64,000 nucleotides of DNA from assembly GCF_003387075.1 (NCBI RefSeq), contig NZ_QUMQ01000001.1:744001-808000 (forward strand). The letters run 5' to 3'. This document shows positions 1-64,000 of the stretch, in pieces. Within the stretch, counting starts at the first letter, position 1, and every line of letters starts with the position of its first letter. The stretch is from Asanoa ferruginea (GTDB lineage: Bacteria; Actinomycetota; Actinomycetes; Mycobacteriales; Micromonosporaceae). The notes under the pieces are model-generated. The model was given only the letters and a program-made list of their open reading frames with translations, made no database searches and was not told the DNA's origin. The translations under genes and the position numbers were made by a program.

Positions 1-978
1 TTCCGGGAGCGGTGCGGGGTCACCGTAGACGCCGAGTTTCGTGGTCAAGCCCGCCTCGCGGGCGTTGGTCAACAGCTCGTCCAGGCGGTCTACGCCGCCG
101 CCGGCCGCACCAGGGGCGTCGCCCGATTGGCGGAGCAGGCTCAGCATGCGGCGTAGTTCGTCGACGGCCGTGCGGGCGCTCTGCTCGACCGACTCCAGGG
201 CCGCGCGGGCCTTTGCCGGGTCTTTGTCGAGCACTCGGCGGCCCGCCGAGGCCTGGACGCCCATCACCGAGACGTGGTGGGCGACCACATCGTGCAGCTC
301 GCGCGCGATCCGCAAGCGCTCGTCGGCGACTGCCAGCTCGCGTGCCTCGGCCTGCGACTCGCGGAGTTGCTCGGCCTGGAGCGCCAACTGGTGCTCGCGG
401 CGGGCCGACGTCCACGACATCTGGCCGAAGAAGTAGGCGAAACCGAAGATCAACGCGTTGAGCAGCACCCCGTTGATCGCGATCGCCACCAGGGGCGACA
501 TGACGCCCGAGGCCTGTGCGAAGTGTGGGGCGTTGGTGTCGGCGCCTGGCAGGTAAATGATCATGTTGATGAAGAGCCACGCGAACATCGCCGCGGTGAT
601 GCCGATGCGGATCCAGTTGGCCTGCCGCCGGTCGCGGCCCCAGGCGCCGACCGTGTAGATCACCGCGAACAGGATGCCGGACGCGAGTTGCTGCTCGGGT
701 GCGGCGCGAGCCTGCGCGGCGATGAACGCCGCTGAGACGAAGATGGCCACCGTGCCGGGCCAACGGCGCCGCCAGCACAGCGGTAGCGCGATCGCCACCG
801 TCCAGGCCACCTGCTCCGGCACCGATGGCGGCGTGCCCATCAGCAGCGCACCGCTCGAGGTGGTCAGCGCCAGGTTGAGCAGCGCGAGCGCGGTGGCCGC
901 CAGCCCGATGAACACGTCGATGCGGCGCTGCACCGGGGTCGGGCCCGGGCGACGCCAGAAGTCGAGGGACGCGGTCAC
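1..978 (-). CDS. NarL/DesK-type sensor histidine kinase, 3' end cut by window
   Basis: Membrane sensor kinase of a two-component system. From a GTG start at 978 the frame stays open to the window edge (326 codons), so the ATP-binding HATPase domain and the stop lie outside. Several hydrophobic segments occupy residues about 20-185, a coiled linker follows, then a HisKA_3 dimerisation domain with the phosphoacceptor in ARELHDVVAHH (His229). This H-box places it in the family that signals to LuxR/NarL response regulators. The partner is probably the next gene to the left, which is not visible. The signal sensed is unknown. A strong terminator (988-1023) isolates it from the sugar operon upstream. 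Confidence 0.9.
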   Translation of the reverse strand, partial: MTASLDFWRRPGPTPVQRRIDVFIGLAATALALLNLALTTSSGALLMGTPPSVPEQVAWTVAIALPLCWRRRWPGTVAIFVSAAFIAAQARAAPEQQLASGILFAVIYTVGAWGRDRRQANWIRIGITAAMFAWLFINMIIYLPGADTNAPHFAQASGVMSPLVAIAINGVLLNALIFGFAYFFGQMSWTSARREHQLALQAEQLRESQAEARELAVADERLRIARELHDVVAHHVSVMGVQASAGRRVLDKDPAKARAALESVEQSARTAVDELRRMLSLLRQSGDAPGAAGGGVDRLDELLTNAREAGLTTKLGVYGDPAPLPE

Positions 979-987
979 GGGAGCCAG

Positions 988-1023
988 TGTAGGGAAGGGG
1001 TCCGTCAGAACCCCTTCCCTACA
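988..1023 (-). terminator. 14-bp perfect hairpin terminating the sugar operon
   Basis: Arms at 988-1001 and 1010-1023 are perfectly complementary around an 8-nt loop. The hairpin lies just after the stop of the secreted-protein gene and before the kinase start, both on the minus strand. It has no long T-run, which is common for actinobacterial terminators. Confidence 0.75.
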
Positions 1024-1026
1024 AGA

Positions 1027-2865
1027 TCAGCTGGCGTACGCCTCGAACTCGTACAACCGCGCGGCCCGGTCCGTGTCACTCGTCGGCGTGATCACGTTGA
1101 CCCGGAGATATCGCGCCGAACGCGGTGTGAAGGTGTGCGTCGTCACGTTCGCCGTGTTGCCTCTGGGCGACGCCACGGTCGTCCACGACACGCCGTCGAG
1201 ACTGACCTGCACGTCGAAATCACGCGTGTTCCAGACCGGCTTCTCGCCGCCGGCGCCGGAATGCTTCAGCACCACCCGGCCGACCTGGGTGGCCGACTGG
1301 AGGTCGACCCGGATCCACTTCGACGTGCCCAGCGAGCACCACTTGTCGGCGTTGCCGCCGTTGACCGTGCCGTTGACCGCCTTGGCCGGCGCTTCGGCAG
1401 CCGCGCACTGACTGTCGGCGGTGGCCGGCTTGTTGAGAGCCAGGTTGGCCGGGGCGGCCGACGGCACATAGAGCCGCACGTCGGTCAGACTCGCGCTGCC
1501 TTCATAAACGTTGGTGTAGACATCGCCAATCACAAAATAATCCGGGTACGCGGACCCGGACGGCCATTGGTTGGCCCAGGTCGTACTCCCGTTGTAATCG
1601 TTCTGCACCAGATTGCCGTTGAACTGGCCGTTGTATTCGCTCGCCTTGACGTTGTAGTGCCAGATCGGGTTGTTGTTGACCACGAACGGCCGGTGGAACC
1701 GCAGCGTCTTCTGCCCGACCCGGGCGAAGTTGCCGCTGACCTCCAGCACATAGCCGGTGGTGTCGCGCTCGATCGCGAACGTGTAGGAACTGTTGGGCAT
1801 CAGTTCCGGCTGGAGTTCGGCGGCCGACGAGAGTTGCTGCTCGGCCACGCCACCGGAGCACGAGGTCATGAACCACTGCGAGTTGCCGGCCAGCCCGCCC
1901 CGACCCGGGTTCCAGTTGGGCATCCCGCTGATCCACATGTTGACGGTGTTGAAATTGCCGTCGCGGTAGTTGTAATAGGTGTTGGTGTTGGAGTCGCAGA
2001 CCCGCCCGCCGGTGCCGGTGCCGACCCGATCGGGGTGCTGGGAGAACGAGTCCATCAGCACCTTGCGGTGATAGTGCCAGAAGTGGTTGTTGCGCGGCGC
2101 CGGGTTCGCGAAGTCCACGATGGACATGAAATGGAACCCGTTGTATCCGTAGTTGCCGGCCCGCACGTCCTGCCACTCGCAGTAGGGCACCGAGGCGTCG
2201 CCGGTCCAGCCGGGGCTGTCGGAACCCTCACCCCACGGGTGTTGGGTTTTGCAGCCGCTGGTGCCGTACCCGTTGATCCGCCCGCCGTAGTTGATGGTGC
2301 CGTTGCGTTTCCCGCCGAAGTCGATGGTCTTGAGCTTGTATTCGACCCGGTAGTAGTCGGGCAGCTTCTGGGTGGGCCGCAACAGCACCCCGCCGGTGTG
2401 GTCGGGCACGTTCATCTTGGCCACGAACTCGCTGCCGAGCGCTTCACGGGTCAGCGACGGCGGCGACTCGATGGCACCGTCGTTGTTCCAGTCGCGCGCC
2501 GACAGCGAGGCGGTCAGCCAACCGTTCTGGCCGACCGGAAACTCCTTGCGGTAGGTGCGGAACGAGTTGAACGCCGTTGTCCATGCTGGACCGTAGTCGT
2601 TGCGGTACCACTGGCCATTGTCGTCCATCATGGTGTCGAACGGCTGAGCATAGGTCTCGCGCACCCACGGCGCGTTGCCCGTGTCGATCGGGTTGGCGAA
2701 ACTCTCGTTGTAGAGCAGGGTCCACCCGGGCCGGGTGGGGTCGTCGAGCGCCGCGGCCGCTGATGACGACCCCGGCAGGCCGACCAGCGTGCTGAGCCCG
2801 ACGACCCCCACCGCGGCGAGGGCCAGCGATCGACGACGGATGGACGGTGTGCTGCGGTTGCGCAT
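1027..2865 (-). CDS. Secreted protein with C-terminal F5/8 type C (discoidin) domain
   Basis: Exported protein of about 612 residues. It starts with a twin-Arg-containing charged n-region and a hydrophobic core ending in an Ala-rich cleavage region near residue 38. Residues about 45-460 form an aromatic- and Asn/Gly-rich, probably all-beta domain that I cannot assign. The GH16 signature ExDxxE is not visible. Residues about 470-612 match a discoidin/CBM32-like carbohydrate-binding module (ALNKPATADSQ near its start, RYLRVNV near its end). ATG 2865 is preferred over GTG 2871 because AAGGAG (2871-2876) sits 5 nt upstream of the ATG. It is the last gene of the ABC operon, 53 nt after the binding protein, suggesting it degrades or captures a glycan at the cell surface. 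Confidence 0.8.
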   Translation of the reverse strand: MRNRSTPSIRRRSLALAAVGVVGLSTLVGLPGSSSAAAALDDPTRPGWTLLYNESFANPIDTGNAPWVRETYAQPFDTMMDDNGQWYRNDYGPAWTTAFNSFRTYRKEFPVGQNGWLTASLSARDWNNDGAIESPPSLTREALGSEFVAKMNVPDHTGGVLLRPTQKLPDYYRVEYKLKTIDFGGKRNGTINYGGRINGYGTSGCKTQHPWGEGSDSPGWTGDASVPYCEWQDVRAGNYGYNGFHFMSIVDFANPAPRNNHFWHYHRKVLMDSFSQHPDRVGTGTGGRVCDSNTNTYYNYRDGNFNTVNMWISGMPNWNPGRGGLAGNSQWFMTSCSGGVAEQQLSSAAELQPELMPNSSYTFAIERDTTGYVLEVSGNFARVGQKTLRFHRPFVVNNNPIWHYNVKASEYNGQFNGNLVQNDYNGSTTWANQWPSGSAYPDYFVIGDVYTNVYEGSASLTDVRLYVPSAAPANLALNKPATADSQCAAAEAPAKAVNGTVNGGNADKWCSLGTSKWIRVDLQSATQVGRVVLKHSGAGGEKPVWNTRDFDVQVSLDGVSWTTVASPRGNTANVTTHTFTPRSARYLRVNVITPTSDTDRAARLYEFEAYAS

Positions 2866-2918
2866 GGTCACTCCTTATCCATTCGGGTGGCGTCGCCGAC
2901 CGCCACTGTTCAACCCCT

Positions 2919-3884
2919 TTAGAAATCGCCCGGCTTCATGAACTGCTTGGCGTTGTCCTTGGTCACCATCGGCGAGTCGACGACGGTGTCCTTCTCGGCC
3001 GTGGCACCACCGAGGATCTCGACGGCCCGGTCGAGCCCTTTGGCGCCGATGATGTCGGCGTCGTTGAGCCCGGTGACCAGATAGTTGGTGCCGTCGTTGA
3101 TGGCCTTGAGGGCCTCGCTCTGCCCGTCGACGCCGGCGATCACGATCTGGGCGGTCTTCTTCGCGTCGGCGATCGCCCGCTGCGCGCCCAGGCACATCGC
3201 GTCGTTCTCGCAGAACACCGCGACCAGGTCGGGGTGGCTGGCGAGCAGGCTCTCCATCACGGTCAGCCCGCCGTCGGAGCTCCAGCCACCGAAGTCGGGC
3301 GCCTCGACCAGCGTGATGTTGGCCTTGCCCTGCAACGAAGCCTTGACGCCGTTGGTGCGGGCCAGCCCGATGCTGTTGTCGGCCGGGCCGCCCTTGATGA
3401 TGGCCACCTTGCCGCCGCTGGTCAGCCGCTGAGCCAGGAACTCGCCGTTGTGCTTGCCGATCGCCTCGTTGTCGGGCCCGATCCAGCTCGTGTATTCGCC
3501 GGTCTGGAACTTGCGGTCGACCAGCACCACCGGCTTGCCGGCGGCCTTGATGGCGGCGAGCGCGGCCGGTGCCGACTCGAGCGGGCCGCCGGAGATGATG
3601 ATCGCGTCGACGTTCTTGCTCAGCAGGTCTTCGACGTTGGCGGCCAGCTTGGCGGCGTCGCCGTTGGCGTCGGTGCTGACGATCTCGACGTTGCCCTTCT
3701 TCTTGGCCTGCGCGGCGATGGCCTTGTCCATCCCGCTGAAGTAGGGCCCGCTCAGCATGAAGTTGGCGACGCCAATCTTGTATGAGCTCTTGGCCGTGTC
3801 GCCGGAGCCTTCCGAATCCGATCCGCAAGCAGTGACGCCGGCCGCGAGCACGGTGGCGAGCAACAAACTGGTTATCCGTCTCAT
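2919..3884 (-). CDS. Sugar ABC transporter substrate-binding lipoprotein (RbsB-like)
   Basis: Extracytoplasmic sugar-binding protein of the Peripla_BP_4 family, 321 residues. The N-terminus is a lipoprotein signal with lipobox AAGVTAC (Cys20). The mature part has the two-lobe fold; characteristic stretches include IGVANFMLSGPYFSGM near residue 37 and IIISGG near 96, plus the CENDAMCLGA segment near 222. GGAGG lies 9-10 nt before ATG 3884. It belongs with the permease and ATPase immediately upstream in the operon. The substrate is likely a monosaccharide, but its identity is not readable from the sequence. Confidence 0.92.
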   Translation of the reverse strand: MRRITSLLLATVLAAGVTACGSDSEGSGDTAKSSYKIGVANFMLSGPYFSGMDKAIAAQAKKKGNVEIVSTDANGDAAKLAANVEDLLSKNVDAIIISGGPLESAPAALAAIKAAGKPVVLVDRKFQTGEYTSWIGPDNEAIGKHNGEFLAQRLTSGGKVAIIKGGPADNSIGLARTNGVKASLQGKANITLVEAPDFGGWSSDGGLTVMESLLASHPDLVAVFCENDAMCLGAQRAIADAKKTAQIVIAGVDGQSEALKAINDGTNYLVTGLNDADIIGAKGLDRAVEILGGATAEKDTVVDSPMVTKDNAKQFMKPGDF

Positions 3885-3905
3885 GGTGCGTGGCCTCCCT
3901 GGTGG

Positions 3906-4874
3906 TTAGGTGCGCCGGCGGCTGGCCCGATGAACGAGAATGACCGCGACGATGATGAGTCCTTTGAGGACCTGCTGCCAGAAGCTCTGCACGTTGTAAA
4001 GATTGAGCAGGTTGTTGATGAGCGCGAGCACGAGCACCCCGCCGAGGGTCGCCGCGGCGGAGCCCTTGCCACCGGCCAGGCTGGCACCGCCGATCACGCA
4101 GGCGGCGATCGCGTCGAGCTCGAACGCGACACCGACACTGGGCTGGGCGATGCCGACCCGGCTGGCCAGGATGACGCCGGCCAGGCCGGCACAGAAACCG
4201 CTGATGGTGTACGCGAGAAGCACGTGCTTGCGCACGCTGATCCCGGCCAGCCGCACAGTTTCGGCGTTGCCGCCGATCGCGACGATCGACCGCCCGGGCG
4301 GGGTGCGGGTCAGGAACACCCCGCCGACCAGGAACACGGCGAGCATGATGACCGTGGTCAGCGGGACCGGGCCGAGCATCGCCGAGCCGAGCCAGAAGAA
4401 CGACTCATCGGAAGGCGCGATCGGCACGTCGGAGTAGACGAACGCGAGGCCGCGGATCGTCGTGAGCGCGGCCAGCGTGACCACGAACGGTGCCAACTCG
4501 AAGCGGGCGACCAGCGTGCCGTTGATGAGTCCGAATAGGATGCCGCTGGCGATGCCGACGAGCATCGCGATCGGCAGCGGCAGCCCGGATGACAGGCCGG
4601 CCGTCACGATGCCGGCGAACGCCACCACCGAGCCGACCGACAGGTCGATGCCGCCGGTCAGAATCACGACCAGCATTCCGTACGCCAGCAGTCCGGTTGT
4701 GACCATTTGCTTGAGCAGGTTGGTCAGGTTGGTCTGGGTGAGGAAGGAGTCGGTGGTGACCGCCGCGATCGCGAGCACGAGCACGACGAGCGCGATGGCG
4801 GCGTGTGCGAGGGTGATCGGCCGGCCGGCGACCACGATCGCGCGTTCCTGCGGCGGTGCCTTGGTGATCGTCAT
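3906..4874 (-). CDS. Ribose-type ABC transporter permease (RbsC-like)
   Basis: Inner-membrane permease of the BPD_transp_2 family, 322 residues, with about eight to ten hydrophobic segments. The family's conserved GGIDLSVGSVVAF motif is at residues about 73-85, and IGGASLAGGKGSAAATLGG lies near residue 245. It transports the sugar delivered by the downstream binding lipoprotein, energised by the upstream ATPase. Its ATG overlaps the ATPase stop by 4 nt (4871-4874), so the two are translationally coupled. Confidence 0.94.
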   Translation of the reverse strand: MTITKAPPQERAIVVAGRPITLAHAAIALVVLVLAIAAVTTDSFLTQTNLTNLLKQMVTTGLLAYGMLVVILTGGIDLSVGSVVAFAGIVTAGLSSGLPLPIAMLVGIASGILFGLINGTLVARFELAPFVVTLAALTTIRGLAFVYSDVPIAPSDESFFWLGSAMLGPVPLTTVIMLAVFLVGGVFLTRTPPGRSIVAIGGNAETVRLAGISVRKHVLLAYTISGFCAGLAGVILASRVGIAQPSVGVAFELDAIAACVIGGASLAGGKGSAAATLGGVLVLALINNLLNLYNVQSFWQQVLKGLIIVAVILVHRASRRRT

Positions 4875-6370
4875 GCCGCCGCCCGCCCGATCGAATAGCC
4901 GAGAACCTGGTCTTCGGTGGCGCCTTCCGACCTCAGCTCGCCGGCGATGCGGCCCTCGCGCATCACCAGCACCCGGTCAGTGGCGCCGAGCACCTCGGTG
5001 AGGTCCGACGAGATCAGCAGCACGGCCACGCCCTCGCGGGCCAGGTCGTCGACCATCCCGTAGATCGCGACCCGGGTGGCCATGTCGACGCCGCGGGTGG
5101 GCTCATCGAGGATCAGCACGCGCGGCTTTTTCAGAAGCCATTTCGCGAGCACGGCCTTCTGCTGGTTGCCGCCGCTCAGCCGGACGACCGGCATCGTGGC
5201 GCAGTGCGCGGGCCGGATGTCGAGCCGCTCGATCATCCCGGCGACGGTGCGGCGCTCGGCTGCGCTGTCGACCAGGCCGGCCCGCGTCGTGGCATACAAC
5301 GTGGTCAGGGCGACGTTCTCGCGCACCGTCAGCTCCGGGACGATGCCGGTGCGCTTGCGGTCCTCGGTGACCAGCGCGAGCCCGGCGGCGATGGCGTCCT
5401 GCGGTGTCTTGAAGGTGTGCGGCCGCCCGCCGACCGCGATCCGGCCCGCATCGGGGCGGGTGGCGCCGAAGAGACAGTGTGCGAGTTCGCTGCGTCCGGA
5501 TCCGACCAGGCCGAAGAGGCCAACGATTTCGCCCTTTGCAACGGTCAGATCGATGGAATCGAACTCACCGTCTTTGGTCAGACCTTCGACTGTCAGGGCG
5601 GGTTCGCCCGTCGCCGCTCGCTTGTCCGGATAGATCTGCTCCAGCCGGCGGCCGGCCATCAGGCGGATCAACTCGTCCTCGTCGGTGGCGCCGGGAGTGT
5701 TGGTCGCGATGACCGCGCCGTCCTTCATCACGACGATCCGGGTGGCGAGGTCGAGCACCTCGACGAGCCGGTGCGAGATGTAGACGACGAGCACGCCTTT
5801 GTCCCGGAGTCGGCGGATCAGCGCGAAGAGGGCATCGAGGTCGCTGCCGGCGAGGACGGCGCTCGGTTCGTCGAGCACCAGCACGCGGGGCTCGGAGACC
5901 AGCGCTTTCGCTATCTCGACCATCTGTTGCCGTGCGACCGAAAGGCGGCCGGCGATCTGGCGCGGGTTGATGCTGCCGAAGCCGATGTCGTCGAGGATTC
6001 TCTTCGCCTGCGCGTGTGCGGCTCGCCAGTCGATCAGGCCGTGTTTTCGAGGGAACCGGCCGAGCAGCAGGTTCTCGGTCACGGTCAGTTGCGGCACCAG
6101 GGTCAGCTCCTGGTAGACCGTGCGGATGCCCAGCCGGTGGGCGTCGTGTGGGTTGTCGAGCGTGGTTGGCCGACCGTCGATGCGCAACTCGCCGGCAGTC
6201 ATCCGCTCGGCGCCCGCGAGGATCTTGATTAGCGTCGACTTGCCGGCGCCGTTGGCGCCGACGACACCGATCACCTCGCCCCGGTCACCGGCGAGGTCGA
6301 CGCCGTGCAGGACCTCGACACCGGCGTACCCCTTGTGGATGTCCTTGAATTCGAGCAGGGGCACGGTCAC
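4871..6370 (-). CDS. Sugar ABC transporter ATP-binding protein with two ABC domains (RbsA/MglA-like)
   Basis: Cytoplasmic ATPase of 499 residues with tandem ABC domains. The first has Walker A GANGAGKST (residues about 38-46) and Walker B VLVLDEPSAV. Its signature reads LSVARQQ instead of LSGGQ, as is usual for this family. The second has a degenerate Walker A (GLVGSGRSE near 288), signature LSGGNQQKAVLAKW and Walker B VLILDEPTRGVD. The asymmetry is typical of monosaccharide importers. Its start overlaps the aldehyde dehydrogenase stop (6367-6370) and its stop overlaps the permease start. Confidence 0.95.
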   Translation of the reverse strand: MTVPLLEFKDIHKGYAGVEVLHGVDLAGDRGEVIGVVGANGAGKSTLIKILAGAERMTAGELRIDGRPTTLDNPHDAHRLGIRTVYQELTLVPQLTVTENLLLGRFPRKHGLIDWRAAHAQAKRILDDIGFGSINPRQIAGRLSVARQQMVEIAKALVSEPRVLVLDEPSAVLAGSDLDALFALIRRLRDKGVLVVYISHRLVEVLDLATRIVVMKDGAVIATNTPGATDEDELIRLMAGRRLEQIYPDKRAATGEPALTVEGLTKDGEFDSIDLTVAKGEIVGLFGLVGSGRSELAHCLFGATRPDAGRIAVGGRPHTFKTPQDAIAAGLALVTEDRKRTGIVPELTVRENVALTTLYATTRAGLVDSAAERRTVAGMIERLDIRPAHCATMPVVRLSGGNQQKAVLAKWLLKKPRVLILDEPTRGVDMATRVAIYGMVDDLAREGVAVLLISSDLTEVLGATDRVLVMREGRIAGELRSEGATEDQVLGYSIGRAAA

Positions 6371-7767
6371 TGGAAGGCATCCATGACGATGATGGTCTTC
6401 TGGGTGGTCAGGTCGGCGACGGTGTCGTGGATGCCCTCGCGGTAGCCGCCGGTGTCCTTGGTCCCGCCGAACGGGAGGTTCTCGGCGCGCAATGCCGTGG
6501 AGCCGTTGATGACCACGCCGCCGACGTCGAGGGCGCGGGCCATCGTGAAGGCGCGGGAGATGTCGCGGGTCCAGATCGCGGCTTGGAGGCCGTAGGGCGA
6601 CTCGCTGGCCATCCGGGTGGCGTCTTCGGGCTTCCGGAACCGGGCCACCGGGGCGACCGGTCCGAAGATCTCTTCGGCGAAGGCGGGGCTTTCCGTCGGT
6701 ACGTCAGTGAGCACGGCTGGGTCGAGGAAGGCGCCGTTCCTGTTCGGCTTGGTCCGTAGCGTCGCGCCGTCGTGCACCAGGCGTTGGACCGCCTGCTCGA
6801 CCTGGCTCGCGGCCGTCTCGGCGATCAGTGGGCCGACGTCGGTGCGCTCGTCGAGTTGGTCGCCGACGGTGAGCTCGGCGGTCTGGGCGAGGAGGGCGTC
6901 GACGAACTCGTCGTGGACCTGCTCCTGCACGTACACCCGTTTGACCGCACAGCAGATCTGGCCGTTGCCGCGGGCGAGTCGGCCCAGCACGACCGCCTCG
7001 GCGGCCTTGTCGAGGTCGGCGTCGGCGCACACGATGAGAGCGTCGTTGCCGCCGAGTTCGAGCAGGGTCTTCTTGAGCGTGCCGCTGGCCAGACGGGCGA
7101 TCTCCTTGCCCGCTCGGGTGCTGCCGGTGAGCGAGACGGCGGCGATGCCGTCAGCGGTCGCCAGCGCCTGGCTCGTCTCGACGCCGCCGTTCACCAGTTG
7201 GTGTGCGTGTTCCGGTGCGGCGGCTGCGACGATCTCGGCGATCCGGTGCAGGGCCAACGGGCAGCGGGCCGGCGGCTGCACGATCACGGCGTTGCCTGCC
7301 GCCAGCGCGGCGCCGGCCTTGTGCGCGTAGAGCTCGACCGGGTAGTTGAACGGCACCAGGGCGGCGACGACGCCGAGCGGTTCGCGGATGGTCACGGCGA
7401 GGTGCTTTTCCAGCCCGGGTACGGCGTCCAGCGGGATCTGCCGCCCGAAGATGCGGGTCGCCTCCCCCGCCAGCCCCTTGAAGATCCGGATGGCGGCCGC
7501 GACCTCGCCGCGGGTCTGGGTGATCGGCTTGCCGTTCTCCTGTGCGAGCAGGTGGGCGAGACTCTCCTGCTCTTGCGCTATCGCGGTGGCGATGTCGTCG
7601 AGGATTTTCGCTCGCTCGTGCGCGGCCGATGCGGACATCGCCTTTTGTCCAATTTGCGCTTTCGCAATGGTGGCTCGGAGTCCGCCGCTGCTGGTCACGG
7701 CGACGTCGCCAAGCACCTCCCCCGTTCCCGGATTCCGGACGGTGATCACCGCATCGGCCGCTAACAT
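6367..7767 (-). CDS. NAD(P)-dependent aldehyde dehydrogenase family protein
   Basis: First gene of the minus-strand sugar operon; 466 residues of the aldehyde dehydrogenase superfamily, closest in feel to lactaldehyde or succinate-semialdehyde dehydrogenases. Visible motifs are LVPFNYP (137-143), the general-base Glu237 in LELGGND, the nucleophile Cys272 in GNGQICC, and EEIFGPV near the C-terminus. One oddity is that the cofactor-binding segment usually written as KPSxxTP reads VQPPARCP (residues 163-170), with Gln in place of the conserved lysine. It probably oxidises an aldehyde produced from the imported sugar. Confidence 0.9.
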   Translation of the reverse strand: MLAADAVITVRNPGTGEVLGDVAVTSSGGLRATIAKAQIGQKAMSASAAHERAKILDDIATAIAQEQESLAHLLAQENGKPITQTRGEVAAAIRIFKGLAGEATRIFGRQIPLDAVPGLEKHLAVTIREPLGVVAALVPFNYPVELYAHKAGAALAAGNAVIVQPPARCPLALHRIAEIVAAAAPEHAHQLVNGGVETSQALATADGIAAVSLTGSTRAGKEIARLASGTLKKTLLELGGNDALIVCADADLDKAAEAVVLGRLARGNGQICCAVKRVYVQEQVHDEFVDALLAQTAELTVGDQLDERTDVGPLIAETAASQVEQAVQRLVHDGATLRTKPNRNGAFLDPAVLTDVPTESPAFAEEIFGPVAPVARFRKPEDATRMASESPYGLQAAIWTRDISRAFTMARALDVGGVVINGSTALRAENLPFGGTKDTGGYREGIHDTVADLTTQKTIIVMDAFQ

Positions 7768-7865
7768 CCGATCACTCCAAACCGGCGGTGCCGCCCGCTT
7801 TGCCCAGCACCACGCACTCGACCTGCGCTTATATAGATATCCAGGGCTTTAAGAGTTTCGATGTC

Positions 7866-7881
7866 GTGACGGAATGGTCAC
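7866..7881. promoter_or_regulatory. Inverted repeat upstream of the sugar operon (candidate operator)
   Basis: GTGAC, 6 nt, GTCAC forms a perfect inverted repeat about 100 bp before the aldehyde dehydrogenase start, in the 210-bp gap between divergent genes. An A+T-rich patch (7829-7843) lies closer to the gene. With such short arms this is only a candidate regulator site. Confidence 0.35.
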
Positions 7882-7977
7882 AGACCCCGAGGTTTAACGT
7901 CAAGACTCATCCCATCACTGCCCCACCGCCCACTTTGTCCGTCACGGTGAATGCATCGACGTTCTACAGTGCGTGAC

Positions 7978-8361
7978 ATGACCGACCCCTCCGGTCTGCT
8001 ACGGCTGCTGGCCGAGACCACCAGCGCGCTCGACTCTGTCCGAAGTGGTGAGTCGCCGGTCGGCACCGGTTTCGCGGCCGACGGCCTGATCGCGGTGCAC
8101 GCGGCTCTGCCGGGCCGGGTGACCGGCATCCGGCTCGACCCGGCCGCCCTCGACCTGCCGCCGGCGGAGCTGGCCGCGGAGCTGACCGCCGCGGTGAACG
8201 CGGCCCTGGCCGACCTACCCGTTCACCAGCCCGATCTTGCTGGGCTCGGTGCCGAGCTGCGCGACATCCAATCGCGAGCGTCGTCGCAACTCTCCTTGTT
8301 CACCTCGGCGCTGCTCGACGCACAGGCGGCGCTGGCCCGGCGGGCGGGCGATCCCCGATGA
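7978..8361 (+). CDS. YbaB/EbfC-like small protein of the toxin locus
   Basis: Protein of 127 residues with a YbaB/EbfC-like layout: a helical start, a short beta section (LIAVHAALPGRVTGIRLDPAALDL) and a long helical C-terminus. Such proteins commonly precede WXG100/ESX effectors in actinobacteria and are thought to act with them. The ATG at 7978 is preferred; an in-frame ATG at 7951 would add nine residues, and neither has a good ribosome-binding site. The stop overlaps the next start (ATGA, 8358-8361), making it the first gene of a coupled five-gene toxin/immunity operon. Confidence 0.75.
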   Translation: MTDPSGLLRLLAETTSALDSVRSGESPVGTGFAADGLIAVHAALPGRVTGIRLDPAALDLPPAELAAELTAAVNAALADLPVHQPDLAGLGAELRDIQSRASSQLSLFTSALLDAQAALARRAGDPR

Positions 8362-8678
8362 GCAGCCCGGGTTTCCACGTCGACCCGCAGGCGCTGGGTG
8401 TGTCGGGTGCGTCGCTGGAGAGGGTGGGGACCGAGTTCGCAACCGCGTTGCGCGCCTTTCAGTCGGAGCTGGCCGGCTTCGGCGCGCCCTGGGGCAGTGA
8501 CGAGATCGGCTCGCTGATCGGTGCGGCCCATGAGGAGGTCGCTTCGTGGGCCTTCGAATGCTTCTCGGCGGCAGCGTCGGAGGTCGCAGCGGCCGGCGTC
8601 GACCTGGGCGGCATGGCGGCCGGCTACCGGGAGGTCGAGGAACAGATCCGCGGCGCGTTCGAGGCCTTCGGAGGGTGA
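8358..8678 (+). CDS. WXG100/ESX-like small helical protein
   Basis: A 106-residue, signal-less, mostly helical protein of the WXG100 size class. It begins FHVDPQALGVSGASLERVG, has a PWGSDEIG turn near residue 44 (a W-x-x variant of the WXG turn), and ends with a helix carrying YREVEEQIRGAF, which resembles the YxxxD/E secretion tail of ESX substrates. It is likely an ESX/type VII partner or adaptor for the toxin encoded two genes downstream. It overlaps the YbaB-like gene by 4 nt and is followed within 1 nt by the next start. Confidence 0.7.
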   Translation: MSSPGFHVDPQALGVSGASLERVGTEFATALRAFQSELAGFGAPWGSDEIGSLIGAAHEEVASWAFECFSAAASEVAAAGVDLGGMAAGYREVEEQIRGAFEAFGG

Positions 8679-8679
8679 T

Positions 8680-9174
8680 GTGTCACTCGAACTGCCCGGG
8701 GAATTGCGGTCTTTGTTGGGGGTGCTCGGCTACACGTGGCCGGAGGCCGACGAAGACAAGCTCTTCGAGATGGGCGAGGCGTGGCTCCGTTTCGCGACCA
8801 CGCTGGACTCACTGACCTCATCGGCGCAGGCGGAGGCCGCGCCGGTCTGGTCGGGTAACACGGGCGCGGACATCGCCGCCTTCCAGCGGTGGTGGACCAA
8901 TGAGGACAGTCCCCTGGCGAGCATGCGCGACGGCATGCCCGCGGCGGTGCTGACGGGCACGGGCCTGATCATCTGCGGCACGATCGTGTTGGCGTTGAAG
9001 GTCGCTGTCATCGTCCAACTGACGATCCTGGCCGTCGAGATAGCCCAGGCGATCGCCACGGCAACTGTCACGGTCGGCGCGTCGCTGGCGGAAATCCCGA
9101 TCTTCCAACAGGTGAGCCGCATTGCCGTAGGCGCTCTCTTCGATCAGGTCATCTCCACGCTTCTCGAGGCCTGA
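8680..9174 (+). CDS. WXG-type toxin carrier with hydrophobic C-terminal half
   Basis: A 164-residue protein from GTG 8680, with GGAGGG at 8670-8675. Residues about 1-75 are helical with a VWSGNTGADIAAF turn (near 52-65), resembling the WXG/PPE-like delivery domain of actinobacterial polymorphic toxins. Residues about 90-135 are strongly hydrophobic. The stop TGA (9172-9174) is followed, in the same reading frame, by TCG and then the ATG of the EndoU gene. Carrier and toxin may therefore be a split version of a single toxin. An overlapping ATG at 8678 leads into another frame and was rejected. Confidence 0.72.
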   Translation: MSLELPGELRSLLGVLGYTWPEADEDKLFEMGEAWLRFATTLDSLTSSAQAEAAPVWSGNTGADIAAFQRWWTNEDSPLASMRDGMPAAVLTGTGLIICGTIVLALKVAVIVQLTILAVEIAQAIATATVTVGASLAEIPIFQQVSRIAVGALFDQVISTLLEA

Positions 9175-9177
9175 TCG

Positions 9178-9678
9178 ATGGCTAGGAAGAGTGGTGGCGG
9201 CAAGCTCATGCGGGCCGCGTTGCAATATCTGAAGAAGGCCAACCAACGAGGTGAACGCCATGGCCGCATGCGGCCATGGGCCCGCGATCACGTATTCAAG
9301 GGCCACATCAAGCCGGGCGCTCCTACCGGGTCAGGCTTCCACTACCGTCCAGGCGGGCAGGATTGGCCAGGCCGTCGGATCAAGACGTCGACTGTCACGC
9401 GTGACCCCGACACCGGGTTGTATCAGGCGGAGGTGGAGTATTTCGACCGGAGCGTGCCGCCGGACGGGGCGTGGCGGCCGAAGTCAGGTCACGGCGGCGT
9501 CAGCACATTCTTCCCGGATCACTGGAGTCCGAGCGAGGTGGACAACGCAGTCAACACTGCGTTCCATCGTTCGAGCCCGGTACCGGGCACGGACCGGTGG
9601 CGCGGCGACTACCGTGGCATAACAATTGAGGGCTTTTACCACCAAGGCGGCGTTGGGCACGGTTGGCCGGTGTTCTGA
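9178..9678 (+). CDS. EndoU-type nuclease toxin domain
   Basis: A 166-residue basic protein resembling the bacterial EndoU RNase toxin module found at the C-terminus of contact-dependent and type VII toxins. Residues 1-40 form a Lys/Arg-rich linker. The catalytic-looking core contains His43 (FKGHI), His55 (GSGFHYRPGG), Lys102, the STFFPDHWS segment (109-117, like the STxFP-xxW motif of the family) and Tyr154. Its ATG (9178) has GAGG 8 nt upstream. It lies in the same frame as the preceding carrier, separated only by TGA-TCG. It probably cleaves RNA in target cells; the next gene is the candidate immunity protein. Confidence 0.75.
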   Translation: MARKSGGGKLMRAALQYLKKANQRGERHGRMRPWARDHVFKGHIKPGAPTGSGFHYRPGGQDWPGRRIKTSTVTRDPDTGLYQAEVEYFDRSVPPDGAWRPKSGHGGVSTFFPDHWSPSEVDNAVNTAFHRSSPVPGTDRWRGDYRGITIEGFYHQGGVGHGWPVF

Positions 9679-9692
9679 CAATGGAGACCCCA

Positions 9693-10142
9693 ATGAGCTT
9701 CATAAGCTTCTCGCTCGACCGCTACAACCTCCCGTTGTTCGACGTGACTGACGCGCGCTACACCGCCCTCGGCGCATGGATCATCGGTGACATCTCGGTT
9801 TATATGAGGGTCTGTCTAGACGCTCTAGCAGCTGTCGACGACGCGGCGAGCGGACGGCCGGTAGAGCCGTGGGGCAGCGACCACTACGAGGTCACGATCG
9901 ACGCCAACGGGCTCCGGTTCACCAATCTTCACGCCGGCGAACGGGGCGACTATCCGCTGGCCGAAGCACGCCCGGCGATCGAGGAGTACTGGTCGTTCCT
10001 TGTCGCCCGTCCTGAGAAGCCGGGGCTCGTCCGTTCATACTGGCCCGAGCTGCCCACCTGGCAAGCCGAGCTGCGGCAATGGGAGCAGACCTGGAACCGC
10101 CGGCACCCTTACCGCGGCCGGCTCTTTCCGGCCACGGCCTGA
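9693..10142 (+). CDS. Probable immunity protein for the EndoU toxin
   Basis: A 149-residue acidic, soluble protein with no domain I recognise, located 14 nt after the toxin stop. ATG 9693 is chosen because GGAG (9683-9686) lies 6 nt upstream; the ATG at 9681 overlaps that site. Position and size directly after a toxin, acidic character opposite a basic toxin, and the absence of catalytic motifs suggest that it binds and neutralises the EndoU domain. The function is inferred from context only. Confidence 0.65.
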   Translation: MSFISFSLDRYNLPLFDVTDARYTALGAWIIGDISVYMRVCLDALAAVDDAASGRPVEPWGSDHYEVTIDANGLRFTNLHAGERGDYPLAEARPAIEEYWSFLVARPEKPGLVRSYWPELPTWQAELRQWEQTWNRRHPYRGRLFPATA

Positions 10143-10196
10143 GCATCGCCAACCCAGCCCAGAGCGCATTTTCCGCGGAAACCCTATGGTGGGCCG

Positions 10197-10484
10197 ATGG
10201 ATTTGCTGTTCGACGGCGAGATCTTCTTCTGGAAGGGGCCGGCGCCGTGGCACTTTGTTTGGGTGCCCGAGACTGAGTGTCTTGAGTTGGCTGCCAACGC
10301 TGATCTGCTCAGCTATGGGTGGGGGATGATTCCGGTCGCCGCTCGGATCGGTAGCACGGGCTGGACGACCTCGCTCTGGCCCAAGGATGGGCGCTACATC
10401 GTGCCCGTCAAGACGGCCGTGCGGAAGGCCGAACGGATCGACGTCGGCGACCTCGTGACGGTGCGGCTGACGTTGGACGTTTAG
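10197..10484 (+). CDS. DUF1905 domain protein
   Basis: A 95-residue protein matching the DUF1905 beta-barrel family: a start of type FDGEIFFWKGPAPWHFVWVP, the central WGMIPVAARIGSTGWTTSL, and an end GDLVTVRLTLDV. The function of the family is not known. It is not obviously part of the toxin operon (54-nt gap). The stop codon overlaps the stop of the convergent MOSC gene by 4 nt. Confidence 0.85.
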   Translation: MDLLFDGEIFFWKGPAPWHFVWVPETECLELAANADLLSYGWGMIPVAARIGSTGWTTSLWPKDGRYIVPVKTAVRKAERIDVGDLVTVRLTLDV

Positions 10485-11290
10485 CGGTCAAGCACCTCAA
10501 CCTCGTCGCCGACGGTGATGAGCGCCGGGTGCTCCGGGACCAGGTTGAGGCCGAACATCAGGCCCTGGTCGATGTTGCGGTGTTGACCGAGCGCCCGCAG
10601 CGGCTGCTTGCCCTTCTCCGCCGTCTCCTGGTCGATTGTCGTGACCACGCAGCGGTCGCACAGGCTGATCGCGCGGAAGATCGCGTCGCCGATGCGCAGG
10701 CGGCCGCCGACCCAGTCGTCTTCCGCCCACGGGCGCGCGCCCTCGACCACCACGTTGGGGCGGAATCGGGTGATCGGCACCCGTTCGTCGCCGGACTCGA
10801 GGAGCCAGTCGTTGAGGGCGTCGAGCGACGCGACGTTGGCGAGCAGCAGCGGGTAGGCGTCGGCGAAACTAACCTTGTCGACCGACGAACTGCCGCCGGC
10901 GGTGTGCGCGGTCGGGTCGTGCAGGAACACCAGCCGGACCGGGCGGTCGAGGAAATCGCTGAGCCACTCGTCTGCGCTCGGTCCCGCCGATCGCGCCGGC
11001 ACTGTCGCGCGGCGGCTTTTGAAGATTTTGACCCCTAGCTCGTACGCCGGGGGCTCCTGGATTGTGATCTCCTCTCGGCCGGGGGCCGCCAGTCGGAGCG
11101 CGCCGGGCTGGACCGCGGCGTCGAGGAAGACGAGCGCCGTGGTCTCGCGCTGGGTCACCCCCACGCCGTCGGGGTCGACGATCATCCAGCGTCGGTCGCC
11201 GGCCAGGCCCCACGGCTCGACGCGGGCGCCGTCGTGCGTGACGCGGTGACAACCCTTCACCGGGTAGGTAAAAATGCTGCCCAGTCGCAT
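10481..11290 (-). CDS. MOSC domain-containing protein
   Basis: A 269-residue cytosolic protein with an N-terminal MOSC beta-barrel domain (LGSIFTYPVKGCHRVTHDGARVEPWGLAGDRRWMIVD) and a C-terminal MOSC domain carrying the conserved cysteine in ISLCDRCVVTTID (near residue 220). Relatives bind molybdenum cofactor and reduce N-hydroxylated compounds or act in sulfur transfer. No molybdenum-cofactor genes are adjacent. Confidence 0.9.
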   Translation of the reverse strand: MRLGSIFTYPVKGCHRVTHDGARVEPWGLAGDRRWMIVDPDGVGVTQRETTALVFLDAAVQPGALRLAAPGREEITIQEPPAYELGVKIFKSRRATVPARSAGPSADEWLSDFLDRPVRLVFLHDPTAHTAGGSSSVDKVSFADAYPLLLANVASLDALNDWLLESGDERVPITRFRPNVVVEGARPWAEDDWVGGRLRIGDAIFRAISLCDRCVVTTIDQETAEKGKQPLRALGQHRNIDQGLMFGLNLVPEHPALITVGDEVEVLDR

Positions 11291-11314
11291 CGCTTCAGGG
11301 TCTCATCGACGGAG

Positions 11315-12148
11315 CTACCAGGCGAGGCCTATTCCGTCGCCAGGGAACCAGTGCCCGGCCGGCGTCTCCCGGTAGGCGAGGAACCGGCGACCGGTGCGTT
11401 CGGCGTGCTCCGCGAGCACGTTGGTCATCGTGACGTTGTCGCTCAGCAACAGCCCGCCGGGTGACAGCTTGGCCTCGGCGGCTTGGAACTCGCGGCGCTC
11501 GTGGCCGGCGCTGTGGTTGCTGTCGTGCAGGAAGATGTCGACCTTGCGGTCTAGCGCGCCGATCGAGGCGATCGAGTCGCCGATGACCAGGTCGACGACG
11601 TCGCGCCACGGTGAAGCGCGCGCCAGGTAGCCGGCTTCCGGGTTGATATCCAGCGAACTCACCCGGCCGGGTGCGCCCTCGGCGGTGTTTCGGAGCAGAG
11701 CAGCCGCGAGTACGCAGGTGCCGAGGCCCTTGTCGACGCCTGTCTCGACGACGTGGGCGGGGCGTTTGGCGCGCACTATCGCGTACCAACCGATGCGTCT
11801 GGCATATCTGACCTGCTTGTCGGCAAGGCCGCTGCGGGCGGACGCGGCCGTGGTCGCGGTGATGTGGCCCCGCAACGCCGCGTCGCCGTCGATCTCGGCG
11901 AAATAGCCGCGGACGGTGGCGACCGGCACCGCGCAGGTGATGCTGACGAACCAGGCCAGGTGCTCGCGGGACAGCCTGGTCAGCTCGTAGGTGTAGTTGT
12001 GGTGTTCGCGGGAGGTGAAGAGCCACCGCACCGAAGTGGCGATGACCTGGGCATCGTGGCGGGCCACCCGGTGCAACCGCTTGGGGAAGGCCGCCACGGG
12101 GGCCAGTGGCGTGCGGGCGATGGCTCGTCGAAGTCTCGTCCGGTTCAC
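11315..12148 (-). CDS. Class I SAM-dependent methyltransferase
   Basis: Methyltransferase of the Methyltransf_24/TylF-like type. The glycine motif is VVETGVDKGLGTCVLAAAL, followed by the acidic SSLDINPEA, then DIFLHDSNHSAGHERREF and a GGLLLSDN motif typical of O-methyltransferases of this group. The GTG at 12148 (277 residues) is preferred. A longer reading from 12244 would run to 12 nt from the divergent regulator start and has an uncharacteristic N-terminus. The substrate is unknown. Confidence 0.8.
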   Translation of the reverse strand: MNRTRLRRAIARTPLAPVAAFPKRLHRVARHDAQVIATSVRWLFTSREHHNYTYELTRLSREHLAWFVSITCAVPVATVRGYFAEIDGDAALRGHITATTAASARSGLADKQVRYARRIGWYAIVRAKRPAHVVETGVDKGLGTCVLAAALLRNTAEGAPGRVSSLDINPEAGYLARASPWRDVVDLVIGDSIASIGALDRKVDIFLHDSNHSAGHERREFQAAEAKLSPGGLLLSDNVTMTNVLAEHAERTGRRFLAYRETPAGHWFPGDGIGLAW

Positions 12149-12255
12149 CCCGGCAGTTGTAGCAGAGTGTGATTCCGAGGTCACGCAAATTCTTGTCACC
12201 ACAGAATCGCGGCGCGTACTTGTCTGCTGAATGGCTCTATGCATACTCTGCCCGA

Positions 12256-13098
12256 GTGAATGAAGGCGTTCGGGTGGTCGACCTGTTCCGCGGGGTGCGG
12301 CTGACGCCGACCCAGCGGCGGATCGCGCACTGCCTGGTGCAAAACGCCACCTCGGCGGCCTACCTGTCGGCTTCCGAGGTCGCCGAGCTTGCCCAGGTCA
12401 GCCAGCCGAGCGTGACCCGGCTGGCGATGGCGTTGGGCTACGACGGCTATCCGGCCCTGCGGCGCAAGCTGCGTGAGCTGGTCAGCCCCACGATCGACGT
12501 CGCCTGGCCCAAGCCCGACGGCGACAACGAGCTCCAGTTGGCGCTGCGCGCCGAGGCCGACAACCTGCACGATCTGGCCAGCCGGCTGCATGACCAGGAG
12601 CGGCTGGCCCGGGCCGGCGCCCTGCTCGCGGCGAGCCGGCCGTTGCCGGTGCTTGGGCTGCGCTCGGCGGCGCCGTTGGCCGGTTATTTCGGCTACTTCG
12701 CGGCGAAAGTCCATCCCGATGTCCGGTTGCTCGACACCGGGGGCAGCATGCTCGCCGACCGGGTCGACCAGGCCCGCGCCGCCGGCGCCACCGCCCTGCT
12801 CGCGATCGTGCTTCCGCGCTATCCGCGAGAGGCGATCGAGGCGCTGCGGGCCGCCCGTGCCGACGGCCTGTCGGTCGTGCTGATCACCGACTCCGCGGTC
12901 GGCCCGGCCGCCGACCACGCCGACCTGGTGCTGACCGCGGCGGTCGGCGCCCAACTCGTCTTCGACCTGCACGCGGCCCCGATGGCCCTGGCCATGGTGC
13001 TGCTGCAGGCCCTCTGCGACGCCGCGCCCGCCGAGGCACAGGGCCGGCTCGAAGAGTTCGAACGTTCCGCGTCCCGTCGTCAGTTGTTCGTGAGCTAG
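12256..13098 (+). CDS. MurR/RpiR-family regulator of the hut operon
   Basis: A 280-residue regulator from GTG 12256. The N-terminal HTH_6 domain ([15 protein letters not shown] to [26 protein letters not shown]) is followed by a SIS sugar-isomerase-like effector domain (about residues 125-250, with [19 protein letters not shown]). RpiR proteins sense phosphorylated sugars or other metabolites. This one lies 10 nt before hutU on the same strand, so it very likely controls histidine degradation. The divergent gap of about 107 bp should hold its operator. Confidence 0.88.
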
Positions 13099-13108
13099 GA
13101 GCCATCCC

Positions 13109-14743
<1,635 letters not shown>

Positions 14744-14751
14744 AGGAGCCT

Positions 14752-15990
14752 GTGTTGTCCCGCGATTCCGCCCTGGTCCACACCTTCCGGGAGGTGTGGG
14801 CCGAGCTGTCCGGCATCGGCCGCGCCCCCGACGGCGGCTACCTGCGCTTCGCGTGGTCGCCGGCGGAAATCGCACTGCGCGACTGGTTCAAGGCGGCCGC
14901 GGCGGCTCGCGGGATGCCGGTGACCCACGACGGCAACGGCAACCTCTTCGCGACCTGGTCCGGGAATGGGCGATCGGGTGGCGTGCTCACCGGCAGTCAT
15001 TTCGATTCCGTGCCGCACGGCGGGGCTTTTGACGGGCCGCTCGGCATCGTGTCCGCGTTTCTCGCGGTCGATCTCTTGCGTGAGCGCGGCTTCCGCCCGG
15101 CGCGGCCGATCACGGTGGCCGCGTTCGCGGAAGAGGAAGGCTCGCGGTTCGGCGTCGCCTGCCTGGGGTCGCGGCTGCTCACCGGCGCGATCGACCCGTC
15201 GCGCGCGGCCTCGCTGACCGACCGCGACGGGCTCAGCCTGGGCGACGTGTTCGGCGCCGCGCCGGCGGGCGCCCGGCCCGACCTGGTGGCCGGCTTCGAC
15301 GCCTACATCGAGTTGCACGTCGAGCAGGGCCGCGCGCTCACCACCCCGGTCGGCGTGGCCAGCGCGATCTGGCCGCACGGCAGGTGGCGCTTCGACGTCG
15401 AGGGTGAGGGCAACCACGCCGGCACGACGCTGATGAGCGACCGGCGCGACCCGATGCTGACCTACGCGTTCACCGTGCTCGCCGCCAACAAGGAGGCCCG
15501 GCTGCGCGACGCGCACGCGACCGTCGGCCGGGTCGAGGTCACGCCCAACGCGACCAACGCGATCCCGGCCGCGGTGCGCGGTTGGCTCGACGCCCGGGCG
15601 GCCGACGGCGCGACGCTGGATGAGCTGGTCGAGGCGGTCGCCAAGAAGGCGACCGAGCGGGCCGGCCGCGACGGCACGGCCATCCGGTTCACCGCCGAGT
15701 CGACGACGCCCGAGGTGCGCTTCGACGAGGGCCTCGCCGGGCGCCTCGCCGCGCTACTGGGCGACGTCCCGATCCTGCCGACCGGCGCCGGCCACGACGC
15801 CGGGGTGCTCTCCGCCCACCTGCCCACGGCGATGCTCTTCGTCCGCAACCCCACCGGCGTCAGCCACGCCCCGACCGAAGCCGCCACCGACGACGACTGC
15901 GCCGCCGGCATCGAGGCGCTGGCCCGGGTGCTGGAGGAACTGTCCGCCCGGCCACTCGTTGATCATGGCGAGGGGGTGGGTGCACCGTGA
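14752..15990 (+). CDS. M20 amidohydrolase (allantoate amidohydrolase-like) in the hut operon
   Basis: Zinc-dependent M20/M28-fold amidohydrolase of about 412 residues. Metal-binding motifs are GSHFDSVPHGGAFDGPLG, AFAEEEGSRFG, and ELHVEQGRAL. A dimerisation lid follows, and the C-terminal histidine appears in NPTGVSHAPTEAA. Relatives hydrolyse allantoate, N-carbamoyl amino acids or ureidoglycolate. Set between hutU and hutF with no hutG nearby, it probably hydrolyses N-formyl-L-glutamate (inference). AAGGAG (14743-14748) supports GTG 14752 or, with better spacing, TTG 14755. The stop overlaps the hutF GTG. Confidence 0.88.
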   Translation: MLSRDSALVHTFREVWAELSGIGRAPDGGYLRFAWSPAEIALRDWFKAAAAARGMPVTHDGNGNLFATWSGNGRSGGVLTGSHFDSVPHGGAFDGPLGIVSAFLAVDLLRERGFRPARPITVAAFAEEEGSRFGVACLGSRLLTGAIDPSRAASLTDRDGLSLGDVFGAAPAGARPDLVAGFDAYIELHVEQGRALTTPVGVASAIWPHGRWRFDVEGEGNHAGTTLMSDRRDPMLTYAFTVLAANKEARLRDAHATVGRVEVTPNATNAIPAAVRGWLDARAADGATLDELVEAVAKKATERAGRDGTAIRFTAESTTPEVRFDEGLAGRLAALLGDVPILPTGAGHDAGVLSAHLPTAMLFVRNPTGVSHAPTEAATDDDCAAGIEALARVLEELSARPLVDHGEGVGAP

Positions 15991-17324
15991 GCGATGGACT
16001 GTGGTTCGCCGACTGGGCCTGGCTGGGCTCTGACCAGGCACCGACCGAGCGGGTGCTGATCGAGGTGATCGACTCCCGCTTCTCGGCGATCACCGTCGGG
16101 GTGGCGACGCCACCGCCCGACGCGGTCCGGCTGCCCGGCCTGACCCTGCCCGGGCTCGCCAACGCCCACTCGCACGCGTTCCACCGCGCGCTGCGCGGCC
16201 GCACCACCGACGACCGGGGCAGCTTCTGGACGTGGCGGGAGCGGATGTATGAACTGGCCGGCCGGATCGACCCCGACCGCTACCTGGCGCTGGCCCGGGC
16301 CACCTACGCCGAGATGGCGCTGGCCGGCATCACCACCGTCGGCGAGTTCCACTACCTGCACCACGACGTCGACGGCGAGCCCTACGTCGATCCCAACGTG
16401 ATGGGCACGGTGCTGATCGAGGCCGCCGCCCAGGCCGGCATCCGGATCACCCTGCTCGACGCGCTCTACCTGACCTCGACCGTCGACGGCGACCCGCTCG
16501 ACGGGGTGCAGCGCCGCTTCGGCGACCAGGATCTCGACGCCTACCTCGACCGGCTCGAGCGGCTCGACGCGGCCAGCACCGACAACGCCGACACCGTGCG
16601 GATCGGCGCCGCCCTGCACTCGGTCCGCGCCGTCCCCGCCGAGTTGCTGCCCGAGTTCGCCGAGCGCACCGCCGGCCGCCCGCTGCACTTCCACCTCTCC
16701 GAGCAGCGCGCCGAAAACGAGGCCTGCCTCGCCGCGCATGGGCGCACGCCGACCGAGTTGCTCTCCGACAGCGGCGTCCTCGGCGCCCGCTCGACCGCGA
16801 TCCACGCCACCCACCTCACCGACCTCGACCGCACCTTGCTCGGCGACACCGGCACGGGTGTCTGCTTCTGCCCCACGACCGAACGCGACCTCGCCGACGG
16901 CATCGGTCCGGCGCGGGCCCTGGCCGACGCCGGCAGCCCGCTCTCCCTGGGCAGCGACAGCCAGACCGTGATCGACCTCTTCGAGGAGGCTCGCGCGCTC
17001 GAGGCCGGCGAGCGGCTGCGCACCGAGCGGCGCGGCCACTTCACCCCCGCCGAGCTGATCCGGGCGGCGTCGGTGGCCGGCCACACGGCGCTGGGCTGGA
17101 CCGACGTGGGTCGCATCGCGGCCGGCGAACGGGCCGACCTGGTCACGATCAACACTGACAGCCCACGCACGGCCGGCGCCCCACCGGTCGGCGCCGCCCT
17201 CGCCGCCAGTGCCGCCGACGTCACGAACGTGGTGGTCGATGGGCGGGTCAGTGTCCGAGACGGGCACCATGTGCGGATAGACGTGCCGGCGGCGCTTGCG
17301 GAGGCGGTGCACAGCCTGTGGTGA
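15987..17324 (+). CDS. hutF: Formimidoylglutamate deiminase
   Basis: Amidohydrolase-superfamily deiminase of 445 residues that turns N-formimidoyl-L-glutamate into N-formyl-L-glutamate and ammonia. The metal site motif [16 protein letters not shown] (near residue 52) begins the barrel. [14 protein letters not shown] gives the next ligand region, and [15 protein letters not shown] near the C-terminus carries the catalytic aspartate. Its presence shows that the organism uses the deiminase branch. GTG 15987 overlaps the previous stop by 4 nt. Confidence 0.95.
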
Positions 17325-18487
17325 CTTTCCTGATCGACAACATCGGCGAACTGGTGACCAACATGCCGGGCACCGGCGACGGCGGCCTGCTCGGCGTCCG
17401 GCGCAAAGCCGCGGTGCTGGTGGAAGAGGGCGACATCGCCTGGGTCGGCCCGAGCCGCTACGCCCCGGCCGCCGACCGCCGCATCGACGCACAGGGCGGC
17501 GCCGTGCTGCCCGGGTTCGTCGACAGCCACGCCCACCTGGTCTTCGCCGGCGACCGGGCAACCGAGTTCGCCGCCCGGATGGCCGGCGAGGCCTACACCG
17601 GCGGGGGCATCCGCACCACCGTGGCCGCGACTCGCGCCGCGAGCGACGACGACCTACGCGACAACGTCAGCCGCCTGCGCGACGAGGCCTTGCGACAGGG
17701 CACCACGACCATCGAGATCAAGAGTGGCTACGGGCTGACCGTGGCCGACGAGGCCCGCTCGCTCCGGATCGCCAGGGAGTTCAGCGCGGAGACCACCTTC
17801 CTCGGCGCCCACACGGTCCCGTCCGAATACGCCGACCGCGCCGACGACTACGTCGGGCTGGTCTGCGGTCCGATGCTGCGCGCGGCCCGGCCCTACGCCA
17901 AGTGGATCGACGTGTTCTGCGAGAAGGGCGCCTTCGACGCCGACCACGCCCGGGCGATCCTGACCGTCGGCAAAGACGCCGGCCTGGGCGTGCGGGTGCA
18001 TGCCAACCAGCTCGGCCCCGGGGAAGGCGTCCAGCTCGCGGTCGAGCTCGGTGCGGCCAGCGCCGACCACTGCACCCACCTGTCCCGCGACGACATCGAC
18101 GCGCTGGCCGGCTCCCAGACGGTGGCGACCCTGCTGCCGGGCGCGGAGTTCTCCACCCGGTCGGCCTACCCCGAAGCCCGCAAGCTGCTCGACGCCGGCG
18201 CGACGGTCGCGCTGGCGAGCGACTGCAACCCCGGCTCGTCCTACACCTCCTCGATGCCGTTCTGCATCGCTCTCGCCGTGCGCGAGATGGGCATGACCCC
18301 GGCCGAGGCGGTCTGGGCGGCCACCGCGGGCGGTGCCCGGGCGCTGCGTCGCGACGATCTGGGCGTGATCCGCCCGGGTGCGCGAGCCGACATCGTGGTG
18401 CTCGACGCGCCCTCTCACGTGCACCTGGCCTACCGGCCGGGTGTCCCACTGGTCACCAAGGTTCTGCACAACGGAGTCCCGCAATGA
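17321..18487 (+). CDS. hutI: Imidazolonepropionase
   Basis: Third step of histidine degradation: hydrolysis of imidazolone propionate to N-formimidoyl-L-glutamate. About 388 residues of the metal-dependent amidohydrolase superfamily: [17 protein letters not shown] (metal-binding HxH), [20 protein letters not shown], and [15 protein letters not shown] at the end of the barrel. GTG 17321 overlapping the hutF stop is preferred over the adjacent GTG 17318. The stop overlaps the hutH start. Confidence 0.96.
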
Positions 18488-20022
18488 CAACTGTCACCGT
18501 CCTGCCCACCGGCGTCTCGCCCGCCGACGTCCACGCCGTAGCCCGCGGGGCCGCCCTGGTCGAGCTGCACCCGACCGCGATCGAGGCGATGGCGGCTTCC
18601 CGCGCCCACGTCGACCGCATCGAAGAGTCCGGGCGCCCGGTCTACGGCGTGTCGACCGGCTTCGGCTCCCTGGCCAGCACGTTCGTGGCCAGCGAGCGGC
18701 GCGCCGAGCTCCAGCACGCGCTGATCCGCTCACACGCCGCCGGCATCGGCGCCCCGATGGCCCGCGAGGTCGTCCGGGCGATGATGCTGTTGCGCATCCG
18801 CTCGCTGGCGATGGGCCGCTCGGGCGTCCGCCCGCTGGTCGCCCAGTCGCTGGTCGACCTGCTCAACGCCGACGTCACCCCGTGGGTGCCCGAGCACGGC
18901 TCGCTCGGCGCCTCCGGCGACCTGGCCCCGCTGGCGCACTGCGCGCTGGTCCTGCTCGGCGAGGGCTGGGTGCTCGACAAGTCCGGCACCCGCATCGACG
19001 GCAGCGAGGCACTGCGCCGCGCCGGCCTCCAGCCGATCGAGCTGGCCGCCAAGGAGGGCCTCGCCCTGGTCAACGGCACCGACGGCATGCTCGGCATGCT
19101 GCTGCTGTCACTCGGCGACGCCGCGCACCTGTTCGCCATGGCCGACCTGACCGCGGCCCTGTCGATCGAGGCGATGCTCGGCTCCGACCGCCCGTTCATG
19201 CCCGAGCTGCACGCCATCCGCCCCCACCCGGGCCAGGCCACGTCGGCGGCCAACATCCACCGCCTGCTACAGGGCTCCGCGATCATGGATTCGCATCGCG
19301 ACGACCTCAACCACGCGGTCCAGGACGCATACTCGATGCGCTGCGCTCCCCAGGTTGCCGGCGCCGCCCGCGACACCTGGGAGTTCGCCACCCAGATCGC
19401 CGGCCGCGAACTCCGCTCGGTCGTCGACAACCCGGTCGTCCTCCCCGACGGCCGCGTCGAGTCAACCGGCAACTTCCACGGCGCCCCGCTCGGCTTCGCC
19501 GCCGACTACCTGGCGATCGCGGCGGCCGAGGTCGGCGCCATCGCCGAACGCCGCGTCGACCGCCTCCTCGACGTCTGCCGCTCGCGCGAACTGCCGCCCT
19601 TCCTGTCACCCGACGCGGGCGTCAACTCGGGCCTGATGATCGCGCAATACACGGCAGCCGGCATCGTGGCCGAAAACCGGCGGCTGGCCTCACCGGCGTC
19701 GGTCGACTCACTGCCGACGAGCGGCATGCAGGAAGACCACGTGTCGATGGGCTGGGCCGCGACGAAGAAGCTGCGCACGGTGCTCGACAACCTGACGAGC
19801 CTGCTGGCCGTCGAGCTGTTGGCGGGGGTCCGCGGCATCCAGCTCCGCGCGCCGTTGAGCCCGTCTCCGGCGGGCGCCGCCGCGGTGGCCGCGGTGGCCC
19901 GCTTCGCCGGCACGCCCGGGCCTGATGTGTTCCTGGCCCCAACGATCGAGAAGTGCCGCGACCTGATCGCCGGCACCGAACTCCGCAACGCGGTGGAAGC
20001 GGAGGTGGGCCTGCTCAGCTGA
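18484..20022 (+). CDS. hutH: Histidine ammonia-lyase
   Basis: First enzyme of histidine degradation, releasing ammonia to give urocanate. The 512 residues contain the Ala-Ser-Gly triad (143-145, in [12 protein letters not shown]) that cyclises into the MIO prosthetic group. The catalytic tyrosine is in [11 protein letters not shown] (Tyr54), and [15 protein letters not shown] lies near the C-terminus. It is the last gene of the operon. ATG 18484 overlaps the hutI stop. A run of more than 230 bp without a gene follows. Confidence 0.97.
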
Positions 20023-20260
20023 CCACTAGGGACCATCCAACGACGAGGCGGCTCCCAACAACAAGGCCCGATGGCCAGCCCGCCGGCGACGCCGATCTCG
20101 CCGCGCAGGAGGGATAGCTGCCGCTGCGGCCAGGTCGCGCCGCGCTCGCGCCCGCACGAACGGAGCGACGGCCGGTGCACATCGAGGTGGCCGCTGCTTG
20201 ACTCGGCAGGCCGCGATGCTCACGATCATGGCGCAGGCCGCCGGCGAACCGGTGGGATAG

Positions 20261-20782
20261 CTACGGCGTCGGAGTCGGAGTTGGCGACACGATCGAGGCG
20301 ATCATGCCGATGCCAAAGAAGATCGTGAACAGGACGGCCGGCAGAATTCCGATGTAGCCGAGCACGAGCCCGGCGATCGCCAAGCCATTGCCACCGCGCT
20401 CGCCGGTCTTGGTCTCGCGCTGTGCCACGTGGCCTGTGATGATCGCGATCGCGCAAGGAATGCCGAACACGCACCAGCCGCCGAGGATGCCGATGATGCC
20501 GGCGATCAGGGACACGACTGCGGTGCCCGACGTCGGCGCGACAGGTACCGCGACGAAATGCACCGGCTGCTGCGGCGGGTAGGGCTGTTGATACGGCACT
20601 GGGGACGCCGGATACGGCGCTGCGGAAAATGGCTGAGGCGCCGGCTGGTACGGGTCATAAGCCTGTGGCGGTGCCGCCTGATAGGGGTCGTAAGCCTGCG
20701 GCGGCGCTGCCCGATAGGGGTCATACGGCTGCGGCGGTGGCTGGTATGGGTCGTAGGGCTGCTGGGGAGGCTGCGGATGCAT
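20261..20782 (-). CDS. Pro/Tyr-rich DUF4190 membrane protein
   Basis: A 173-residue protein. Residues about 1-70 form a Pro/Gln/Tyr-rich cytosolic tail with repeated AYDPYQ(A/P)APP-type units. Two hydrophobic segments follow (about 92-115 and 130-165) separated by HVAQRETKTGERGGNGLAIAGLVLGYI, which is the DUF4190 signature. The C-terminus is PTPTPTP. ATG 20782 is chosen at the start of the Pro-rich tail; an upstream extension lacks supporting signals. The function is unknown. Confidence 0.85.
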   Translation of the reverse strand: MHPQPPQQPYDPYQPPPQPYDPYRAAPPQAYDPYQAAPPQAYDPYQPAPQPFSAAPYPASPVPYQQPYPPQQPVHFVAVPVAPTSGTAVVSLIAGIIGILGGWCVFGIPCAIAIITGHVAQRETKTGERGGNGLAIAGLVLGYIGILPAVLFTIFFGIGMIASIVSPTPTPTP

Positions 20783-21065
20783 CCGGCCATCGTGTCCACC
20801 CTGGACGTCCAATAGGAACCACCTATCGGGCGATCCCTCCAATCGGTGAGGCAGGCATCGCTACCGGTGACGGCTGGACCTCTCGACTCATGACCGGATG
20901 CGGCCGGGCCGCCAGAGGTGGCCAACGCGGGGCGGCTAACGCCACCCGGCTAAACGATTCACGCGGCCCGGCTTAGGCAACAGGCGCGTCCAGCAAAGGC
21001 ATCGCTGCCCTGAGCACATTGCGCAGAGGACGGAAGCGACCCGCCCCGAGACCACGTGCGAAGCG

Positions 21066-21670
21066 CTAGGCGAGCGGTGGCGGCGGAGTTTCACCTTCGA
21101 CCTCGGCCGCCGGCCGAGGCGCATAAGGCTGAGCGAACACCAACACCTCAACAGGCCGCGACCCTTCAGGCCGAGCGGCGACATCCATCAACCGATCGTC
21201 ATACCGACCGAGCACAGCCCGAATATCCGCCACCATCTCCTGCACCTCCTCGACACTGGCATGCACAACCGTCTGCGACCCACCCAGCGCCTCCTGCCAC
21301 TCGGCAGGCTCAGAATGCCGCGCCGCCTGGGCGACCTGAAGCCGCTCCAACCAGTGCCGGATCAACACATCCGACAGCGCCCGGGCTGCGGCCGTCGACT
21401 GTTCGTCGTCCTGGACGTCGGAGAACGCCAGCGCACGTCCAGCGCCCGCCAGGGGCGGCGCCGGCCGGGGCCCGCCCCGACCTCCTCCACAAAACCGAAC
21501 CGGGCCAGCGCCCGCAGGTGGAAAGCGCAGTTTGTCGGGCTCTCACCGATCAACGAACTCGCCTCCGTAGCCGTCAATGTCGAATGCAGACGGAGGGCCT
21601 CGATCAGCGCGATCCGGGTCGGGTGCGCCAGCGCGCGCATCGCGGCCGCCCCTTGGAGTCGTGCTGGCAT
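21066..21670 (-). pseudogene. ArsR-type HTH regulator with a frameshift
   Basis: The N-terminal part (ATG 21670) reads RALAHPTRIALIEALRLH, TATEASSLIGESPTNCAFHLRALARFGFVEE, a standard ArsR winged helix. The frame then ends at 21362 in an unnatural Arg/Ser-rich tail. The matching C-terminal half (RFSDVQDDEQSTAAARALSDV to RPVEVLVFAQPYAP) is in the next frame and runs to the stop at 21066. The shift lies at about 21423-21430, after the codons for DVRW. Restoring one base gives a protein of about 200 residues. This is a real inactivation or a sequencing error. It is divergent from the hydrolase. Confidence 0.8.
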
Positions 21671-21690
21671 CGCGGCGAAATCCTCTCTTG

Positions 21691-21739
21691 TTTCGAGACC
21701 TATGTTTCGAGAATATCGTCTCGAAAGAAATCTCTCGAA
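21691..21739. promoter_or_regulatory. Operator cluster of four TTTCGAGA half-sites
   Basis: TTTCGAGA occurs at 21691-21698 and 21705-21712, its complement TCTCGAAA at 21719-21726, and TCTCGAA again at 21733-21739. The middle pair forms a perfect 8-6-8 palindrome. The cluster lies between the divergent ArsR regulator and the alpha/beta hydrolase, as expected for an autoregulated ArsR switch. Confidence 0.8.
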
Positions 21740-21754
21740 CGCAGGAGGCGACCC

Positions 21755-22744
21755 ATGGCGACCCCGCACCAGAGCGATCCCGTGATCACCGCGCTGCACG
21801 CGCTGGCACCCGGAGCCGGCCTGGTGTCACACGAGATGGTCCGTGCCAACGGGCGGCGCCTGCGCTGGGTCGAGACGACCAAGGACACCGGCGGGCCGAC
21901 CGTGGTGTTCACCGCGGGTGCGGGCGACACCGTGCTCGACTGGGCGGCCGTGCTGCCGGCGCTGGCCGACGAGTTCCACGTGGTCGCCTACGACCGGGCC
22001 GGCCTCGGTGCCAGTGACCCACAGCGCCGGTTGACCATCCCCAACCAGGTTGACGACCTGGTCGCCCTGCTCGACCAGCAGCGCGGGCCCGTGTTGCTGG
22101 CCGGCCACAGTTGGGGCGGGCTGCTCGCCGAGTTCGCCACCGCCGCCCGGCCCGACGCCGTCCAGGGCCTGGTGCTGATCGACGCGACCCACGAGGAGGT
22201 CATGGCCGCGGTGCCGGTCAACCTGCGGATCGCGTCTGACCTGATGCTCAACTGGATGGTCGTGCTCAAGTCTCTCGGCCTGTTCCAGAAGCAGCTCACC
22301 CAGCACGCCCGGGCCTTCGCCGTGCGCTGCACCGACGACCCCGAGATCCAGGGGCTGCTGACCGGCGCCTACCTCCATTCCTACGCGAGCCGCGGTCAGG
22401 TCGCCGCCATCCGCGCCGAGAACCGGCTCGCGAGCCGGGTCGCCGAGGCACGCCGCACCCGGGCCGCGATGACCCTGCCCGATCTGCCGGTGACGGTCCT
22501 GACCGCGACCAGCGGCAAGCCGCCCAAGCTGCAGGCCTTGTCCGCCGAACTCGCCGACCAGACCGCGGCCGGCTACCCACGGGGTACGCACATCGTCGTC
22601 GACGACTCGGGGCACTACATCCACCAAGATCAGCCGGCCGCGACGGTGGCCGCCATCAAGGCCACCGCTGGGCAATTGCCGAGCGTGCAAGGCGGCGGCG
22701 ATCAAGGCGATGACCAACCAGAAACACCTCAGCCGTCACGGTGA
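21755..22744 (+). CDS. Alpha/beta hydrolase
   Basis: A 329-residue soluble alpha/beta hydrolase. Visible are the strand-loop VVFTAGAGDTVLDW (oxyanion region), YDRAGLGASDP, the nucleophile elbow GHSWGG, VLIDATHEE, and the terminal histidine in DDSGHYIHQDQP. AGGAGG (21743-21748) sits 6 nt before ATG 21755. The substrate is unknown. The gene is probably repressed by the divergent ArsR protein through the palindromic operator overlapping its promoter; with that repressor frameshifted, expression could be constitutive. Confidence 0.9.
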   Translation: MATPHQSDPVITALHALAPGAGLVSHEMVRANGRRLRWVETTKDTGGPTVVFTAGAGDTVLDWAAVLPALADEFHVVAYDRAGLGASDPQRRLTIPNQVDDLVALLDQQRGPVLLAGHSWGGLLAEFATAARPDAVQGLVLIDATHEEVMAAVPVNLRIASDLMLNWMVVLKSLGLFQKQLTQHARAFAVRCTDDPEIQGLLTGAYLHSYASRGQVAAIRAENRLASRVAEARRTRAAMTLPDLPVTVLTATSGKPPKLQALSAELADQTAAGYPRGTHIVVDDSGHYIHQDQPAATVAAIKATAGQLPSVQGGGDQGDDQPETPQPSR

Positions 22745-22832
22745 GCAACCGCAGTGAGTCGATGGGATCCTGAGCCGCAACTCACGCGCGAATGAGCATC
22801 GCGAGGGCGGTGATCGACGGCAGACTGTCCGC

Positions 22833-23240
22833 ATGGTGGAGTCGCAACAGCGTGAGGAGACCGCCAGCCGCCCTCTCCTCCTCAACCGGTACACCGCCGT
22901 GACCATCTTCATCGCGGGCTACGCGTTGCTTGCCGCGGTCGCCCGCCCGCTGACCCTGCCGGCGACAGCCACCGTGCTGGTGCCGGGGCTGGCGCTGGTG
23001 GTGTGGGGCGCACGGCGTACCCCCAAAAAGACCGTCAAGACCAACCGCGCGACGGTGATCGTCTGGTTCACCCTGCTGGGCGCCTTCTGCGTCTGGGAGG
23101 TGGTGGCGTTCGCGTGGGGCAACGACCAGGCGCACCCGACGCTGAGCCTGGCGTTTGACCCGGTGCTGGAAAACTATGCCGCGCGCGTCGTCGGCTATGT
23201 GATCTGGCTGAGCACCGGAGCCTGGGTGGCGAGCCGATGA
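22833..23240 (+). CDS. Small integral membrane protein
   Basis: A 135-residue protein with about four hydrophobic segments (residues roughly 20-37, 43-60, 73-93 and 115-132). No catalytic motif or known domain is recognised. It overlaps the next gene by 4 nt (ATGA, 23237-23240), so the two are a coupled pair and may form one complex. The last 46 nt lie opposite the predicted tail of the AraC-type gene. Confidence 0.75.
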   Translation: MVESQQREETASRPLLLNRYTAVTIFIAGYALLAAVARPLTLPATATVLVPGLALVVWGARRTPKKTVKTNRATVIVWFTLLGAFCVWEVVAFAWGNDQAHPTLSLAFDPVLENYAARVVGYVIWLSTGAWVASR

Positions 23241-24391
23241 GCCCCCGCTGGGTTTTGATCGTCGGTTTCGCCGTGATCTTCGGCGCGATGGCCGTGGTCG
23301 ACTTCAGCAGCCGCCGCCGAGGTCGCGGCCCGCAGCCGCTGGCGACCGCGCTGACCGCCGCGATGCGCACGGGCCTCGGCCGCGTTCTGGTGCTCGGCTG
23401 GTGGTGCTGGATCGGCTACCACTTCCTGGCCCGCTGACCCAGCTTGGCCCGCTGAGCGGCGCGAACCACCCCGATGCTCCTGCGGGCTCACCCCGTGCAC
23501 CCGCTTGAACGCGGTGCTGAGCGCGAACGCACTCCCGTAGCCCACCTGCCGCGCCACCGCCGCCACCGTCGCGTCGGGCTCGCGCAGCAGATCGGCGGCG
23601 AGCGCCAGCCGCCAACCCGTCAGGTAGGACATCGGCGGCTCACCGACAAGCTCGGCGAACCGGCGGGCCAGCGCCGCGCGCGACAGCCCGGTGCGCGCGG
23701 CCAGCGACGCCACCGTCCATGGATGCGCGGGATTGTTGTGCAGCATGCGCAGCGCGCGGCCGACGACGGGATCGGTCTGTGCCTGGTACCACGCGGGCGC
23801 CTTCGCCTCCGGCCGCGAGAACCAGGCGCGCAGCACCCCGATCAGCAGCAGGTCGAGCAGCCGGTCGAGCACCGCCGACTGCCCCTGCTCATCGCGCACG
23901 ATCTCCTCACCGAGCAGCCCGATCAGCGGACTGTCCCAAGCGTCGGCGCGCAACACCACCAGCGGCGGCAACACGCGCAGCAGCCGATCGCTGATCTCGC
24001 CACTCACCTGGTAGGCACCGGTCAACATCACCGACTCGCCGTCTTCGCTGGTGCCCCAGGTGCGCACGCCGAGGCTCATCTCGTCGTGCAGATCGACCCC
24101 GTCGACCGTGGTGCAGCGCTGCCCCGGATGGATCACGATCTGCGGCTCCGTCGCCGGATCGTCAGAGACCGTGTAGTGGTCGGGCCCGCGCACCACCGCG
24201 ACATCACCGGGCGTCAACCGCACCGGCGCAGCACCGTCGAAGGCCACCCACGCGTCGCCGCGCACCACCGACACGATCGACAGCGGCGCCTCGTCGCGGA
24301 TCCGCAACGCCCACGGCGGATCGAGCACACAGCGCAGCAGGAACGCCTCTCGCGCCCGCGGCCCATCCAACAGCCCGGCCAGAGCATCCAT
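23195..24391 (-). CDS. AraC-family transcriptional regulator with doubtful C-terminal tail
   Basis: The N-terminal half is a cupin-like effector domain of the AraC type (FLLRCVLDPPWALRIRDEAPLSIVSV; VVRGPDHYTV). The C-terminus has a double-HTH AraC domain (HPWTVASLAARTGLSRAALARRF; VAAVARQVGYGSAFALSTAFKRVHGVSPQEHR). Natural AraC proteins end shortly after this. Here about 75 further low-complexity residues are read antisense to the two membrane-protein genes. In the neighbouring frame a short Arg/Lys-rich end (RAAQRAKLGQRARKW) stops at 23416, so a late frameshift is possible and the true 3' end is uncertain. Confidence 0.75.
   Translation of the reverse strand: MDALAGLLDGPRAREAFLLRCVLDPPWALRIRDEAPLSIVSVVRGDAWVAFDGAAPVRLTPGDVAVVRGPDHYTVSDDPATEPQIVIHPGQRCTTVDGVDLHDEMSLGVRTWGTSEDGESVMLTGAYQVSGEISDRLLRVLPPLVVLRADAWDSPLIGLLGEEIVRDEQGQSAVLDRLLDLLLIGVLRAWFSRPEAKAPAWYQAQTDPVVGRALRMLHNNPAHPWTVASLAARTGLSRAALARRFAELVGEPPMSYLTGWRLALAADLLREPDATVAAVARQVGYGSAFALSTAFKRVHGVSPQEHRGGSRRSAGQAGSAGQEVVADPAPPAEHQNAAEARAHRGGQRGRQRLRAATSAAAAEVDHGHRAEDHGETDDQNPAGAHRLATQAPVLSQIT
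23237..23437 (+). CDS. Small two-helix membrane protein
   Basis: A 66-residue protein with hydrophobic helices at about residues 6-21 and 45-63, joined by a basic loop SSRRRGRGP. It is translationally coupled to the preceding membrane protein. Unknown function; possibly a member of a small actinobacterial DUF pair. The whole gene lies antisense to the doubtful 3' extension of the AraC-type regulator gene. Confidence 0.7.
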   Translation: MSPRWVLIVGFAVIFGAMAVVDFSSRRRGRGPQPLATALTAAMRTGLGRVLVLGWWCWIGYHFLAR

Positions 24392-24573
24392 CGACCCAGA
24401 CTAGCGGGGGCGACCGACAGGAAACCCTAGTCTTGCTCGGGTCCGCCGGGGGCGCGACCGTCGCTCCCGCCAGGGACCGCTCCGCTTCGCTCCGCTGCCG
24501 CCTCCGCGCCAATCGCCCTTACCCCAAGAGCCCCAGGAGCATAAAAAGCCCCAAAAGCAACAAGAGCTGACAG

Positions 24574-25188
24574 CTAGCGGACCGGCTCTTTGGCGATGAC
24601 CTTGGCTAGGGCGCGGAGGGCCTTGCCGCGGTGGCTGATCGCGTCTTTCTCCTCCGGGGTCAGCTCCGCGTTCGTCCGGTCCTGGCCCTCCCCGACGAAC
24701 AGCGGGTCGTAGCCGAACCCGCCCGTCCCCCGCGGCGAACGCAGCAGCCGGCCCTGTTGGCGGCCCTCGACCAGGTGCTCGCGACCCCCGGGGGTGACCA
24801 GCGCCGCCGCGCAGACGAAGGCCGCGCCGCGGTGCTCGTCGGCGAAGTCGCTGATCTGGGCCAGCACCAACTCGTTGTTGGCGGTGTCGTCGCCGTGCTT
24901 GCCGGCCCAACGGGCGCTCAGCACCCCCGGCATCCCGTTGAGGGCGTCGACGGTGATCCCGGAGTCGTCGGCGATCGCCGGCAGCCCGGTGCGCTTCGCG
25001 CCTTCCCGGGCCTTGATCAGCGCGTTCTCGCCGAACGTCAGCCCGGTTTCCGGCACCTCGGGGTAGGCCTCGACGTCGCCCAGGCTGACCAGTTCGATCG
25101 CGCCGCCGCCGAGGGCGGCGTCGAGGATGCGCTGGAGCTCGACGAGTTTCTTGGCGTTGTTGGTGGCCAGCAGCATCCGGCGGCTCAT
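24574..25188 (-). CDS. rdgB: Non-canonical purine NTP pyrophosphatase (RdgB/HAM1)
   Basis: House-cleaning enzyme that hydrolyses dITP, XTP and ITP to the monophosphates. The 204 residues contain the substrate-binding [26 protein letters not shown], the catalytic [20 protein letters not shown], and FGYDPLF. Its ATG overlaps the RNase PH stop by 4 nt (25185-25188), a common actinobacterial coupling. Confidence 0.96.
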
Positions 25189-25913
25189 GACGCCAGCGCC
25201 TTCCGCTGTGCGTCGGCCAGCGTCATGCAGCCGCCCACGGCCAGATCCAGCAGCGCGTCGAGCTCGGCCCGGTTGAAGACCGCGGCCTCGCCGGTGCCCT
25301 GCACCTCGACGAAGTCGCCGTCGCCGGTGCAGACCACGTTCATGTCGACGTCGGCGGCGCCGTCTTCGAGATACATCAGGTCGAGGCGGGGCTCGCCGTC
25401 GATGACGCCGACGCTGACCGCCGAGACCGAGCGGGGCACCGCTTCCTCGATCTTGCCCGCCAGGATCTTCTTCCCGGCCATCCAGGTCACCGCGTCGTGC
25501 AGCGCGACGTACGCGCCGGTGATGGCCGCCGTCCTCGTGCCGCCGTCGGCCTGGAGCACATCGCAGTCGAGCACGACGGAGTTCTCACCGAGGCTCTTCA
25601 GGTCGACACAGGCCCGCAGGCTGCGGCCGATCAACCGGGAGATCTCCTGGGTGCGCCCGCCCACCCGGCCCTTGACACTCTCCCGGTCGGAGCGCGTCGT
25701 GGTGGCCCGCGGCAGCATCGCGTATTCCGCGGTCACCCAGCCGAGGCCGCTGCCCTTGCGCCAGCGCGGCACCCCCTCGGTGACGCTCGCCGTGCACAAC
25801 ACCCGGGTGTCGCCGAACTCGACGAGCACCGAACCCTCGGGGTGCACGCTCCACTGTCGAGTGATCGTCACCGGTCGCAGCTGGTCGGGTCGCCGCCCGT
25901 CTGGTCGAGCCAT
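25185..25913 (-). CDS. rph: Ribonuclease PH
   Basis: Phosphorolytic 3'-5' exoribonuclease that trims tRNA 3' ends. It is 242 residues, the normal size. Recognisable parts are [33 protein letters not shown], the [27 protein letters not shown] segment with phosphate-binding arginines, and [24 protein letters not shown]. It follows the second glycosyltransferase by 10 nt, and rdgB follows with an ATGA overlap. Confidence 0.97.
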
Positions 25914-25923
25914 GGGGGCCAGC

Positions 25924-27087
25924 CTAGGCCGCCTCCAGGTCGGCCCGCGCGCGCCCCGCTGTCACCGCCGCCCGGTGGGCTTGGAGGAACCCCGCGGTCG
26001 CCGCCGGCCAACTGAACTCCTCGGCCCGCGCCCGGGCCCGTGACCGGCGCAAACCCTCTTCCAGAGCTAGCAATCCGCGTACGGCGGCCGCCAGTTCCGG
26101 CCCGTTGCCAGGCGCCGAAGCACCCGCCGCACCGACCACCTCCGGCAGCGCGCTCGCGGCGTTGACCACCACCGGCGTGCCACAGGCGAGCGCCTCCAGC
26201 GCGGCCAGCCCGAACGTCTCCACCGGTCCGGGCGCGATCACCACGTCGGCGCTGGCGAGCAACCCCGCCACGGCGGCCTGGTCGGGCAGGAAGCCGGCGA
26301 ACGTCACCGGCAACCCGGCCGCCCGCTCCTCCAACGCCGCCCGCCGCGGCCCGTCGCCGAGCACCACGAGCCGAGCCGGCACCCCGGCGCCGACAAGGGT
26401 GGCCAGCGCATCGACGGCCAGTTCCGGCTTCTTCTCCGGCGACAGCCGCGTGCAGGTCACCAACAGCACCTCAGACGAGGAAGCGAACCGGGAACGGACC
26501 AGCGGATCGTGCCGCCCCGGATGGAACGTCTCGAGGTCGACCCCGAGCGGCGCCCGCCGCACCGGCACCCCGATCCGGACGAACTCCTCGGCCGCCCAGC
26601 CGGTCGTGCAGACGATCGTGTCGTAGGCCTCCGCGCTGCGCGCGTTGAGCGCGTCCGCGGCCCGCCGCCCGGCCGCACCGGGCAGCCCCGAGATCCGCAG
26701 CAGCCCGGCCAGGCTCTCGTGGGAGACCATCACGCTCGGCACCCCGGCGCCGCGGGCCCATCGCCCGGTCCAGCGCAGCGTCGTCCGGTCGGAGACCTCG
26801 AGCCGGTCCGGCGCCAGCCGGTCGAGCAGCCGGGCCAACTGGCGCCGGCCGACCAGCACCCGGTAGCCGCCCGTCAGCGGCACCATCGGCCCGGGCAGCG
26901 TGATCACCCGGCCCTGGTCGGTCACCTCGTCGGAGTAGCGCTCGCCCGGCATCACCAGGATCGGCTGGTGCCCGTTGGCGAGATACCCGCTGCCCAGGCT
27001 GCGCAGCGCCGTCCGCAGGCCACCGGACCTGGGCATGATGAAGTTCGCGAGCCGCACGATCCGCAGCCCGCCCGCGCCAGAGCTCAT
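25924..27087 (-). CDS. GT4-family glycosyltransferase
   Basis: A 387-residue GT-B enzyme. The N-terminal acceptor domain begins [23 protein letters not shown]. The C-terminal Glycos_transf_1 domain has [30 protein letters not shown], and the donor-binding [26 protein letters not shown] (E-x7-E motif). ATG 27087 overlaps the stop of the upstream mannosyltransferase-like gene. The pair probably acts on one cell-envelope glycolipid or lipoglycan. Any reading farther upstream runs through that other gene and is rejected. Confidence 0.9.
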
Positions 27088-28229
27088 GCGGCGACGGCCA
27101 GTCGGGGCCGGACCGCCCGCCCGCGGAGCACCGCCGCGTAGTGCGCGATCAACTCGTCGCCGATGGCCGCCCAGGTGCGGCCGGCGACCGCGTCGCGCGC
27201 CGCCAGCCCGTAGCGCTGCCGCAGTTCCGGCTCCGCGATGAGTTCCGCGACCGCGTCGGCGATGGCGTGCCCGTCGCCGGGTGGCACCAGCGTCCCGGTC
27301 AGGCCGGCGCGGACCAGGTCGAGCGGGCCGCCGGCGGCCGGCGCGACCACCGGGATGCCGCTGGCCATCGCCTCCTGGACGCTCTGGCAGAACGTCTCGT
27401 GCGGCCCGGCGTGCACGAACACGTCGAGGCTCGCGTAGATCCGGGCGAGTTGGTCGCCGCCGCGCTGGCCGAGGAACGCCGCGCCGGGCAGCGCCTTCTC
27501 CGCCTCCTTGCGGCCCGGGCCGTCGCCAACCACGACCAGCCGCACGCCGGGCAGCCGGGCCGCCGGCGCCAACAGGTCCAGCCGCTTCTCGGCGGCCAGG
27601 CGGCCGACGTACCCGATGAGCATTTCGCCGTTGGGTGCGAGAGCGCGACGCACCGCGGCGCTGCGCTTGCCGGGGTCGAACCGGGCCGTGTCGACGCCGC
27701 GCCCCCACCGGTGCACTCGATGGATGCCCTGCGCGGCCAGGTCACCGGCCGCCGTCGACGACGGCGCGAGCGTGCGGTCGGCGCCGTTGTGGATCGTGCG
27801 GAGCCAGTGCCAGGTGATGTCCTCGCCCCACGCGAGCCGGTAGTTGCGCAGGAACGCCGCGACGTCGGTCTGGTAGACCGCGACGGTCGGCAGGTTGCGC
27901 TGGTTGGCCAGCGCGACACCACGGGCACCGAGGAAGAACGGACTCGCCAGGTGTACGACGTCCGGCGCGTGCGCGATCAGCGCGTCGGTGAGCCGGGCGC
28001 TGGGCATGCCGAACCGGAAACCGCGGTAGCGGGGCAGCGGAACGCTGGGGATGCGAACCACCGGGTAGTCGCGGGCGCCGGTCACGCCCCGCGCGGATGA
28101 CGACGGCGCGGGGGCGATCACCATCGGCTGGTGGCCGCGGGCGACGAGGTGCTCGGCGACGCGGACGACGGAGTTCGCTACGCCGTTGACGTCCGGCGGG
28201 AAGGACTCCGTGATGAGCGCGATACGCAT
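27084..28229 (-). CDS. GT4-family glycosyltransferase, MgtA/PimB-like
   Basis: About 381 residues. The opening MRIALITESFPPDVNGVANSVVRVAEHL closely resembles the start of actinobacterial GDP-mannose-dependent mannosyltransferases (MgtA/PimB' group). The rest fits: YQTDVAAFLRNY, GRGVDTARFDPGKRS, IGYVGRLAAEKRLDLL, VVVGDGPGRKEAEK, and the donor motif FVHAGPHETFCQSVQEAMASGIPVV. The donor and acceptor are inferred. ATG 28229 is chosen; GTG 28235 would add two residues. It is coupled to the next glycosyltransferase. Confidence 0.88.
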   Translation of the reverse strand: MRIALITESFPPDVNGVANSVVRVAEHLVARGHQPMVIAPAPSSSARGVTGARDYPVVRIPSVPLPRYRGFRFGMPSARLTDALIAHAPDVVHLASPFFLGARGVALANQRNLPTVAVYQTDVAAFLRNYRLAWGEDITWHWLRTIHNGADRTLAPSSTAAGDLAAQGIHRVHRWGRGVDTARFDPGKRSAAVRRALAPNGEMLIGYVGRLAAEKRLDLLAPAARLPGVRLVVVGDGPGRKEAEKALPGAAFLGQRGGDQLARIYASLDVFVHAGPHETFCQSVQEAMASGIPVVAPAAGGPLDLVRAGLTGTLVPPGDGHAIADAVAELIAEPELRQRYGLAARDAVAGRTWAAIGDELIAHYAAVLRGRAVRPRLAVAA

Positions 28230-28303
28230 GGCCACACGGTCTGTGCCGGTGCGGTGCGGGGAGCGACCGCCGGTTGTCGGGCCGGCAAACAGTGACTGAA
28301 GGG

Positions 28304-29056
28304 TCAGATCTCGTAGCGGGCGCCGGGCCGGACGATCTCCACCGGCCCCGCGAAGCGCGCCGAGGCGGCGTCGTAGGTCAATGCCTCACTGCCCCACGCG
28401 GTGACCAGGTGGGTCAGCAGCAGCCGGCCGACGCCGGCCTTGGTTGCGATCTCGCCCGCCTCGCCACCGGTCAGGTGGATGTCGGGCGGGTTGTCGGCGC
28501 CGTCGAGGTAGCTCGCCTCGCACAGGAACGCGTCGGCGCCGTGCGCCAGGCGCAGCAGCGGCTCGCAGGGCGCGCTGTCGGACGAGTAGGTGAGCACCCG
28601 GCCCTGGTGCTCGATCCGCACGGCATAGGTCTCGACCGGGTGGTTGACGCGGTCGACGACGACCTGGAACGGGCCGATCGGGAACGAGCCCGGCTGGAGC
28701 CCGTAGAACGTGTAGACGTCGTCGAGCGGGTCGTCCTGCCGCTCGTTGTTGTAGCCGGCGGCGATCCGGGCCGGCGCACCAGCCGGCGCGTAGACCGGGA
28801 TGGGCGGGTAGGCGCCTTCCGGCGCATAACGCCGGACCACGATGTAGTCGCACGCGTCGGACATGTGGTCGCAATGCAGATGCGTCAGCAGGATCGCGTC
28901 GATGCCGTGCAGGCTCGAATAGCGCTGCAACGCGGAAAGCGATCCGGTGCCGAAGTCGAGCAGAAGACGGAAGTCATCGGTCTCGACCAGGTATGCGGAA
29001 CAGGCCGACTCGGGGCCGGGAAAACTGCCGGCACAGCCGAGAACCGTCAGGCGCAT
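28304..29056 (-). CDS. MBL-fold metallo-hydrolase (RNase Z/PhnP-like)
   Basis: A 250-residue beta-lactamase-fold hydrolase. The zinc motif THLHCDHM is at residues about 58-65, preceded by LLLDFGTGSL, with a further metal aspartate in LTYSSDSAPCEPL and a late histidine in LLLTHLVTAWG. Homologues sit next to rph and rdgB in many actinobacteria but their substrate is not settled (a nucleotide or RNA phosphoester is likely). Here two glycosyltransferases lie between it and rph. Confidence 0.9.
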   Translation of the reverse strand: MRLTVLGCAGSFPGPESACSAYLVETDDFRLLLDFGTGSLSALQRYSSLHGIDAILLTHLHCDHMSDACDYIVVRRYAPEGAYPPIPVYAPAGAPARIAAGYNNERQDDPLDDVYTFYGLQPGSFPIGPFQVVVDRVNHPVETYAVRIEHQGRVLTYSSDSAPCEPLLRLAHGADAFLCEASYLDGADNPPDIHLTGGEAGEIATKAGVGRLLLTHLVTAWGSEALTYDAASARFAGPVEIVRPGARYEI

Positions 29057-29342
29057 CCGGACGTTCCCGGGACGTGCTGGACAGGCCCGCCGACCGTTCG
29101 GAGGCGCAAGATCGGGGTCGACGAGATTGTCACGCTGCGCAGCCTACGCCGTGGCCCGGAGCCGGATGAAAGATCTGATCGAACTTGTCGCGAAGGCGAC
29201 ACCGCAGCGTCGGGACCTTTCCACCATTTCTGGATGATCGCGGTTGGAGATCATGCCGTTACGCGTAGTCACATTTTGACGTTGAACTCGTGGCGGGCCC
29301 GTCGGAAGGCGACGGGCCGACGGAGGCGCGGGACGGTGACGT

Positions 29343-30329
29343 GTGTCGAGCCAGGCAGAGACCCCTTCGACCGACAAATCAGACACGACTACGACAGAGT
29401 CGGCGGCACCTCGACACGCGAAGGACTTTGACCTCGCGGGTGGCACCGGCCTGATCGCCGACCCGGCGGCGGACGACAGTGTCCGGATCCTGCCAATCGT
29501 CCCGCCGGCCGGACCAAACCCGGCCCCGAACCAGACCAGCACGGGTACGACCGAACGCAGCACCGCGACCCCCGACACCCCGGTGATCACCGGCCTCGAC
29601 ACGATGGCCGGCCCGGAGACGGCTGCACCGGCGCACGCACCCGATCGCACGCCGGCCAGCGAGGGAACCGGTGGCGGTGGCGCTGTCGACGGCGGAACTG
29701 GCTCCGGATTTGACGGTGACAGCGGTGGCGTCGCTGGCGACGGCACCGGACCTGGTGGCGCAAACACGACCGGAGGCGGCATCGCGGTCGCAACCGGCAC
29801 CGCGCCCGCCCCGGCCGACGGCATCGCGGTCGTAACCGGCACCGCGCCCGCCCCGGCCGACGGCATCGCGGTTGTAACCGGCACCGCGCCCGGCCCGGCC
29901 GACGGTATCGACCTCGAACGGCCGGCCAGCCCCGGCGACGTCAGCGCCGAACGTCTGCCGACCCGGCTCAGCATCAACAAGGCCAAGCACGCGGCGGCGG
30001 CGCAGACCGGCATCTTCCGCCTCGGCGACCTGGTCCACTCGGACGCCCGCCCCACCCCCGAGGGCAGCCACATGCTCGGCATCGTGGCCTGGGGCACCGC
30101 GCTGGCCCTGGCCGGCGTCGGCGTCGGCATCCGCGGCCTGGCGGCGATCATCGGCGGCCTCGCACCGGCCTGGTATCAACCGGCCCTGATCGGCGCCGGC
30201 CTGCTCGGCGTGCTGCTGACGGTGGCCGCGTTCGTCACCATCCAACGCCGCTACGCACCCTGGCTGATGCTGGCTTTCGCCACCATTCCACTGGCCGTCA
30301 GCATCGCCCTGACGATCATCGCCCTATAA
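29343..30329 (+). CDS. Membrane protein with long disordered, repeat-containing N-terminus
   Basis: A 328-residue protein (GTG start). Residues about 1-225 are Ala/Gly/Thr/Pro-rich and without predicted fold, including three 14-residue repeats (GIAVxTGTAPxPAD). Residues about 245-328 hold three hydrophobic segments. There is no signal peptide, so the disordered part is probably cytosolic. No domain is recognised. A clear bidirectional hairpin follows. Confidence 0.75.
   Translation: MSSQAETPSTDKSDTTTTESAAPRHAKDFDLAGGTGLIADPAADDSVRILPIVPPAGPNPAPNQTSTGTTERSTATPDTPVITGLDTMAGPETAAPAHAPDRTPASEGTGGGGAVDGGTGSGFDGDSGGVAGDGTGPGGANTTGGGIAVATGTAPAPADGIAVVTGTAPAPADGIAVVTGTAPGPADGIDLERPASPGDVSAERLPTRLSINKAKHAAAAQTGIFRLGDLVHSDARPTPEGSHMLGIVAWGTALALAGVGVGIRGLAAIIGGLAPAWYQPALIGAGLLGVLLTVAAFVTIQRRYAPWLMLAFATIPLAVSIALTIIAL
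29778..29903 (+). repeat. Three tandem copies of a 42-bp in-frame repeat
   Basis: Copies at 29778-29819, 29820-29861 and 29862-29903 differ at only a few bases and each encodes 14 residues. A short fourth fragment (GACGGTATCGAC) follows. The near-identity suggests recent slippage or recombination, so copy number may vary between strains. Confidence 0.9.
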
Positions 30330-30337
30330 CGCGAAAA

Positions 30338-30382
30338 TCCCGCGCATCCACCTAGGCGGATTGCCTTTGTGGATGCGCGGGA
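30338..30382. terminator. Bidirectional terminator hairpin
   Basis: 14-bp perfect arms (30338-30351 and 30369-30382) enclose a 17-nt loop, placed between the convergent membrane-protein and cysM genes. Short A- and T-containing flanks on both sides fit use in both directions. Confidence 0.8.
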
Positions 30383-30394
30383 ATTGCTATTCGG

Positions 30395-31372
<978 letters not shown>

Positions 31373-31699
31373 TCAACGCGACGTGGAGCGGCCGAGCATC
31401 GCTGCCGCGGCGGCGAAGCCGAACGCGCCACCGGCGACGGCCGGCAGGATCGTCACGTTGTCGCCGTCGGACAGCTTGGCGTCGAGCGAGCCGAGGAAGC
31501 GGACGTCTTCGTCGTTGACGTAGATGTTGACGAAGCGGTGCAGCCCGCCCTGGTCGGTGATCAGCCGGCCGCGCAGGCCGGAGTGCCGGCTGTCGAGATC
31601 GGCGAGCAGCGCGGCGAGCGTGTCACCGGCGCCCTCGACGGTCTTCGCGCCGCCGGTGTAGGTGCGCAGGATGGTGGGGATGCGGACCTCGATAGCCAT
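31373..31699 (-). CDS. cysO: CysO-like sulfur carrier (MoaD/ThiS fold) with C-terminal extension
   Basis: Ubiquitin-fold sulfur carrier of 108 residues. VNIYVNDEDVRFLG and DNVTILPAVAGG match the mycobacterial CysO sequence closely. In that family the protein ends at the diglycine that carries the thiocarboxylate. Here Gly90-Gly91 is followed by 17 more residues (AFGFAAAAAMLGRSTSR) before the stop, so activation would need proteolysis. The adjacent JAMM peptidase is the obvious candidate. ATG 31699 is chosen by family alignment; ATG 31705 is also possible. Confidence 0.92.
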   Translation of the reverse strand: MAIEVRIPTILRTYTGGAKTVEGAGDTLAALLADLDSRHSGLRGRLITDQGGLHRFVNIYVNDEDVRFLGSLDAKLSDGDNVTILPAVAGGAFGFAAAAAMLGRSTSR

Positions 31700-31763
31700 G
31701 ATCATTTGCTCCTGGGAAGAACGGCGGTCGGGATTGGGAACGGGTGTTGGACGGCAGCGGGGG

Positions 31764-32255
31764 TCAGCGGCCGGGCGAACACTCGTAGTCGACCGTCGTC
31801 GGGCTCTGCCCGAACATGTATGACTGAACGGCGTGCGGGTCCACGTTGGGCTCAACGATCTGGACCGGCTCCTCGGTTACGACGCCGTCGACGATGCGGT
31901 AGGAGCGGATCTCCTCGCCGTCGGGCTCGCGGGTCGACACCAGCAGGTAGTGGGCGCCGGGCTCGCCGGCGAAGGAGACGTCGGTGCGCGACGGGTAGGC
32001 CTCGGTCGCGGTGTGCGAGTGGTAGATGACCACCGGCTCCTCGTCGCGGTCGTCCATCTCGCGCCAGACCCTGAGCTGCTCCATCGAGTCGAACTCATAG
32101 AAGGTCATCGACCGGGCGGCATTGTCCATCGGGATGTGGCGCACCGGGGTGTCGCTGCCGACCGGGCCCGCGACGACGCCGCACGCCTCGTCGGGATGGT
32201 CGCGGCGTGCGTGCGCGATGATCGCGTCGATGATCGACCGGTCGATGCTCAGCAC
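31764..32255 (-). CDS. mec: JAMM/MPN metallopeptidase of the CysO system (Mec-type)
   Basis: A 163-residue zinc peptidase of the Mov34/MPN/PAD-1 family. The complete JAMM motif is visible: Glu23, then HSHTATEAYPSRTD (His79, His81, Ser89, Asp92). In mycobacteria this enzyme releases cysteine from CysO-cysteine. Here it may also remove the C-terminal extension of CysO. GTG 32255 is the start. The gene lies 64 nt upstream of cysO on the same strand. Confidence 0.94.
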   Translation of the reverse strand: MLSIDRSIIDAIIAHARRDHPDEACGVVAGPVGSDTPVRHIPMDNAARSMTFYEFDSMEQLRVWREMDDRDEEPVVIYHSHTATEAYPSRTDVSFAGEPGAHYLLVSTREPDGEEIRSYRIVDGVVTEEPVQIVEPNVDPHAVQSYMFGQSPTTVDYECSPGR

Positions 32256-32309
32256 TCGACAAGCTTACCGTCTGGGGCGCATGCGCCGGGACGTGGCAGC
32301 GGTCACGCG

Positions 32310-32804
32310 TCACTCCGTCAACGCGGTGAGCAACGACTCCTGGAGATAGCCGAGGTAGGCGTAGACCGAGAGCTGGAAGACCCGCGACGAGGAGGGGTCG
32401 CTCAGCACGGCGTCGTCGAGTTCCTCACCCAGGTCGGTGTCGACGCTGATGTCGAGCCGCACGCCCATCGCCAGCCGGGCGTCGTTGAGCGCCCGCAGCC
32501 AGGCCTCGGCCGACTCCACGTCGAGGCGGACCTCGCCGCCGGTGCTGGCGGGCAGCGCGGCCAGGATGGCGCCGGCCTGGTCGATCTTGCCGGTCTTGAG
32601 GTCGCCCTCGGTGAACCGGCGGAACTCGGCCGACTCTTCGGCGTTGGTCGGGTAGATGTCGGGGAAGAGCCGGTCGACGACCGGGTCCTTCAGGTCGAAG
32701 CCGTCGGTCAGCAGACCGACGACCTCGGTCGCGACCTTGCGCAGCACCCGAACCTCGTCGGGCGCGAAGGTCGCGACACAGTGCTCTCCATAGCGGCGAA
32801 ACAT
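32310..32804 (-). CDS. DUF2017 family protein
   Basis: A 164-residue protein starting FRRYGEHCVATFAPDEVRVLRKVATEVVGLL and ending in a helical FQLSVYAYLGYLQESLLTALTE. These fit DUF2017, an actinobacterial family of unknown function almost always found between clpS and the mec gene, as here. It follows the clpS stop by 3 nt. Confidence 0.9.
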   Translation of the reverse strand: MFRRYGEHCVATFAPDEVRVLRKVATEVVGLLTDGFDLKDPVVDRLFPDIYPTNAEESAEFRRFTEGDLKTGKIDQAGAILAALPASTGGEVRLDVESAEAWLRALNDARLAMGVRLDISVDTDLGEELDDAVLSDPSSSRVFQLSVYAYLGYLQESLLTALTE

Positions 32805-32807
32805 GGG

Positions 32808-33098
32808 TCAGTTCTGCTCGACCGTCGCCCATAGGCCGTAGCCATGCAGGCACGAAGCGTCATATTCCATCCGCTCGCGAGCGCCCGCGGAAACCGCCGC
32901 GCGGCCTTTGTTGTGCACGTCGAGCATCAGCGCCTGGGCCTTGTCATGGTCGTAGCCGAACTGCTTCTGGAAGACCCAGGTCACATAGGTCATCAAGTTG
33001 ACCGGATCGTCGTGGACGACAGTGATCCAGGGACGGTCCGTCGCCGGCAGGGTCTCGACGTCCGGCGACTGCACGGGGGTCGTCTGCGGGGCTGCCAC
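32808..33098 (-). CDS. clpS: ATP-dependent Clp protease adaptor ClpS
   Basis: N-end-rule adaptor that hands substrates to ClpAP/ClpCP. It is 96 residues: a short flexible N-terminus, then the core [43 protein letters not shown], and the final [13 protein letters not shown]. The conserved binding-pocket elements (DDPVN, H in VHNKG) are present. The start is GTG 33098. A longer frame upstream lies opposite and inside the GTPase gene and was dismissed. Confidence 0.93.
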
Positions 33099-33177
33099 AC
33101 CGCCATCGTACGAGCATTTCGATGCGCCGACGACCGCCACATGCGCCTCACTAGCGCTCATCTGTCGTGGGCGCCGA

Positions 33178-34734
33178 TCAGGCGAGGAGGATCCCGTGAT
33201 CGACGGCTTCGGCCAGCACCCCGGCCAGGGCCTTGTGGGTCGCGTCGAGCCGGCGGGAGATCTCGCGGAGCAGCTCGAGCTCGACACTGCGGATCGACCG
33301 TTGTGCCCACGAGCGGGCCCGGTTGGTGTCGGCGGACCCGGCGAGGCGCCACTGGCCGTAGCAGCCACCGGCCAGCCCGACGCCGACCGACGGGAGGATC
33401 GTGCGGCCCGGCTCGACCGCGTAGGCGGCGAGCCCCGCGACCGCACCGGCGCCGGCCACCGTCGCCACGCCGGCGGTGCTGGTGATCAGGAGGACCTTGT
33501 CGAGGTCACGGGCGTTGCGGTCGTCGGCGAGGCCGCGCCGCACGCCTGCCGCCACCCGGCGCCGGATGCCCTCGTCGGGCGTGGCGCCCAGGACCTGGGT
33601 GGCGGCCCCGGCTAGTAGGCGGTCGACGGCCGCGTCGCACTCGGCCACCGCCCGCAGAGAGAGCGCGTGCATCTCGCGGTCGAGCGTCTCGGGCAGGCCG
33701 GCCGGGCCGCTGCCGAACACGATCTCCTGCACGCAGCGGAGGTGGATGTTGGCCAGCTCGATGGAGAGCCGCTGCCGGACGAGGTGGGTCTCGTCGCGCG
33801 CGGCCTTCTCTAGTCGCTCGGCCCAGTCGGACTCGTGTGCGCCCTCGGCGACCCGGACGGTGCGCATCGCGTTGGGCGGCACCGGCGGGTTGTCGCTGGC
33901 CCGGACCATGCCCTCTTCGGCGGCCCACTCGGTGAGCGCGCGGCGCAGGAACGCGGTGTCGCCGGCACCCGGGTCGACGGCGAACCAGGGCGCGTCGGCC
34001 AGCGCCGGCACCGCGGTGGCGATCGCCAGCCGCTGCGCCTCGACCGCGCCGGCGGCCGGGTCGTCGTCGCCGAGGCCGGGCGCGACCTCGCCGAGGTCGA
34101 GCAGGTCGAGGTGGCTGGTGGCCAGCGCCGGCGCCTCGGCGAACCAGCCGCCCTCGGGGCGCGGCGTCACGACGAAGAAGACGGCGGCGTTGGTCTGCGC
34201 GACCTCGCCGAGAATGTCGAGCTCGAAGCGGCCGGGTAGCTGGCCGGCACTCAGCACATACATCACCGCGCCGCCGCGGGCGACGGCGTCGTGCAGCACC
34301 CGGCCGCCGGCGACGTTGAGCGTCTCGGTGTCGGGGGCGTCGACGAGGGTGAAGTGGCGCAGCAGCGGGTCGGGCAGGCTGAGCTCCACCCGGCGGGGCG
34401 GGCGGGCCGCGGCGGGCTCGTCGGCCGGCGGGATGACCCGGAACGGGTGTGCCTTGCGGGCGCCGGGCAGGTAGGAACAGACGTCTTTGCCGTGGCCGTG
34501 GTTGACCACCAGGTAGCTCGCCGACGGCACGTCGAGCAGCGGACCGACGGACCCGACCAGCGCGGCGACGACCTCGCTGCGGCCGCTGCCCTTGGCGCCG
34601 AGCGCGACGACCGCCAACGGCTCGTCGGGGATCGGCTCGAGCTCCGGACCACGCAGCCGGCTGGGGGTCCGCCGCTGATGCGGCAGGGAGATGATGTCTG
34701 CCCCGGTCAGCCGATCGAGCGTGTCTGAGCCCAT
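33178..34734 (-). CDS. Dynamin-like/P-loop GTPase family protein with degenerate P-loop
   Basis: A 518-residue protein with an N-terminal P-loop domain: [14 protein letters not shown] (usual GxxxxGK[ST], here Arg for Lys), then LVDAPDTE as the DxxG-like switch. Two hydrophobic segments lie near residues 435-480, flanked by long helical stretches, a layout like bacterial dynamin-like or Era-type membrane GTPases. ATG 34734 has GGGAGG about 8 nt upstream. The nucleotide and role are uncertain. It is divergent from the large LuxR regulator. Confidence 0.7.
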
Positions 34735-34837
34735 GCCTGCGCCTCCCTGATCTGACCTGCGCGCGGCGATCACCGTCCGCACTTCATCAAGCACCGGAAC
34801 GCTATGCGAACCGCCACCTAACATGACAGGTGCGCCA

Positions 34838-34868
34838 CTACTCAATGCCGGCCTAGCGCGCTACTCAA
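34838..34868 (+). promoter_or_regulatory. Direct repeat in the LuxR promoter region
   Basis: CTACTCAA occurs at 34838-34845 and 34861-34868, 23 nt apart (about two helical turns), upstream of the LuxR-type gene and the divergent GTPase. An A+T-rich stretch follows at 34900-34915. A candidate activator or sigma-factor site only. Confidence 0.3.
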
Positions 34869-34922
34869 CTTCAACCCGTTACGGGGAGTACCCATCGCCA
34901 TTACTCTCTATATGCTGCGGTG

Positions 34923-37583
34923 ATGGGTCCGTGGAGATTTGTCGGCCGTGCCGCAGAGCTCAACCGTCTCATCTCGACCGCCTCGGGCGGAAGGGGAAGA
35001 GGACTCATATTTGGTGGCAGTGCCGGCATCGGAAAGAGCCGCCTGTTACGCGAGGGCGTGGCCGCTCTCGACACTGATCGACTCGCGGTCTGGACGGCTT
35101 CGGCCAACGTCGCGACCGCCTCGTTGCCGTTCGGCGGGCTGGCCCAGGTGCTGCCCACCGACCAACCGCCCGGCCTGACCGCCGCCGCCCTGTTGCGCTG
35201 GGCCGTCGAGGCGCTCAACCAGCAGGCCGCCGGCCGGCCGATCGTGCTCGCGATCGACGACGCGCACCTGCTCGACCCGTCGTCGGCCGCGCTGGTCTAC
35301 CTGATGGCCCGCGACGAGGGCGCGACGGTGCTCGGCACGCTGCGCAGCGGCGAGCAGTTCCCACACCCGATCGCGGCACTGTGGACCGACGACCTGGTCG
35401 AGATGGTCGAGCTCGACCCGATGTCGGTCGACGACGTGAGTGGTCTGTTGACCCAGATGCTCGAGGGCCCGGTCGACCACGCCAGCGCCGAGAAGCTGTG
35501 GAAGCTGTCCGAGGGCAACGCGCTGTTCCTCCGCGAGCTGGTCCTGGCCGCAAAGCAGGCCGGCGAGTTCACCAACAAGTTCGGCGTCAACCGGTGGACC
35601 GGCAAGCTCGAGCTGGCGCCGAGCCTGACCGACCTGATCGACGCCCGCATCGGCGAGCTCACCCCGGGCGTCCGCACGGTCGTCGAGCTGGCCGCGTTCG
35701 GTGAGCCGATCGGCTTCGACCTGCTGATCAAGGCGACCGACCCGGCCGACGTCGAGGTCGCCGAGGAGCGCGGGCTGATCCGGGTGGTCGACAGTGACCG
35801 GCGCAAAAACGTCCGGCTGCACCACCCGCTCTACGGCGAGGTGGTCCGCCGGCGCTGCCCGACCGTGCGCACCCGCCGCCTCGAGGCGCAGCTCGCCGAC
35901 CTGGTCCAGGCGGCCGGCGCCCGGCGCCGCGACGACCTGCTGCGGGTCGCGGTCTGGCGGCTCGACTCGGGCACCGCGCAAGACCCGATGCAGTTGCTGA
36001 TGGCCGGCGCGCAGGCGTTCGCCGGCTTCGACGTGCCGCTCGCCACCCGGCTCGCCCGGGCCGCACTCGACGCCGGCGGCGGGTTCGACGCGGCCGAGCT
36101 GCTCTCGACCATGTTGATGTTCAGCGACCAGCCGCTAGAGGCGATCGCCGTGCTCGACGCGGTCGAGAAGCAGGCCACCTCCAACGACCGCCGGGCCCGC
36201 TGGCTGGTGGTCCGCGGCCTGGTCAGCAACTGGGGGCTCAGCCGCGAGTCGACCCCCGACGAGCTGGCCGTCGACGCGAAGGCGCTGATCGACCCGGCCG
36301 ACCAGTGCCGGGTCCGCTCGTTCGAAGCGATCATGCGGCTGCACCGGCTGGAAAGCGCCGCGGCGCTCAAGATCGCCCGTTCCATCCTCGACCGGCCGGC
36401 CGCCTCGGTGGCCGCCCGCGGCCTGGCCCAGTGCACGATCGCCCACCTACAGGCCGCCCAGGGCGAGTCGCGGGCCAGCGAGCGGGCCATCGCGAGTGTC
36501 CAGGCCGACGCGCCGTTGTGGCGCGCCGACATGCCCTACCTCCAGCTCGCCCTCGAGCTGGCCCGCGGCACCCGGCTGGCGCTGGTCGGCGACGTGGCCG
36601 GCATCGACGCGATCGTCGCCGACGAGTTCGCCGACCTGGCCGACGCGGGCGACTTCCGGCTCGGCTCGGGCTACCTGTCGATCCTGCGCGCCCAGGCCGC
36701 CCGGCTGCGCGGCCAGTCCGCCGAGGCCCTGCGCACCAGCGTGCAGGCGTGCGCGGTGCTGGCGACCAGCCGGATCTACGCGGGCCTGGCCCATGCCGAG
36801 CGGGCGCAGGCACACGCGATGCGCGGCGAGGTCGACGAGGCCCGTGGCGCGATGGACGACTCCGACGAGGTGCAGGCGCCGATCATGGCGATCCTCTACC
36901 CCTGGCGCGAGCAGGCCCGGGCCGCCGTGGTGGCCGCCGCCGGCGACGTGCCGGGCGCGGTCGACATCCTGCGCCGGCTGGTCTGGCGGCTGCGCGCCGA
37001 CGGCTTCGCCGGACACGAGGTGCTCGCGCTGCACGACCTGGTGCGGCTGGCCCGCGCGACCGAGCGGATCAACTGGCCCGAGGAGCATGACCCGGCGCAG
37101 ACCGTCGCCGACCGCCTCACCGAGCTGGCCGGCACGCTCGACGGCGACCTGCCGGAAATCATGGCCACTCACGCGCAGGCACACGCCCGCCGGTCCGGCA
37201 AAGACCTGCTGATCGCCGCCGACCTCTTCCGGGTCAAAGGGCTCTGGGTCTACGCCGCCGAGGCCGCCACCGGCGCGGCCGCCCGGTTCCGCGAGTCACG
37301 CACGGGCGATGCCGCCTCCGCCACCCGCATGGTCGACGAGCTGCTGACCCATTGCGACATGCTGCGTACCCCCGCGCTCGGGTTGTCCAAGCCCGCCCTC
37401 ACCGAGCGCGAGCGCCAGATCGCCCGGCTCGCCGCGTCCGGCGTCTCCAGCCGGGAGATCGCCGCCCAGCTCTACCTGTCGACCCGCACGATCGAAAACC
37501 ACCTGCAACGGGTGTACGCGAAACTGGGCATCGCCGGCCGCGGCCAGCTCGGGGGCGCTTTGCGGATGGTTCCCGACGCCTGA
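34923..37583 (+). CDS. Large ATPase LuxR-family regulator (LAL)
   Basis: An 886-residue regulator of the MalT/LAL class. The N-terminal AAA domain has Walker A GGSAGIGKS (residues about 31-39) and Walker B IVLAIDDAHLLD (about 103-114). A long, helical TPR-like middle follows. The C-terminal LuxR helix-turn-helix reads LTERERQIARLAASGVSSREIAAQLYLSTRTIENHLQRVYAKLGI. ATG 34923 is used; GTG 34920 adds one residue. Such proteins often control secondary metabolism or sugar genes; the target here is not apparent. Confidence 0.92.
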   Translation: MGPWRFVGRAAELNRLISTASGGRGRGLIFGGSAGIGKSRLLREGVAALDTDRLAVWTASANVATASLPFGGLAQVLPTDQPPGLTAAALLRWAVEALNQQAAGRPIVLAIDDAHLLDPSSAALVYLMARDEGATVLGTLRSGEQFPHPIAALWTDDLVEMVELDPMSVDDVSGLLTQMLEGPVDHASAEKLWKLSEGNALFLRELVLAAKQAGEFTNKFGVNRWTGKLELAPSLTDLIDARIGELTPGVRTVVELAAFGEPIGFDLLIKATDPADVEVAEERGLIRVVDSDRRKNVRLHHPLYGEVVRRRCPTVRTRRLEAQLADLVQAAGARRRDDLLRVAVWRLDSGTAQDPMQLLMAGAQAFAGFDVPLATRLARAALDAGGGFDAAELLSTMLMFSDQPLEAIAVLDAVEKQATSNDRRARWLVVRGLVSNWGLSRESTPDELAVDAKALIDPADQCRVRSFEAIMRLHRLESAAALKIARSILDRPAASVAARGLAQCTIAHLQAAQGESRASERAIASVQADAPLWRADMPYLQLALELARGTRLALVGDVAGIDAIVADEFADLADAGDFRLGSGYLSILRAQAARLRGQSAEALRTSVQACAVLATSRIYAGLAHAERAQAHAMRGEVDEARGAMDDSDEVQAPIMAILYPWREQARAAVVAAAGDVPGAVDILRRLVWRLRADGFAGHEVLALHDLVRLARATERINWPEEHDPAQTVADRLTELAGTLDGDLPEIMATHAQAHARRSGKDLLIAADLFRVKGLWVYAAEAATGAAARFRESRTGDAASATRMVDELLTHCDMLRTPALGLSKPALTERERQIARLAASGVSSREIAAQLYLSTRTIENHLQRVYAKLGIAGRGQLGGALRMVPDA

Positions 37584-37609
37584 CCCAGCCAGCCTCTTAG
37601 GCTGGGGGG

Positions 37610-38896
37610 ATGACCATGGGCCGCCCCGCCTTATTCACCGACCACTACGAGCTGACGATGGTCAGTGCCGCGCTCAAGGACGGCACCGCCGACCGGCAGT
37701 CCGTTTTCGAGGTGTTCGCGCGGCGGCTGCCGCCGGGCCGCCGCTATGGAGTGGTGGCCGGCACGGGCCGGTTGATCGACCTGCTCCGCGAGTTCCGCTT
37801 CACCGACGACGAACTCGGCTACCTGCGCGACCGCGGCATCGTCGACGCGACGACGGCCGAATGGCTGGCGGGTTTCCGCTTCCAGGGCGACATCGAGGGG
37901 TACGCCGAGGGCGAGCTGTTCTTCCCCGGCTCCCCGATCCTGACGGTCTCCGGGACGTTCGCGGAGTGCGTACTCCTGGAAACGCTCGTGCTCTCGGTCC
38001 TCAACCACGACAGCGCGATCGCGGCGGCCGCGGCCCGGATGGTCACCGCCGCCCGCGGCCGCGGCATGATCGAGATGGGCTCGCGGAGGGCGCACGAGGA
38101 GGCCGCGGTGGCCGCCACCCGCGCCGCCTACCTGGCCGGCTTCTCCTCCACCTCCAACCTGGCCGCCGGCATGCGCTACGGCATCCCGACCGCGGGCACC
38201 GCCGCGCACGCGTTCACGCTGCTGCACGACAGCGAGGCCAACGCGTTCGCCTCACAGGTCGCGACACTCGGCAAGAACACCACGCTGCTCGTCGACACCT
38301 ATGACATCGCGGAGGGCATCCGCACCGCGATCGCGGTGGCCGGCCCGGAGTTGCGCGCGATCCGGATCGACTCGGGCGACCTGTCGGTGCTCGCCCAACA
38401 CTCGCGCGAGTTGCTCGACTCGCTGGGCGCCACCGAAACCAAGATCATCGTGTCCGGCGACCTCGACGAATACTCGATCGCGGCGCTGGCCGCCGAGCCG
38501 GTCGACATCTACGGCGCCGGCACCTCGGTCGTCACCGGTTCCGGCGCGCCGACCGCGGGGCTGGTCTACAAGCTGGTCGAGGTCGACGGCCGGCCGGTGG
38601 TGAAGCGCTCGGAACACAAGGCCACCGTGGGCGGCCGCAAGATCGCGGTGCGCCGGCACAAGCCGACCGGCACGGCGACCGAGGAGATCGTGGTCTCGCA
38701 GGGAACGCCCGAGCCCCGCACCGGCGACCGGCTCCTGCAACGCCCGTTCGTGGCCGCCGGCGAGCCGGTCGACCTGCCGTCGCTGACCGAGTCCCGGGAA
38801 CACCTGCGGCAGGGATTGATCTCGATCCCCTGGGAGGGGCTCAAGCTGTCGGCGGGCGATCCCGCAGTGCCGGTCACTGTCGTACCCGCGCGTTAG
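37610..38896 (+). CDS. pncB: Nicotinate phosphoribosyltransferase
   Basis: NAD salvage enzyme forming nicotinate mononucleotide from nicotinate and PRPP with ATP. About 428 residues: ALFTDHYELTMVSAALKDG, VFEVFARRLPPGRRYGV, SRRAHEEAAVAATRAAYLAGFSSTSN (substrate-binding SxR and the phosphorylated-His region), and AIRIDSGDLSVLA for PRPP. ATG 37616 is an alternative start with better spacing from GGGGGG. pncA and a transporter follow on the same strand, giving a nicotinamide salvage cluster. Confidence 0.95.
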   Translation: MTMGRPALFTDHYELTMVSAALKDGTADRQSVFEVFARRLPPGRRYGVVAGTGRLIDLLREFRFTDDELGYLRDRGIVDATTAEWLAGFRFQGDIEGYAEGELFFPGSPILTVSGTFAECVLLETLVLSVLNHDSAIAAAAARMVTAARGRGMIEMGSRRAHEEAAVAATRAAYLAGFSSTSNLAAGMRYGIPTAGTAAHAFTLLHDSEANAFASQVATLGKNTTLLVDTYDIAEGIRTAIAVAGPELRAIRIDSGDLSVLAQHSRELLDSLGATETKIIVSGDLDEYSIAALAAEPVDIYGAGTSVVTGSGAPTAGLVYKLVEVDGRPVVKRSEHKATVGGRKIAVRRHKPTGTATEEIVVSQGTPEPRTGDRLLQRPFVAAGEPVDLPSLTESREHLRQGLISIPWEGLKLSAGDPAVPVTVVPAR

Positions 38897-38905
38897 GGTT
38901 TGAAC

Positions 38906-39487
38906 ATGAGTCGCGCCTTGATCATCGTCGACACGCAGATTGACTTCGCCGAGGGCGGCTCGCTGCCCGTCGCCGGCGGCGCCGATGTGGCTTCCGGGAT
39001 CACGGCGGCGCTGGCCGGCCGGGGCGACCGCTGGGCACACGTCGTGGCGACCAAAGACTTCCACATCGACCCGGGCGGCCACTTCAGCGAGCACCCCGAC
39101 TTCGTCACCACGTGGCCGGCACACACCGTGGTCGGCACGCCCGGTTCCGACTTCCACCCCAACCTCGAGACCGGCGCGATCGAGGCGATCTTCCACAAGG
39201 GCCAGCACGCCGCGGCCTACAGCGGCTTCGAGGGCCGCACCGAAGACGGCGTCGGCCTGGCCACCTGGCTGCGCGACCACGACATCGACGAAGTCGAGGT
39301 GGTCGGCCTGACCACCGACCACTGCGTCCAGGCGACCAGCCTCGACGCGGCCCGCCAGGGCTTCAAGACCACCGTCCTGCTCGACCTCACGGCGGGCGTC
39401 CTGCCCGACACCACCGAAGAAGCCGTCGAGCGGTTGCGCGAGGCGGGCATCACGCTCGTCGGCAAGCCCATCGTCCGTTCCGCATGA
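38906..39487 (+). CDS. pncA: Nicotinamidase (isochorismatase family)
   Basis: Hydrolyses nicotinamide to nicotinate, feeding PncB encoded just upstream. The 193 residues include Asp in IIVDTQIDFAEGG, metal ligands in TKDFHIDPGGHFSEHP, and the nucleophile cysteine in TTDHCVQATSLDAARQGF. ATG 38906 gives the usual family start. It follows pncB by 9 nt, and its stop overlaps the MFS start. Confidence 0.94.
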   Translation: MSRALIIVDTQIDFAEGGSLPVAGGADVASGITAALAGRGDRWAHVVATKDFHIDPGGHFSEHPDFVTTWPAHTVVGTPGSDFHPNLETGAIEAIFHKGQHAAAYSGFEGRTEDGVGLATWLRDHDIDEVEVVGLTTDHCVQATSLDAARQGFKTTVLLDLTAGVLPDTTEEAVERLREAGITLVGKPIVRSA

Positions 39488-40716
39488 GGCTGGCGCCCTA
39501 CCGGGCGGTCCTCCGGCTGCCCGGGGTCCGCCCGCTGCTCATCGTCGCCATCCTGGCCCGCGTCCCATCTGTCGCGGCCGGGGTGACACTGACCCTGCAC
39601 GTGGTCTTCGAGCTACACCGCGGCTACTTCGCCGCCGGCCTGGTCGGCACCGCCTCGACGGTCGGCGCCGCGATCGGCGCGCCGCTGCTGGGCCGCCTCG
39701 TCGACCGCCGCGGCCTGCGCCCGGTGCTCGCGATCTGCACGATCGCCGAGGGCGTCTTCTGGTCGGTGGCCGGCTCACTCCCCTACCCGGTGCTGCTGGT
39801 GCTCGCCCTGGTCAGCGGCGTGCTGATGCTGCCGGTCTTCTCGGTCGTCCGCCAGTCCCTGGCCGCGCTGGTGCCTGCGGAACACCGCCGCCCGGCCTAC
39901 GCCCTCGACTCGATGTCGGTCGAGTTGTCCTTCATGGTCGGTCCGGCGCTGGCCGTGCTGCTGGCCACGTCGGTCTCCCCCCACGCGACGATGTTCGCCG
40001 TCGGCGCCGGCGTGGTGCTGTCGGGCACGGCCCTGTTCATCTTCAACCCACCGGTGCGGGCCGCTTCAGAGGAGTCGGCTCTCACCGGCCCGACACCGTC
40101 GCGGCGGTCGTGGCTCTCGGCCCGCATGGTGGCGATCCTGGCCATCGCGGTGGCCACGACGCTGGTGCTGGGCGGCACCGACGTGACGGTGGTGGCAGTG
40201 CTCCGCGAGGCGGGTCAAGTGAGCTGGACCGGTCTGGTGCTTGCCCTATGGGGCGTCTACTCGCTGATCGGCGGTTTCGTCTACGGCTCGCTGCGGCGGG
40301 TCCCGTCGCCGCTGATGCTGTTGGCCGTGCTCGCCTTCGGGACGTTGTTGGTGGCCTTGGCCGGGCCGCAGTGGTTCCTGGTCGCGCTGGCGTTGATCCC
40401 GGCGGGTGCGCTGTGCGCGCCGGCGCTGGCGGCCGCGGCCGACGCGGTCAGCCATCTGGCTCCGCCGTCGGTGCGGGGCGAGGCTATGGGTCTGCACGGG
40501 TCGGCCATCACGGTCGGGCTCGCACTGGGTGCGCCGCTGGCTGGGTGGGTCATCGACATGAGCTCGCCGCGGTGGGGGTTCGTGGCCACCGGTGCCGCCG
40601 GGTTGCTGGTCGCCCTGGCCGTGCTGCCGATCTACCTGATCCGGCGGCGGCCACCTGCTGTGCCTGCCACGCCCTCGCAACGCACCACCGAGCCCTCGCT
40701 GGCGGTGTCTGACTGA
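39484..40716 (+). CDS. MFS transporter
   Basis: A 410-residue major facilitator with about twelve hydrophobic segments. The loop-2 motif is GRLVDRRGLRPVL (residues about 70-82). ATG 39484 overlaps the pncA stop, so it is coupled to the NAD salvage genes. It could move a nicotinamide-related compound or be an unrelated drug exporter; no substrate residues can be read. Confidence 0.9.
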   Translation: MRLAPYRAVLRLPGVRPLLIVAILARVPSVAAGVTLTLHVVFELHRGYFAAGLVGTASTVGAAIGAPLLGRLVDRRGLRPVLAICTIAEGVFWSVAGSLPYPVLLVLALVSGVLMLPVFSVVRQSLAALVPAEHRRPAYALDSMSVELSFMVGPALAVLLATSVSPHATMFAVGAGVVLSGTALFIFNPPVRAASEESALTGPTPSRRSWLSARMVAILAIAVATTLVLGGTDVTVVAVLREAGQVSWTGLVLALWGVYSLIGGFVYGSLRRVPSPLMLLAVLAFGTLLVALAGPQWFLVALALIPAGALCAPALAAAADAVSHLAPPSVRGEAMGLHGSAITVGLALGAPLAGWVIDMSSPRWGFVATGAAGLLVALAVLPIYLIRRRPPAVPATPSQRTTEPSLAVSD

Positions 40717-40847
40717 CGCCGCGAGCACCGTGGCCGGACGGTCGTGATGCCCGGAAATACCGGAAATACAAGGCACCTCCCTGCCCTCGCCTTGGACCGC
40801 CCACCTGCGTGTCAACGGGTGAAATGCGGGGCTGAGCGGATCTCCCC

Positions 40848-40867
40848 GTCCGCCATCCGGCGGTTCC
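40848..40867. promoter_or_regulatory. Operator before the PucR-type regulator (site 1 of 2)
   Basis: The core CCGCCATCCGGCGG (40850-40863) differs by one base from the core of the palindrome before the ABC genes (CCGCCATCTGGCGG). It lies about 36 bp upstream of the regulator start, suggesting autoregulation. Confidence 0.75.
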
Positions 40868-40898
40868 TGCGCACAGATCGCGGGGCTACAGTTCCGGC

Positions 40899-41984
40899 GT
40901 GCAAGGGCTGCTGAGATGGGTGTCGACGATCGACTCCGCGGCCGAGCGCGCCCTCCGCATCATCGAGTTCTTCGACCAGCTCACCCGCCACGACGCCGAC
41001 ATCGAGGCGGTCACCCGGGCCACCGCAGTGATGGCCGAGGCGACCGCCGGCGCGGAAGACGACCTGCACGATGTCGCCTGCGCGATGACACCGGCCGGGC
41101 GGGCGGCCCAGGATGTCGGCGCGAAGACCATCTCCCGGCCCGTGGTACACGGCAATGAAGTCATCGGTCAGGTCTGGCTCGCCCGCCCAGAAGGCGACGC
41201 CGAACGCGACTGGGACGACCTCATCATGGAACGGATGGCGTTGGCGGTCGCGGCCGCCCACGCCAGGCGGCGGCCGCCTGAGCGCAGCCCCGTCTCGGGG
41301 CCCGCCGACCCGGCCATCGTGCAATACCTGCTCGGCGGCGGCATCTCCGAACTCGACGCCAGCCGCGCGGCCCGGCTGCTCGGGTTTCGCGCCGGCCAGC
41401 AGGTCAGGGTCGTCGCCGTGGCCAGCGCCGACCTCTCCGATCGGATGCCGGAGCTGCGGGCGGCCTTCAGCGGGTTCGTCGTGCTCGCCGCCCTCAGCGG
41501 GTCCAGCGCCGCGGTCATCGGGTCGGCGCTGCCCGCGTCGATCACCTTGCCGGCCGACACCACCGGGTGCATCGGGCCCGTCGTGCCGGTGGAGCGGGCC
41601 GACGCCTCGTGGCGGGCCGCCCACCGCGGCCTGCGGTTCGCCGCCATGTCGTCGACCTGGCCCGCGCTGATCGACACCGCTGAGCTCGGGTGCCTGCTCG
41701 CCCTCGACGGGCTCGACCACGACGGGATCCGGAAACTCGCCGACGTGCAGGCGGTAGCGTCGATCGCGGCCGGCCGACGCGGCAAGGAAGACCTCGACCT
41801 CCTCGACGTCATCTGCGCGTCGAGTTCGCTGCGCGAGGCGGCCGCCGCCGCGCACATGCACCACAGCAGCGTCAACTACCGGGCGCAGGCGCTCAGCGGA
41901 CAGCTCGGCATCAGCCTCGCCACCGCCGTCGGGCGCTACCGGGCCCGGACGGCCCTGATCTTCTGGCGCCTGCACTGCCGTTGA
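40899..41984 (+). CDS. PucR/CdaR-type transcriptional regulator
   Basis: A 361-residue regulator (GTG start). A GAF-like effector region spans residues about 25-130. The C-terminal PucR helix-turn-helix reads LDLLDVICASSSLREAAAAAHMHHSSVNYRAQALSGQLGISL then GRYRARTALIFWRL. It precedes, on the same strand, an ABC importer and catabolic genes whose upstream palindrome matches that before this gene. It is therefore probably the specific regulator of this operon and of itself. Confidence 0.88.
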   Translation: MQGLLRWVSTIDSAAERALRIIEFFDQLTRHDADIEAVTRATAVMAEATAGAEDDLHDVACAMTPAGRAAQDVGAKTISRPVVHGNEVIGQVWLARPEGDAERDWDDLIMERMALAVAAAHARRRPPERSPVSGPADPAIVQYLLGGGISELDASRAARLLGFRAGQQVRVVAVASADLSDRMPELRAAFSGFVVLAALSGSSAAVIGSALPASITLPADTTGCIGPVVPVERADASWRAAHRGLRFAAMSSTWPALIDTAELGCLLALDGLDHDGIRKLADVQAVASIAAGRRGKEDLDLLDVICASSSLREAAAAAHMHHSSVNYRAQALSGQLGISLATAVGRYRARTALIFWRLHCR

Positions 41985-41987
41985 GCC

Positions 41988-42007
41988 ATTCCGCCATCTG
42001 GCGGAAT
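41988..42007. promoter_or_regulatory. Perfect 20-bp palindrome before the ABC operon (site 2 of 2)
   Basis: ATTCCGCCA, TC, TGGCGGAAT forms a perfect inverted repeat 4 nt after the regulator stop and 117 nt before the binding-protein start. It lacks a T-run, and its core recurs upstream of the regulator, so it is read as an operator and not as a terminator. Confidence 0.8.
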
Positions 42008-42123
42008 TGAGGCCGGCGATTTCAGCCAGGTTCCGATGTTGTTACGCGCCCACGATCGCGAGACTCGGATCAACTTCTTCACACCCCCATCCCTAGCCGT
42101 ACGCGCGGCTGAGAGGATCTTCG

Positions 42124-43104
42124 ATGTCCAGACGAAACCGGGCTCTTCCCCTTGCGACGTGCGCGTTGACGCTGGCGGCCCTGACGGCATGTGCCGCGAA
42201 CCCCAATGAAGGAAAAGCGGCGCCCGCGGACTCGTCGACGGCCGCGACCACGAGTGCTCCGCTGACATCGGCGGAGTTCGTCAACCCGCTGCCGCAATAC
42301 CCGGCGTGGCGCACCATCGGCGACTGCATGAAGGAAGCGGCCGGCGCCCGCGGGATCGACTTCACCGAGAGCGGCCCGACCGGCGGCGCGCTCGACGCCA
42401 CGAAGATGATCCAGCAGATCCAGCAGGCGACCGCCAACAAGAAGGGCGCCATCATCACCTTCCCGGCCAGCGATGCATTCACGCCGGTCCTGCAACAAGC
42501 ACAAAAAGCCGGAATCATTACCGGCACGTTGTACGGCGAGGGCGGCGACGTCGTGGTCGGACCCAACTACACCGACCTCGGCAAGATGTATGTCGACGCG
42601 ATCGCCAAGCGGCCCGGGCAGCAGAACCTCGGCCTCATGGCGCAGAGCGACACCGGCCAGGCCAAGCAGTGGGCGGACGGAGTCGCGGCGGCAGCCAAAG
42701 CCACGTCGAACGTCAAGGTCGTCGGGACCGTCTACACCAACGACGACGCGGCGAAGGCGCTCGACCAGGCCAACGCGCTGCTGACCGCGCATCCCGAGAT
42801 CAACGTCATCGCGAGCCACATGGGCTCGGTGACGCCCGGTGTGGTGGCCGCGATCAAGGCGCGGAGCCTGGTCGGCAGGGTCGCCCTCGTGGCGTCGGGC
42901 GCCGACAACGGCGGCAAGGAGGCCGTGGCGGACGGCATCGCCTACGGAGCCTGGTTGCAGGGCCTGTGCGAGGAAGGCAAAACCGTCCTGAACGCGGTGG
43001 CGGACAAGGCCGAGGGCAAGACGGTCGCGGCGCACATCGACGCCAAGGAGACCATCGGCACCAAGGAAGACCTCACCACGCTGCTCGGACAGGGCTGGGG
43101 ATGA
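42124..43104 (+). CDS. Sugar ABC transporter substrate-binding lipoprotein
   Basis: A 326-residue Peripla_BP_4-type protein. The lipoprotein signal ends in lipobox LTAC (Cys23), followed by a Ser/Thr/Ala-rich tether up to residue about 48. The mature domain includes KGAIITFPASDAFTPVLQQAQKAGI and NVIASHMGSVTPGVVAAI, typical of ribose/allose-type binders. It is the first gene of the regulated operon; its stop overlaps the ATPase ATG. The ligand may be a sugar alcohol, judging from the downstream dehydrogenase (inference). Confidence 0.92.
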   Translation: MSRRNRALPLATCALTLAALTACAANPNEGKAAPADSSTAATTSAPLTSAEFVNPLPQYPAWRTIGDCMKEAAGARGIDFTESGPTGGALDATKMIQQIQQATANKKGAIITFPASDAFTPVLQQAQKAGIITGTLYGEGGDVVVGPNYTDLGKMYVDAIAKRPGQQNLGLMAQSDTGQAKQWADGVAAAAKATSNVKVVGTVYTNDDAAKALDQANALLTAHPEINVIASHMGSVTPGVVAAIKARSLVGRVALVASGADNGGKEAVADGIAYGAWLQGLCEEGKTVLNAVADKAEGKTVAAHIDAKETIGTKEDLTTLLGQGWG

Positions 43105-43877
43105 GCGACCCGGCCCTGCGACTGCGCGGGATCTCGAAGACCTTCGGATCGGTCCAGGCCCTGGAGCATGTCGACTTCGCGGCCTGGCCCGGTGAGATCC
43201 ACGCGATCGTCGGCGACAACGGCGCCGGCAAGTCGACGATGCTCAAGATCGTCACGGGGATACACCAGGCCGACGCGGGCGAGATCTCCGTCAACGGGCG
43301 GGCGGTCGACCTGCGGCACAACGCCACGACGGTGCAGGACCTCGGTGTCGCCGTGGTCTACCAGGATCTCGCCCTGGTCGAGTGCCTCGACATCGCCCAG
43401 AACCTGTCGCTCGGCAGCCTGCCCCGCCGTTGGGGCATCGTCCTGGACCGGCAGCGGATGGCCCGCGACGCCGCGAAGGTGCTCAGCGACCTGAAGGTCC
43501 GCGTCGGCGACGTGCACACGCCGGTCGGGCTGCTCTCCGGCGGACAGCGGCAGATCATCGCCATCGCGCGCGCCGTCCGGATGGACAAACCGCTCATCCT
43601 GCTCGACGAGCCGACCGCGGCCCTCGGCGTCCAGGAGTCCGCGCGGGTGGGGACGATCATGGAGGAACTGCGTACCGCCGGCAAGGCCGTGGTCTGCATC
43701 AGCCACGACCTCGAGTTCGTCTTCGCCCATGCCGACCGGATCACCGTGCTGCGGCTGGGCGTGAGCGTCGGCACCCGCAAAACGGCAGAGACCACCCGCG
43801 CCGAAATCGTCGGGCTCATCACCGGTGCGTTCCCGGCCGACGAGCGTCCCACCCCAGTCCAGAAGGATGCGGCATGA
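43101..43877 (+). CDS. Sugar ABC transporter ATP-binding protein, single ABC domain
   Basis: A 258-residue ATPase with Walker A GDNGAGKST (residues about 39-47), Q-loop VVYQDLALVE, signature LLSGGQRQIIAIARA, Walker B LILLDEPTAAL and switch His in CISHDLEF. Unlike the two-domain RbsA-type ATPase at 4871-6370, this is a single-domain (FrcA/XylG-like) version that should act as a homodimer. ATGA overlaps join it to both neighbours. Confidence 0.94.
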   Translation: MSDPALRLRGISKTFGSVQALEHVDFAAWPGEIHAIVGDNGAGKSTMLKIVTGIHQADAGEISVNGRAVDLRHNATTVQDLGVAVVYQDLALVECLDIAQNLSLGSLPRRWGIVLDRQRMARDAAKVLSDLKVRVGDVHTPVGLLSGGQRQIIAIARAVRMDKPLILLDEPTAALGVQESARVGTIMEELRTAGKAVVCISHDLEFVFAHADRITVLRLGVSVGTRKTAETTRAEIVGLITGAFPADERPTPVQKDAA

Positions 43878-44887
43878 CCGTCACCCAGCCATCCTCGGTC
43901 GCCGCCGGCCCGCAGACCCCGGAAGTGCACCGCGGCCTGCTGTCGCGAGTGCTCCTGCGGCAGGAGTTCACGCTCGTCCTCGTCATCGTGGTCATCGGCC
44001 TCGTCGCCTTCACTCGCAACCACGCGTTCCTGAGCAGCGACAACGTGCTCGAACTGCTGCGCAGCTCGGTCATCTACTTCGTAATGGCCTGCGGCGCCTC
44101 GCTGCTCACCATCGGCGGCGGGCTCGACTTCTCGGTCGGCGGCGTGTTCACGCTCGGTGCCCTGACCACCAGCCTGCTGCTGGTCCGCGACGTGCCGTGG
44201 CCGCTGGCCGTGCTGTTCGGTCTCGCGGTCGGTGCCCTGCTCGGGGTCGTCAACCACCTCATCATCACCTACCTGCACGTTCCGCCGATCATCGCGACCC
44301 TCGGCACCTTCTTCGTCCTGTTAGGACTCAACGCGGAGGTGTCGCAGGGCGACGACGTGTTGCCGCTGCCGGACTCGTTCACGAAATTGGGACAGGGCGA
44401 CGTCCTGGGGATTCCCAGCGTGGTGCTCTACGCCGTCGTCGTCGGGGTCATCTGCTGGTTCCTGCTGGAGCGCACCCGGTTCGGGGTGAACATCAGGGCC
44501 CTCGGCGGCAACCGCCAGGCCGCGATCCAGAACGGCCTGCGCGTCGTGCGGCTCGACCTCGCGCTCTATGCGATCGCCGGGACCACCGGCGCGCTGGCCG
44601 GGATCATCTACACCGCGCGGGTCGGTGCCGGGCAGGTGCAGGCCGGCGGTGCGACGACGACGCTCAACGTCGTGACGGCCGTACTCATCGGCGGTGTCAG
44701 TCTCTTCGGCGGCCTCGGCAGCATCACCGGCGTTGCGTGCGGCGCCCTGCTGTTGTCCACGGTGGACAATGCGCTGATCGTCGCCCAGGTGCCGCCGGAC
44801 TACAACAACATCATCGTCGGCGCGATCCTCATCGGCGCTGTCGCGATCGATCACCTGCGCCGCAAGCGCCTCTACCGGCGGAGCTGA
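43874..44887 (+). CDS. Sugar ABC transporter permease
   Basis: A 337-residue BPD_transp_2 permease with about eight to ten hydrophobic segments. The family motif GGGLDFSVGGVFTLGAL is near residue 76, VRVGAGQVQAGGATTT-type loop near 245, and LIGGVSLFGGLGSITGVACGALL near 275. It forms the channel of the importer with the two preceding genes. The stop lies 4 nt before the first esterase gene. Confidence 0.94.
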   Translation: MTVTQPSSVAAGPQTPEVHRGLLSRVLLRQEFTLVLVIVVIGLVAFTRNHAFLSSDNVLELLRSSVIYFVMACGASLLTIGGGLDFSVGGVFTLGALTTSLLLVRDVPWPLAVLFGLAVGALLGVVNHLIITYLHVPPIIATLGTFFVLLGLNAEVSQGDDVLPLPDSFTKLGQGDVLGIPSVVLYAVVVGVICWFLLERTRFGVNIRALGGNRQAAIQNGLRVVRLDLALYAIAGTTGALAGIIYTARVGAGQVQAGGATTTLNVVTAVLIGGVSLFGGLGSITGVACGALLLSTVDNALIVAQVPPDYNNIIVGAILIGAVAIDHLRRKRLYRRS

Positions 44888-44891
44888 CGCG

Positions 44892-45836
44892 ATGACCACG
44901 AACTGGACCGTCCAGGCCCGCTACATGGATCCCGAACTCGCCGCGATGCAGGTGCTGTCGCCGCGGATCACGCTCGTCGACCTCGCGGCCGCCCGCGAGC
45001 TCGAACAGACACTCGCGACGCAGGCCACCCGCCGGGCCGACGACGTCGAGATCCTCGAGCTGGACGGCGAACGCCGCGACGGCACCCGGCTGCGGATGCG
45101 GCTCTACCGGCCCGTGCGCCCGGACCGGTCGGTGCTGCCGGTGCTGCTGTTCATCCACGGCGGCAGCTTCGTCACCGGCGGGCTGCACAGCGAGGACAAC
45201 CGCTGCATCCATTACGCCCGGGAAGCTCAGGTCGCCGTCGTCGCCGTCGACTACCGGCTCGCGCCCGAGCACCCCTTCCCCGCCGCGATCGAAGACTGCC
45301 AGGACGCGCTCGAATGGATCGTCCGGCACGCACCGTCGCTCGGCTGCGATCCGTCGCGAGTCGCCCTCGGCGGGCTCAGCGCCGGCGGTTGCCTCGCAGC
45401 GGCGATGGCGCTGTGGACGGCGGAGCACGCCACCATCTCCCCGCTCTTCGTGATGCTGCTCTTCCCGGTGCTCGACGCCCGGCTCGCCACCGGGTCGGTC
45501 AACGAGTTCACCGACACCCCGGTGCTCATCTCCGACACCGCCCACCGGTTGTGGGCCCACTACCTGGGCGGTGCGGAGCCGTCCCCGCTCGCGTCTCCGG
45601 CGCATGCTCCCGACGTGAGCGGCTTCCCACCGACGCTGATGATCACCGCCCAATACGACCCGCTGCGCGACGAGGGCCTCGCTTTCGCGAGCCGGCTGGC
45701 CAGTTCCGGCGTACCCGTAGACCTCCATCATTTTGGTCGCGGCTTCCATTCCTTCGATTCGTTCGATGCCACTCGACTGGGTTTGGAGTGCCTGGACATC
45801 CAGGTGCGCGCTCTGCAGCGAGCCCTCGCCCCGTGA
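44892..45836 (+). CDS. Alpha/beta hydrolase, HSL-type esterase (first of pair)
   Basis: A 314-residue hydrolase_3 family esterase. The oxyanion motif is FIHGGSFVTGG (HGG, residues about 90), the nucleophile elbow GGLSAGGCLAAA, and the late catalytic Asp/His are in QYDPLRDEG and HFGRGFHSFD. Members cleave short acyl esters. In this operon it might remove acyl groups from the imported substrate. Its GTGA stop/start overlap couples it to a second, similar esterase. Confidence 0.9.
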   Translation: MTTNWTVQARYMDPELAAMQVLSPRITLVDLAAARELEQTLATQATRRADDVEILELDGERRDGTRLRMRLYRPVRPDRSVLPVLLFIHGGSFVTGGLHSEDNRCIHYAREAQVAVVAVDYRLAPEHPFPAAIEDCQDALEWIVRHAPSLGCDPSRVALGGLSAGGCLAAAMALWTAEHATISPLFVMLLFPVLDARLATGSVNEFTDTPVLISDTAHRLWAHYLGGAEPSPLASPAHAPDVSGFPPTLMITAQYDPLRDEGLAFASRLASSGVPVDLHHFGRGFHSFDSFDATRLGLECLDIQVRALQRALAP

Positions 45837-46744
45837 CCGTGCCTGGAGCCTTCGTGCGTCAACCGAGCCTCGACCCCGCCGCCGCGCTGGTCATCGAGCA
45901 CCTTTCGCGAAATTTGACCGTCGGTCACGACTCCGAGCCGGACCAGCTACGCAAGGAGTTCGCCGCGACGATCGCGTGGCTGCGGGAACCGGCCGCACCG
46001 GCGACCGGCGTGCGCGCCGAAGACCGCACGATCGAATCGGTCCCGGTGCGGGTCTACACACCGCCGGGCGCCGACCGACCGGACGTCGTCGTCTACCTAC
46101 ACGGCGGCGGCTGGGTCGTCGGCGGGCTCGACACCGGCGACGCGATCGCGCGGGCCATCTGCGACATCGTCGACGCGACGGTCGTCTCCGTCGACTACCG
46201 GCTCGCTCCGGAGCACCCGTTCCCCGCGGCGCTGACCGACTGCGCGACGGTCGTCCGCTGGGCGGCGGATCGTCGCCCGCGGTGGTTGGGCGTGGCCGGC
46301 GACAGCGCGGGCGGAAATCTCGCCGCCGCGTTGGCCAACGAGTTCTCCGCGCTGGTCGGCGGCCAGTTGCTGCTCTACCCGGCCCTGGATCCCCGCCAGG
46401 ACACGGCGTCCTACCGGACCTTCGCGGAGGGATACCACCTGACCAGCGCGGCGATGGCCTACTACTGGCGCGCTTACGCGATGCCGGGTCCGGTTTCCCA
46501 CGGCGACCTGGCCGCCCTGCCGGCGGCGGTGATCGCGACGGCCCACTTCGACCCATTACACGACGAGGGCCAGGGGTACGCGGCGCGCCTCGTCGAGGCC
46601 GGCGTGCCGACGGTCTACCTGCCTTCGCCGACGTTGCCGCACGGTTGGGCGGACATGACCGACCGCGTACCGGCCGCCGCCCGCGCCCTGTCCTCGGCGG
46701 CGACGGCGTTCGCGGAACTGCGCGACCGGGCGGTGCTGCGATGA
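45833..46744 (+). CDS. Alpha/beta hydrolase, HSL-type esterase (second of pair)
   Basis: A 303-residue hydrolase_3 family protein, paralogous to the preceding gene: HGGGWVVGG, VDYRLAPEHPFPAAL, the nucleophile elbow GDSAGGNLAAA, HFDPLHDEGQGYAARL and a histidine in LPHGWADM. The shared VDYRLAPEHPFPAA segment is nearly identical in both and shows that the pair arose by duplication. GTG 45833 overlaps the previous stop. The stop overlaps the dehydrogenase ATG. Confidence 0.9.
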   Translation: MTVPGAFVRQPSLDPAAALVIEHLSRNLTVGHDSEPDQLRKEFAATIAWLREPAAPATGVRAEDRTIESVPVRVYTPPGADRPDVVVYLHGGGWVVGGLDTGDAIARAICDIVDATVVSVDYRLAPEHPFPAALTDCATVVRWAADRRPRWLGVAGDSAGGNLAAALANEFSALVGGQLLLYPALDPRQDTASYRTFAEGYHLTSAAMAYYWRAYAMPGPVSHGDLAALPAAVIATAHFDPLHDEGQGYAARLVEAGVPTVYLPSPTLPHGWADMTDRVPAAARALSSAATAFAELRDRAVLR

Positions 46745-48129
46745 CCGCACTGACCGCGGCCACCGTCGGCCGGCTGGACCCGCGCGTGGCGACCCCCGCC
46801 TACGACCGCTCGGCGCTGGAGATCGGCATCGTCCACTTCGGAGTCGGCGGCTTCCACCGCTCCCACCAGCAGGCCTACCTCGACGCGATCGCCGCCACCG
46901 GCGAAACCGGCTGGGGTGTCTGCGGTGTAGGCCTGCTGCCGCCGGACGCCGCCGCCCGCGACGCGGCCCACGCCCAGGACGGTCTCTATGTGCTGACGAC
47001 CAGCGCCCCCGACGGAACCCAGCAGTCCCGGGTGATCGGCACGCTGATCCGATACCTGTTCGCTCCCGACGACCCGGACGCGGTCCTGGCGGTCCTCACC
47101 GCGCCGTCGACCCGGATCGTCTCGCTGACCATCACCGAAGGTGGCTACGGCACCGACGATCTCGCTGGCGCCTTCGGCTACCTGACCGAGGCCCTGCGGC
47201 GCCGCCGTGCTGACGGTGTCGCGCCGTTCACGGTGCTCTCCTGCGACAACATCGAGGCGAACGGTCAGGTCGCCAAGCAGGCGGTCGTCGCGTCCGCGCT
47301 GTCCCGGGACCCAGAGCTTGCCGACTGGATCGACGCCACGGTGAGCTTCCCGTCCTCCATGGTCGATCGGATCACCCCGGTGCCGACTGCCGACACACGC
47401 GAGGCGTTGCGCGCCGAACACGGCATCGAGGACCGGTGGGCCGTGCGGTCGGAGAGCTTCACCCAGTGGGTCGTCGAGGACCGTTTCCCGGCGGGCCGGC
47501 CGGACCTGGCGTCGGTGGGCGTCCAGCTCGTGCCGGACGTCGAGCCCTACGAGCTGATGAAACTGCGGCTGCTCAACGCTTCGCATCAGGCGATGAGCTG
47601 CCTCGGCCTGCTCGACGGTCAGACCTGGGTCCACTACGTGTGCCGCGATCCACTGTTCGTCACTTTCCTGCGGCGCTACATGGCGAACGAGGCCATCCCG
47701 ACCCTGCGTCCGGTGCCGGGGGTGGACGTGTCGGCGTACTGCGACCAGTTGATCGAACGCTTCGCGAGCGAGGCGGTGCGGGACACCCTGGAGCGCTTGA
47801 CGGTCGACGCCTCCGACCGGCTGCCGAAGTTCCTGATCCCGGTGCTGCGCCACCAACTCGCGGCCGGCGGCCCGATCGACTGCTGCGTGCTGGTCCTCGC
47901 GGCGTGGAGCAGATACCTCGAGGGCGGCACGTTCACCGACCGCCAGGCGCACGAGCTGGTGCCGCTGGTGGCACAGGAGCGGACGCGGCCTGGGGCGTTG
48001 CTGGAGTTCGCACCGGTCTTCGGCGACCTCGCCAACAACCCCCGGCTGGTCTCCAGCTATGTCGCGGCCCGCGAAGCGCTGGGAAGCGGCGGGCCACGGT
48101 TGGCGATGAAGGGCCTGCTGGTCAGCTAG
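46741..48129 (+). CDS. Mannitol dehydrogenase family protein
   Basis: A 462-residue NAD-dependent polyol dehydrogenase or sugar-acid oxidoreductase (mannitol 2-dehydrogenase, fructuronate or tagaturonate reductase group). The N-terminal Rossmann part begins VHFGVGGFHRSHQQAYLD. The conserved catalytic lysine region reads YELMKLRLLNASHQAMS, and VDRITPVPT and ESFTQWVVEDRFPAGRPDL are family motifs. It closes the operon and suggests that a hexitol, pentitol or hexuronate is the substrate. Its end overlaps the convergent GlxA-type gene by 8 nt. Confidence 0.92.
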   Translation: MTALTAATVGRLDPRVATPAYDRSALEIGIVHFGVGGFHRSHQQAYLDAIAATGETGWGVCGVGLLPPDAAARDAAHAQDGLYVLTTSAPDGTQQSRVIGTLIRYLFAPDDPDAVLAVLTAPSTRIVSLTITEGGYGTDDLAGAFGYLTEALRRRRADGVAPFTVLSCDNIEANGQVAKQAVVASALSRDPELADWIDATVSFPSSMVDRITPVPTADTREALRAEHGIEDRWAVRSESFTQWVVEDRFPAGRPDLASVGVQLVPDVEPYELMKLRLLNASHQAMSCLGLLDGQTWVHYVCRDPLFVTFLRRYMANEAIPTLRPVPGVDVSAYCDQLIERFASEAVRDTLERLTVDASDRLPKFLIPVLRHQLAAGGPIDCCVLVLAAWSRYLEGGTFTDRQAHELVPLVAQERTRPGALLEFAPVFGDLANNPRLVSSYVAAREALGSGGPRLAMKGLLVS

Positions 48130-49102
48130 GCGCGCGTTCCGGGCGCCGGGACACGGCCCGGAACTTGGCCGGCGGCATGCGGAAGCGGGCGACGAACGCC
48201 TGCCGGAGGGCCTCGGCCGAACCGAACCCGGATCGGGTGGCCACCTCGGGCATGGGCAGGTCGGTCGAGTCGAGTAGCCGCGCGGCGGCGTCGACTCTGG
48301 CGCAGCGGACGTAGCGGGCCGGCGGGTCGCCCAGCTCACGCAGGAACAGCCGGGTGAGGTGGCGGGGGCTGACGCCGACCGCGTCGGCCAGGCGGGCCGT
48401 GGACAGGTCGTCGGCCAGGTGGCTGAGGACGTGGTCGACGGCCCGGCGGACGGTGTCGTTGTCGGGGGCGGGCGGAGCGACGTACACACTCATCTGTGCC
48501 TGGTTTCCCGGTCTTTGCAGGTAGGTGACCAGGTCCCGGGCGACCTGCCGGGCCAGTTCGGGGCCGTGGTCCTCCTCGACGAACGCCAGCGTCAGGTCGA
48601 GGGCGCTGGTGACGCCCGCGGCAGTGGCCAGGCGGCCGTCGCGGATGAAGATCGGCTCGGAGTCGACGCAGACGTCGCGGTATCGGCGGGCCAGGCGCGG
48701 CGCGAAACGCCAGTGCGTGGTCGCGCGGCGGCCGTCGAGCAGGCCGGTGGCGGCGAGCACGCTCGCGCCCGTGCAGACCGACGCGACCCGGCGGCTCTCC
48801 TTGGCCAGGCGGCGCACGTGTGCGACGACCACCGTGTTGTCCGCCGCCTTCTCGTGGCCGAAGCCGCCGGAGACGATGAGCGTGTCGAGTGGGCCGGTCA
48901 GCCGCTCCAGGGCGTGTTCGGCGTGCACGACCAGGCCGCTGTCGCATCTGATCGGGCCGCCGCCGGGCGTCGCCAGCGCCACGCGATAGCCGGGGCTGAG
49001 TTGGCCGATCGCGTTGGCCAGCCCGAACGTCGACGTCACGCAGGCGATGTCGAGCAACTCGGCGCCCTCGTAGCCGACCATGACGACCTGGCGCGGGTTC
49101 AT
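48122..49102 (-). CDS. GlxA-type AraC regulator with DJ-1/PfpI domain
   Basis: A 326-residue regulator. The N-terminal DJ-1/PfpI-like domain (about 1-185) includes VCTGASVLAATGLLDGRRATTHW with the conserved cysteine. The C-terminal AraC domain (about 215-315) reads LSTARLADAVGVSPRHLTRLFLRELG and MPEVATRSGFGSAEALRQAFVARF. It is convergent with the polyol operon, so it need not control it. Confidence 0.93.
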   Translation of the reverse strand: MNPRQVVMVGYEGAELLDIACVTSTFGLANAIGQLSPGYRVALATPGGGPIRCDSGLVVHAEHALERLTGPLDTLIVSGGFGHEKAADNTVVVAHVRRLAKESRRVASVCTGASVLAATGLLDGRRATTHWRFAPRLARRYRDVCVDSEPIFIRDGRLATAAGVTSALDLTLAFVEEDHGPELARQVARDLVTYLQRPGNQAQMSVYVAPPAPDNDTVRRAVDHVLSHLADDLSTARLADAVGVSPRHLTRLFLRELGDPPARYVRCARVDAAARLLDSTDLPMPEVATRSGFGSAEALRQAFVARFRMPPAKFRAVSRRPERAPS

Positions 49103-49193
49103 ATCCCCGACCTTAGGCCGTCGATCCCAGGGATTCGGACCTGTCCATGGCCGCGCGTTCCGGCCGGGCGGCCTTCGCGGGCATCGTCGTCGT

Positions 49194-49715
49194 ATGACTT
49201 CTTGGGTTGCCCGACGCTGGCCGACGCTACTGGCGATCCCGCTGGTGCTGATCAGCTTGTACGACCTGAACGACGTGCGCGACCTGGCATTCCTGCTGGT
49301 CCTCTGCCCGCTCGCCTATCTCATGCCGGCTTCGTTCAACCGGCCCGGCATCACCTGGCCGGCGGTGCTCGTCGGCGCGTTCGCCGTCGGGCCGTTGCGA
49401 TTCCTGGACCTGAATCCGGCGTACGCGCTGCTGGTCGCGTCCCTGGTTTTTGTGGTCATCGGCACCGTGCGACGGGCGCCGGGCTTCGGCATCCAGGTGG
49501 TGGGCGCCGTGCTGTTCGCGGTGCTCGCGGTGATCGCGATCGAGGCCGGCTCGCGCGCCGTCGGCGGGGTGCTGGTCGCGATCGGGCTGCTCGCGCACGC
49601 CGGGTGGGACGCCTATCACCATCGGGTCGACCGGGTGGTGCCGCGCTCGTACGCCGAGTGGTGCTTCGTCGTTGACGTGATCCTCGGTGTGGTCGCGATC
49701 GTGCTGATCTTCTAA
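49194..49715 (+). CDS. Integral membrane protein, about five helices
   Basis: A 173-residue hydrophobic protein with segments at about residues 10-30, 35-50, 58-85, 90-130 and 155-172. It carries an HAGWDAYHHRVDRVVPRSYAEWC loop. Function unknown; homologues are probably restricted to actinobacteria. ATG 49194 is used because the frame upstream overlaps the divergent regulator. A strong hairpin follows the stop. Confidence 0.75.
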   Translation: MTSWVARRWPTLLAIPLVLISLYDLNDVRDLAFLLVLCPLAYLMPASFNRPGITWPAVLVGAFAVGPLRFLDLNPAYALLVASLVFVVIGTVRRAPGFGIQVVGAVLFAVLAVIAIEAGSRAVGGVLVAIGLLAHAGWDAYHHRVDRVVPRSYAEWCFVVDVILGVVAIVLIF

Positions 49716-49716
49716 A

Positions 49717-49756
49717 GCAATCAGGGGCGACGCGATCACGCGCCGCCCCTGATTGC
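49717..49756. terminator. Bidirectional terminator between convergent genes
   Basis: Perfect 13-bp arms at 49717-49729 and 49744-49756 enclose a 14-nt loop. The hairpin starts 1 nt after the membrane-protein stop and ends 6 nt before the ctaD stop, serving both. Confidence 0.85.
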
Positions 49757-49762
49757 CTTGCG

Positions 49763-51511
49763 TTACTTGCTGCTTTCGTTTGCTTCCTCGTAGCTGGCCC
49801 CGCCGTCGGACTCGCTGCTCAGCGGCTTGGCGCCGCCTTCCGGCGGGCCGGCGACCGACTGGCCGGCGGCGAGGTGCGGGAACTTCAGGTCGAACGCCGG
49901 CCGCTCGGAGCGGATCCGCGGCATCTTGTCGAAGTTGCGCAGCGGCGGCGGCGAGGAGGTCGCCCACTCCAGCGAGTTGCCGTAGCCCCACGGGTCGTCG
50001 GCCAGGGCCATCGGGCCGGCCTTGTAGGACTTCCAGATGTTGTAGAGGAACGGCAGCGTCGAGATGCCCAGGATGAAGGCGCCGATCGTGGAGATCTCGT
50101 TGAGCGTGGTGAAGCCGTCGCTCGGCCGGTAGTCGGCGTAACGCCGCGGCATGCCCTCCGCGCCCAGCCAGTGCTGCACCAGGAACGTGGTGTGGAAGCC
50201 GATGAACGTCAGCCAGAAGTGCACCTTGCCGAGGCGCTCGTCGAGCATCCGGCCGAACATCTTCGGGAACCAGAAGTAGATGCCCGAGTAGACCGCGAAC
50301 ACGATCGTGCCGAACAGCACGTAGTGGAAGTGCGCCACCACGAAGTAGGTGTCGGAGACGTGCAGGTCGATCGGCGGGCTGGCGAGCAGGACGCCGGTGA
50401 GGCCACCGAAGAGGAACGTCACCAGGAAGCCGATCGCGAACAGCATCGGCGTCTCGAAGCTCAACTGGCCGCGCCACATGGTGCCGATCCAGTTGAAGAA
50501 CTTCATGCCGGTGGGCACCGCGATCAGGAAGCTCAGGAAGCTGAAGAACGGCAGCAGCACCTGGCCGGTGGCGAACATGTGGTGGGCCCAGACGCTCATC
50601 GACAGCGCCGCGATCGCGATGGTCGCGCCGACCAGACCCTTGTAGCCGAAGACCGGCTTGCGGGAGAAGACCGGGATGACCTCGCTGATGATGCCGAAGA
50701 ACGGCAACGCGACGATATAGACCTCTGGATGGCCGAAGAACCAGAACAAATGCTGCCAGAGCATCGGTCCGCCGGTAGCCGCGTCGTAGACGTGTGCACC
50801 GAGGATGCGGTCGGCCGCGAGGGCGAACAGCGCCGCCGCCAGCAGCGGGAAGACCATGATGACCAGCAGGCTGGTGACCAGGATGTTCCAGGTGAAGATC
50901 GGCATCCGGAACATCGTCATGCCCGGGGCACGCAGCGTCAGGATCGTCGTGATCATGTTGACGCCACCGAGGATCGTGCCAAGACCCGAGATCGCCAGGC
51001 CGACGATCCACATGTTGGCGCCGACACCCGGCGTGTTCGTCACGTCGCTCAGCGGCGAGTAGGCGAACCACCCGAAGTCAGCGGCGCCGCCCGGGGTGAT
51101 GAACCCGGCGAGGGCGATCGTGCCGCCGAACAGGTAGAGCCAGTAGGCGAAGCTGTTGAGCCGCGGGAACGACACATCCGGCGCGCCGATCTGCAACGGC
51201 ACGACAAAGTTCGCGAAGGCGAACACGATCGGCGTCGCGAAGAACAGCAGCATGATCGTGCCGTGCATGGTGAACAGCTGGTTGTATTGCTCCGGCGACA
51301 GGAACTGCATCCCGGGGCGGGCGAGCTCGGCGCGCATCAGCAGCGCCATCAACCCACCGATAAGGAAGAACACGAAGCTCGTGACCATATACATGATCCC
51401 GATTTGCTTCGCGTCGGTCGTGCGCAGGATGCGCGCCAAGGCCGAGCCCTTAACCGGCTGGCGGACCGGCCAGGGCCGGGTCACGATCGGCTTCGGTGCA
51501 ACGGTGGTCAC
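49763..51511 (-). CDS. ctaD: Cytochrome c oxidase subunit I
   Basis: Catalytic subunit of the aa3-type terminal oxidase; 582 residues with about twelve transmembrane helices. Haem and copper ligands are visible in [27 protein letters not shown] (CuB His and the cross-linked Tyr), HHMFATG, and [10 protein letters not shown] (haem a/a3 histidines). GTG 51511 is chosen as GGAGG (51518-51522) is 6 nt upstream and it gives the start [17 protein letters not shown]; an ATG at 51526 overlaps the ribosome-binding site. No other oxidase subunit is adjacent. Confidence 0.95.
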
Positions 51512-51526
51512 CACAGGCCTCCGCAT

Positions 51527-52063
51527 CGTCTGTCTGTGTCGGAGGCAGAATAGTCCTCGCATCTCAGGGATCCCGCGCTGGGTGGTGAAAACCTCTCGGA
51601 GACCCCGCGCCGGTCGGTAGGGGTCGGCGCTCGGTTAGGACCGGGTGGGAGACGGCCTTGAATCGCTGATCACGCAGCGGGGGCAGAAGATCACAAACCA
51701 GATCCCTCGGGTACGTGGGGCGGCGTTTTTCGCGCCGTCGGCGCACGGCCTGGACGAGGCCGCCGCACGGTCATGACGAGGCGAAACGCGGTCTCGCTTG
51801 GGCATGGTTCGGGCGCCCGGCTGCGGTCGCGCGGTCGCGCGGCGCGCGGCGTGCGGCGCGCGGCGTGCGGCGTGCGGCGCGCGGCGCGCGGCGTGCGGCG
51901 TGCGGCGTGCGGCGTGCGGCGTGCGGCCAGGCCAAACACACACTCACGCAGTCGCGCCGCCGGGCCAGGCCGAACGGGGTCGCACCGCTAGCCGCCAACG
52001 CCAGGCCGTGCAGGTTCGCGGCGCCGCATGGTCGGCCGTAGCTGCGCCGGTAGCGGCGGGCGG
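51527..52063. other. 537-bp gene-free stretch upstream of ctaD
   Basis: I find no gene with natural composition here. The open frames on both strands are Arg/Ala/His-rich by-products of a 7-bp GC repeat. The part nearest ctaD (51527-51610) should carry its promoter and leader. The rest holds the repeat tract and the region just after the FAD-monooxygenase stop. Confidence 0.6.
51839..51922 (+). repeat. Twelve tandem copies of a 7-bp GCGGCGY unit
   Basis: Units GCGGCGT or GCGGCGC follow without interruption from 51839 to 51922, with degenerate units (GCGCGGTC type) just before. The tract is pure G/C plus T and out of codon phase for any gene. It is likely to vary in copy number. Confidence 0.9.
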
Positions 52064-53173
52064 TCAGGCCGGGTCGACGAGGAGCCGGTAATGCTCGCGG
52101 AAGATGCGGTCGCCGCGGCCGCGGAGGAGCGGATCGCGCAGAGCCGGCGTGACGTCGCGGGTGCGGTCGCGGTCACGGGTGCGGTCGAGAACCCACTTGG
52201 TGCGCGGGCGGCGGCGGCTCTCGTAGCGGCGGAGCGCCTCCGGCACCGAGCCCACCGCGGTCAGCGCGTCGGCCAGCACCACCGCGTCCTCCAGCGCCAT
52301 CGCGGCGCCCTCGGACAGGGTCGGTGACGTGGCGTGGGCGGCATCGCCGACGAGCACGGCCGGGCCGCGCGACCAACAGCCGATCTCGACCTCGTCGGTC
52401 AGGGCGACCTGCACCTTGACCACCGCGTCGAGCACGTCGGGAGCGGGTGCGCCGAAGCCGCCGAAGACCTCGCGTAGCCGGGCCAGCGGGTCGGGTGGCG
52501 CACTGGTGCCCGGCTCGTCGGCGTAGAGGTAAAGGCGTCCGTCGCCCATCGGCATGACGATGAACGCGGAGCGCAGGCCGAGCATGGCGAGCCAGTCGAC
52601 GATCGGCGGGCCGCCGCTGACCACGCTTCGGTAGACCACCTGGCCGACCGGCCGGGCCGGGCCGCCGAGCGCCGCCAGGGCGCGGACCGCCGACTTGCGG
52701 CCGTCGGCACCGACCACCAGGTCGTAGGTCGCCATCGAGCCGTCACCGAACGTAGCCTCGGCAGTGCCGTCGGTTTGCAGGTCGAGGCGGGCCAGCGCGG
52801 TCTCGTAGCGGATCTCCCCGTCGAGCGAGGCGAGCAGCGCTTTTTGCAGGTCGGCTCTGGGCAATGCTCGACACTCGCCGACGCCGGACCAGAGCTTGCC
52901 GAGGTCGACCTCACACAGCTCGCTGCCGCGTTCGTCGAGGAAACGCTGCCGCTCGACCACGTCACCCAGCGCCCGGACCGACTCGTCGAGCCCCAGCTCA
53001 CGCAACGCCCGCGCGGCGTTGCCGGGCAGGAAGATGCCGGCGCCGGGCAGCATGCTCGCGGGCAGCTTCTCAATGACCTCGGGGCGGTAACCGGCCAGGC
53101 GGAGCGCCCTGGCAACGGCAAGTCCGGCGATGCCGGCCCCGACGACGAGGACGCGCAGCGTTGACGGGAGCAT
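52064..53173 (-). CDS. FAD-dependent monooxygenase (PHBH family)
   Basis: A 369-residue flavoprotein hydroxylase. The dinucleotide-binding motif VVGAGIAGLAVARALRLAG is near the N-terminus. The DG motif is in DLVVGADGRKSAVR (near residue 155), and the GD motif in VLVGDAAHATSPTLSEGAAMALEDAVVLADAL (near 280). The substrate is probably aromatic but cannot be assigned. It is divergent from the cellulase gene with a 146-bp gap. Confidence 0.92.
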   Translation of the reverse strand: MLPSTLRVLVVGAGIAGLAVARALRLAGYRPEVIEKLPASMLPGAGIFLPGNAARALRELGLDESVRALGDVVERQRFLDERGSELCEVDLGKLWSGVGECRALPRADLQKALLASLDGEIRYETALARLDLQTDGTAEATFGDGSMATYDLVVGADGRKSAVRALAALGGPARPVGQVVYRSVVSGGPPIVDWLAMLGLRSAFIVMPMGDGRLYLYADEPGTSAPPDPLARLREVFGGFGAPAPDVLDAVVKVQVALTDEVEIGCWSRGPAVLVGDAAHATSPTLSEGAAMALEDAVVLADALTAVGSVPEALRRYESRRRPRTKWVLDRTRDRDRTRDVTPALRDPLLRGRGDRIFREHYRLLVDPA

Positions 53174-53276
53174 GTGGACGGAGCCTCCGAGGTGGTCGAG
53201 GGGCCACGCACTGAAGCCAGAACATTACTCGGTGTCGGTGCCTCTATCCAGCGCCACAAACGTAGCCTAGTGTCGA

Positions 53277-53290
53277 TGGAAGCGCTCCCA
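53277..53290. promoter_or_regulatory. CebR/CelR-type operator before the cellulase gene
   Basis: TGGAAGCGCTCCCA matches the TGGGAGCGCTCCCA box recognised by LacI-family cellobiose regulators CebR/CelR in 13 of 14 positions. It lies 30 bp before the cellulase ATG. Confidence 0.85.
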
Positions 53291-53319
53291 TCTCCTCCCT
53301 CACCATCGGAAGGAGCAGC

Positions 53320-54702
53320 ATGCGCCGACTTGCCCGCGCCGTCGCGACCGCCGTCCTGGTCGTGTCCGGCACGCTCGTCGTTGCGTCGCCGGCCCACGCC
53401 GACACGCTGATCTGTGAGCCGTTCGGCTCGACCACCATCCAGGGCCGATACGTCGTGCAGAACAACCGCTGGGGCTCGAGCGCCCAGCAGTGCATCAACG
53501 TCACCGACGCCGGCTTCAGCATCACCACGCAGCAGGGTTCGGCGGCCACCAACGGGGCGCCGTTGTCCTACCCGTCGGTCTTCCTGGGCTGCCACTACAC
53601 CAACTGTTCGCCCGGCACGAACCTGCCGATCCAGGTCAGCCGCATCAGCAGCGCCACCTCGTCGATCAGCTACACCTACACGGGCGGCACTTACGACGCG
53701 GCGTATGACATCTGGCTCGACCCCACACCACGCACCGACGGGGTGAACCAGATGGAAATCATGATCTGGTTCAACCGCCAGGGCTCGATCCAGCCGATCG
53801 GCGGTGTGGTTGGCACCACTACCGTGGGCGGCCGGACCTGGCAGGTCTGGCAGGGCAGCAACGGGTCCAACAACGTCATCTCGTATGTCGCGCCCTCGGC
53901 GATCAGCTCCTGGAACTTCAGCGTGCTGGACTTCATCGCCGACGTGCGAACCCGCGGAGCGATCACCAACTCCTGGTATCTGACCAGCATCCAAGCCGGC
54001 TTCGAACCCTGGAGCGGCGGCGTCGGGCTCGGCGTAACCGCGTTCTCGGCCGCGGTGAACAGCGGCGGCACCGGCTCGGACACGCAGGCGCCATCGGTGC
54101 CCGGCCAACCGACCGCCGGCGCGGTCACCGCGTCGAGCGTCGCGCTCTCCTGGGCCGCCTCGACCGACAACGTCGGGGTGAGCGGGTATGACGTCTACCG
54201 CCAGCAGGGCAGCGGCACGGCCACCCTCGTCGGCAACACCGCCGGCACGTCGTTCACCGCGACCGGCTTGTCCGCCAGCACGGCCTACACCTTCTCGGTG
54301 CGGGCTCGCGACGCCGCCGGCAACGTCTCGGCGGCATCCCAGGGCCGGACCGTGACCACCGCCGGCTCCGGCGGTGGCGGCGGGGCCGGCTGCCAGGTGC
54401 GATATGTGTCGAATGCCTGGAACAACGGCTTCACCGCGGATGTGACGGTCACGAACACCGGCACGAGCGGCATCAACGGCTGGACGTTGACCTACAACCT
54501 CCCCGGCGGACAGGCCATCACCAATAGCTGGAACGCCACCGTGACGACCGCCGGCACGGCGGTCACCGCGCGCAACCTCGCGTGGAACGGAACGCTGGCC
54601 GCCGGCGCCAGCACCAGCTTCGGCTATCAGGGCACTCATGGTGGCGGCTACACCTCGCCTTCCGCATTCGCTCTCAACGGCTCGACCTGCACGGTCGGTT
54701 GA
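53320..54702 (+). CDS. Secreted GH12 endoglucanase with FnIII and CBM2 modules
   Basis: A 460-residue exported cellulase. The signal peptide ends near ASPAHA (residue 27). The GH12 domain (about 28-245) has the nucleophile Glu in QMEIMIWF and the acid/base Glu in AGFEPWSGG. A fibronectin type III module (about 265-345) with PSVPGQPTAGAVTASSVALSW follows, then a Gly linker and a CBM2 cellulose-binding module (about 358-460) with its paired cysteines and exposed tryptophans (NAWNNGFTADVTVTN, GWTLTYNLPGG). AAGGAG precedes ATG 53320. A CebR box indicates cellobiose induction. Confidence 0.94.
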   Translation: MRRLARAVATAVLVVSGTLVVASPAHADTLICEPFGSTTIQGRYVVQNNRWGSSAQQCINVTDAGFSITTQQGSAATNGAPLSYPSVFLGCHYTNCSPGTNLPIQVSRISSATSSISYTYTGGTYDAAYDIWLDPTPRTDGVNQMEIMIWFNRQGSIQPIGGVVGTTTVGGRTWQVWQGSNGSNNVISYVAPSAISSWNFSVLDFIADVRTRGAITNSWYLTSIQAGFEPWSGGVGLGVTAFSAAVNSGGTGSDTQAPSVPGQPTAGAVTASSVALSWAASTDNVGVSGYDVYRQQGSGTATLVGNTAGTSFTATGLSASTAYTFSVRARDAAGNVSAASQGRTVTTAGSGGGGGAGCQVRYVSNAWNNGFTADVTVTNTGTSGINGWTLTYNLPGGQAITNSWNATVTTAGTAVTARNLAWNGTLAAGASTSFGYQGTHGGGYTSPSAFALNGSTCTVG

Positions 54703-54713
54703 CCGACTGACCG

Positions 54714-54765
54714 GTCGCGGGTGGCCACCGCGGTGATCGTCACCGCGGTGATCGCCACCCGCGAC
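54714..54765 (+). terminator. Large hairpin terminator after the cellulase gene
   Basis: Outer arms of 12 bp (54714-54725 and 54754-54765) and inner arms of 11 bp (54726-54736 and 54740-54750) form a 52-nt hairpin with a 3-nt loop and a 3-nt bulge, starting 11 nt after the stop. Confidence 0.85.
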
Positions 54766-54861
54766 CAGCACAAACCACGTGCCCGGCGGCGACCTGGCTG
54801 ACAGGCCGCGACCGGTCAGGCCCCAGAAACGGCCGCGTGCCACGGCGAACCGTGCGCCGAG

Positions 54862-55278
54862 TTAGGCGGAGGCGGCATGGTAGGCCTCCGTCAGCCAGGC
54901 GCGGACTTGCTCATCAACCTGGGATGCACTCGTCAGCGCCACGACATTGGCTACGCGGTCGGCCGACGCGCGAAGGCTCCGGCGCACGCGCGGGTCGTCG
55001 ATCGCGCGCGGCAGCGTGAACCAGAGGTCGACGGCCCGCGCTCGCGGGCGGATCTCGGCCAGTGTGCGATCGGCCTTGAGGAAGATGCCCACCGAGACCG
55101 CGTCGGTGTGGACGGGGCCGAGGTCTTCAACGTGGGCGAGGATCGCGTCGAAGATCAGGCGCCATTCGGGCCGGTGGGGCGCGAACGTCTCGTCGACCGT
55201 GCCGGCGGGCACGCAGACGTGCGACTGGTTGGCCCGGCCGAACTCGCGTTCACAGGACGGACACGTCCACCTGGTCAT
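54862..55278 (-). CDS. DUF5655 domain protein with zinc-ribbon-like N-terminus
   Basis: A 138-residue protein. The N-terminus WTCPSCEREFGRANQSHVC has a CxxC...HxC pattern that could bind zinc. The rest (VGIFLKADRTLAEIRPRARAVDLWFTLPRAIDDPRV) matches DUF5655, thought to bind DNA or nucleic acid. It overlaps the end of the upstream dual-HTH regulator by 29 nt, so the two are cotranscribed. Confidence 0.85.
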   Translation of the reverse strand: MTRWTCPSCEREFGRANQSHVCVPAGTVDETFAPHRPEWRLIFDAILAHVEDLGPVHTDAVSVGIFLKADRTLAEIRPRARAVDLWFTLPRAIDDPRVRRSLRASADRVANVVALTSASQVDEQVRAWLTEAYHAASA

Positions 55279-56266
55279 CGCCGCTCACCTCCCGGCGGGC
55301 CAAGGCGACCGCGACGCCGTCGAGCATCAGGCGCAGGCCGGACTCGAACACCGCCTCGATGTCGTAGTCGAAGCCCTGCTCGGCCACATATCGCAGGCCC
55401 GCGAGGCGCTCCGGCCGCGAGTTCAGGACGGCCTCGATCTCGCCGCCGTGGGAATCGGCCCACTCGTCGTTGGTGACGCCGGTGTCTTCGCGGGCCTGCA
55501 ACTCCGCGTCGAGGCTGAGCGCGGTCGCTCGCACATGCCCGAACAGAGACAGGTGGATGTGCATCATCTCGTCGGCGTTGAACCCGAGCGCCCGCAGTGA
55601 GTCGAGACTCCACTCCGAATAGGACAGCAGATTGGGCAGGAACTGTGGACGGGTCAACGACAGCGATTCGGCGGCCCACGGGTGCGTGGCGAAGGAGCGC
55701 CACATGTGGCGAGCGGCTGTCTCGAGCCGGACCCGCCACTGCGGGGGCGGCTCGGCTGGCAACGGGTCGTCGCCGAACACCGCGTCGAGCATCGCCAGGA
55801 TGAGCTCGTCTTTGCCGGGCACGTGCCGGTAGAGGGACATCGTGGCGACGCCGAGGTCGGCCGCGACCCGGCGCATCGTGAGCATCGACAGGCCTTCGGC
55901 GTCGGCGATCGCGATCGCCGACCGGACTATCCGCTCGCGAGTGAGCTCGGTGTCTCCGGATCTGCGCAGCCGTGGGGTCGCCGAGCCGTGGAAGCCGCCC
56001 GCACGCGCGGAGATGCCGTGCTCAACCACCGTGTCGACACCGGGGCCGCTCCGCTCGATGACCACGCTCCCCGCGCCCGACCGGGTCTCCACGAGCCCGG
56101 CCTCGCGCAGCGTGTTGATCACTTTGGTCGCGGTCGCCATCGCCACGCCCCAGTCGCGGGTGATCTCCCGAGTCGACGGGATGCGATCGCCGGGACCAAG
56201 GTCGCCGCGCGCGATCCGCTCTCGGATCTCCGCCGCGATCCGCCGGTAGGGCGCTTCCTGGGCCAT
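55250..56266 (-). CDS. GntR-TetR fusion transcriptional regulator
   Basis: A 338-residue regulator with two DNA-binding domains. A GntR winged helix lies at residues about 5-72 (YRRIAAEIRERIARGDLGPGDRIPSTREITRDWGVAMATATKVINTLREAGLV). A TetR HTH lies at about 108-150 (RERIVRSAIAIADAEGLSMLTMRRVAADLGVATMSLYRHVPGKDEL), followed by a TetR_C ligand domain. AAAGGAGGTG precedes ATG 56266. It is divergent from an FAD monooxygenase and probably represses it through the palindromes in between. The arrangement resembles TetR control of tetracycline-inactivating oxidases. Confidence 0.9.
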   Translation of the reverse strand: MAQEAPYRRIAAEIRERIARGDLGPGDRIPSTREITRDWGVAMATATKVINTLREAGLVETRSGAGSVVIERSGPGVDTVVEHGISARAGGFHGSATPRLRRSGDTELTRERIVRSAIAIADAEGLSMLTMRRVAADLGVATMSLYRHVPGKDELILAMLDAVFGDDPLPAEPPPQWRVRLETAARHMWRSFATHPWAAESLSLTRPQFLPNLLSYSEWSLDSLRALGFNADEMMHIHLSLFGHVRATALSLDAELQAREDTGVTNDEWADSHGGEIEAVLNSRPERLAGLRYVAEQGFDYDIEAVFESGLRLMLDGVAVALARREVSGDDQVDVSVL

Positions 56267-56285
56267 CGCTGTCAACACCTCCTTT

Positions 56286-56295
56286 GCACTAGTGC
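56286..56295. promoter_or_regulatory. GCACTAGTGC palindrome (operator 1 of the dual-HTH regulator)
   Basis: A perfect 10-bp palindrome just upstream of the regulator's ribosome-binding site. A half copy, CTAGTGC, recurs at 56320-56326. Confidence 0.65.
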
Positions 56296-56330
56296 GGGAC
56301 GAGCGTAACACGAGCAAAGCTAGTGCGCTA

Positions 56331-56361
56331 TACAACGTACGCGTCTCTGATGTACGTTGTA
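56331..56361. promoter_or_regulatory. TACAACGTAC inverted repeat (operator 2 of the dual-HTH regulator)
   Basis: TACAACGTAC (56331-56340) and GTACGTTGTA (56352-56361) are perfect 10-bp arms around 11 nt. It lies 34 bp before the monooxygenase start, well placed to repress it. Both arms are followed by GCGTC on the plus strand. Confidence 0.75.
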
Positions 56362-56394
56362 CGCGTCCCACCGCACCCTGGAGGCACACACACC

Positions 56395-57615
56395 ATGAAC
56401 GTCCTGATCTCTGGAGCCGGCATCGGCGGGCTCGCCCTGGCCCACTGGCTGCACCGGCACGGCATCTCCGCCACCGTCGTCGAGCGAGCGCCCGCCCTCC
56501 GCAACGGTGGCCAGGCCATCGACATCCGCGGCGCGGCCCGCACGGTCGTCGAGCGGATGGGCCTTCTCGACGCGATCCGTGCCAGACACACCGGAACCCA
56601 CGGCATCGTCTACGTCGACCGGCGCGGCGCCCCGATCGCGCGTATGGGCGGCGACGACTTCGGCGACTCCGGCGGGGTGGTGGCCGAGATCGAGATCCTC
56701 CGCAACGACCTGGTGCGCATCCTGCACGAGGCGGCGCCCGAGGCCGAATACCTGTTCGACGACCACATCACCGCGCTGCACGAGGGCGCCGACGGCATCA
56801 CCGCCACGTTCCACCGCGCGCGCTCGCGCACCTTCGACGCGGTCATCGGCGCCGACGGCCTGCGTTCCGGCGTGCGCGCTCTCGCGTTCGGCGCCGACCG
56901 CCAATACGTGCGCGACCTGGGGATGTACGGGTCATATTTCGCCGCCCGAAGCTCACTCGACCTCGACGGCTGGGAGGTCATGTACAACCTGCCCGCCGGC
57001 AACGGGGTCGGCGGCCGGGTCCTGCTGCTCTACCCCGTCGGCCGCGACGGCGAGGTGCGCGCGATGTTCTCGTGGTCGTCGCCGACCCTCGGCCTCGACC
57101 GGCGCGTCACGGCGACGCAGAAGGCGGCGCTGGCGGAGGTGTTCGCCGGCGCCGGCTGGGAGATACCGAGGCTGCTCGACCAGATGTGGCGCACCGACGA
57201 TTTCTATTTCGCCCGCACCGGCGCCACCCAGCTCGACGGCTGGTCGCGCGGCCGTGCGACGTTGCTCGGCGACGCGGCCTTCGCCGGCTCGCTGGGCATG
57301 GGCACGAGCATGGCGCTGGTCGGCGCATACGTGCTCGCCGGCGAGCTCGCCACCACAGCCGACCCGACCTCGGCGTTCCGCGGCTACGAAGCAGGGATGC
57401 GCGACTACGTGACCCGCAACCTCAAGCGCCCGCCGGGCAGCGACCACGGCTTCGCACCCGCTTCACGGGCCGGGATCTGGCTGCGCAACCAGGTGGTCCG
57501 CACCATGACGAAGCTCCCTGGCAAGAGCGCGATGACCGGCAACCTCCAGGCGGCGGCCAACGCCATCACGCTGAAGGACTACCCGTTGGCGAGCGACGCC
57601 GTGACGACGCCTTAG
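56395..57615 (+). CDS. FAD-dependent monooxygenase (TetX-like)
   Basis: A 406-residue flavoprotein hydroxylase of the PHBH/TetX group: GAGIGGLALAHWLHRHG at the N-terminus, ERAPALRNGGQAIDIRGAA, the DG motif VIGADGLRSGVR (near residue 163), and GD motif LLGDAAFAGSLGMGTSMALVGAYVLAGEL (near 290). GGAGG lies about 10 nt upstream of ATG 56395. Its divergent GntR-TetR regulator and clear operators suggest induction by a small hydrophobic molecule, perhaps an antibiotic (inference). Confidence 0.92.
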   Translation: MNVLISGAGIGGLALAHWLHRHGISATVVERAPALRNGGQAIDIRGAARTVVERMGLLDAIRARHTGTHGIVYVDRRGAPIARMGGDDFGDSGGVVAEIEILRNDLVRILHEAAPEAEYLFDDHITALHEGADGITATFHRARSRTFDAVIGADGLRSGVRALAFGADRQYVRDLGMYGSYFAARSSLDLDGWEVMYNLPAGNGVGGRVLLLYPVGRDGEVRAMFSWSSPTLGLDRRVTATQKAALAEVFAGAGWEIPRLLDQMWRTDDFYFARTGATQLDGWSRGRATLLGDAAFAGSLGMGTSMALVGAYVLAGELATTADPTSAFRGYEAGMRDYVTRNLKRPPGSDHGFAPASRAGIWLRNQVVRTMTKLPGKSAMTGNLQAAANAITLKDYPLASDAVTTP

Positions 57616-57637
57616 GCACGGACGGGGCCGCCCGCGA

Positions 57638-58423
57638 TCAGCGGCCCATGGCGTCGATGACCGACATCTCGTCGTCGGTGAGTTCGAAGCCGAAGACGTC
57701 AGCGTTGGAGCGGATCCGGGCGGGGGTGACCGACTTAGGAATCACGACGATTCCATGTTGGATGTGCCAGCGCACGACGACCTGGGCCGGCGAGACGCTG
57801 TGGACGTCGGCGATGTCGGCCAGCACCGGGTCGCCGAGCCGGGTGGTCTTGAAGGGGCTATAGCCCTCAAGGGCCACGCCACGCTCGCGGTGGCCCTCGA
57901 CCAGTTCCTCGTCATACAGGCGCGGGCCCCACTTGATCTGGTTGACCGCCGGGGCTTCACCGGTCGCGGCGATCAGTTCGTCGATCTGATCGAGCGAATA
58001 GTTGCTGACCCCGATCGTGCGGGTGAGGCCCGCGTCGCGGATTTCGATCATTTTGCGCCAGATGTCGACCAGGCCGCCGCGCGACGGTGGCCAGTGGATC
58101 AGCCAGAGGTCGAGGTGGTCTACGCCGAGCATGCGCAGGCTTTCGTCGATCGTTCGTTGCTCGCGGCCGACTCGCTCGGCAGGAAGTTTGGTGGTGATGA
58201 AAATGTCCTCGCGCGGCACGCCGCTGTCGGCGATCGCCCGACCGACCAGGTCCTCGTTGCCATACGCGGTGGCTGTATCGATCAGGCGATACCCGGCCTC
58301 CAGCGCCGCCACGACGGAGCGGTGGGCGCTCTCGCCGTGGGCCTGCCAGGTTCCGAAGCCGAGCAGCGGCATCCTCACGTTGCCCGGGAGCTGCACCGTT
58401 GGTTGTGCGGTCGATGAGGTCAT
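57638..58423 (-). CDS. Aldo/keto reductase
   Basis: A 261-residue NADPH-dependent reductase of the AKR5-like group. The catalytic tetrad can be read: Asp and Tyr in GYRLIDTATAYGNE, Lys in ITTKLP, and His in DLWLIHWPPSRGG. The cofactor tail motif IPKSVTPARIRSN is near the C-terminus. The substrate is unknown; 2,5-diketo-gluconate reductases are close in sequence. It is convergent with the monooxygenase. Confidence 0.94.
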   Translation of the reverse strand: MTSSTAQPTVQLPGNVRMPLLGFGTWQAHGESAHRSVVAALEAGYRLIDTATAYGNEDLVGRAIADSGVPREDIFITTKLPAERVGREQRTIDESLRMLGVDHLDLWLIHWPPSRGGLVDIWRKMIEIRDAGLTRTIGVSNYSLDQIDELIAATGEAPAVNQIKWGPRLYDEELVEGHRERGVALEGYSPFKTTRLGDPVLADIADVHSVSPAQVVVRWHIQHGIVVIPKSVTPARIRSNADVFGFELTDDEMSVIDAMGR

Positions 58424-58503
58424 GACCTCGCGTACCCCTTCATCACGTCAGCATGCCCGATTGCGCCGATGCACGGCGGGCGCCCATCCCGGACAATATC
58501 CTC

Positions 58504-59565
58504 ATGGCCGACCGGCTGGACGAATACCGCCGTAAGCGTGATGCGGCACGCACCCCCGAACCGGTGCCGCAGGACGCGCCCGCGCCGGGCGCCGACAACC
58601 GCTTCGTGATCCAGCAGCACCACGCCCGGGCGTTGCACTGGGACCTGCGGCTGGAGCGCGACGGTGTGTTGGTCTCCTGGGCCGTGCCCCGCGGTCTGCC
58701 GCGCGACCAGGTGCGCAACCACCTGGCCGTCCACACCGAAGACCACCCGATGGAGTATCTGACCTTCCACGGCGACATCCCGGCGGGTGAATACGGCGGG
58801 GGTCGGATGAGCGTGTTCGACACCGGGACCTACGAGACGGAGAAGTGGCGTGCCGACGAGGTCATGGTCACCCTCCACGGCGACCGGGTCGAGGGTCGTT
58901 ACGTGCTGTTCCGCACCGCGCGGCCCGAGCCGGGCAAGCGCGAAGAGTGGATGGTCCGGCGCATGTCGCCGCCGGCCGACGGATGGGAGCCGCTACCTGA
59001 CCTGATTCGCCCGTCGCGACCGACGCCCGTCGACGCGCTGCCCGAGCCCGACGACGAGTGGGCCTTCGAGATGCGTTGGGAAGGCACCCGTGCGGTCGCC
59101 TACATTTCCGGTGGCCGGGTCCGTCTGATGTCGATGTCCGACCAGGACATCACCAGCAGCTACCCGGCGGTCCGCGACCTCGGGCCGGCTCTCGCGCCCA
59201 CCGAAGCCGTTCTCGACGGGGAGATCGTCGCCTTCGACCGGCAGGGGCGGGTCCGCCAGGCGCCGACCAGCGTCGCCGGGCGCCGGCTGCCGCCGGGGCT
59301 GGTGGTCAGCTACCTGGCCTACGACCTGCTCTGGCTCGAAGGCCGCCGCACGGTCGACCTTCCTTACACCCAGCGGCGCGAACTGCTCGACGGCCTGGCC
59401 CTTTCGGGCCCGGCCTGGCAGACGCCGCCGTCATTCCACGGCGGCGGCCAGTTCGCCCTCGATGCCGCGACCGAGCAGGGCCTGCCGGGCGTGATCGCGA
59501 AACGGCTCGACTCCGTCTACACGCCCGGTCGCCGCACCAAGGACTGGCTCCGCATCGACGCCTAA
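58504..59565 (+). CDS. LigD-like protein: intact phosphoesterase domain, ligase domain lacking the catalytic lysine
   Basis: A 353-residue relative of NHEJ ligase LigD. Residues about 30-155 are the 3'-phosphoesterase domain with FVIQQHHARALHWDLRLERDGVLVSWAVPRG and HPMEYLTFHGDIPAGEYGGG. Residues about 180-353 resemble the adenylation domain: WAFEMRWEGTRAVAYI, VLDGEIVAFD (motif III), LPGVIAKRLDSVYTPGRR (motif IV) and DWLRIDA. Motif I, normally KxDGxR, reads RWEGTR (191-196), so the AMP-accepting lysine is absent. No OB-fold follows. It should have no ligase activity; a 3'-end-processing or accessory role is possible. Confidence 0.88.
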   Translation: MADRLDEYRRKRDAARTPEPVPQDAPAPGADNRFVIQQHHARALHWDLRLERDGVLVSWAVPRGLPRDQVRNHLAVHTEDHPMEYLTFHGDIPAGEYGGGRMSVFDTGTYETEKWRADEVMVTLHGDRVEGRYVLFRTARPEPGKREEWMVRRMSPPADGWEPLPDLIRPSRPTPVDALPEPDDEWAFEMRWEGTRAVAYISGGRVRLMSMSDQDITSSYPAVRDLGPALAPTEAVLDGEIVAFDRQGRVRQAPTSVAGRRLPPGLVVSYLAYDLLWLEGRRTVDLPYTQRRELLDGLALSGPAWQTPPSFHGGGQFALDAATEQGLPGVIAKRLDSVYTPGRRTKDWLRIDA

Positions 59566-59579
59566 CCGCCAGGCGGCTA

Positions 59580-60000
59580 GGTCGACAGCCAGCCGACGGC
59601 CAAACCCGCCGGCTGGGCCGTCACCTGAACCGCCAAGACTTGACCGACGGTCAGACCGTCGGCCTGGCCGAGACCTGAACCGACGGCTGGGCCGACGACC
59701 GAAGCCGTCGGCTCGGCCGACACCACAGGCCCTCGGCTCGGCCGACGACCAAAGCCGTCGGCTCGGCCGACACCACAGGCCCTCGGCTCGGCCGACACCA
59801 CAGGCCGTCGGCTAGGTCGACACCCAACCGACGCCCAAACCCCGTCGGCTAGGCCGACACGCAAACCGACAGCCAACCCGACGCCGAAGCCGGCGCCCCA
59901 AACCGAGAACCAGCCCAACGCCGAAGCCGGCGCCCAACTCGACAGCAACCCGACGCCAAACCGGCCGTCCAAGCCGACGGCCAACCCGGCGCCCGGATCG
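59580..60000. repeat. Degenerate tandem array built on a 25-bp palindromic unit
   Basis: Between the convergent ligase-like and cupin genes lies about 420 bp of related units. The best units run from 59704 with period 25, for example GCCGTCGGCTCGGCCGACAC plus CACAG, each containing the inverted repeat GTCGGC-TCG-GCCGAC. Two consecutive 50-bp blocks (59701-59750 and 59751-59800) are almost identical. The flanking units are diverged. It may act as a terminator series or be a repetitive extragenic element. Confidence 0.8.
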
Positions 60001-60004
60001 ACGG

Positions 60005-60400
60005 CTAGGCAGCGGCCGGCGGTTCGTCCTCGCCGGCCTCCTCGAGGCGGTCGGCCTCCTCCTTCGTCGCGTGGACGGCGTCTGTCGCGTGCTCGGGCGG
60101 CCCGTACACCGTGTAGAGCACCAGTGGGTTGGGGCCGGTGTTGACGAAGTTGTGCTTGGTGCCCGCGTGGACAAAGACCAGGTCACCGGGGTTGACCGGC
60201 TTCTTCTCCCCACCGACCCGGGCCTCGCCCACGCCGCTGACAAATGTCAGGAGCTGGTCGGTGTTCTCGTGGACCTCCTCGCCGATCTCCCCGTTGGGCG
60301 GGATGGTCATGACGACGAGTTGGGTGTATTTGCCGGTCGCGAGTACCCGGCGGAAATCGGGACTGCGGTCGGCCACGGCGGCGATCGTGAAGTGCTCCAT
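60005..60400 (-). CDS. Cupin domain protein
   Basis: A 131-residue single-domain cupin. The metal-binding motif 1 is GEIGEEVHENTDQLLTFVSGVGEA (His and Glu ligands) and motif 2 PGDLVFVHAGTKHNFVNTG (His). Such stand-alone cupins are often called mannose-6-phosphate-isomerase-like, but the function is not known. ATG 60400 follows a GGAAGAGG site; ATG 60412 is an in-frame alternative. A Glu-rich, Ala-rich C-terminal tail extends beyond the barrel. Confidence 0.88.
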   Translation of the reverse strand: MEHFTIAAVADRSPDFRRVLATGKYTQLVVMTIPPNGEIGEEVHENTDQLLTFVSGVGEARVGGEKKPVNPGDLVFVHAGTKHNFVNTGPNPLVLYTVYGPPEHATDAVHATKEEADRLEEAGEDEPPAAA

Positions 60401-60530
60401 GTCCTCTTCCATACCCGGCCGAATACTGGTGCGAACGAGGTTTGGCAGAACCATCCACCGGGCAGTCGAGTCTTTAACCAGGTCCGCATCGATGTACCGC
60501 CTACGGGCTGCACCGATGGGAGACGGTCAC

Positions 60531-60576
60531 ACTCCCGCAACCGCGGCGCGCATCGGCGCCGCGGTGCGGGAGTTTT
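60531..60576 (+). terminator. Orphan intrinsic terminator with T-run
   Basis: ACTCCCGC (60531-60538) plus ACCGCGGCGC (60540-60549) pair with GCGCCGCGGT (60556-60565) and GCGGGAGT (60566-60573). The loop is 6 nt, A60539 is bulged, and TTTT ends at 60576. No plus-strand gene precedes it between the cupin start (60400) and this point. Confidence 0.75.
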
Positions 60577-60648
60577 AACGTCCGCCGTTCGGCTCATGGA
60601 CCCTTGTCATTCCCCGCGCGAGACTGCATCGCAGGTGGCGTTGATGCG

Positions 60649-61944
60649 ATGACCAGGGGTAACGAGGTCGGCGTCTGGCCGGCGGGGAGCACCGGCCCGG
60701 GCGGCCGGCTCGGCCATGTCATCGAGATCGAGCGCGACAGCGACTGGGAGCCACCCGAGCCGCGTCCGTGGAGCAGGCGCACCCGCCTGATCGCCACGGC
60801 GCTGGTCGTCGCGGCCGCGGCGGGCGTCTACTTCGCCGGCGTCGCCCGGCCGTCTTCGCTCGCGCCGATGTTTCTGCGGGTCGGCACCGCCGAGGCGCTG
60901 GCGCTCGACGACTCCCGCGCCTATGTCGTCGGCGGAAACATGGTCCGCGCCTACGCGCTCGGTGAGGGCAACCAACTCTGGTCGGTGCGGGTCGTCGGGC
61001 TCTCATCGTTAATCGCCCTCGACGGGGACCGGCTGGCGGTCGCCACCGTCGACGTCGGTCAGCGGCCGTCCGTCGAGGTTCTCGATGCCCGCACCGGCGC
61101 GGTCGTCTGGCACCGGCAGACCCGCTTCGTGACCGTCGCGGGCGACATCGTGGTGGTCAACGGCCCCGCCGAAGGCGACCAGGTCCCGCTACGTGGCCTG
61201 TCGGTGCACGACGGCAGTCCGCGCTGGACGGTCGCGCTCGACCCGACCGTGACGGTCGCCAACAACTCCGGGCCGCCGCGCAGCAGCCAGGTCGAGGTGT
61301 GGCCCGGCCATCTTCGGGTACGCGACCTGACCAGCGGCCGCGTCGTGGTCGACACCGTGCAACAGACCACCGGGCCAGCGGAGAGCGCGACCGTCGTCGA
61401 CGGCACGGCGCTCGTCGTCGACCAGCACAACATGATCTCCGCGTACGACACCGGCGACGGACATCCGCTCTGGCGGGTACCGCTTCCCGTGGTGGGGGTG
61501 TATTCCGCGTTCGGTGACTGCGGCCGCCTCATCTGCCACATCAACGACCGTGGCACGGTCGCGCTCGACCGGCTCTCCGGGCAGCAGGTGTGGCGGTCGA
61601 CCAAGCGCTATCTCTCGGTGCCGGTCGACGAGGAGCACATGTTCGTCGCCGAGACGTTCAACGGCTTCGACGGCCCGGGCACCACGGTCCTCGACCCGCG
61701 CACCGGGCAGGTCCGGGCGGATCCGGCCCCGTGGCAGGCGCTCGGCGTGATCAACGGGGCGGAGTTGCTGGTCTGGCGGTACGACGGCCCCCGGCAACAA
61801 CTGCTCGGCCTCTTCGACGCCCGCTCCGCACACACCCGGATCATCGGCCGAGCCGACGGTTGGATCGTGCCGCCGACGTGCGTGAGCAGCCCGCGGCATG
61901 TGCTATGCGCCAACGCCTTCGACTTCGCCGTCTGGCCGCGCTAG
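60649..61944 (+). CDS. Membrane-anchored PQQ-like beta-propeller protein
   Basis: A 431-residue protein. A short cytosolic N-terminus with RPWSRRTRL is followed by one transmembrane helix (residues about 46-65). The extracellular part has PQQ/YVTN-type propeller repeats (GNQLWSVRVVGL, TGAVVWHRQT, DGSPRWTVAL, GHPLWRVPL, SGQQVWRST), each with the conserved Trp. Function unknown; perhaps a scaffold or sensor at the envelope. ATG 60649 is used with AGGTGG about 10 nt upstream. Confidence 0.85.
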   Translation: MTRGNEVGVWPAGSTGPGGRLGHVIEIERDSDWEPPEPRPWSRRTRLIATALVVAAAAGVYFAGVARPSSLAPMFLRVGTAEALALDDSRAYVVGGNMVRAYALGEGNQLWSVRVVGLSSLIALDGDRLAVATVDVGQRPSVEVLDARTGAVVWHRQTRFVTVAGDIVVVNGPAEGDQVPLRGLSVHDGSPRWTVALDPTVTVANNSGPPRSSQVEVWPGHLRVRDLTSGRVVVDTVQQTTGPAESATVVDGTALVVDQHNMISAYDTGDGHPLWRVPLPVVGVYSAFGDCGRLICHINDRGTVALDRLSGQQVWRSTKRYLSVPVDEEHMFVAETFNGFDGPGTTVLDPRTGQVRADPAPWQALGVINGAELLVWRYDGPRQQLLGLFDARSAHTRIIGRADGWIVPPTCVSSPRHVLCANAFDFAVWPR

Positions 61945-62051
61945 CCGAAAGCGGAGCGAGCACAGCGTCCCTCGAAGGAAGGACAATGTGGAGACACTGG
62001 ATGTCTGCGTGCAATTATCGCATTCCTGTGTCTTTTCCCTCCTGGAGTGTC

Positions 62052-63218
62052 ATGAACAGCCAGTCGCTGGCGGCCGAATTCGCGAACCGTACCTCTGGCT
62101 TCTGGTCCTACATGACGCGCGAGGCGCTGGCCGACTGGGTGGTCCGCGCCGACGCCGAACCGCAGCCTTTCGGCGCGCTGCCCTCGGCGGGGCCGCGGCT
62201 GCCGGGGCTGATCCGGGCGATCAACGACGCCGACGCGAAGAGCCTTCGTGAGGTGGCGCTCGGCATCGCCGGCATCGTGGTGCGCACCACCGTGCCGGCC
62301 GCCGCCGAGACCGCCGGCCAGCACTGGCTGCTGACCCCCTACGCGAACGGCGCCGAGCGCTGGTTTCGACTGACCGTCGGCATGTGCTGGGCGGCGGAGG
62401 TCAGCTATTTCGATGACGGCCGGATCACCACCGTCTTCCGGATGGCCGACTCCCCCATCCGCCGCGCCCTTGACGACGGCTCGCTGCGCGCCGACGACCT
62501 GATCAAGTTCGGCATCGCCCGCCGCTCCGACGGCCTGCGTACGTTCGCCGAGGACGCCACCGTCTACCACTGCCCCGACATCGACGGCCTGCTGTGGTTC
62601 CTGGACCAGCCCGCGGTCGGTGAGGCGATCCGGCTGATGAACGCCCGCCTCGTCGCGAGCGGCCAGTTCGCGTGGCACAAGAGCTACGACCCGGACCTGG
62701 CCGAGGAGTCCTGGGCCGCCGCCGAGGCATTGTCATTGCCGGATCCGCTCGACCAGCCCCGGCACCAGGCCGAGCCCCGCCACCGCTGGACCCAGGAGGC
62801 CGTCCCCGCGTTCCCCGAGTGGCAGGCCGTCAACGCGGAGGCGCACGAGTCGGCCCGCGACGAGCACGACCGCCTACTGGTGCTGCTGATGACCAAGCTC
62901 AACGACATCGACATCAAGCCGTTCCAGCCCACCGAGCCCCGCGCCGACCTGGCCTGGCGCACCCCGGACGGGCGGCTGCACATCGTCGAGGCGAAGAGCC
63001 TGCTCGGCCCGACCGAGGCCGACCGCCTCCGGCTGGGCCTGGGCGAAATCCTCGACTACCGCCACCGCTTCAGCAAGAAAGAAGACACGGACGGCGAAGA
63101 CCCGCAGGCCTACCTCTTGGTGGAACACGTCGACGACCACGCCTGGCACGCCATCTGCCGCGACGTCGGCGTCCGCCTCCTGGTCGCCACCGACAGCGAC
63201 CTCTGGAAGCTCAACTAG
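62052..63218 (+). CDS. Protein with C-terminal PD-(D/E)XK nuclease-like domain
   Basis: A 388-residue protein. Residues about 1-245 form a domain I do not recognise, with several Trp/Tyr-containing conserved-looking stretches. Residues about 260-388 carry RADLAWRTPDGRLHIVEAKS (Asp299, Glu313, Lys315), a match to the PD-(D/E)XK restriction-like fold, followed by a helix and strand. ATG 62052 has GGAG just upstream. An in-frame ATG at 61986 has a good ribosome-binding site, but the 66 nt in between have poor G/C at third positions and look non-coding. A defence or DNA-repair role is possible. Confidence 0.75.
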   Translation: MNSQSLAAEFANRTSGFWSYMTREALADWVVRADAEPQPFGALPSAGPRLPGLIRAINDADAKSLREVALGIAGIVVRTTVPAAAETAGQHWLLTPYANGAERWFRLTVGMCWAAEVSYFDDGRITTVFRMADSPIRRALDDGSLRADDLIKFGIARRSDGLRTFAEDATVYHCPDIDGLLWFLDQPAVGEAIRLMNARLVASGQFAWHKSYDPDLAEESWAAAEALSLPDPLDQPRHQAEPRHRWTQEAVPAFPEWQAVNAEAHESARDEHDRLLVLLMTKLNDIDIKPFQPTEPRADLAWRTPDGRLHIVEAKSLLGPTEADRLRLGLGEILDYRHRFSKKEDTDGEDPQAYLLVEHVDDHAWHAICRDVGVRLLVATDSDLWKLN

Positions 63219-63240
63219 CCAACGCCACGAACGCGAAACA

Positions 63241-63270
63241 GCGGCGAGACCCGCGAACGGGTCTCGCCGC
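63241..63270. terminator. Bidirectional terminator hairpin with CGAA tetraloop
   Basis: 13-bp perfect arms (63241-63253 and 63258-63270) with loop CGAA, between the convergent nuclease-like and DUF397 genes. Confidence 0.85.
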
Positions 63271-63285
63271 GTTGGACGCCGAGCG

Positions 63286-63486
63286 TTACGCGCCAGGCGC
63301 GAATTCGCCGCGGTTGGTGGCGTCGACGAAGGACTGCCAGGCTCCGCGGGTGAAGGTCAGGATGGGCCCGGTCTTGTCCTTTGAGTCGCGGACGCCGATC
63401 TCGTTGTCGAGCTTTGCCCACTCGACACAGCCGCCGTTGTTTCCGCTGTATGTGGACTTCGTCCAGGTGACCGCTTCGTCACTCAT
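63286..63486 (-). CDS. DUF397 protein
   Basis: A 66-residue protein typical of DUF397: VTWTKSTYSGNNGGCVEWAKLDNEIGVRDSKDKTGPILTFTRGAWQSFVDATNRGEF. It overlaps the stop of the upstream HTH/DUF5753 gene by 4 nt. Such pairs are abundant in filamentous actinobacteria and influence development and antibiotic production (BldB/WhiJ-type systems), probably with the DUF397 protein acting on the partner regulator. Confidence 0.95.
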   Translation of the reverse strand: MSDEAVTWTKSTYSGNNGGCVEWAKLDNEIGVRDSKDKTGPILTFTRGAWQSFVDATNRGEFAPGA

Positions 63487-64000
63487 CGTACGTACTCCTC
63501 CGCTAGCGCCCGGATTTCGCGACTAGATTCTGCCTCGTTCAAGGCACGGTCGGAAGCACCAATCCAGATCGCCTCGTAAGAGTGAACCTCGCGGGGTTTA
63601 TCGAGGTAGAGAGCACCGGTTGGGCCGTCGGTGTACACCGTGGACGGTTCTGGCTCGCGGCCGCGCTCCTTGGGGAAGTCAAGGATGGTGAAGCTGCCCG
63701 CGGCGACCCAGCGATGGAGGCCAAACTTGAGCGGCAATATACGGACCGTCACATTCGGCAGGTCGTTGGCTTCAGCCAGAAAACGCACCTGACCGACCAT
63801 CGCCTCGCGATCTTCAAGGGGACGGCGGAGCACCGCCTCGCTGAGGATGACCTCCAGCGTCGGCGCCGGCGGCAGCTTGCGCCTGAGCAGGTTCTGCCGC
63901 TCCATCCGCACGGCGAGCCGCCGTTCCTGCTCCTCGGCCGCCAGATCCGGGTCGTCCAACGCGATCACTTCTCGGGTGTACGCCTTTGTCTGCAACAGAC
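63483..64000 (-). CDS. DUF5753 part of an XRE-family regulator, 5' end cut by window
   Basis: C-terminal ligand-like domain DUF5753 of a helix-turn-helix regulator. About 172 residues are visible: LQTKAYTREVIALDDPD at the edge, VRMERQNLLRR, SEAVLRRPL, VRFLAEANDLPNVTVRILPL, GSFTILDFP and the terminal REIRALAEEYVR. The N-terminal XRE HTH lies beyond the window. It is coupled to the following DUF397 gene. Confidence 0.93.
   Translation of the reverse strand, partial: LLQTKAYTREVIALDDPDLAAEEQERRLAVRMERQNLLRRKLPPAPTLEVILSEAVLRRPLEDREAMVGQVRFLAEANDLPNVTVRILPLKFGLHRWVAAGSFTILDFPKERGREPEPSTVYTDGPTGALYLDKPREVHSYEAIWIGASDRALNEAESSREIRALAEEYVR

What the first reader, a model, noticed from the sequence alone, without database searches (positions are those of the whole stretch)
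8680..9678. EndoU toxin separated from its WXG-type carrier by a single in-frame stop
Seen directly: the WXG-like carrier (GTG 8680) ends in TGA at 9172-9174. The EndoU-like gene begins at 9178 in exactly the same frame (498 nt = 166 codons apart) with only TCG between. In known polymorphic toxins these two parts are usually one polypeptide. So this is a nonsense-split toxin, a programmed readthrough, or a deliberate two-chain design in which the toxin is loaded by a separate ESX-like partner. An SD-like GAGG 8 nt before the second ATG favours two proteins.
Basis: partly seen in the sequence, partly recalled or inferred. Interest (0 to 1): 0.7.

Follow-up and report, generated by a model that had tools for sequence, protein, structure and literature searches.

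The report
Two-gene type VII toxin cassette
The carrier and the EndoU toxin are two separate genes by design, not one gene broken by a stop: relatives keep them separate with gaps and frames that vary, and the same two-gene layout carries many unrelated toxins, which suggests that these bacteria load short toxins onto a separate export carrier.

Summary
In detail: WXG100_2 carrier (8680-9174, TGA) and EndoU-family protein (9178-9678), same frame, 3 nt apart. The nonsense-split and readthrough readings fail. Of 55 unique EndoU places with a detected carrier, 0 are fused; the carrier is 163-165 codons in 54, its stop is TGA, TAA or TAG, and the toxin is in frame 0 (27), +1 (20) or +2 (8). In the family, 78 of 86 carriers of this subfamily stand alone (160-167 codons); 43 of 77 following ORFs overlap the carrier gene by 8 nt. 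Those ORFs form 25 clusters, with nine Pfam families recognised, EndoU included. A PE-like partner with a type VII-like [YFHW]xxx[DE] motif precedes most carriers; the genome encodes EccB/C/D. The toxins lack Sec-like hydrophobic stretches (0 of 74) but begin with a basic tail (mean +6.4 in 30 residues), which tends to be shared by unrelated toxins behind similar carriers. Best reading: a split, trans-loaded type VII polymorphic toxin; the tail may be the docking tag. Export and docking are inferred, not shown.

The parts
7978..8361 (+). YbaB/EbfC-like small protein gene, first gene of the cassette
   Evidence: Pfam PF02575 E 3e-05, 24.6 bits, just under the cut-off of 25.5 (queried from 7969); homologues lie in the same place in many relatives. 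Start codon chosen by eye.
8358..8678 (+). PE-like/Esx-like partner, 106 aa, with a YREVE motif near its end
   Evidence: Pfam PE PF00934 E 0.00038, 21.1 bits, just under the cut-off of 22; a partner found upstream of 83 of 86 carriers; [YFHW]xxx[DE] in one alignment column in 76 of 83.
8680..9174 (+). Stand-alone WXG100_2 carrier, 164 aa, stop TGA 9172-9174
   Evidence: PF25547 E 4.7e-14; 164 codons in 59 and 160-167 codons in 78 of 86 carriers.
9166..9169 (+). SD-like GAGG inside the end of the carrier gene, 8 nt before the toxin ATG
   Evidence: Read directly; the same letters stand there in 4 of the 5 same-genus EndoU loci L003, L004, L010, L011, L012 (not in L004). An SD-like 4-mer is not general: 15 of 43 of the -8 type and 16 of 34 others.
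9175..9177 (+). 3-nt spacer between carrier stop and toxin start
   Evidence: offset +3 in 9 of 77 and other values, -8 to +26, in the rest.
9178..9291 (+). Basic amphipathic N-terminal tail of the toxin (about 38 residues), proposed docking segment
   Evidence: Net charge and hydrophobic moment; EndoU Pfam match starts at residue 35. Function inferred.
9178..9678 (+). EndoU-type RNase toxin, 166 aa; H38, H55 and K102 invariant
   Evidence: PF14436 E 1.8e-19; H38, H55 and K102 in 24 of 24 and S109 in 23 of 24 EndoU proteins of the carrier survey. Activity inferred.
9693..10142 (+). Putative immunity protein, 149 aa, no Pfam or NCBIfam match
   Evidence: no family; a homologue directly follows EndoU in 58 of 67 unique EndoU places. 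Role inferred from position.

Best explanation
This is one cassette of a polymorphic toxin system whose export carrier and toxin are separate proteins by design. Shown: two genes, kept as two genes across the sampled family, in a tight gene row YbaB-like / PE-like / WXG100_2 carrier / toxin / putative immunity, with ORFs of unrelated families exchanged behind the same carrier subfamily. Inferred: the PE-like protein (bearing the [YFHW]xxx[DE] motif) and the carrier form a helical heterodimer recognised by the ESX machine; the EndoU protein, made next door by coupled translation and kept harmless by the immunity protein, binds that pair through its basic amphipathic N-terminal tail and is exported with it to cut RNA in competing bacteria. 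The shared reading frame here is a feature of one clade of short gaps and has no coding role.
For: 0 of 55 EndoU places with a detected carrier are fused; frames 27/20/8 and stops TGA 29, TAG 17, TAA 9. 78 of 86 carriers stand alone at 160-167 codons; 43 of 77 following ORFs overlap the carrier gene by 8 nt, out of frame. On the carrier tree the frame label needs at least 12 changes, and the 8 extended rows form one side of one branch, support 81. 25 clusters of following ORFs, nine Pfam families over cut-off counting EndoU. Partner motif in 76 of 83 at one column. EccCa/Cb, EccD and EccB in one own-genome locus. Tail: mean charge +6.4 in 74 toxins against +0.3 in 213 control ORFs (mechanical ORFs of at least 150 codons in the same loci) and 0.0 in 73 next ORFs; +6 or more in 73% against 13% of controls; 0 of 74 have a Sec-like hydrophobic stretch; amphipathic z mean 1.3 in the 60 scored. 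Among 2346 pairs with no detected C-terminal similarity, tails score z>4 in 50% of the 42 pairs with carriers at least 70% identical against 1-3% where carriers are under 55%; rank correlation 0.140, highest of 500 permutations 0.126.
Against: No binding, secretion or toxicity was shown. Tail and carrier are DNA neighbours, so linkage alone could make them co-vary; the overall correlation is small, and some shared tails go with carriers only 39-40% identical. Undetected C-terminal homology could add to it. The overlap forces some of the first residues, so residues 6-35 were also counted (+5.7). WXG100-type proteins are often acidic (recalled), so the acidic carrier (mean -9.9) is weak evidence; extended carriers are acidic too. 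In 12 of 67 EndoU places no carrier was detected within 900 nt. 11 of the 20 scanned cargo representatives match no Pfam family, so their toxin role rests on position. Structure prediction never ran, so no model of the toxin or complex exists.
Confidence: 0.7

Rival explanations
1. One ancestral carrier-toxin fusion recently broken by a nonsense mutation; the downstream half survives as a relic or by internal initiation.
For: Same frame and 3-nt gap; carriers with long C-terminal extensions exist in this genome (L089, L085).
Against: No fused EndoU homologue in 55 places with a carrier; the carrier ends at about the same length in 78 of 86; five same-genus relatives share the two-gene layout with TGA or TAA; the conserved EndoU residues are intact.
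Confidence: 0.02
2. Programmed or leaky readthrough of the TGA gives a minor fused product besides the two proteins.
For: In-frame short gaps are common in the window's own clade: 14 of 24 rows at offsets that keep the frame (0, 3, 6, 9, 12), and 27 of 55 EndoU places are in frame.
Against: Relatives use TAA and TAG at the same place and shift the frame, for example +7 in L007 among kin at +6 and +4 in L162/L163; most of the subfamily overlaps out of frame.
Confidence: 0.04
3. The EndoU/immunity pair is an intracellular toxin-antitoxin or a cassette that merely sits behind an unrelated secreted Esx pair; carrier and toxin do not work together.
For: In 12 of 67 EndoU places no carrier was detected nearby, 6 of them with the immunity homologue; the toxin has no signal peptide-like stretch.
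Against: Unrelated ORFs sit in the same slot with tight spacing, and most have a basic tail; tails tend to track carriers.
Confidence: 0.16
4. The basic tail is not a docking tag but serves the toxin after export, for example at the target envelope or on RNA.
For: A basic segment also follows the carrier in 4 of 8 extended carriers (+10 to +12), where no docking is needed.
Against: The other 4 extended carriers have -1 to +3 there; tails of unrelated toxins tend to track the carrier.
Confidence: 0.3

Closest known systems
CpnT with EsxF-EsxE (mycobacterial type VII toxin operon)
   Same: Operon of two small Esx-like genes, then the toxin with its N-terminal secretion domain, then the antitoxin; YxxxE motif and the Esx pair needed for secretion (PMC8092274, abstract and passages seen).
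   Different: CpnT carries its YxxxE motif, secretion domain and toxin in one polypeptide; here carrier and toxin are two proteins and the motif sits in the PE-like partner.
LXG toxins with Lap1/Lap2 (type VIIb, Firmicutes)
   Same: Toxin exported with small WXG100-like partners, one bearing an FxxxD motif (PMC9600955, abstract).
   Different: LXG toxins carry their own N-terminal LXG domain; here the toxin has only a short basic tail and the WXG-type domain is on another chain.
EsaD with EsxB, EsxC, EsxD (Staphylococcus aureus)
   Same: Nuclease toxin exported in a complex with small Esx partners (PMC10653861, abstract).
   Different: The partners bind a transport domain that is part of EsaD; this EndoU protein shows none by Pfam.
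Tox-EndoU of polymorphic toxin systems (Zhang et al. 2012)
   Same: EndoU RNase domain with conserved H, H and S/N/T residues used as a toxin; toxin domains delivered by WXG-type and other routes (PMC3482391, passages seen).
   Different: Toxins there generally have the trafficking domain at the N-terminus of the same chain. The passages shown mention solo WXG domains in some lineages with their own ATPase, and that T7SS toxins occasionally neighbour T7SS components, but not a two-gene WXG carrier plus toxin; the paper was not read whole.

Membership tests
EndoU_bacteria (PF14436) | Profile match over the cut-off, nearly full length | tested here: met
   70.9 bits against 25.3, profile 4-128 of 129
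EndoU_bacteria (PF14436) | Two conserved histidines plus lysine and S/T | tested here: met
   H38, H55, K102 24 of 24 and S109 23 of 24 in the survey's EndoU set; H, H and S/N/T from PMC3482391, lysine recalled; that these residues are the catalytic ones was not tested
EndoU_bacteria (PF14436) | RNase activity and EndoU fold | not testable with these tools
WXG100_2 (PF25547) | Profile match over the cut-off | tested here: met
   53 bits against 27
PE family (PF00934), partner gene | Profile match over the cut-off | tested here: not met
   21.1 bits against 22; therefore called PE-like only
Type VII substrate pair | YxxxD/E-type motif in one partner | tested here: met
   Window partner has YREVE. 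Among 83 partners Y in 42, F/H/W in 35, none in 6; shuffled tails give 39.5 of 83 on average, at most 54
Type VII substrate pair | ESX machine in the genome | tested here: met
   EccCa/Cb, EccD, EccB over their cut-offs
Type VII substrate pair | Export by that machine | not testable with these tools
   Needs secretion assay
Polymorphic toxin system | One trafficking part with exchangeable toxin domains and adjacent immunity | tested here: met
   25 clusters of ORFs behind one carrier subfamily, at least 32 changes of cluster on the carrier tree where 24 is the least possible; immunity homologue in 58 of 67 EndoU places
Polymorphic toxin system | Toxin fused to the trafficking domain | tested here: not met
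   0 of 55 EndoU places; 8 of 86 carriers are extended, the nature of the extension unknown
Programmed stop-codon readthrough | Conserved frame and stop codon across relatives | tested here: not met
   Frames 27/20/8, three stop codons in 55 places

The most novel reading that the evidence does not exclude
A family-wide trans-loading type VII system: one stand-alone PE-like/WXG100_2 carrier pair exports interchangeable toxins that are separate polypeptides and carry only a short basic amphipathic tail as a transferable loading tag, with new toxins acquired by recombination behind the tail.
Probability: 0.48. Interest if true: 0.72.

Novelty: new variant of a known kind. Interest (0 to 1): 0.52.

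Why it matters
In the papers seen here, type VII toxins (CpnT, LXG, EsaD) carry their transport domain in the same chain. A large natural set in which carrier and cargo are split, with many unrelated cargoes, would show what the ESX machine needs from a cargo and whether a short tail suffices; the set gives ready tests for how type VII substrates are loaded.

Tried and rejected
Nonsense split and readthrough: tested by frames, stops and fusion counts and rejected. Sequence search of solved structures with toxin, carrier and both alignments gave no meaningful relative. NCBIfam gave nothing meaningful for carrier, toxin or immunity protein. Acidic carrier as proof of docking: rejected as weak, since extended carriers are acidic too. 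The 8 carriers over 185 codons were first called fused toxins by length alone; a Pfam scan of their C-terminal parts found nothing in 7 and a sub-cut-off ADP-ribosyl cyclase match in 1 (L232), so that they hold toxins is not shown. An SD-like 4-mer before the toxin start is no general feature (31 of 77). Literature: the capped listings of searches showed no title or abstract on a split WXG100_2 carrier plus toxin; only listings, the abstracts and the passages named in Closest known systems were seen, and the library is partial, so absence from print is not shown. Rows dropped: 3 of 77 following ORFs (L167, L192, L228) were left out of the charge, moment and tail counts because the picked ORF looked doubtful, and L171 had none; 14 of 74 tails were not scored for moment; 20 of 24 non-EndoU clusters were scanned by Pfam (L167, L192, L216, L228 not); 3 of 86 carriers had no PE-like partner by profile (L177, L203, L210). 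Carriers beside EndoU were detected by tblastn with the window carrier only, so a divergent one may be missed. A first listing was cut in the middle; one search recounts it. One phylum-wide scan found the carrier at E<=1e-20 in 3 of 296 genomes, own one included, with at most 12 candidates scored a genome; the subfamily seems mostly of this family. Named relatives of the toxin outside Micromonospora and Asanoa include Actinomadura, Longispora and Glycomyces, and four distant records without a detected carrier.

Full report
What is there. The window lies at 744001-808000 of a 9.07 Mb single-contig genome. Its genus is very probably Asanoa: the same-genus genome G018 holds a contig of 120,921 bases, the length of the Asanoa siamensis record that carries a 73% identical toxin. 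At 7978-10142 lie five genes in one direction: YbaB-like, PE-like (starts in a 4-nt overlap), WXG100_2 carrier (starts 1 nt after the previous stop), EndoU (3 nt after the carrier stop) and a putative immunity gene (14 nt on). Pfam supports both domain calls well over the cut-offs.

Is it a split gene? I searched 250 genomes of the family with the toxin; 45 had a match at E<=1e-5, and a named collection gave 14 loci, some of them the same places. After removing duplicates, 67 EndoU places remain in loci L002-L073; 55 have a carrier detected within 900 nt upstream, and none of these 55 is fused to it in frame. Carrier lengths are 164 codons in 49, 163 in 4, 165 in 1 and 175 in 1 (L022, where a deletion seems to have removed the carrier end and the toxin start). 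Stops are TGA 29, TAG 17, TAA 9; toxin frame relative to carrier 0 in 27, +1 in 20, +2 in 8. Close kin differ by one base in the gap: L007 has +7 where its relatives L005, L006, L008 and L009 have +6. A single-nonsense or readthrough reading predicts a kept frame and a fused relative; neither is seen. The excess of frame 0 among EndoU loci is real (27 of 55) and goes with one clade of short gaps; it leaves a small chance for leaky readthrough.

A wider rule. With an alignment of eight carriers (A1) I searched 121 family genomes: 72 had a match at E<=1e-10. All 86 matches at E<=1e-30, from 41 genomes, were parsed: 78 stand alone (160-167 codons; 59 of exactly 164) and 8 are extended (331-365 codons). 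What the 8 extensions do is unknown: 7 match no Pfam family and 1 matches ADP-ribosyl cyclase below the cut-off. Of the 78, 77 have an ORF of at least 100 aa starting within -12 to +33 nt; 43 of these start 8 nt before the end of the carrier gene, as in ATGnnTAR, which puts them in another frame; frames overall +1 52, 0 14, +2 11. This pattern speaks for coupled translation of two proteins (inference). On a carrier tree the frame label needs at least 12 changes and the extended rows one (branch support 81). With seven more distant rows added the 8 extended rows still fall among the stand-alone ones, and one long-framed row (L233) does too, but those added rows are long branches, the root is unsure, and L235 (235 codons) was labelled by length alone.

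Cargo. The 77 following ORFs make 25 blastp clusters; the largest, 24 members, is EndoU. Of the 24 other clusters 20 representatives were scanned: 9 had a Pfam match at E<=0.01, 8 of them over the cut-off and each a different family: GH-E nuclease, YwqJ-like deaminase, DddA-like deaminase, DNA/RNA non-specific endonuclease, Ntox30, nucleotidyltransferase, NucA/NucB DNase and ADP-ribosyltransferase; 11 had none. In the window's own genome six WXG100_2 matches pass the cut-off: four are stand-alone with an ORF behind them (this one, L086, L087, L088) and two lie in long ORFs (L085, L089).

Export parts. Of 86 carriers 83 have a PE-like partner directly upstream; 77 of 83 have [YFHW]xxx[DE] in the last 40 residues against 39.5 on average and 54 at most in shuffled tails, and 76 of 83 have it in the same alignment column. 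Mycobacterial CpnT needs its YxxxE motif and EsxE/EsxF for secretion (PMC8092274, passages), and Lap1 proteins use FxxxD (PMC9600955, abstract). EccCa/Cb, EccD and EccB lie together at about 2.17 Mb of this genome.

The tail. The toxins carry no Sec-like hydrophobic stretch (0 of 74 with a 15-residue mean of 1.6 or more in the first 50). Their first 30 residues have a mean net charge of +6.4 (residues 6-35 +5.7), against +0.3 in 213 control ORFs, 0.0 in 73 next ORFs and +1.5 in 342 internal windows; 73% reach +6 against 13% of controls and 11% of internal windows. The controls are mechanical ORFs of at least 150 codons in the same loci, so some are not genes. The tails are amphipathic beyond their composition (mean z 1.3, 60 of 74 scored). 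Among 2346 pairs with no detected C-terminal similarity, tail similarity rises with carrier identity: tail z>4 in 1% (n 186) below 35% carrier identity, 3% (806) at 35-45%, 2% (1080) at 45-55%, 13% (232) at 55-70%, and 50% (42) at 70% or more. The overall rank correlation is small, 0.140, with 0 of 500 permutations as high (highest 0.126). So recombination seems to swap the toxin domain behind the tail, which leaves the tail with the carrier. Linkage alone would give this too; it hints where the module border is, not that the tail binds.

Verdict. The stop is an ordinary gene end. What the finding points to is a two-chain version of type VII polymorphic toxins, common in this family of actinomycetes and rare in a phylum-wide sample (3 of 296 genomes at E<=1e-20). 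The separation of chains is well supported; joint export and docking by the tail are inferred.

Noticed in passing
L022 (G197) and L025 (G227): Apparent natural deletions at the junction: in L022 carrier residues 1-156 run into EndoU from residue 41 in another frame; in L025 the PE-like gene runs into EndoU and no carrier is detected. They look like decayed cassettes.
   Followed up: partly
L003/L032, L007, L033, L055: Two tandem homologues of the putative immunity gene follow one EndoU gene.
   Followed up: no
L015, L026, L030, L041, L058, L071: EndoU plus immunity homologue with no carrier detected within 900 nt: possible orphan cassettes; in L041 the EndoU match is in two pieces and the immunity homologue holds a stop.
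   Followed up: no
L086:3656-4420: The window's genome holds a DddA-like double-stranded DNA deaminase (E 1.7e-18) in the same two-gene cassette.
   Followed up: partly
window 10197-10484: A DUF1905 gene (E 3.5e-25) lies just behind the cassette and also in same-genus loci L003, L004, L010, L011, L012; probably an unrelated neighbour that marks a conserved place.
   Followed up: no
L033 (Actinomadura barringtoniae): A whole cassette with 57% identical EndoU and two immunity copies in another genus of actinomycetes; possible horizontal transfer.
   Followed up: no
L219, L221, L222, L223, L224, L226, L232, L089: Eight carriers of the same subfamily run on for some 170-200 residues with no Pfam match over the cut-off; they may hold undescribed toxin domains.
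   Followed up: partly
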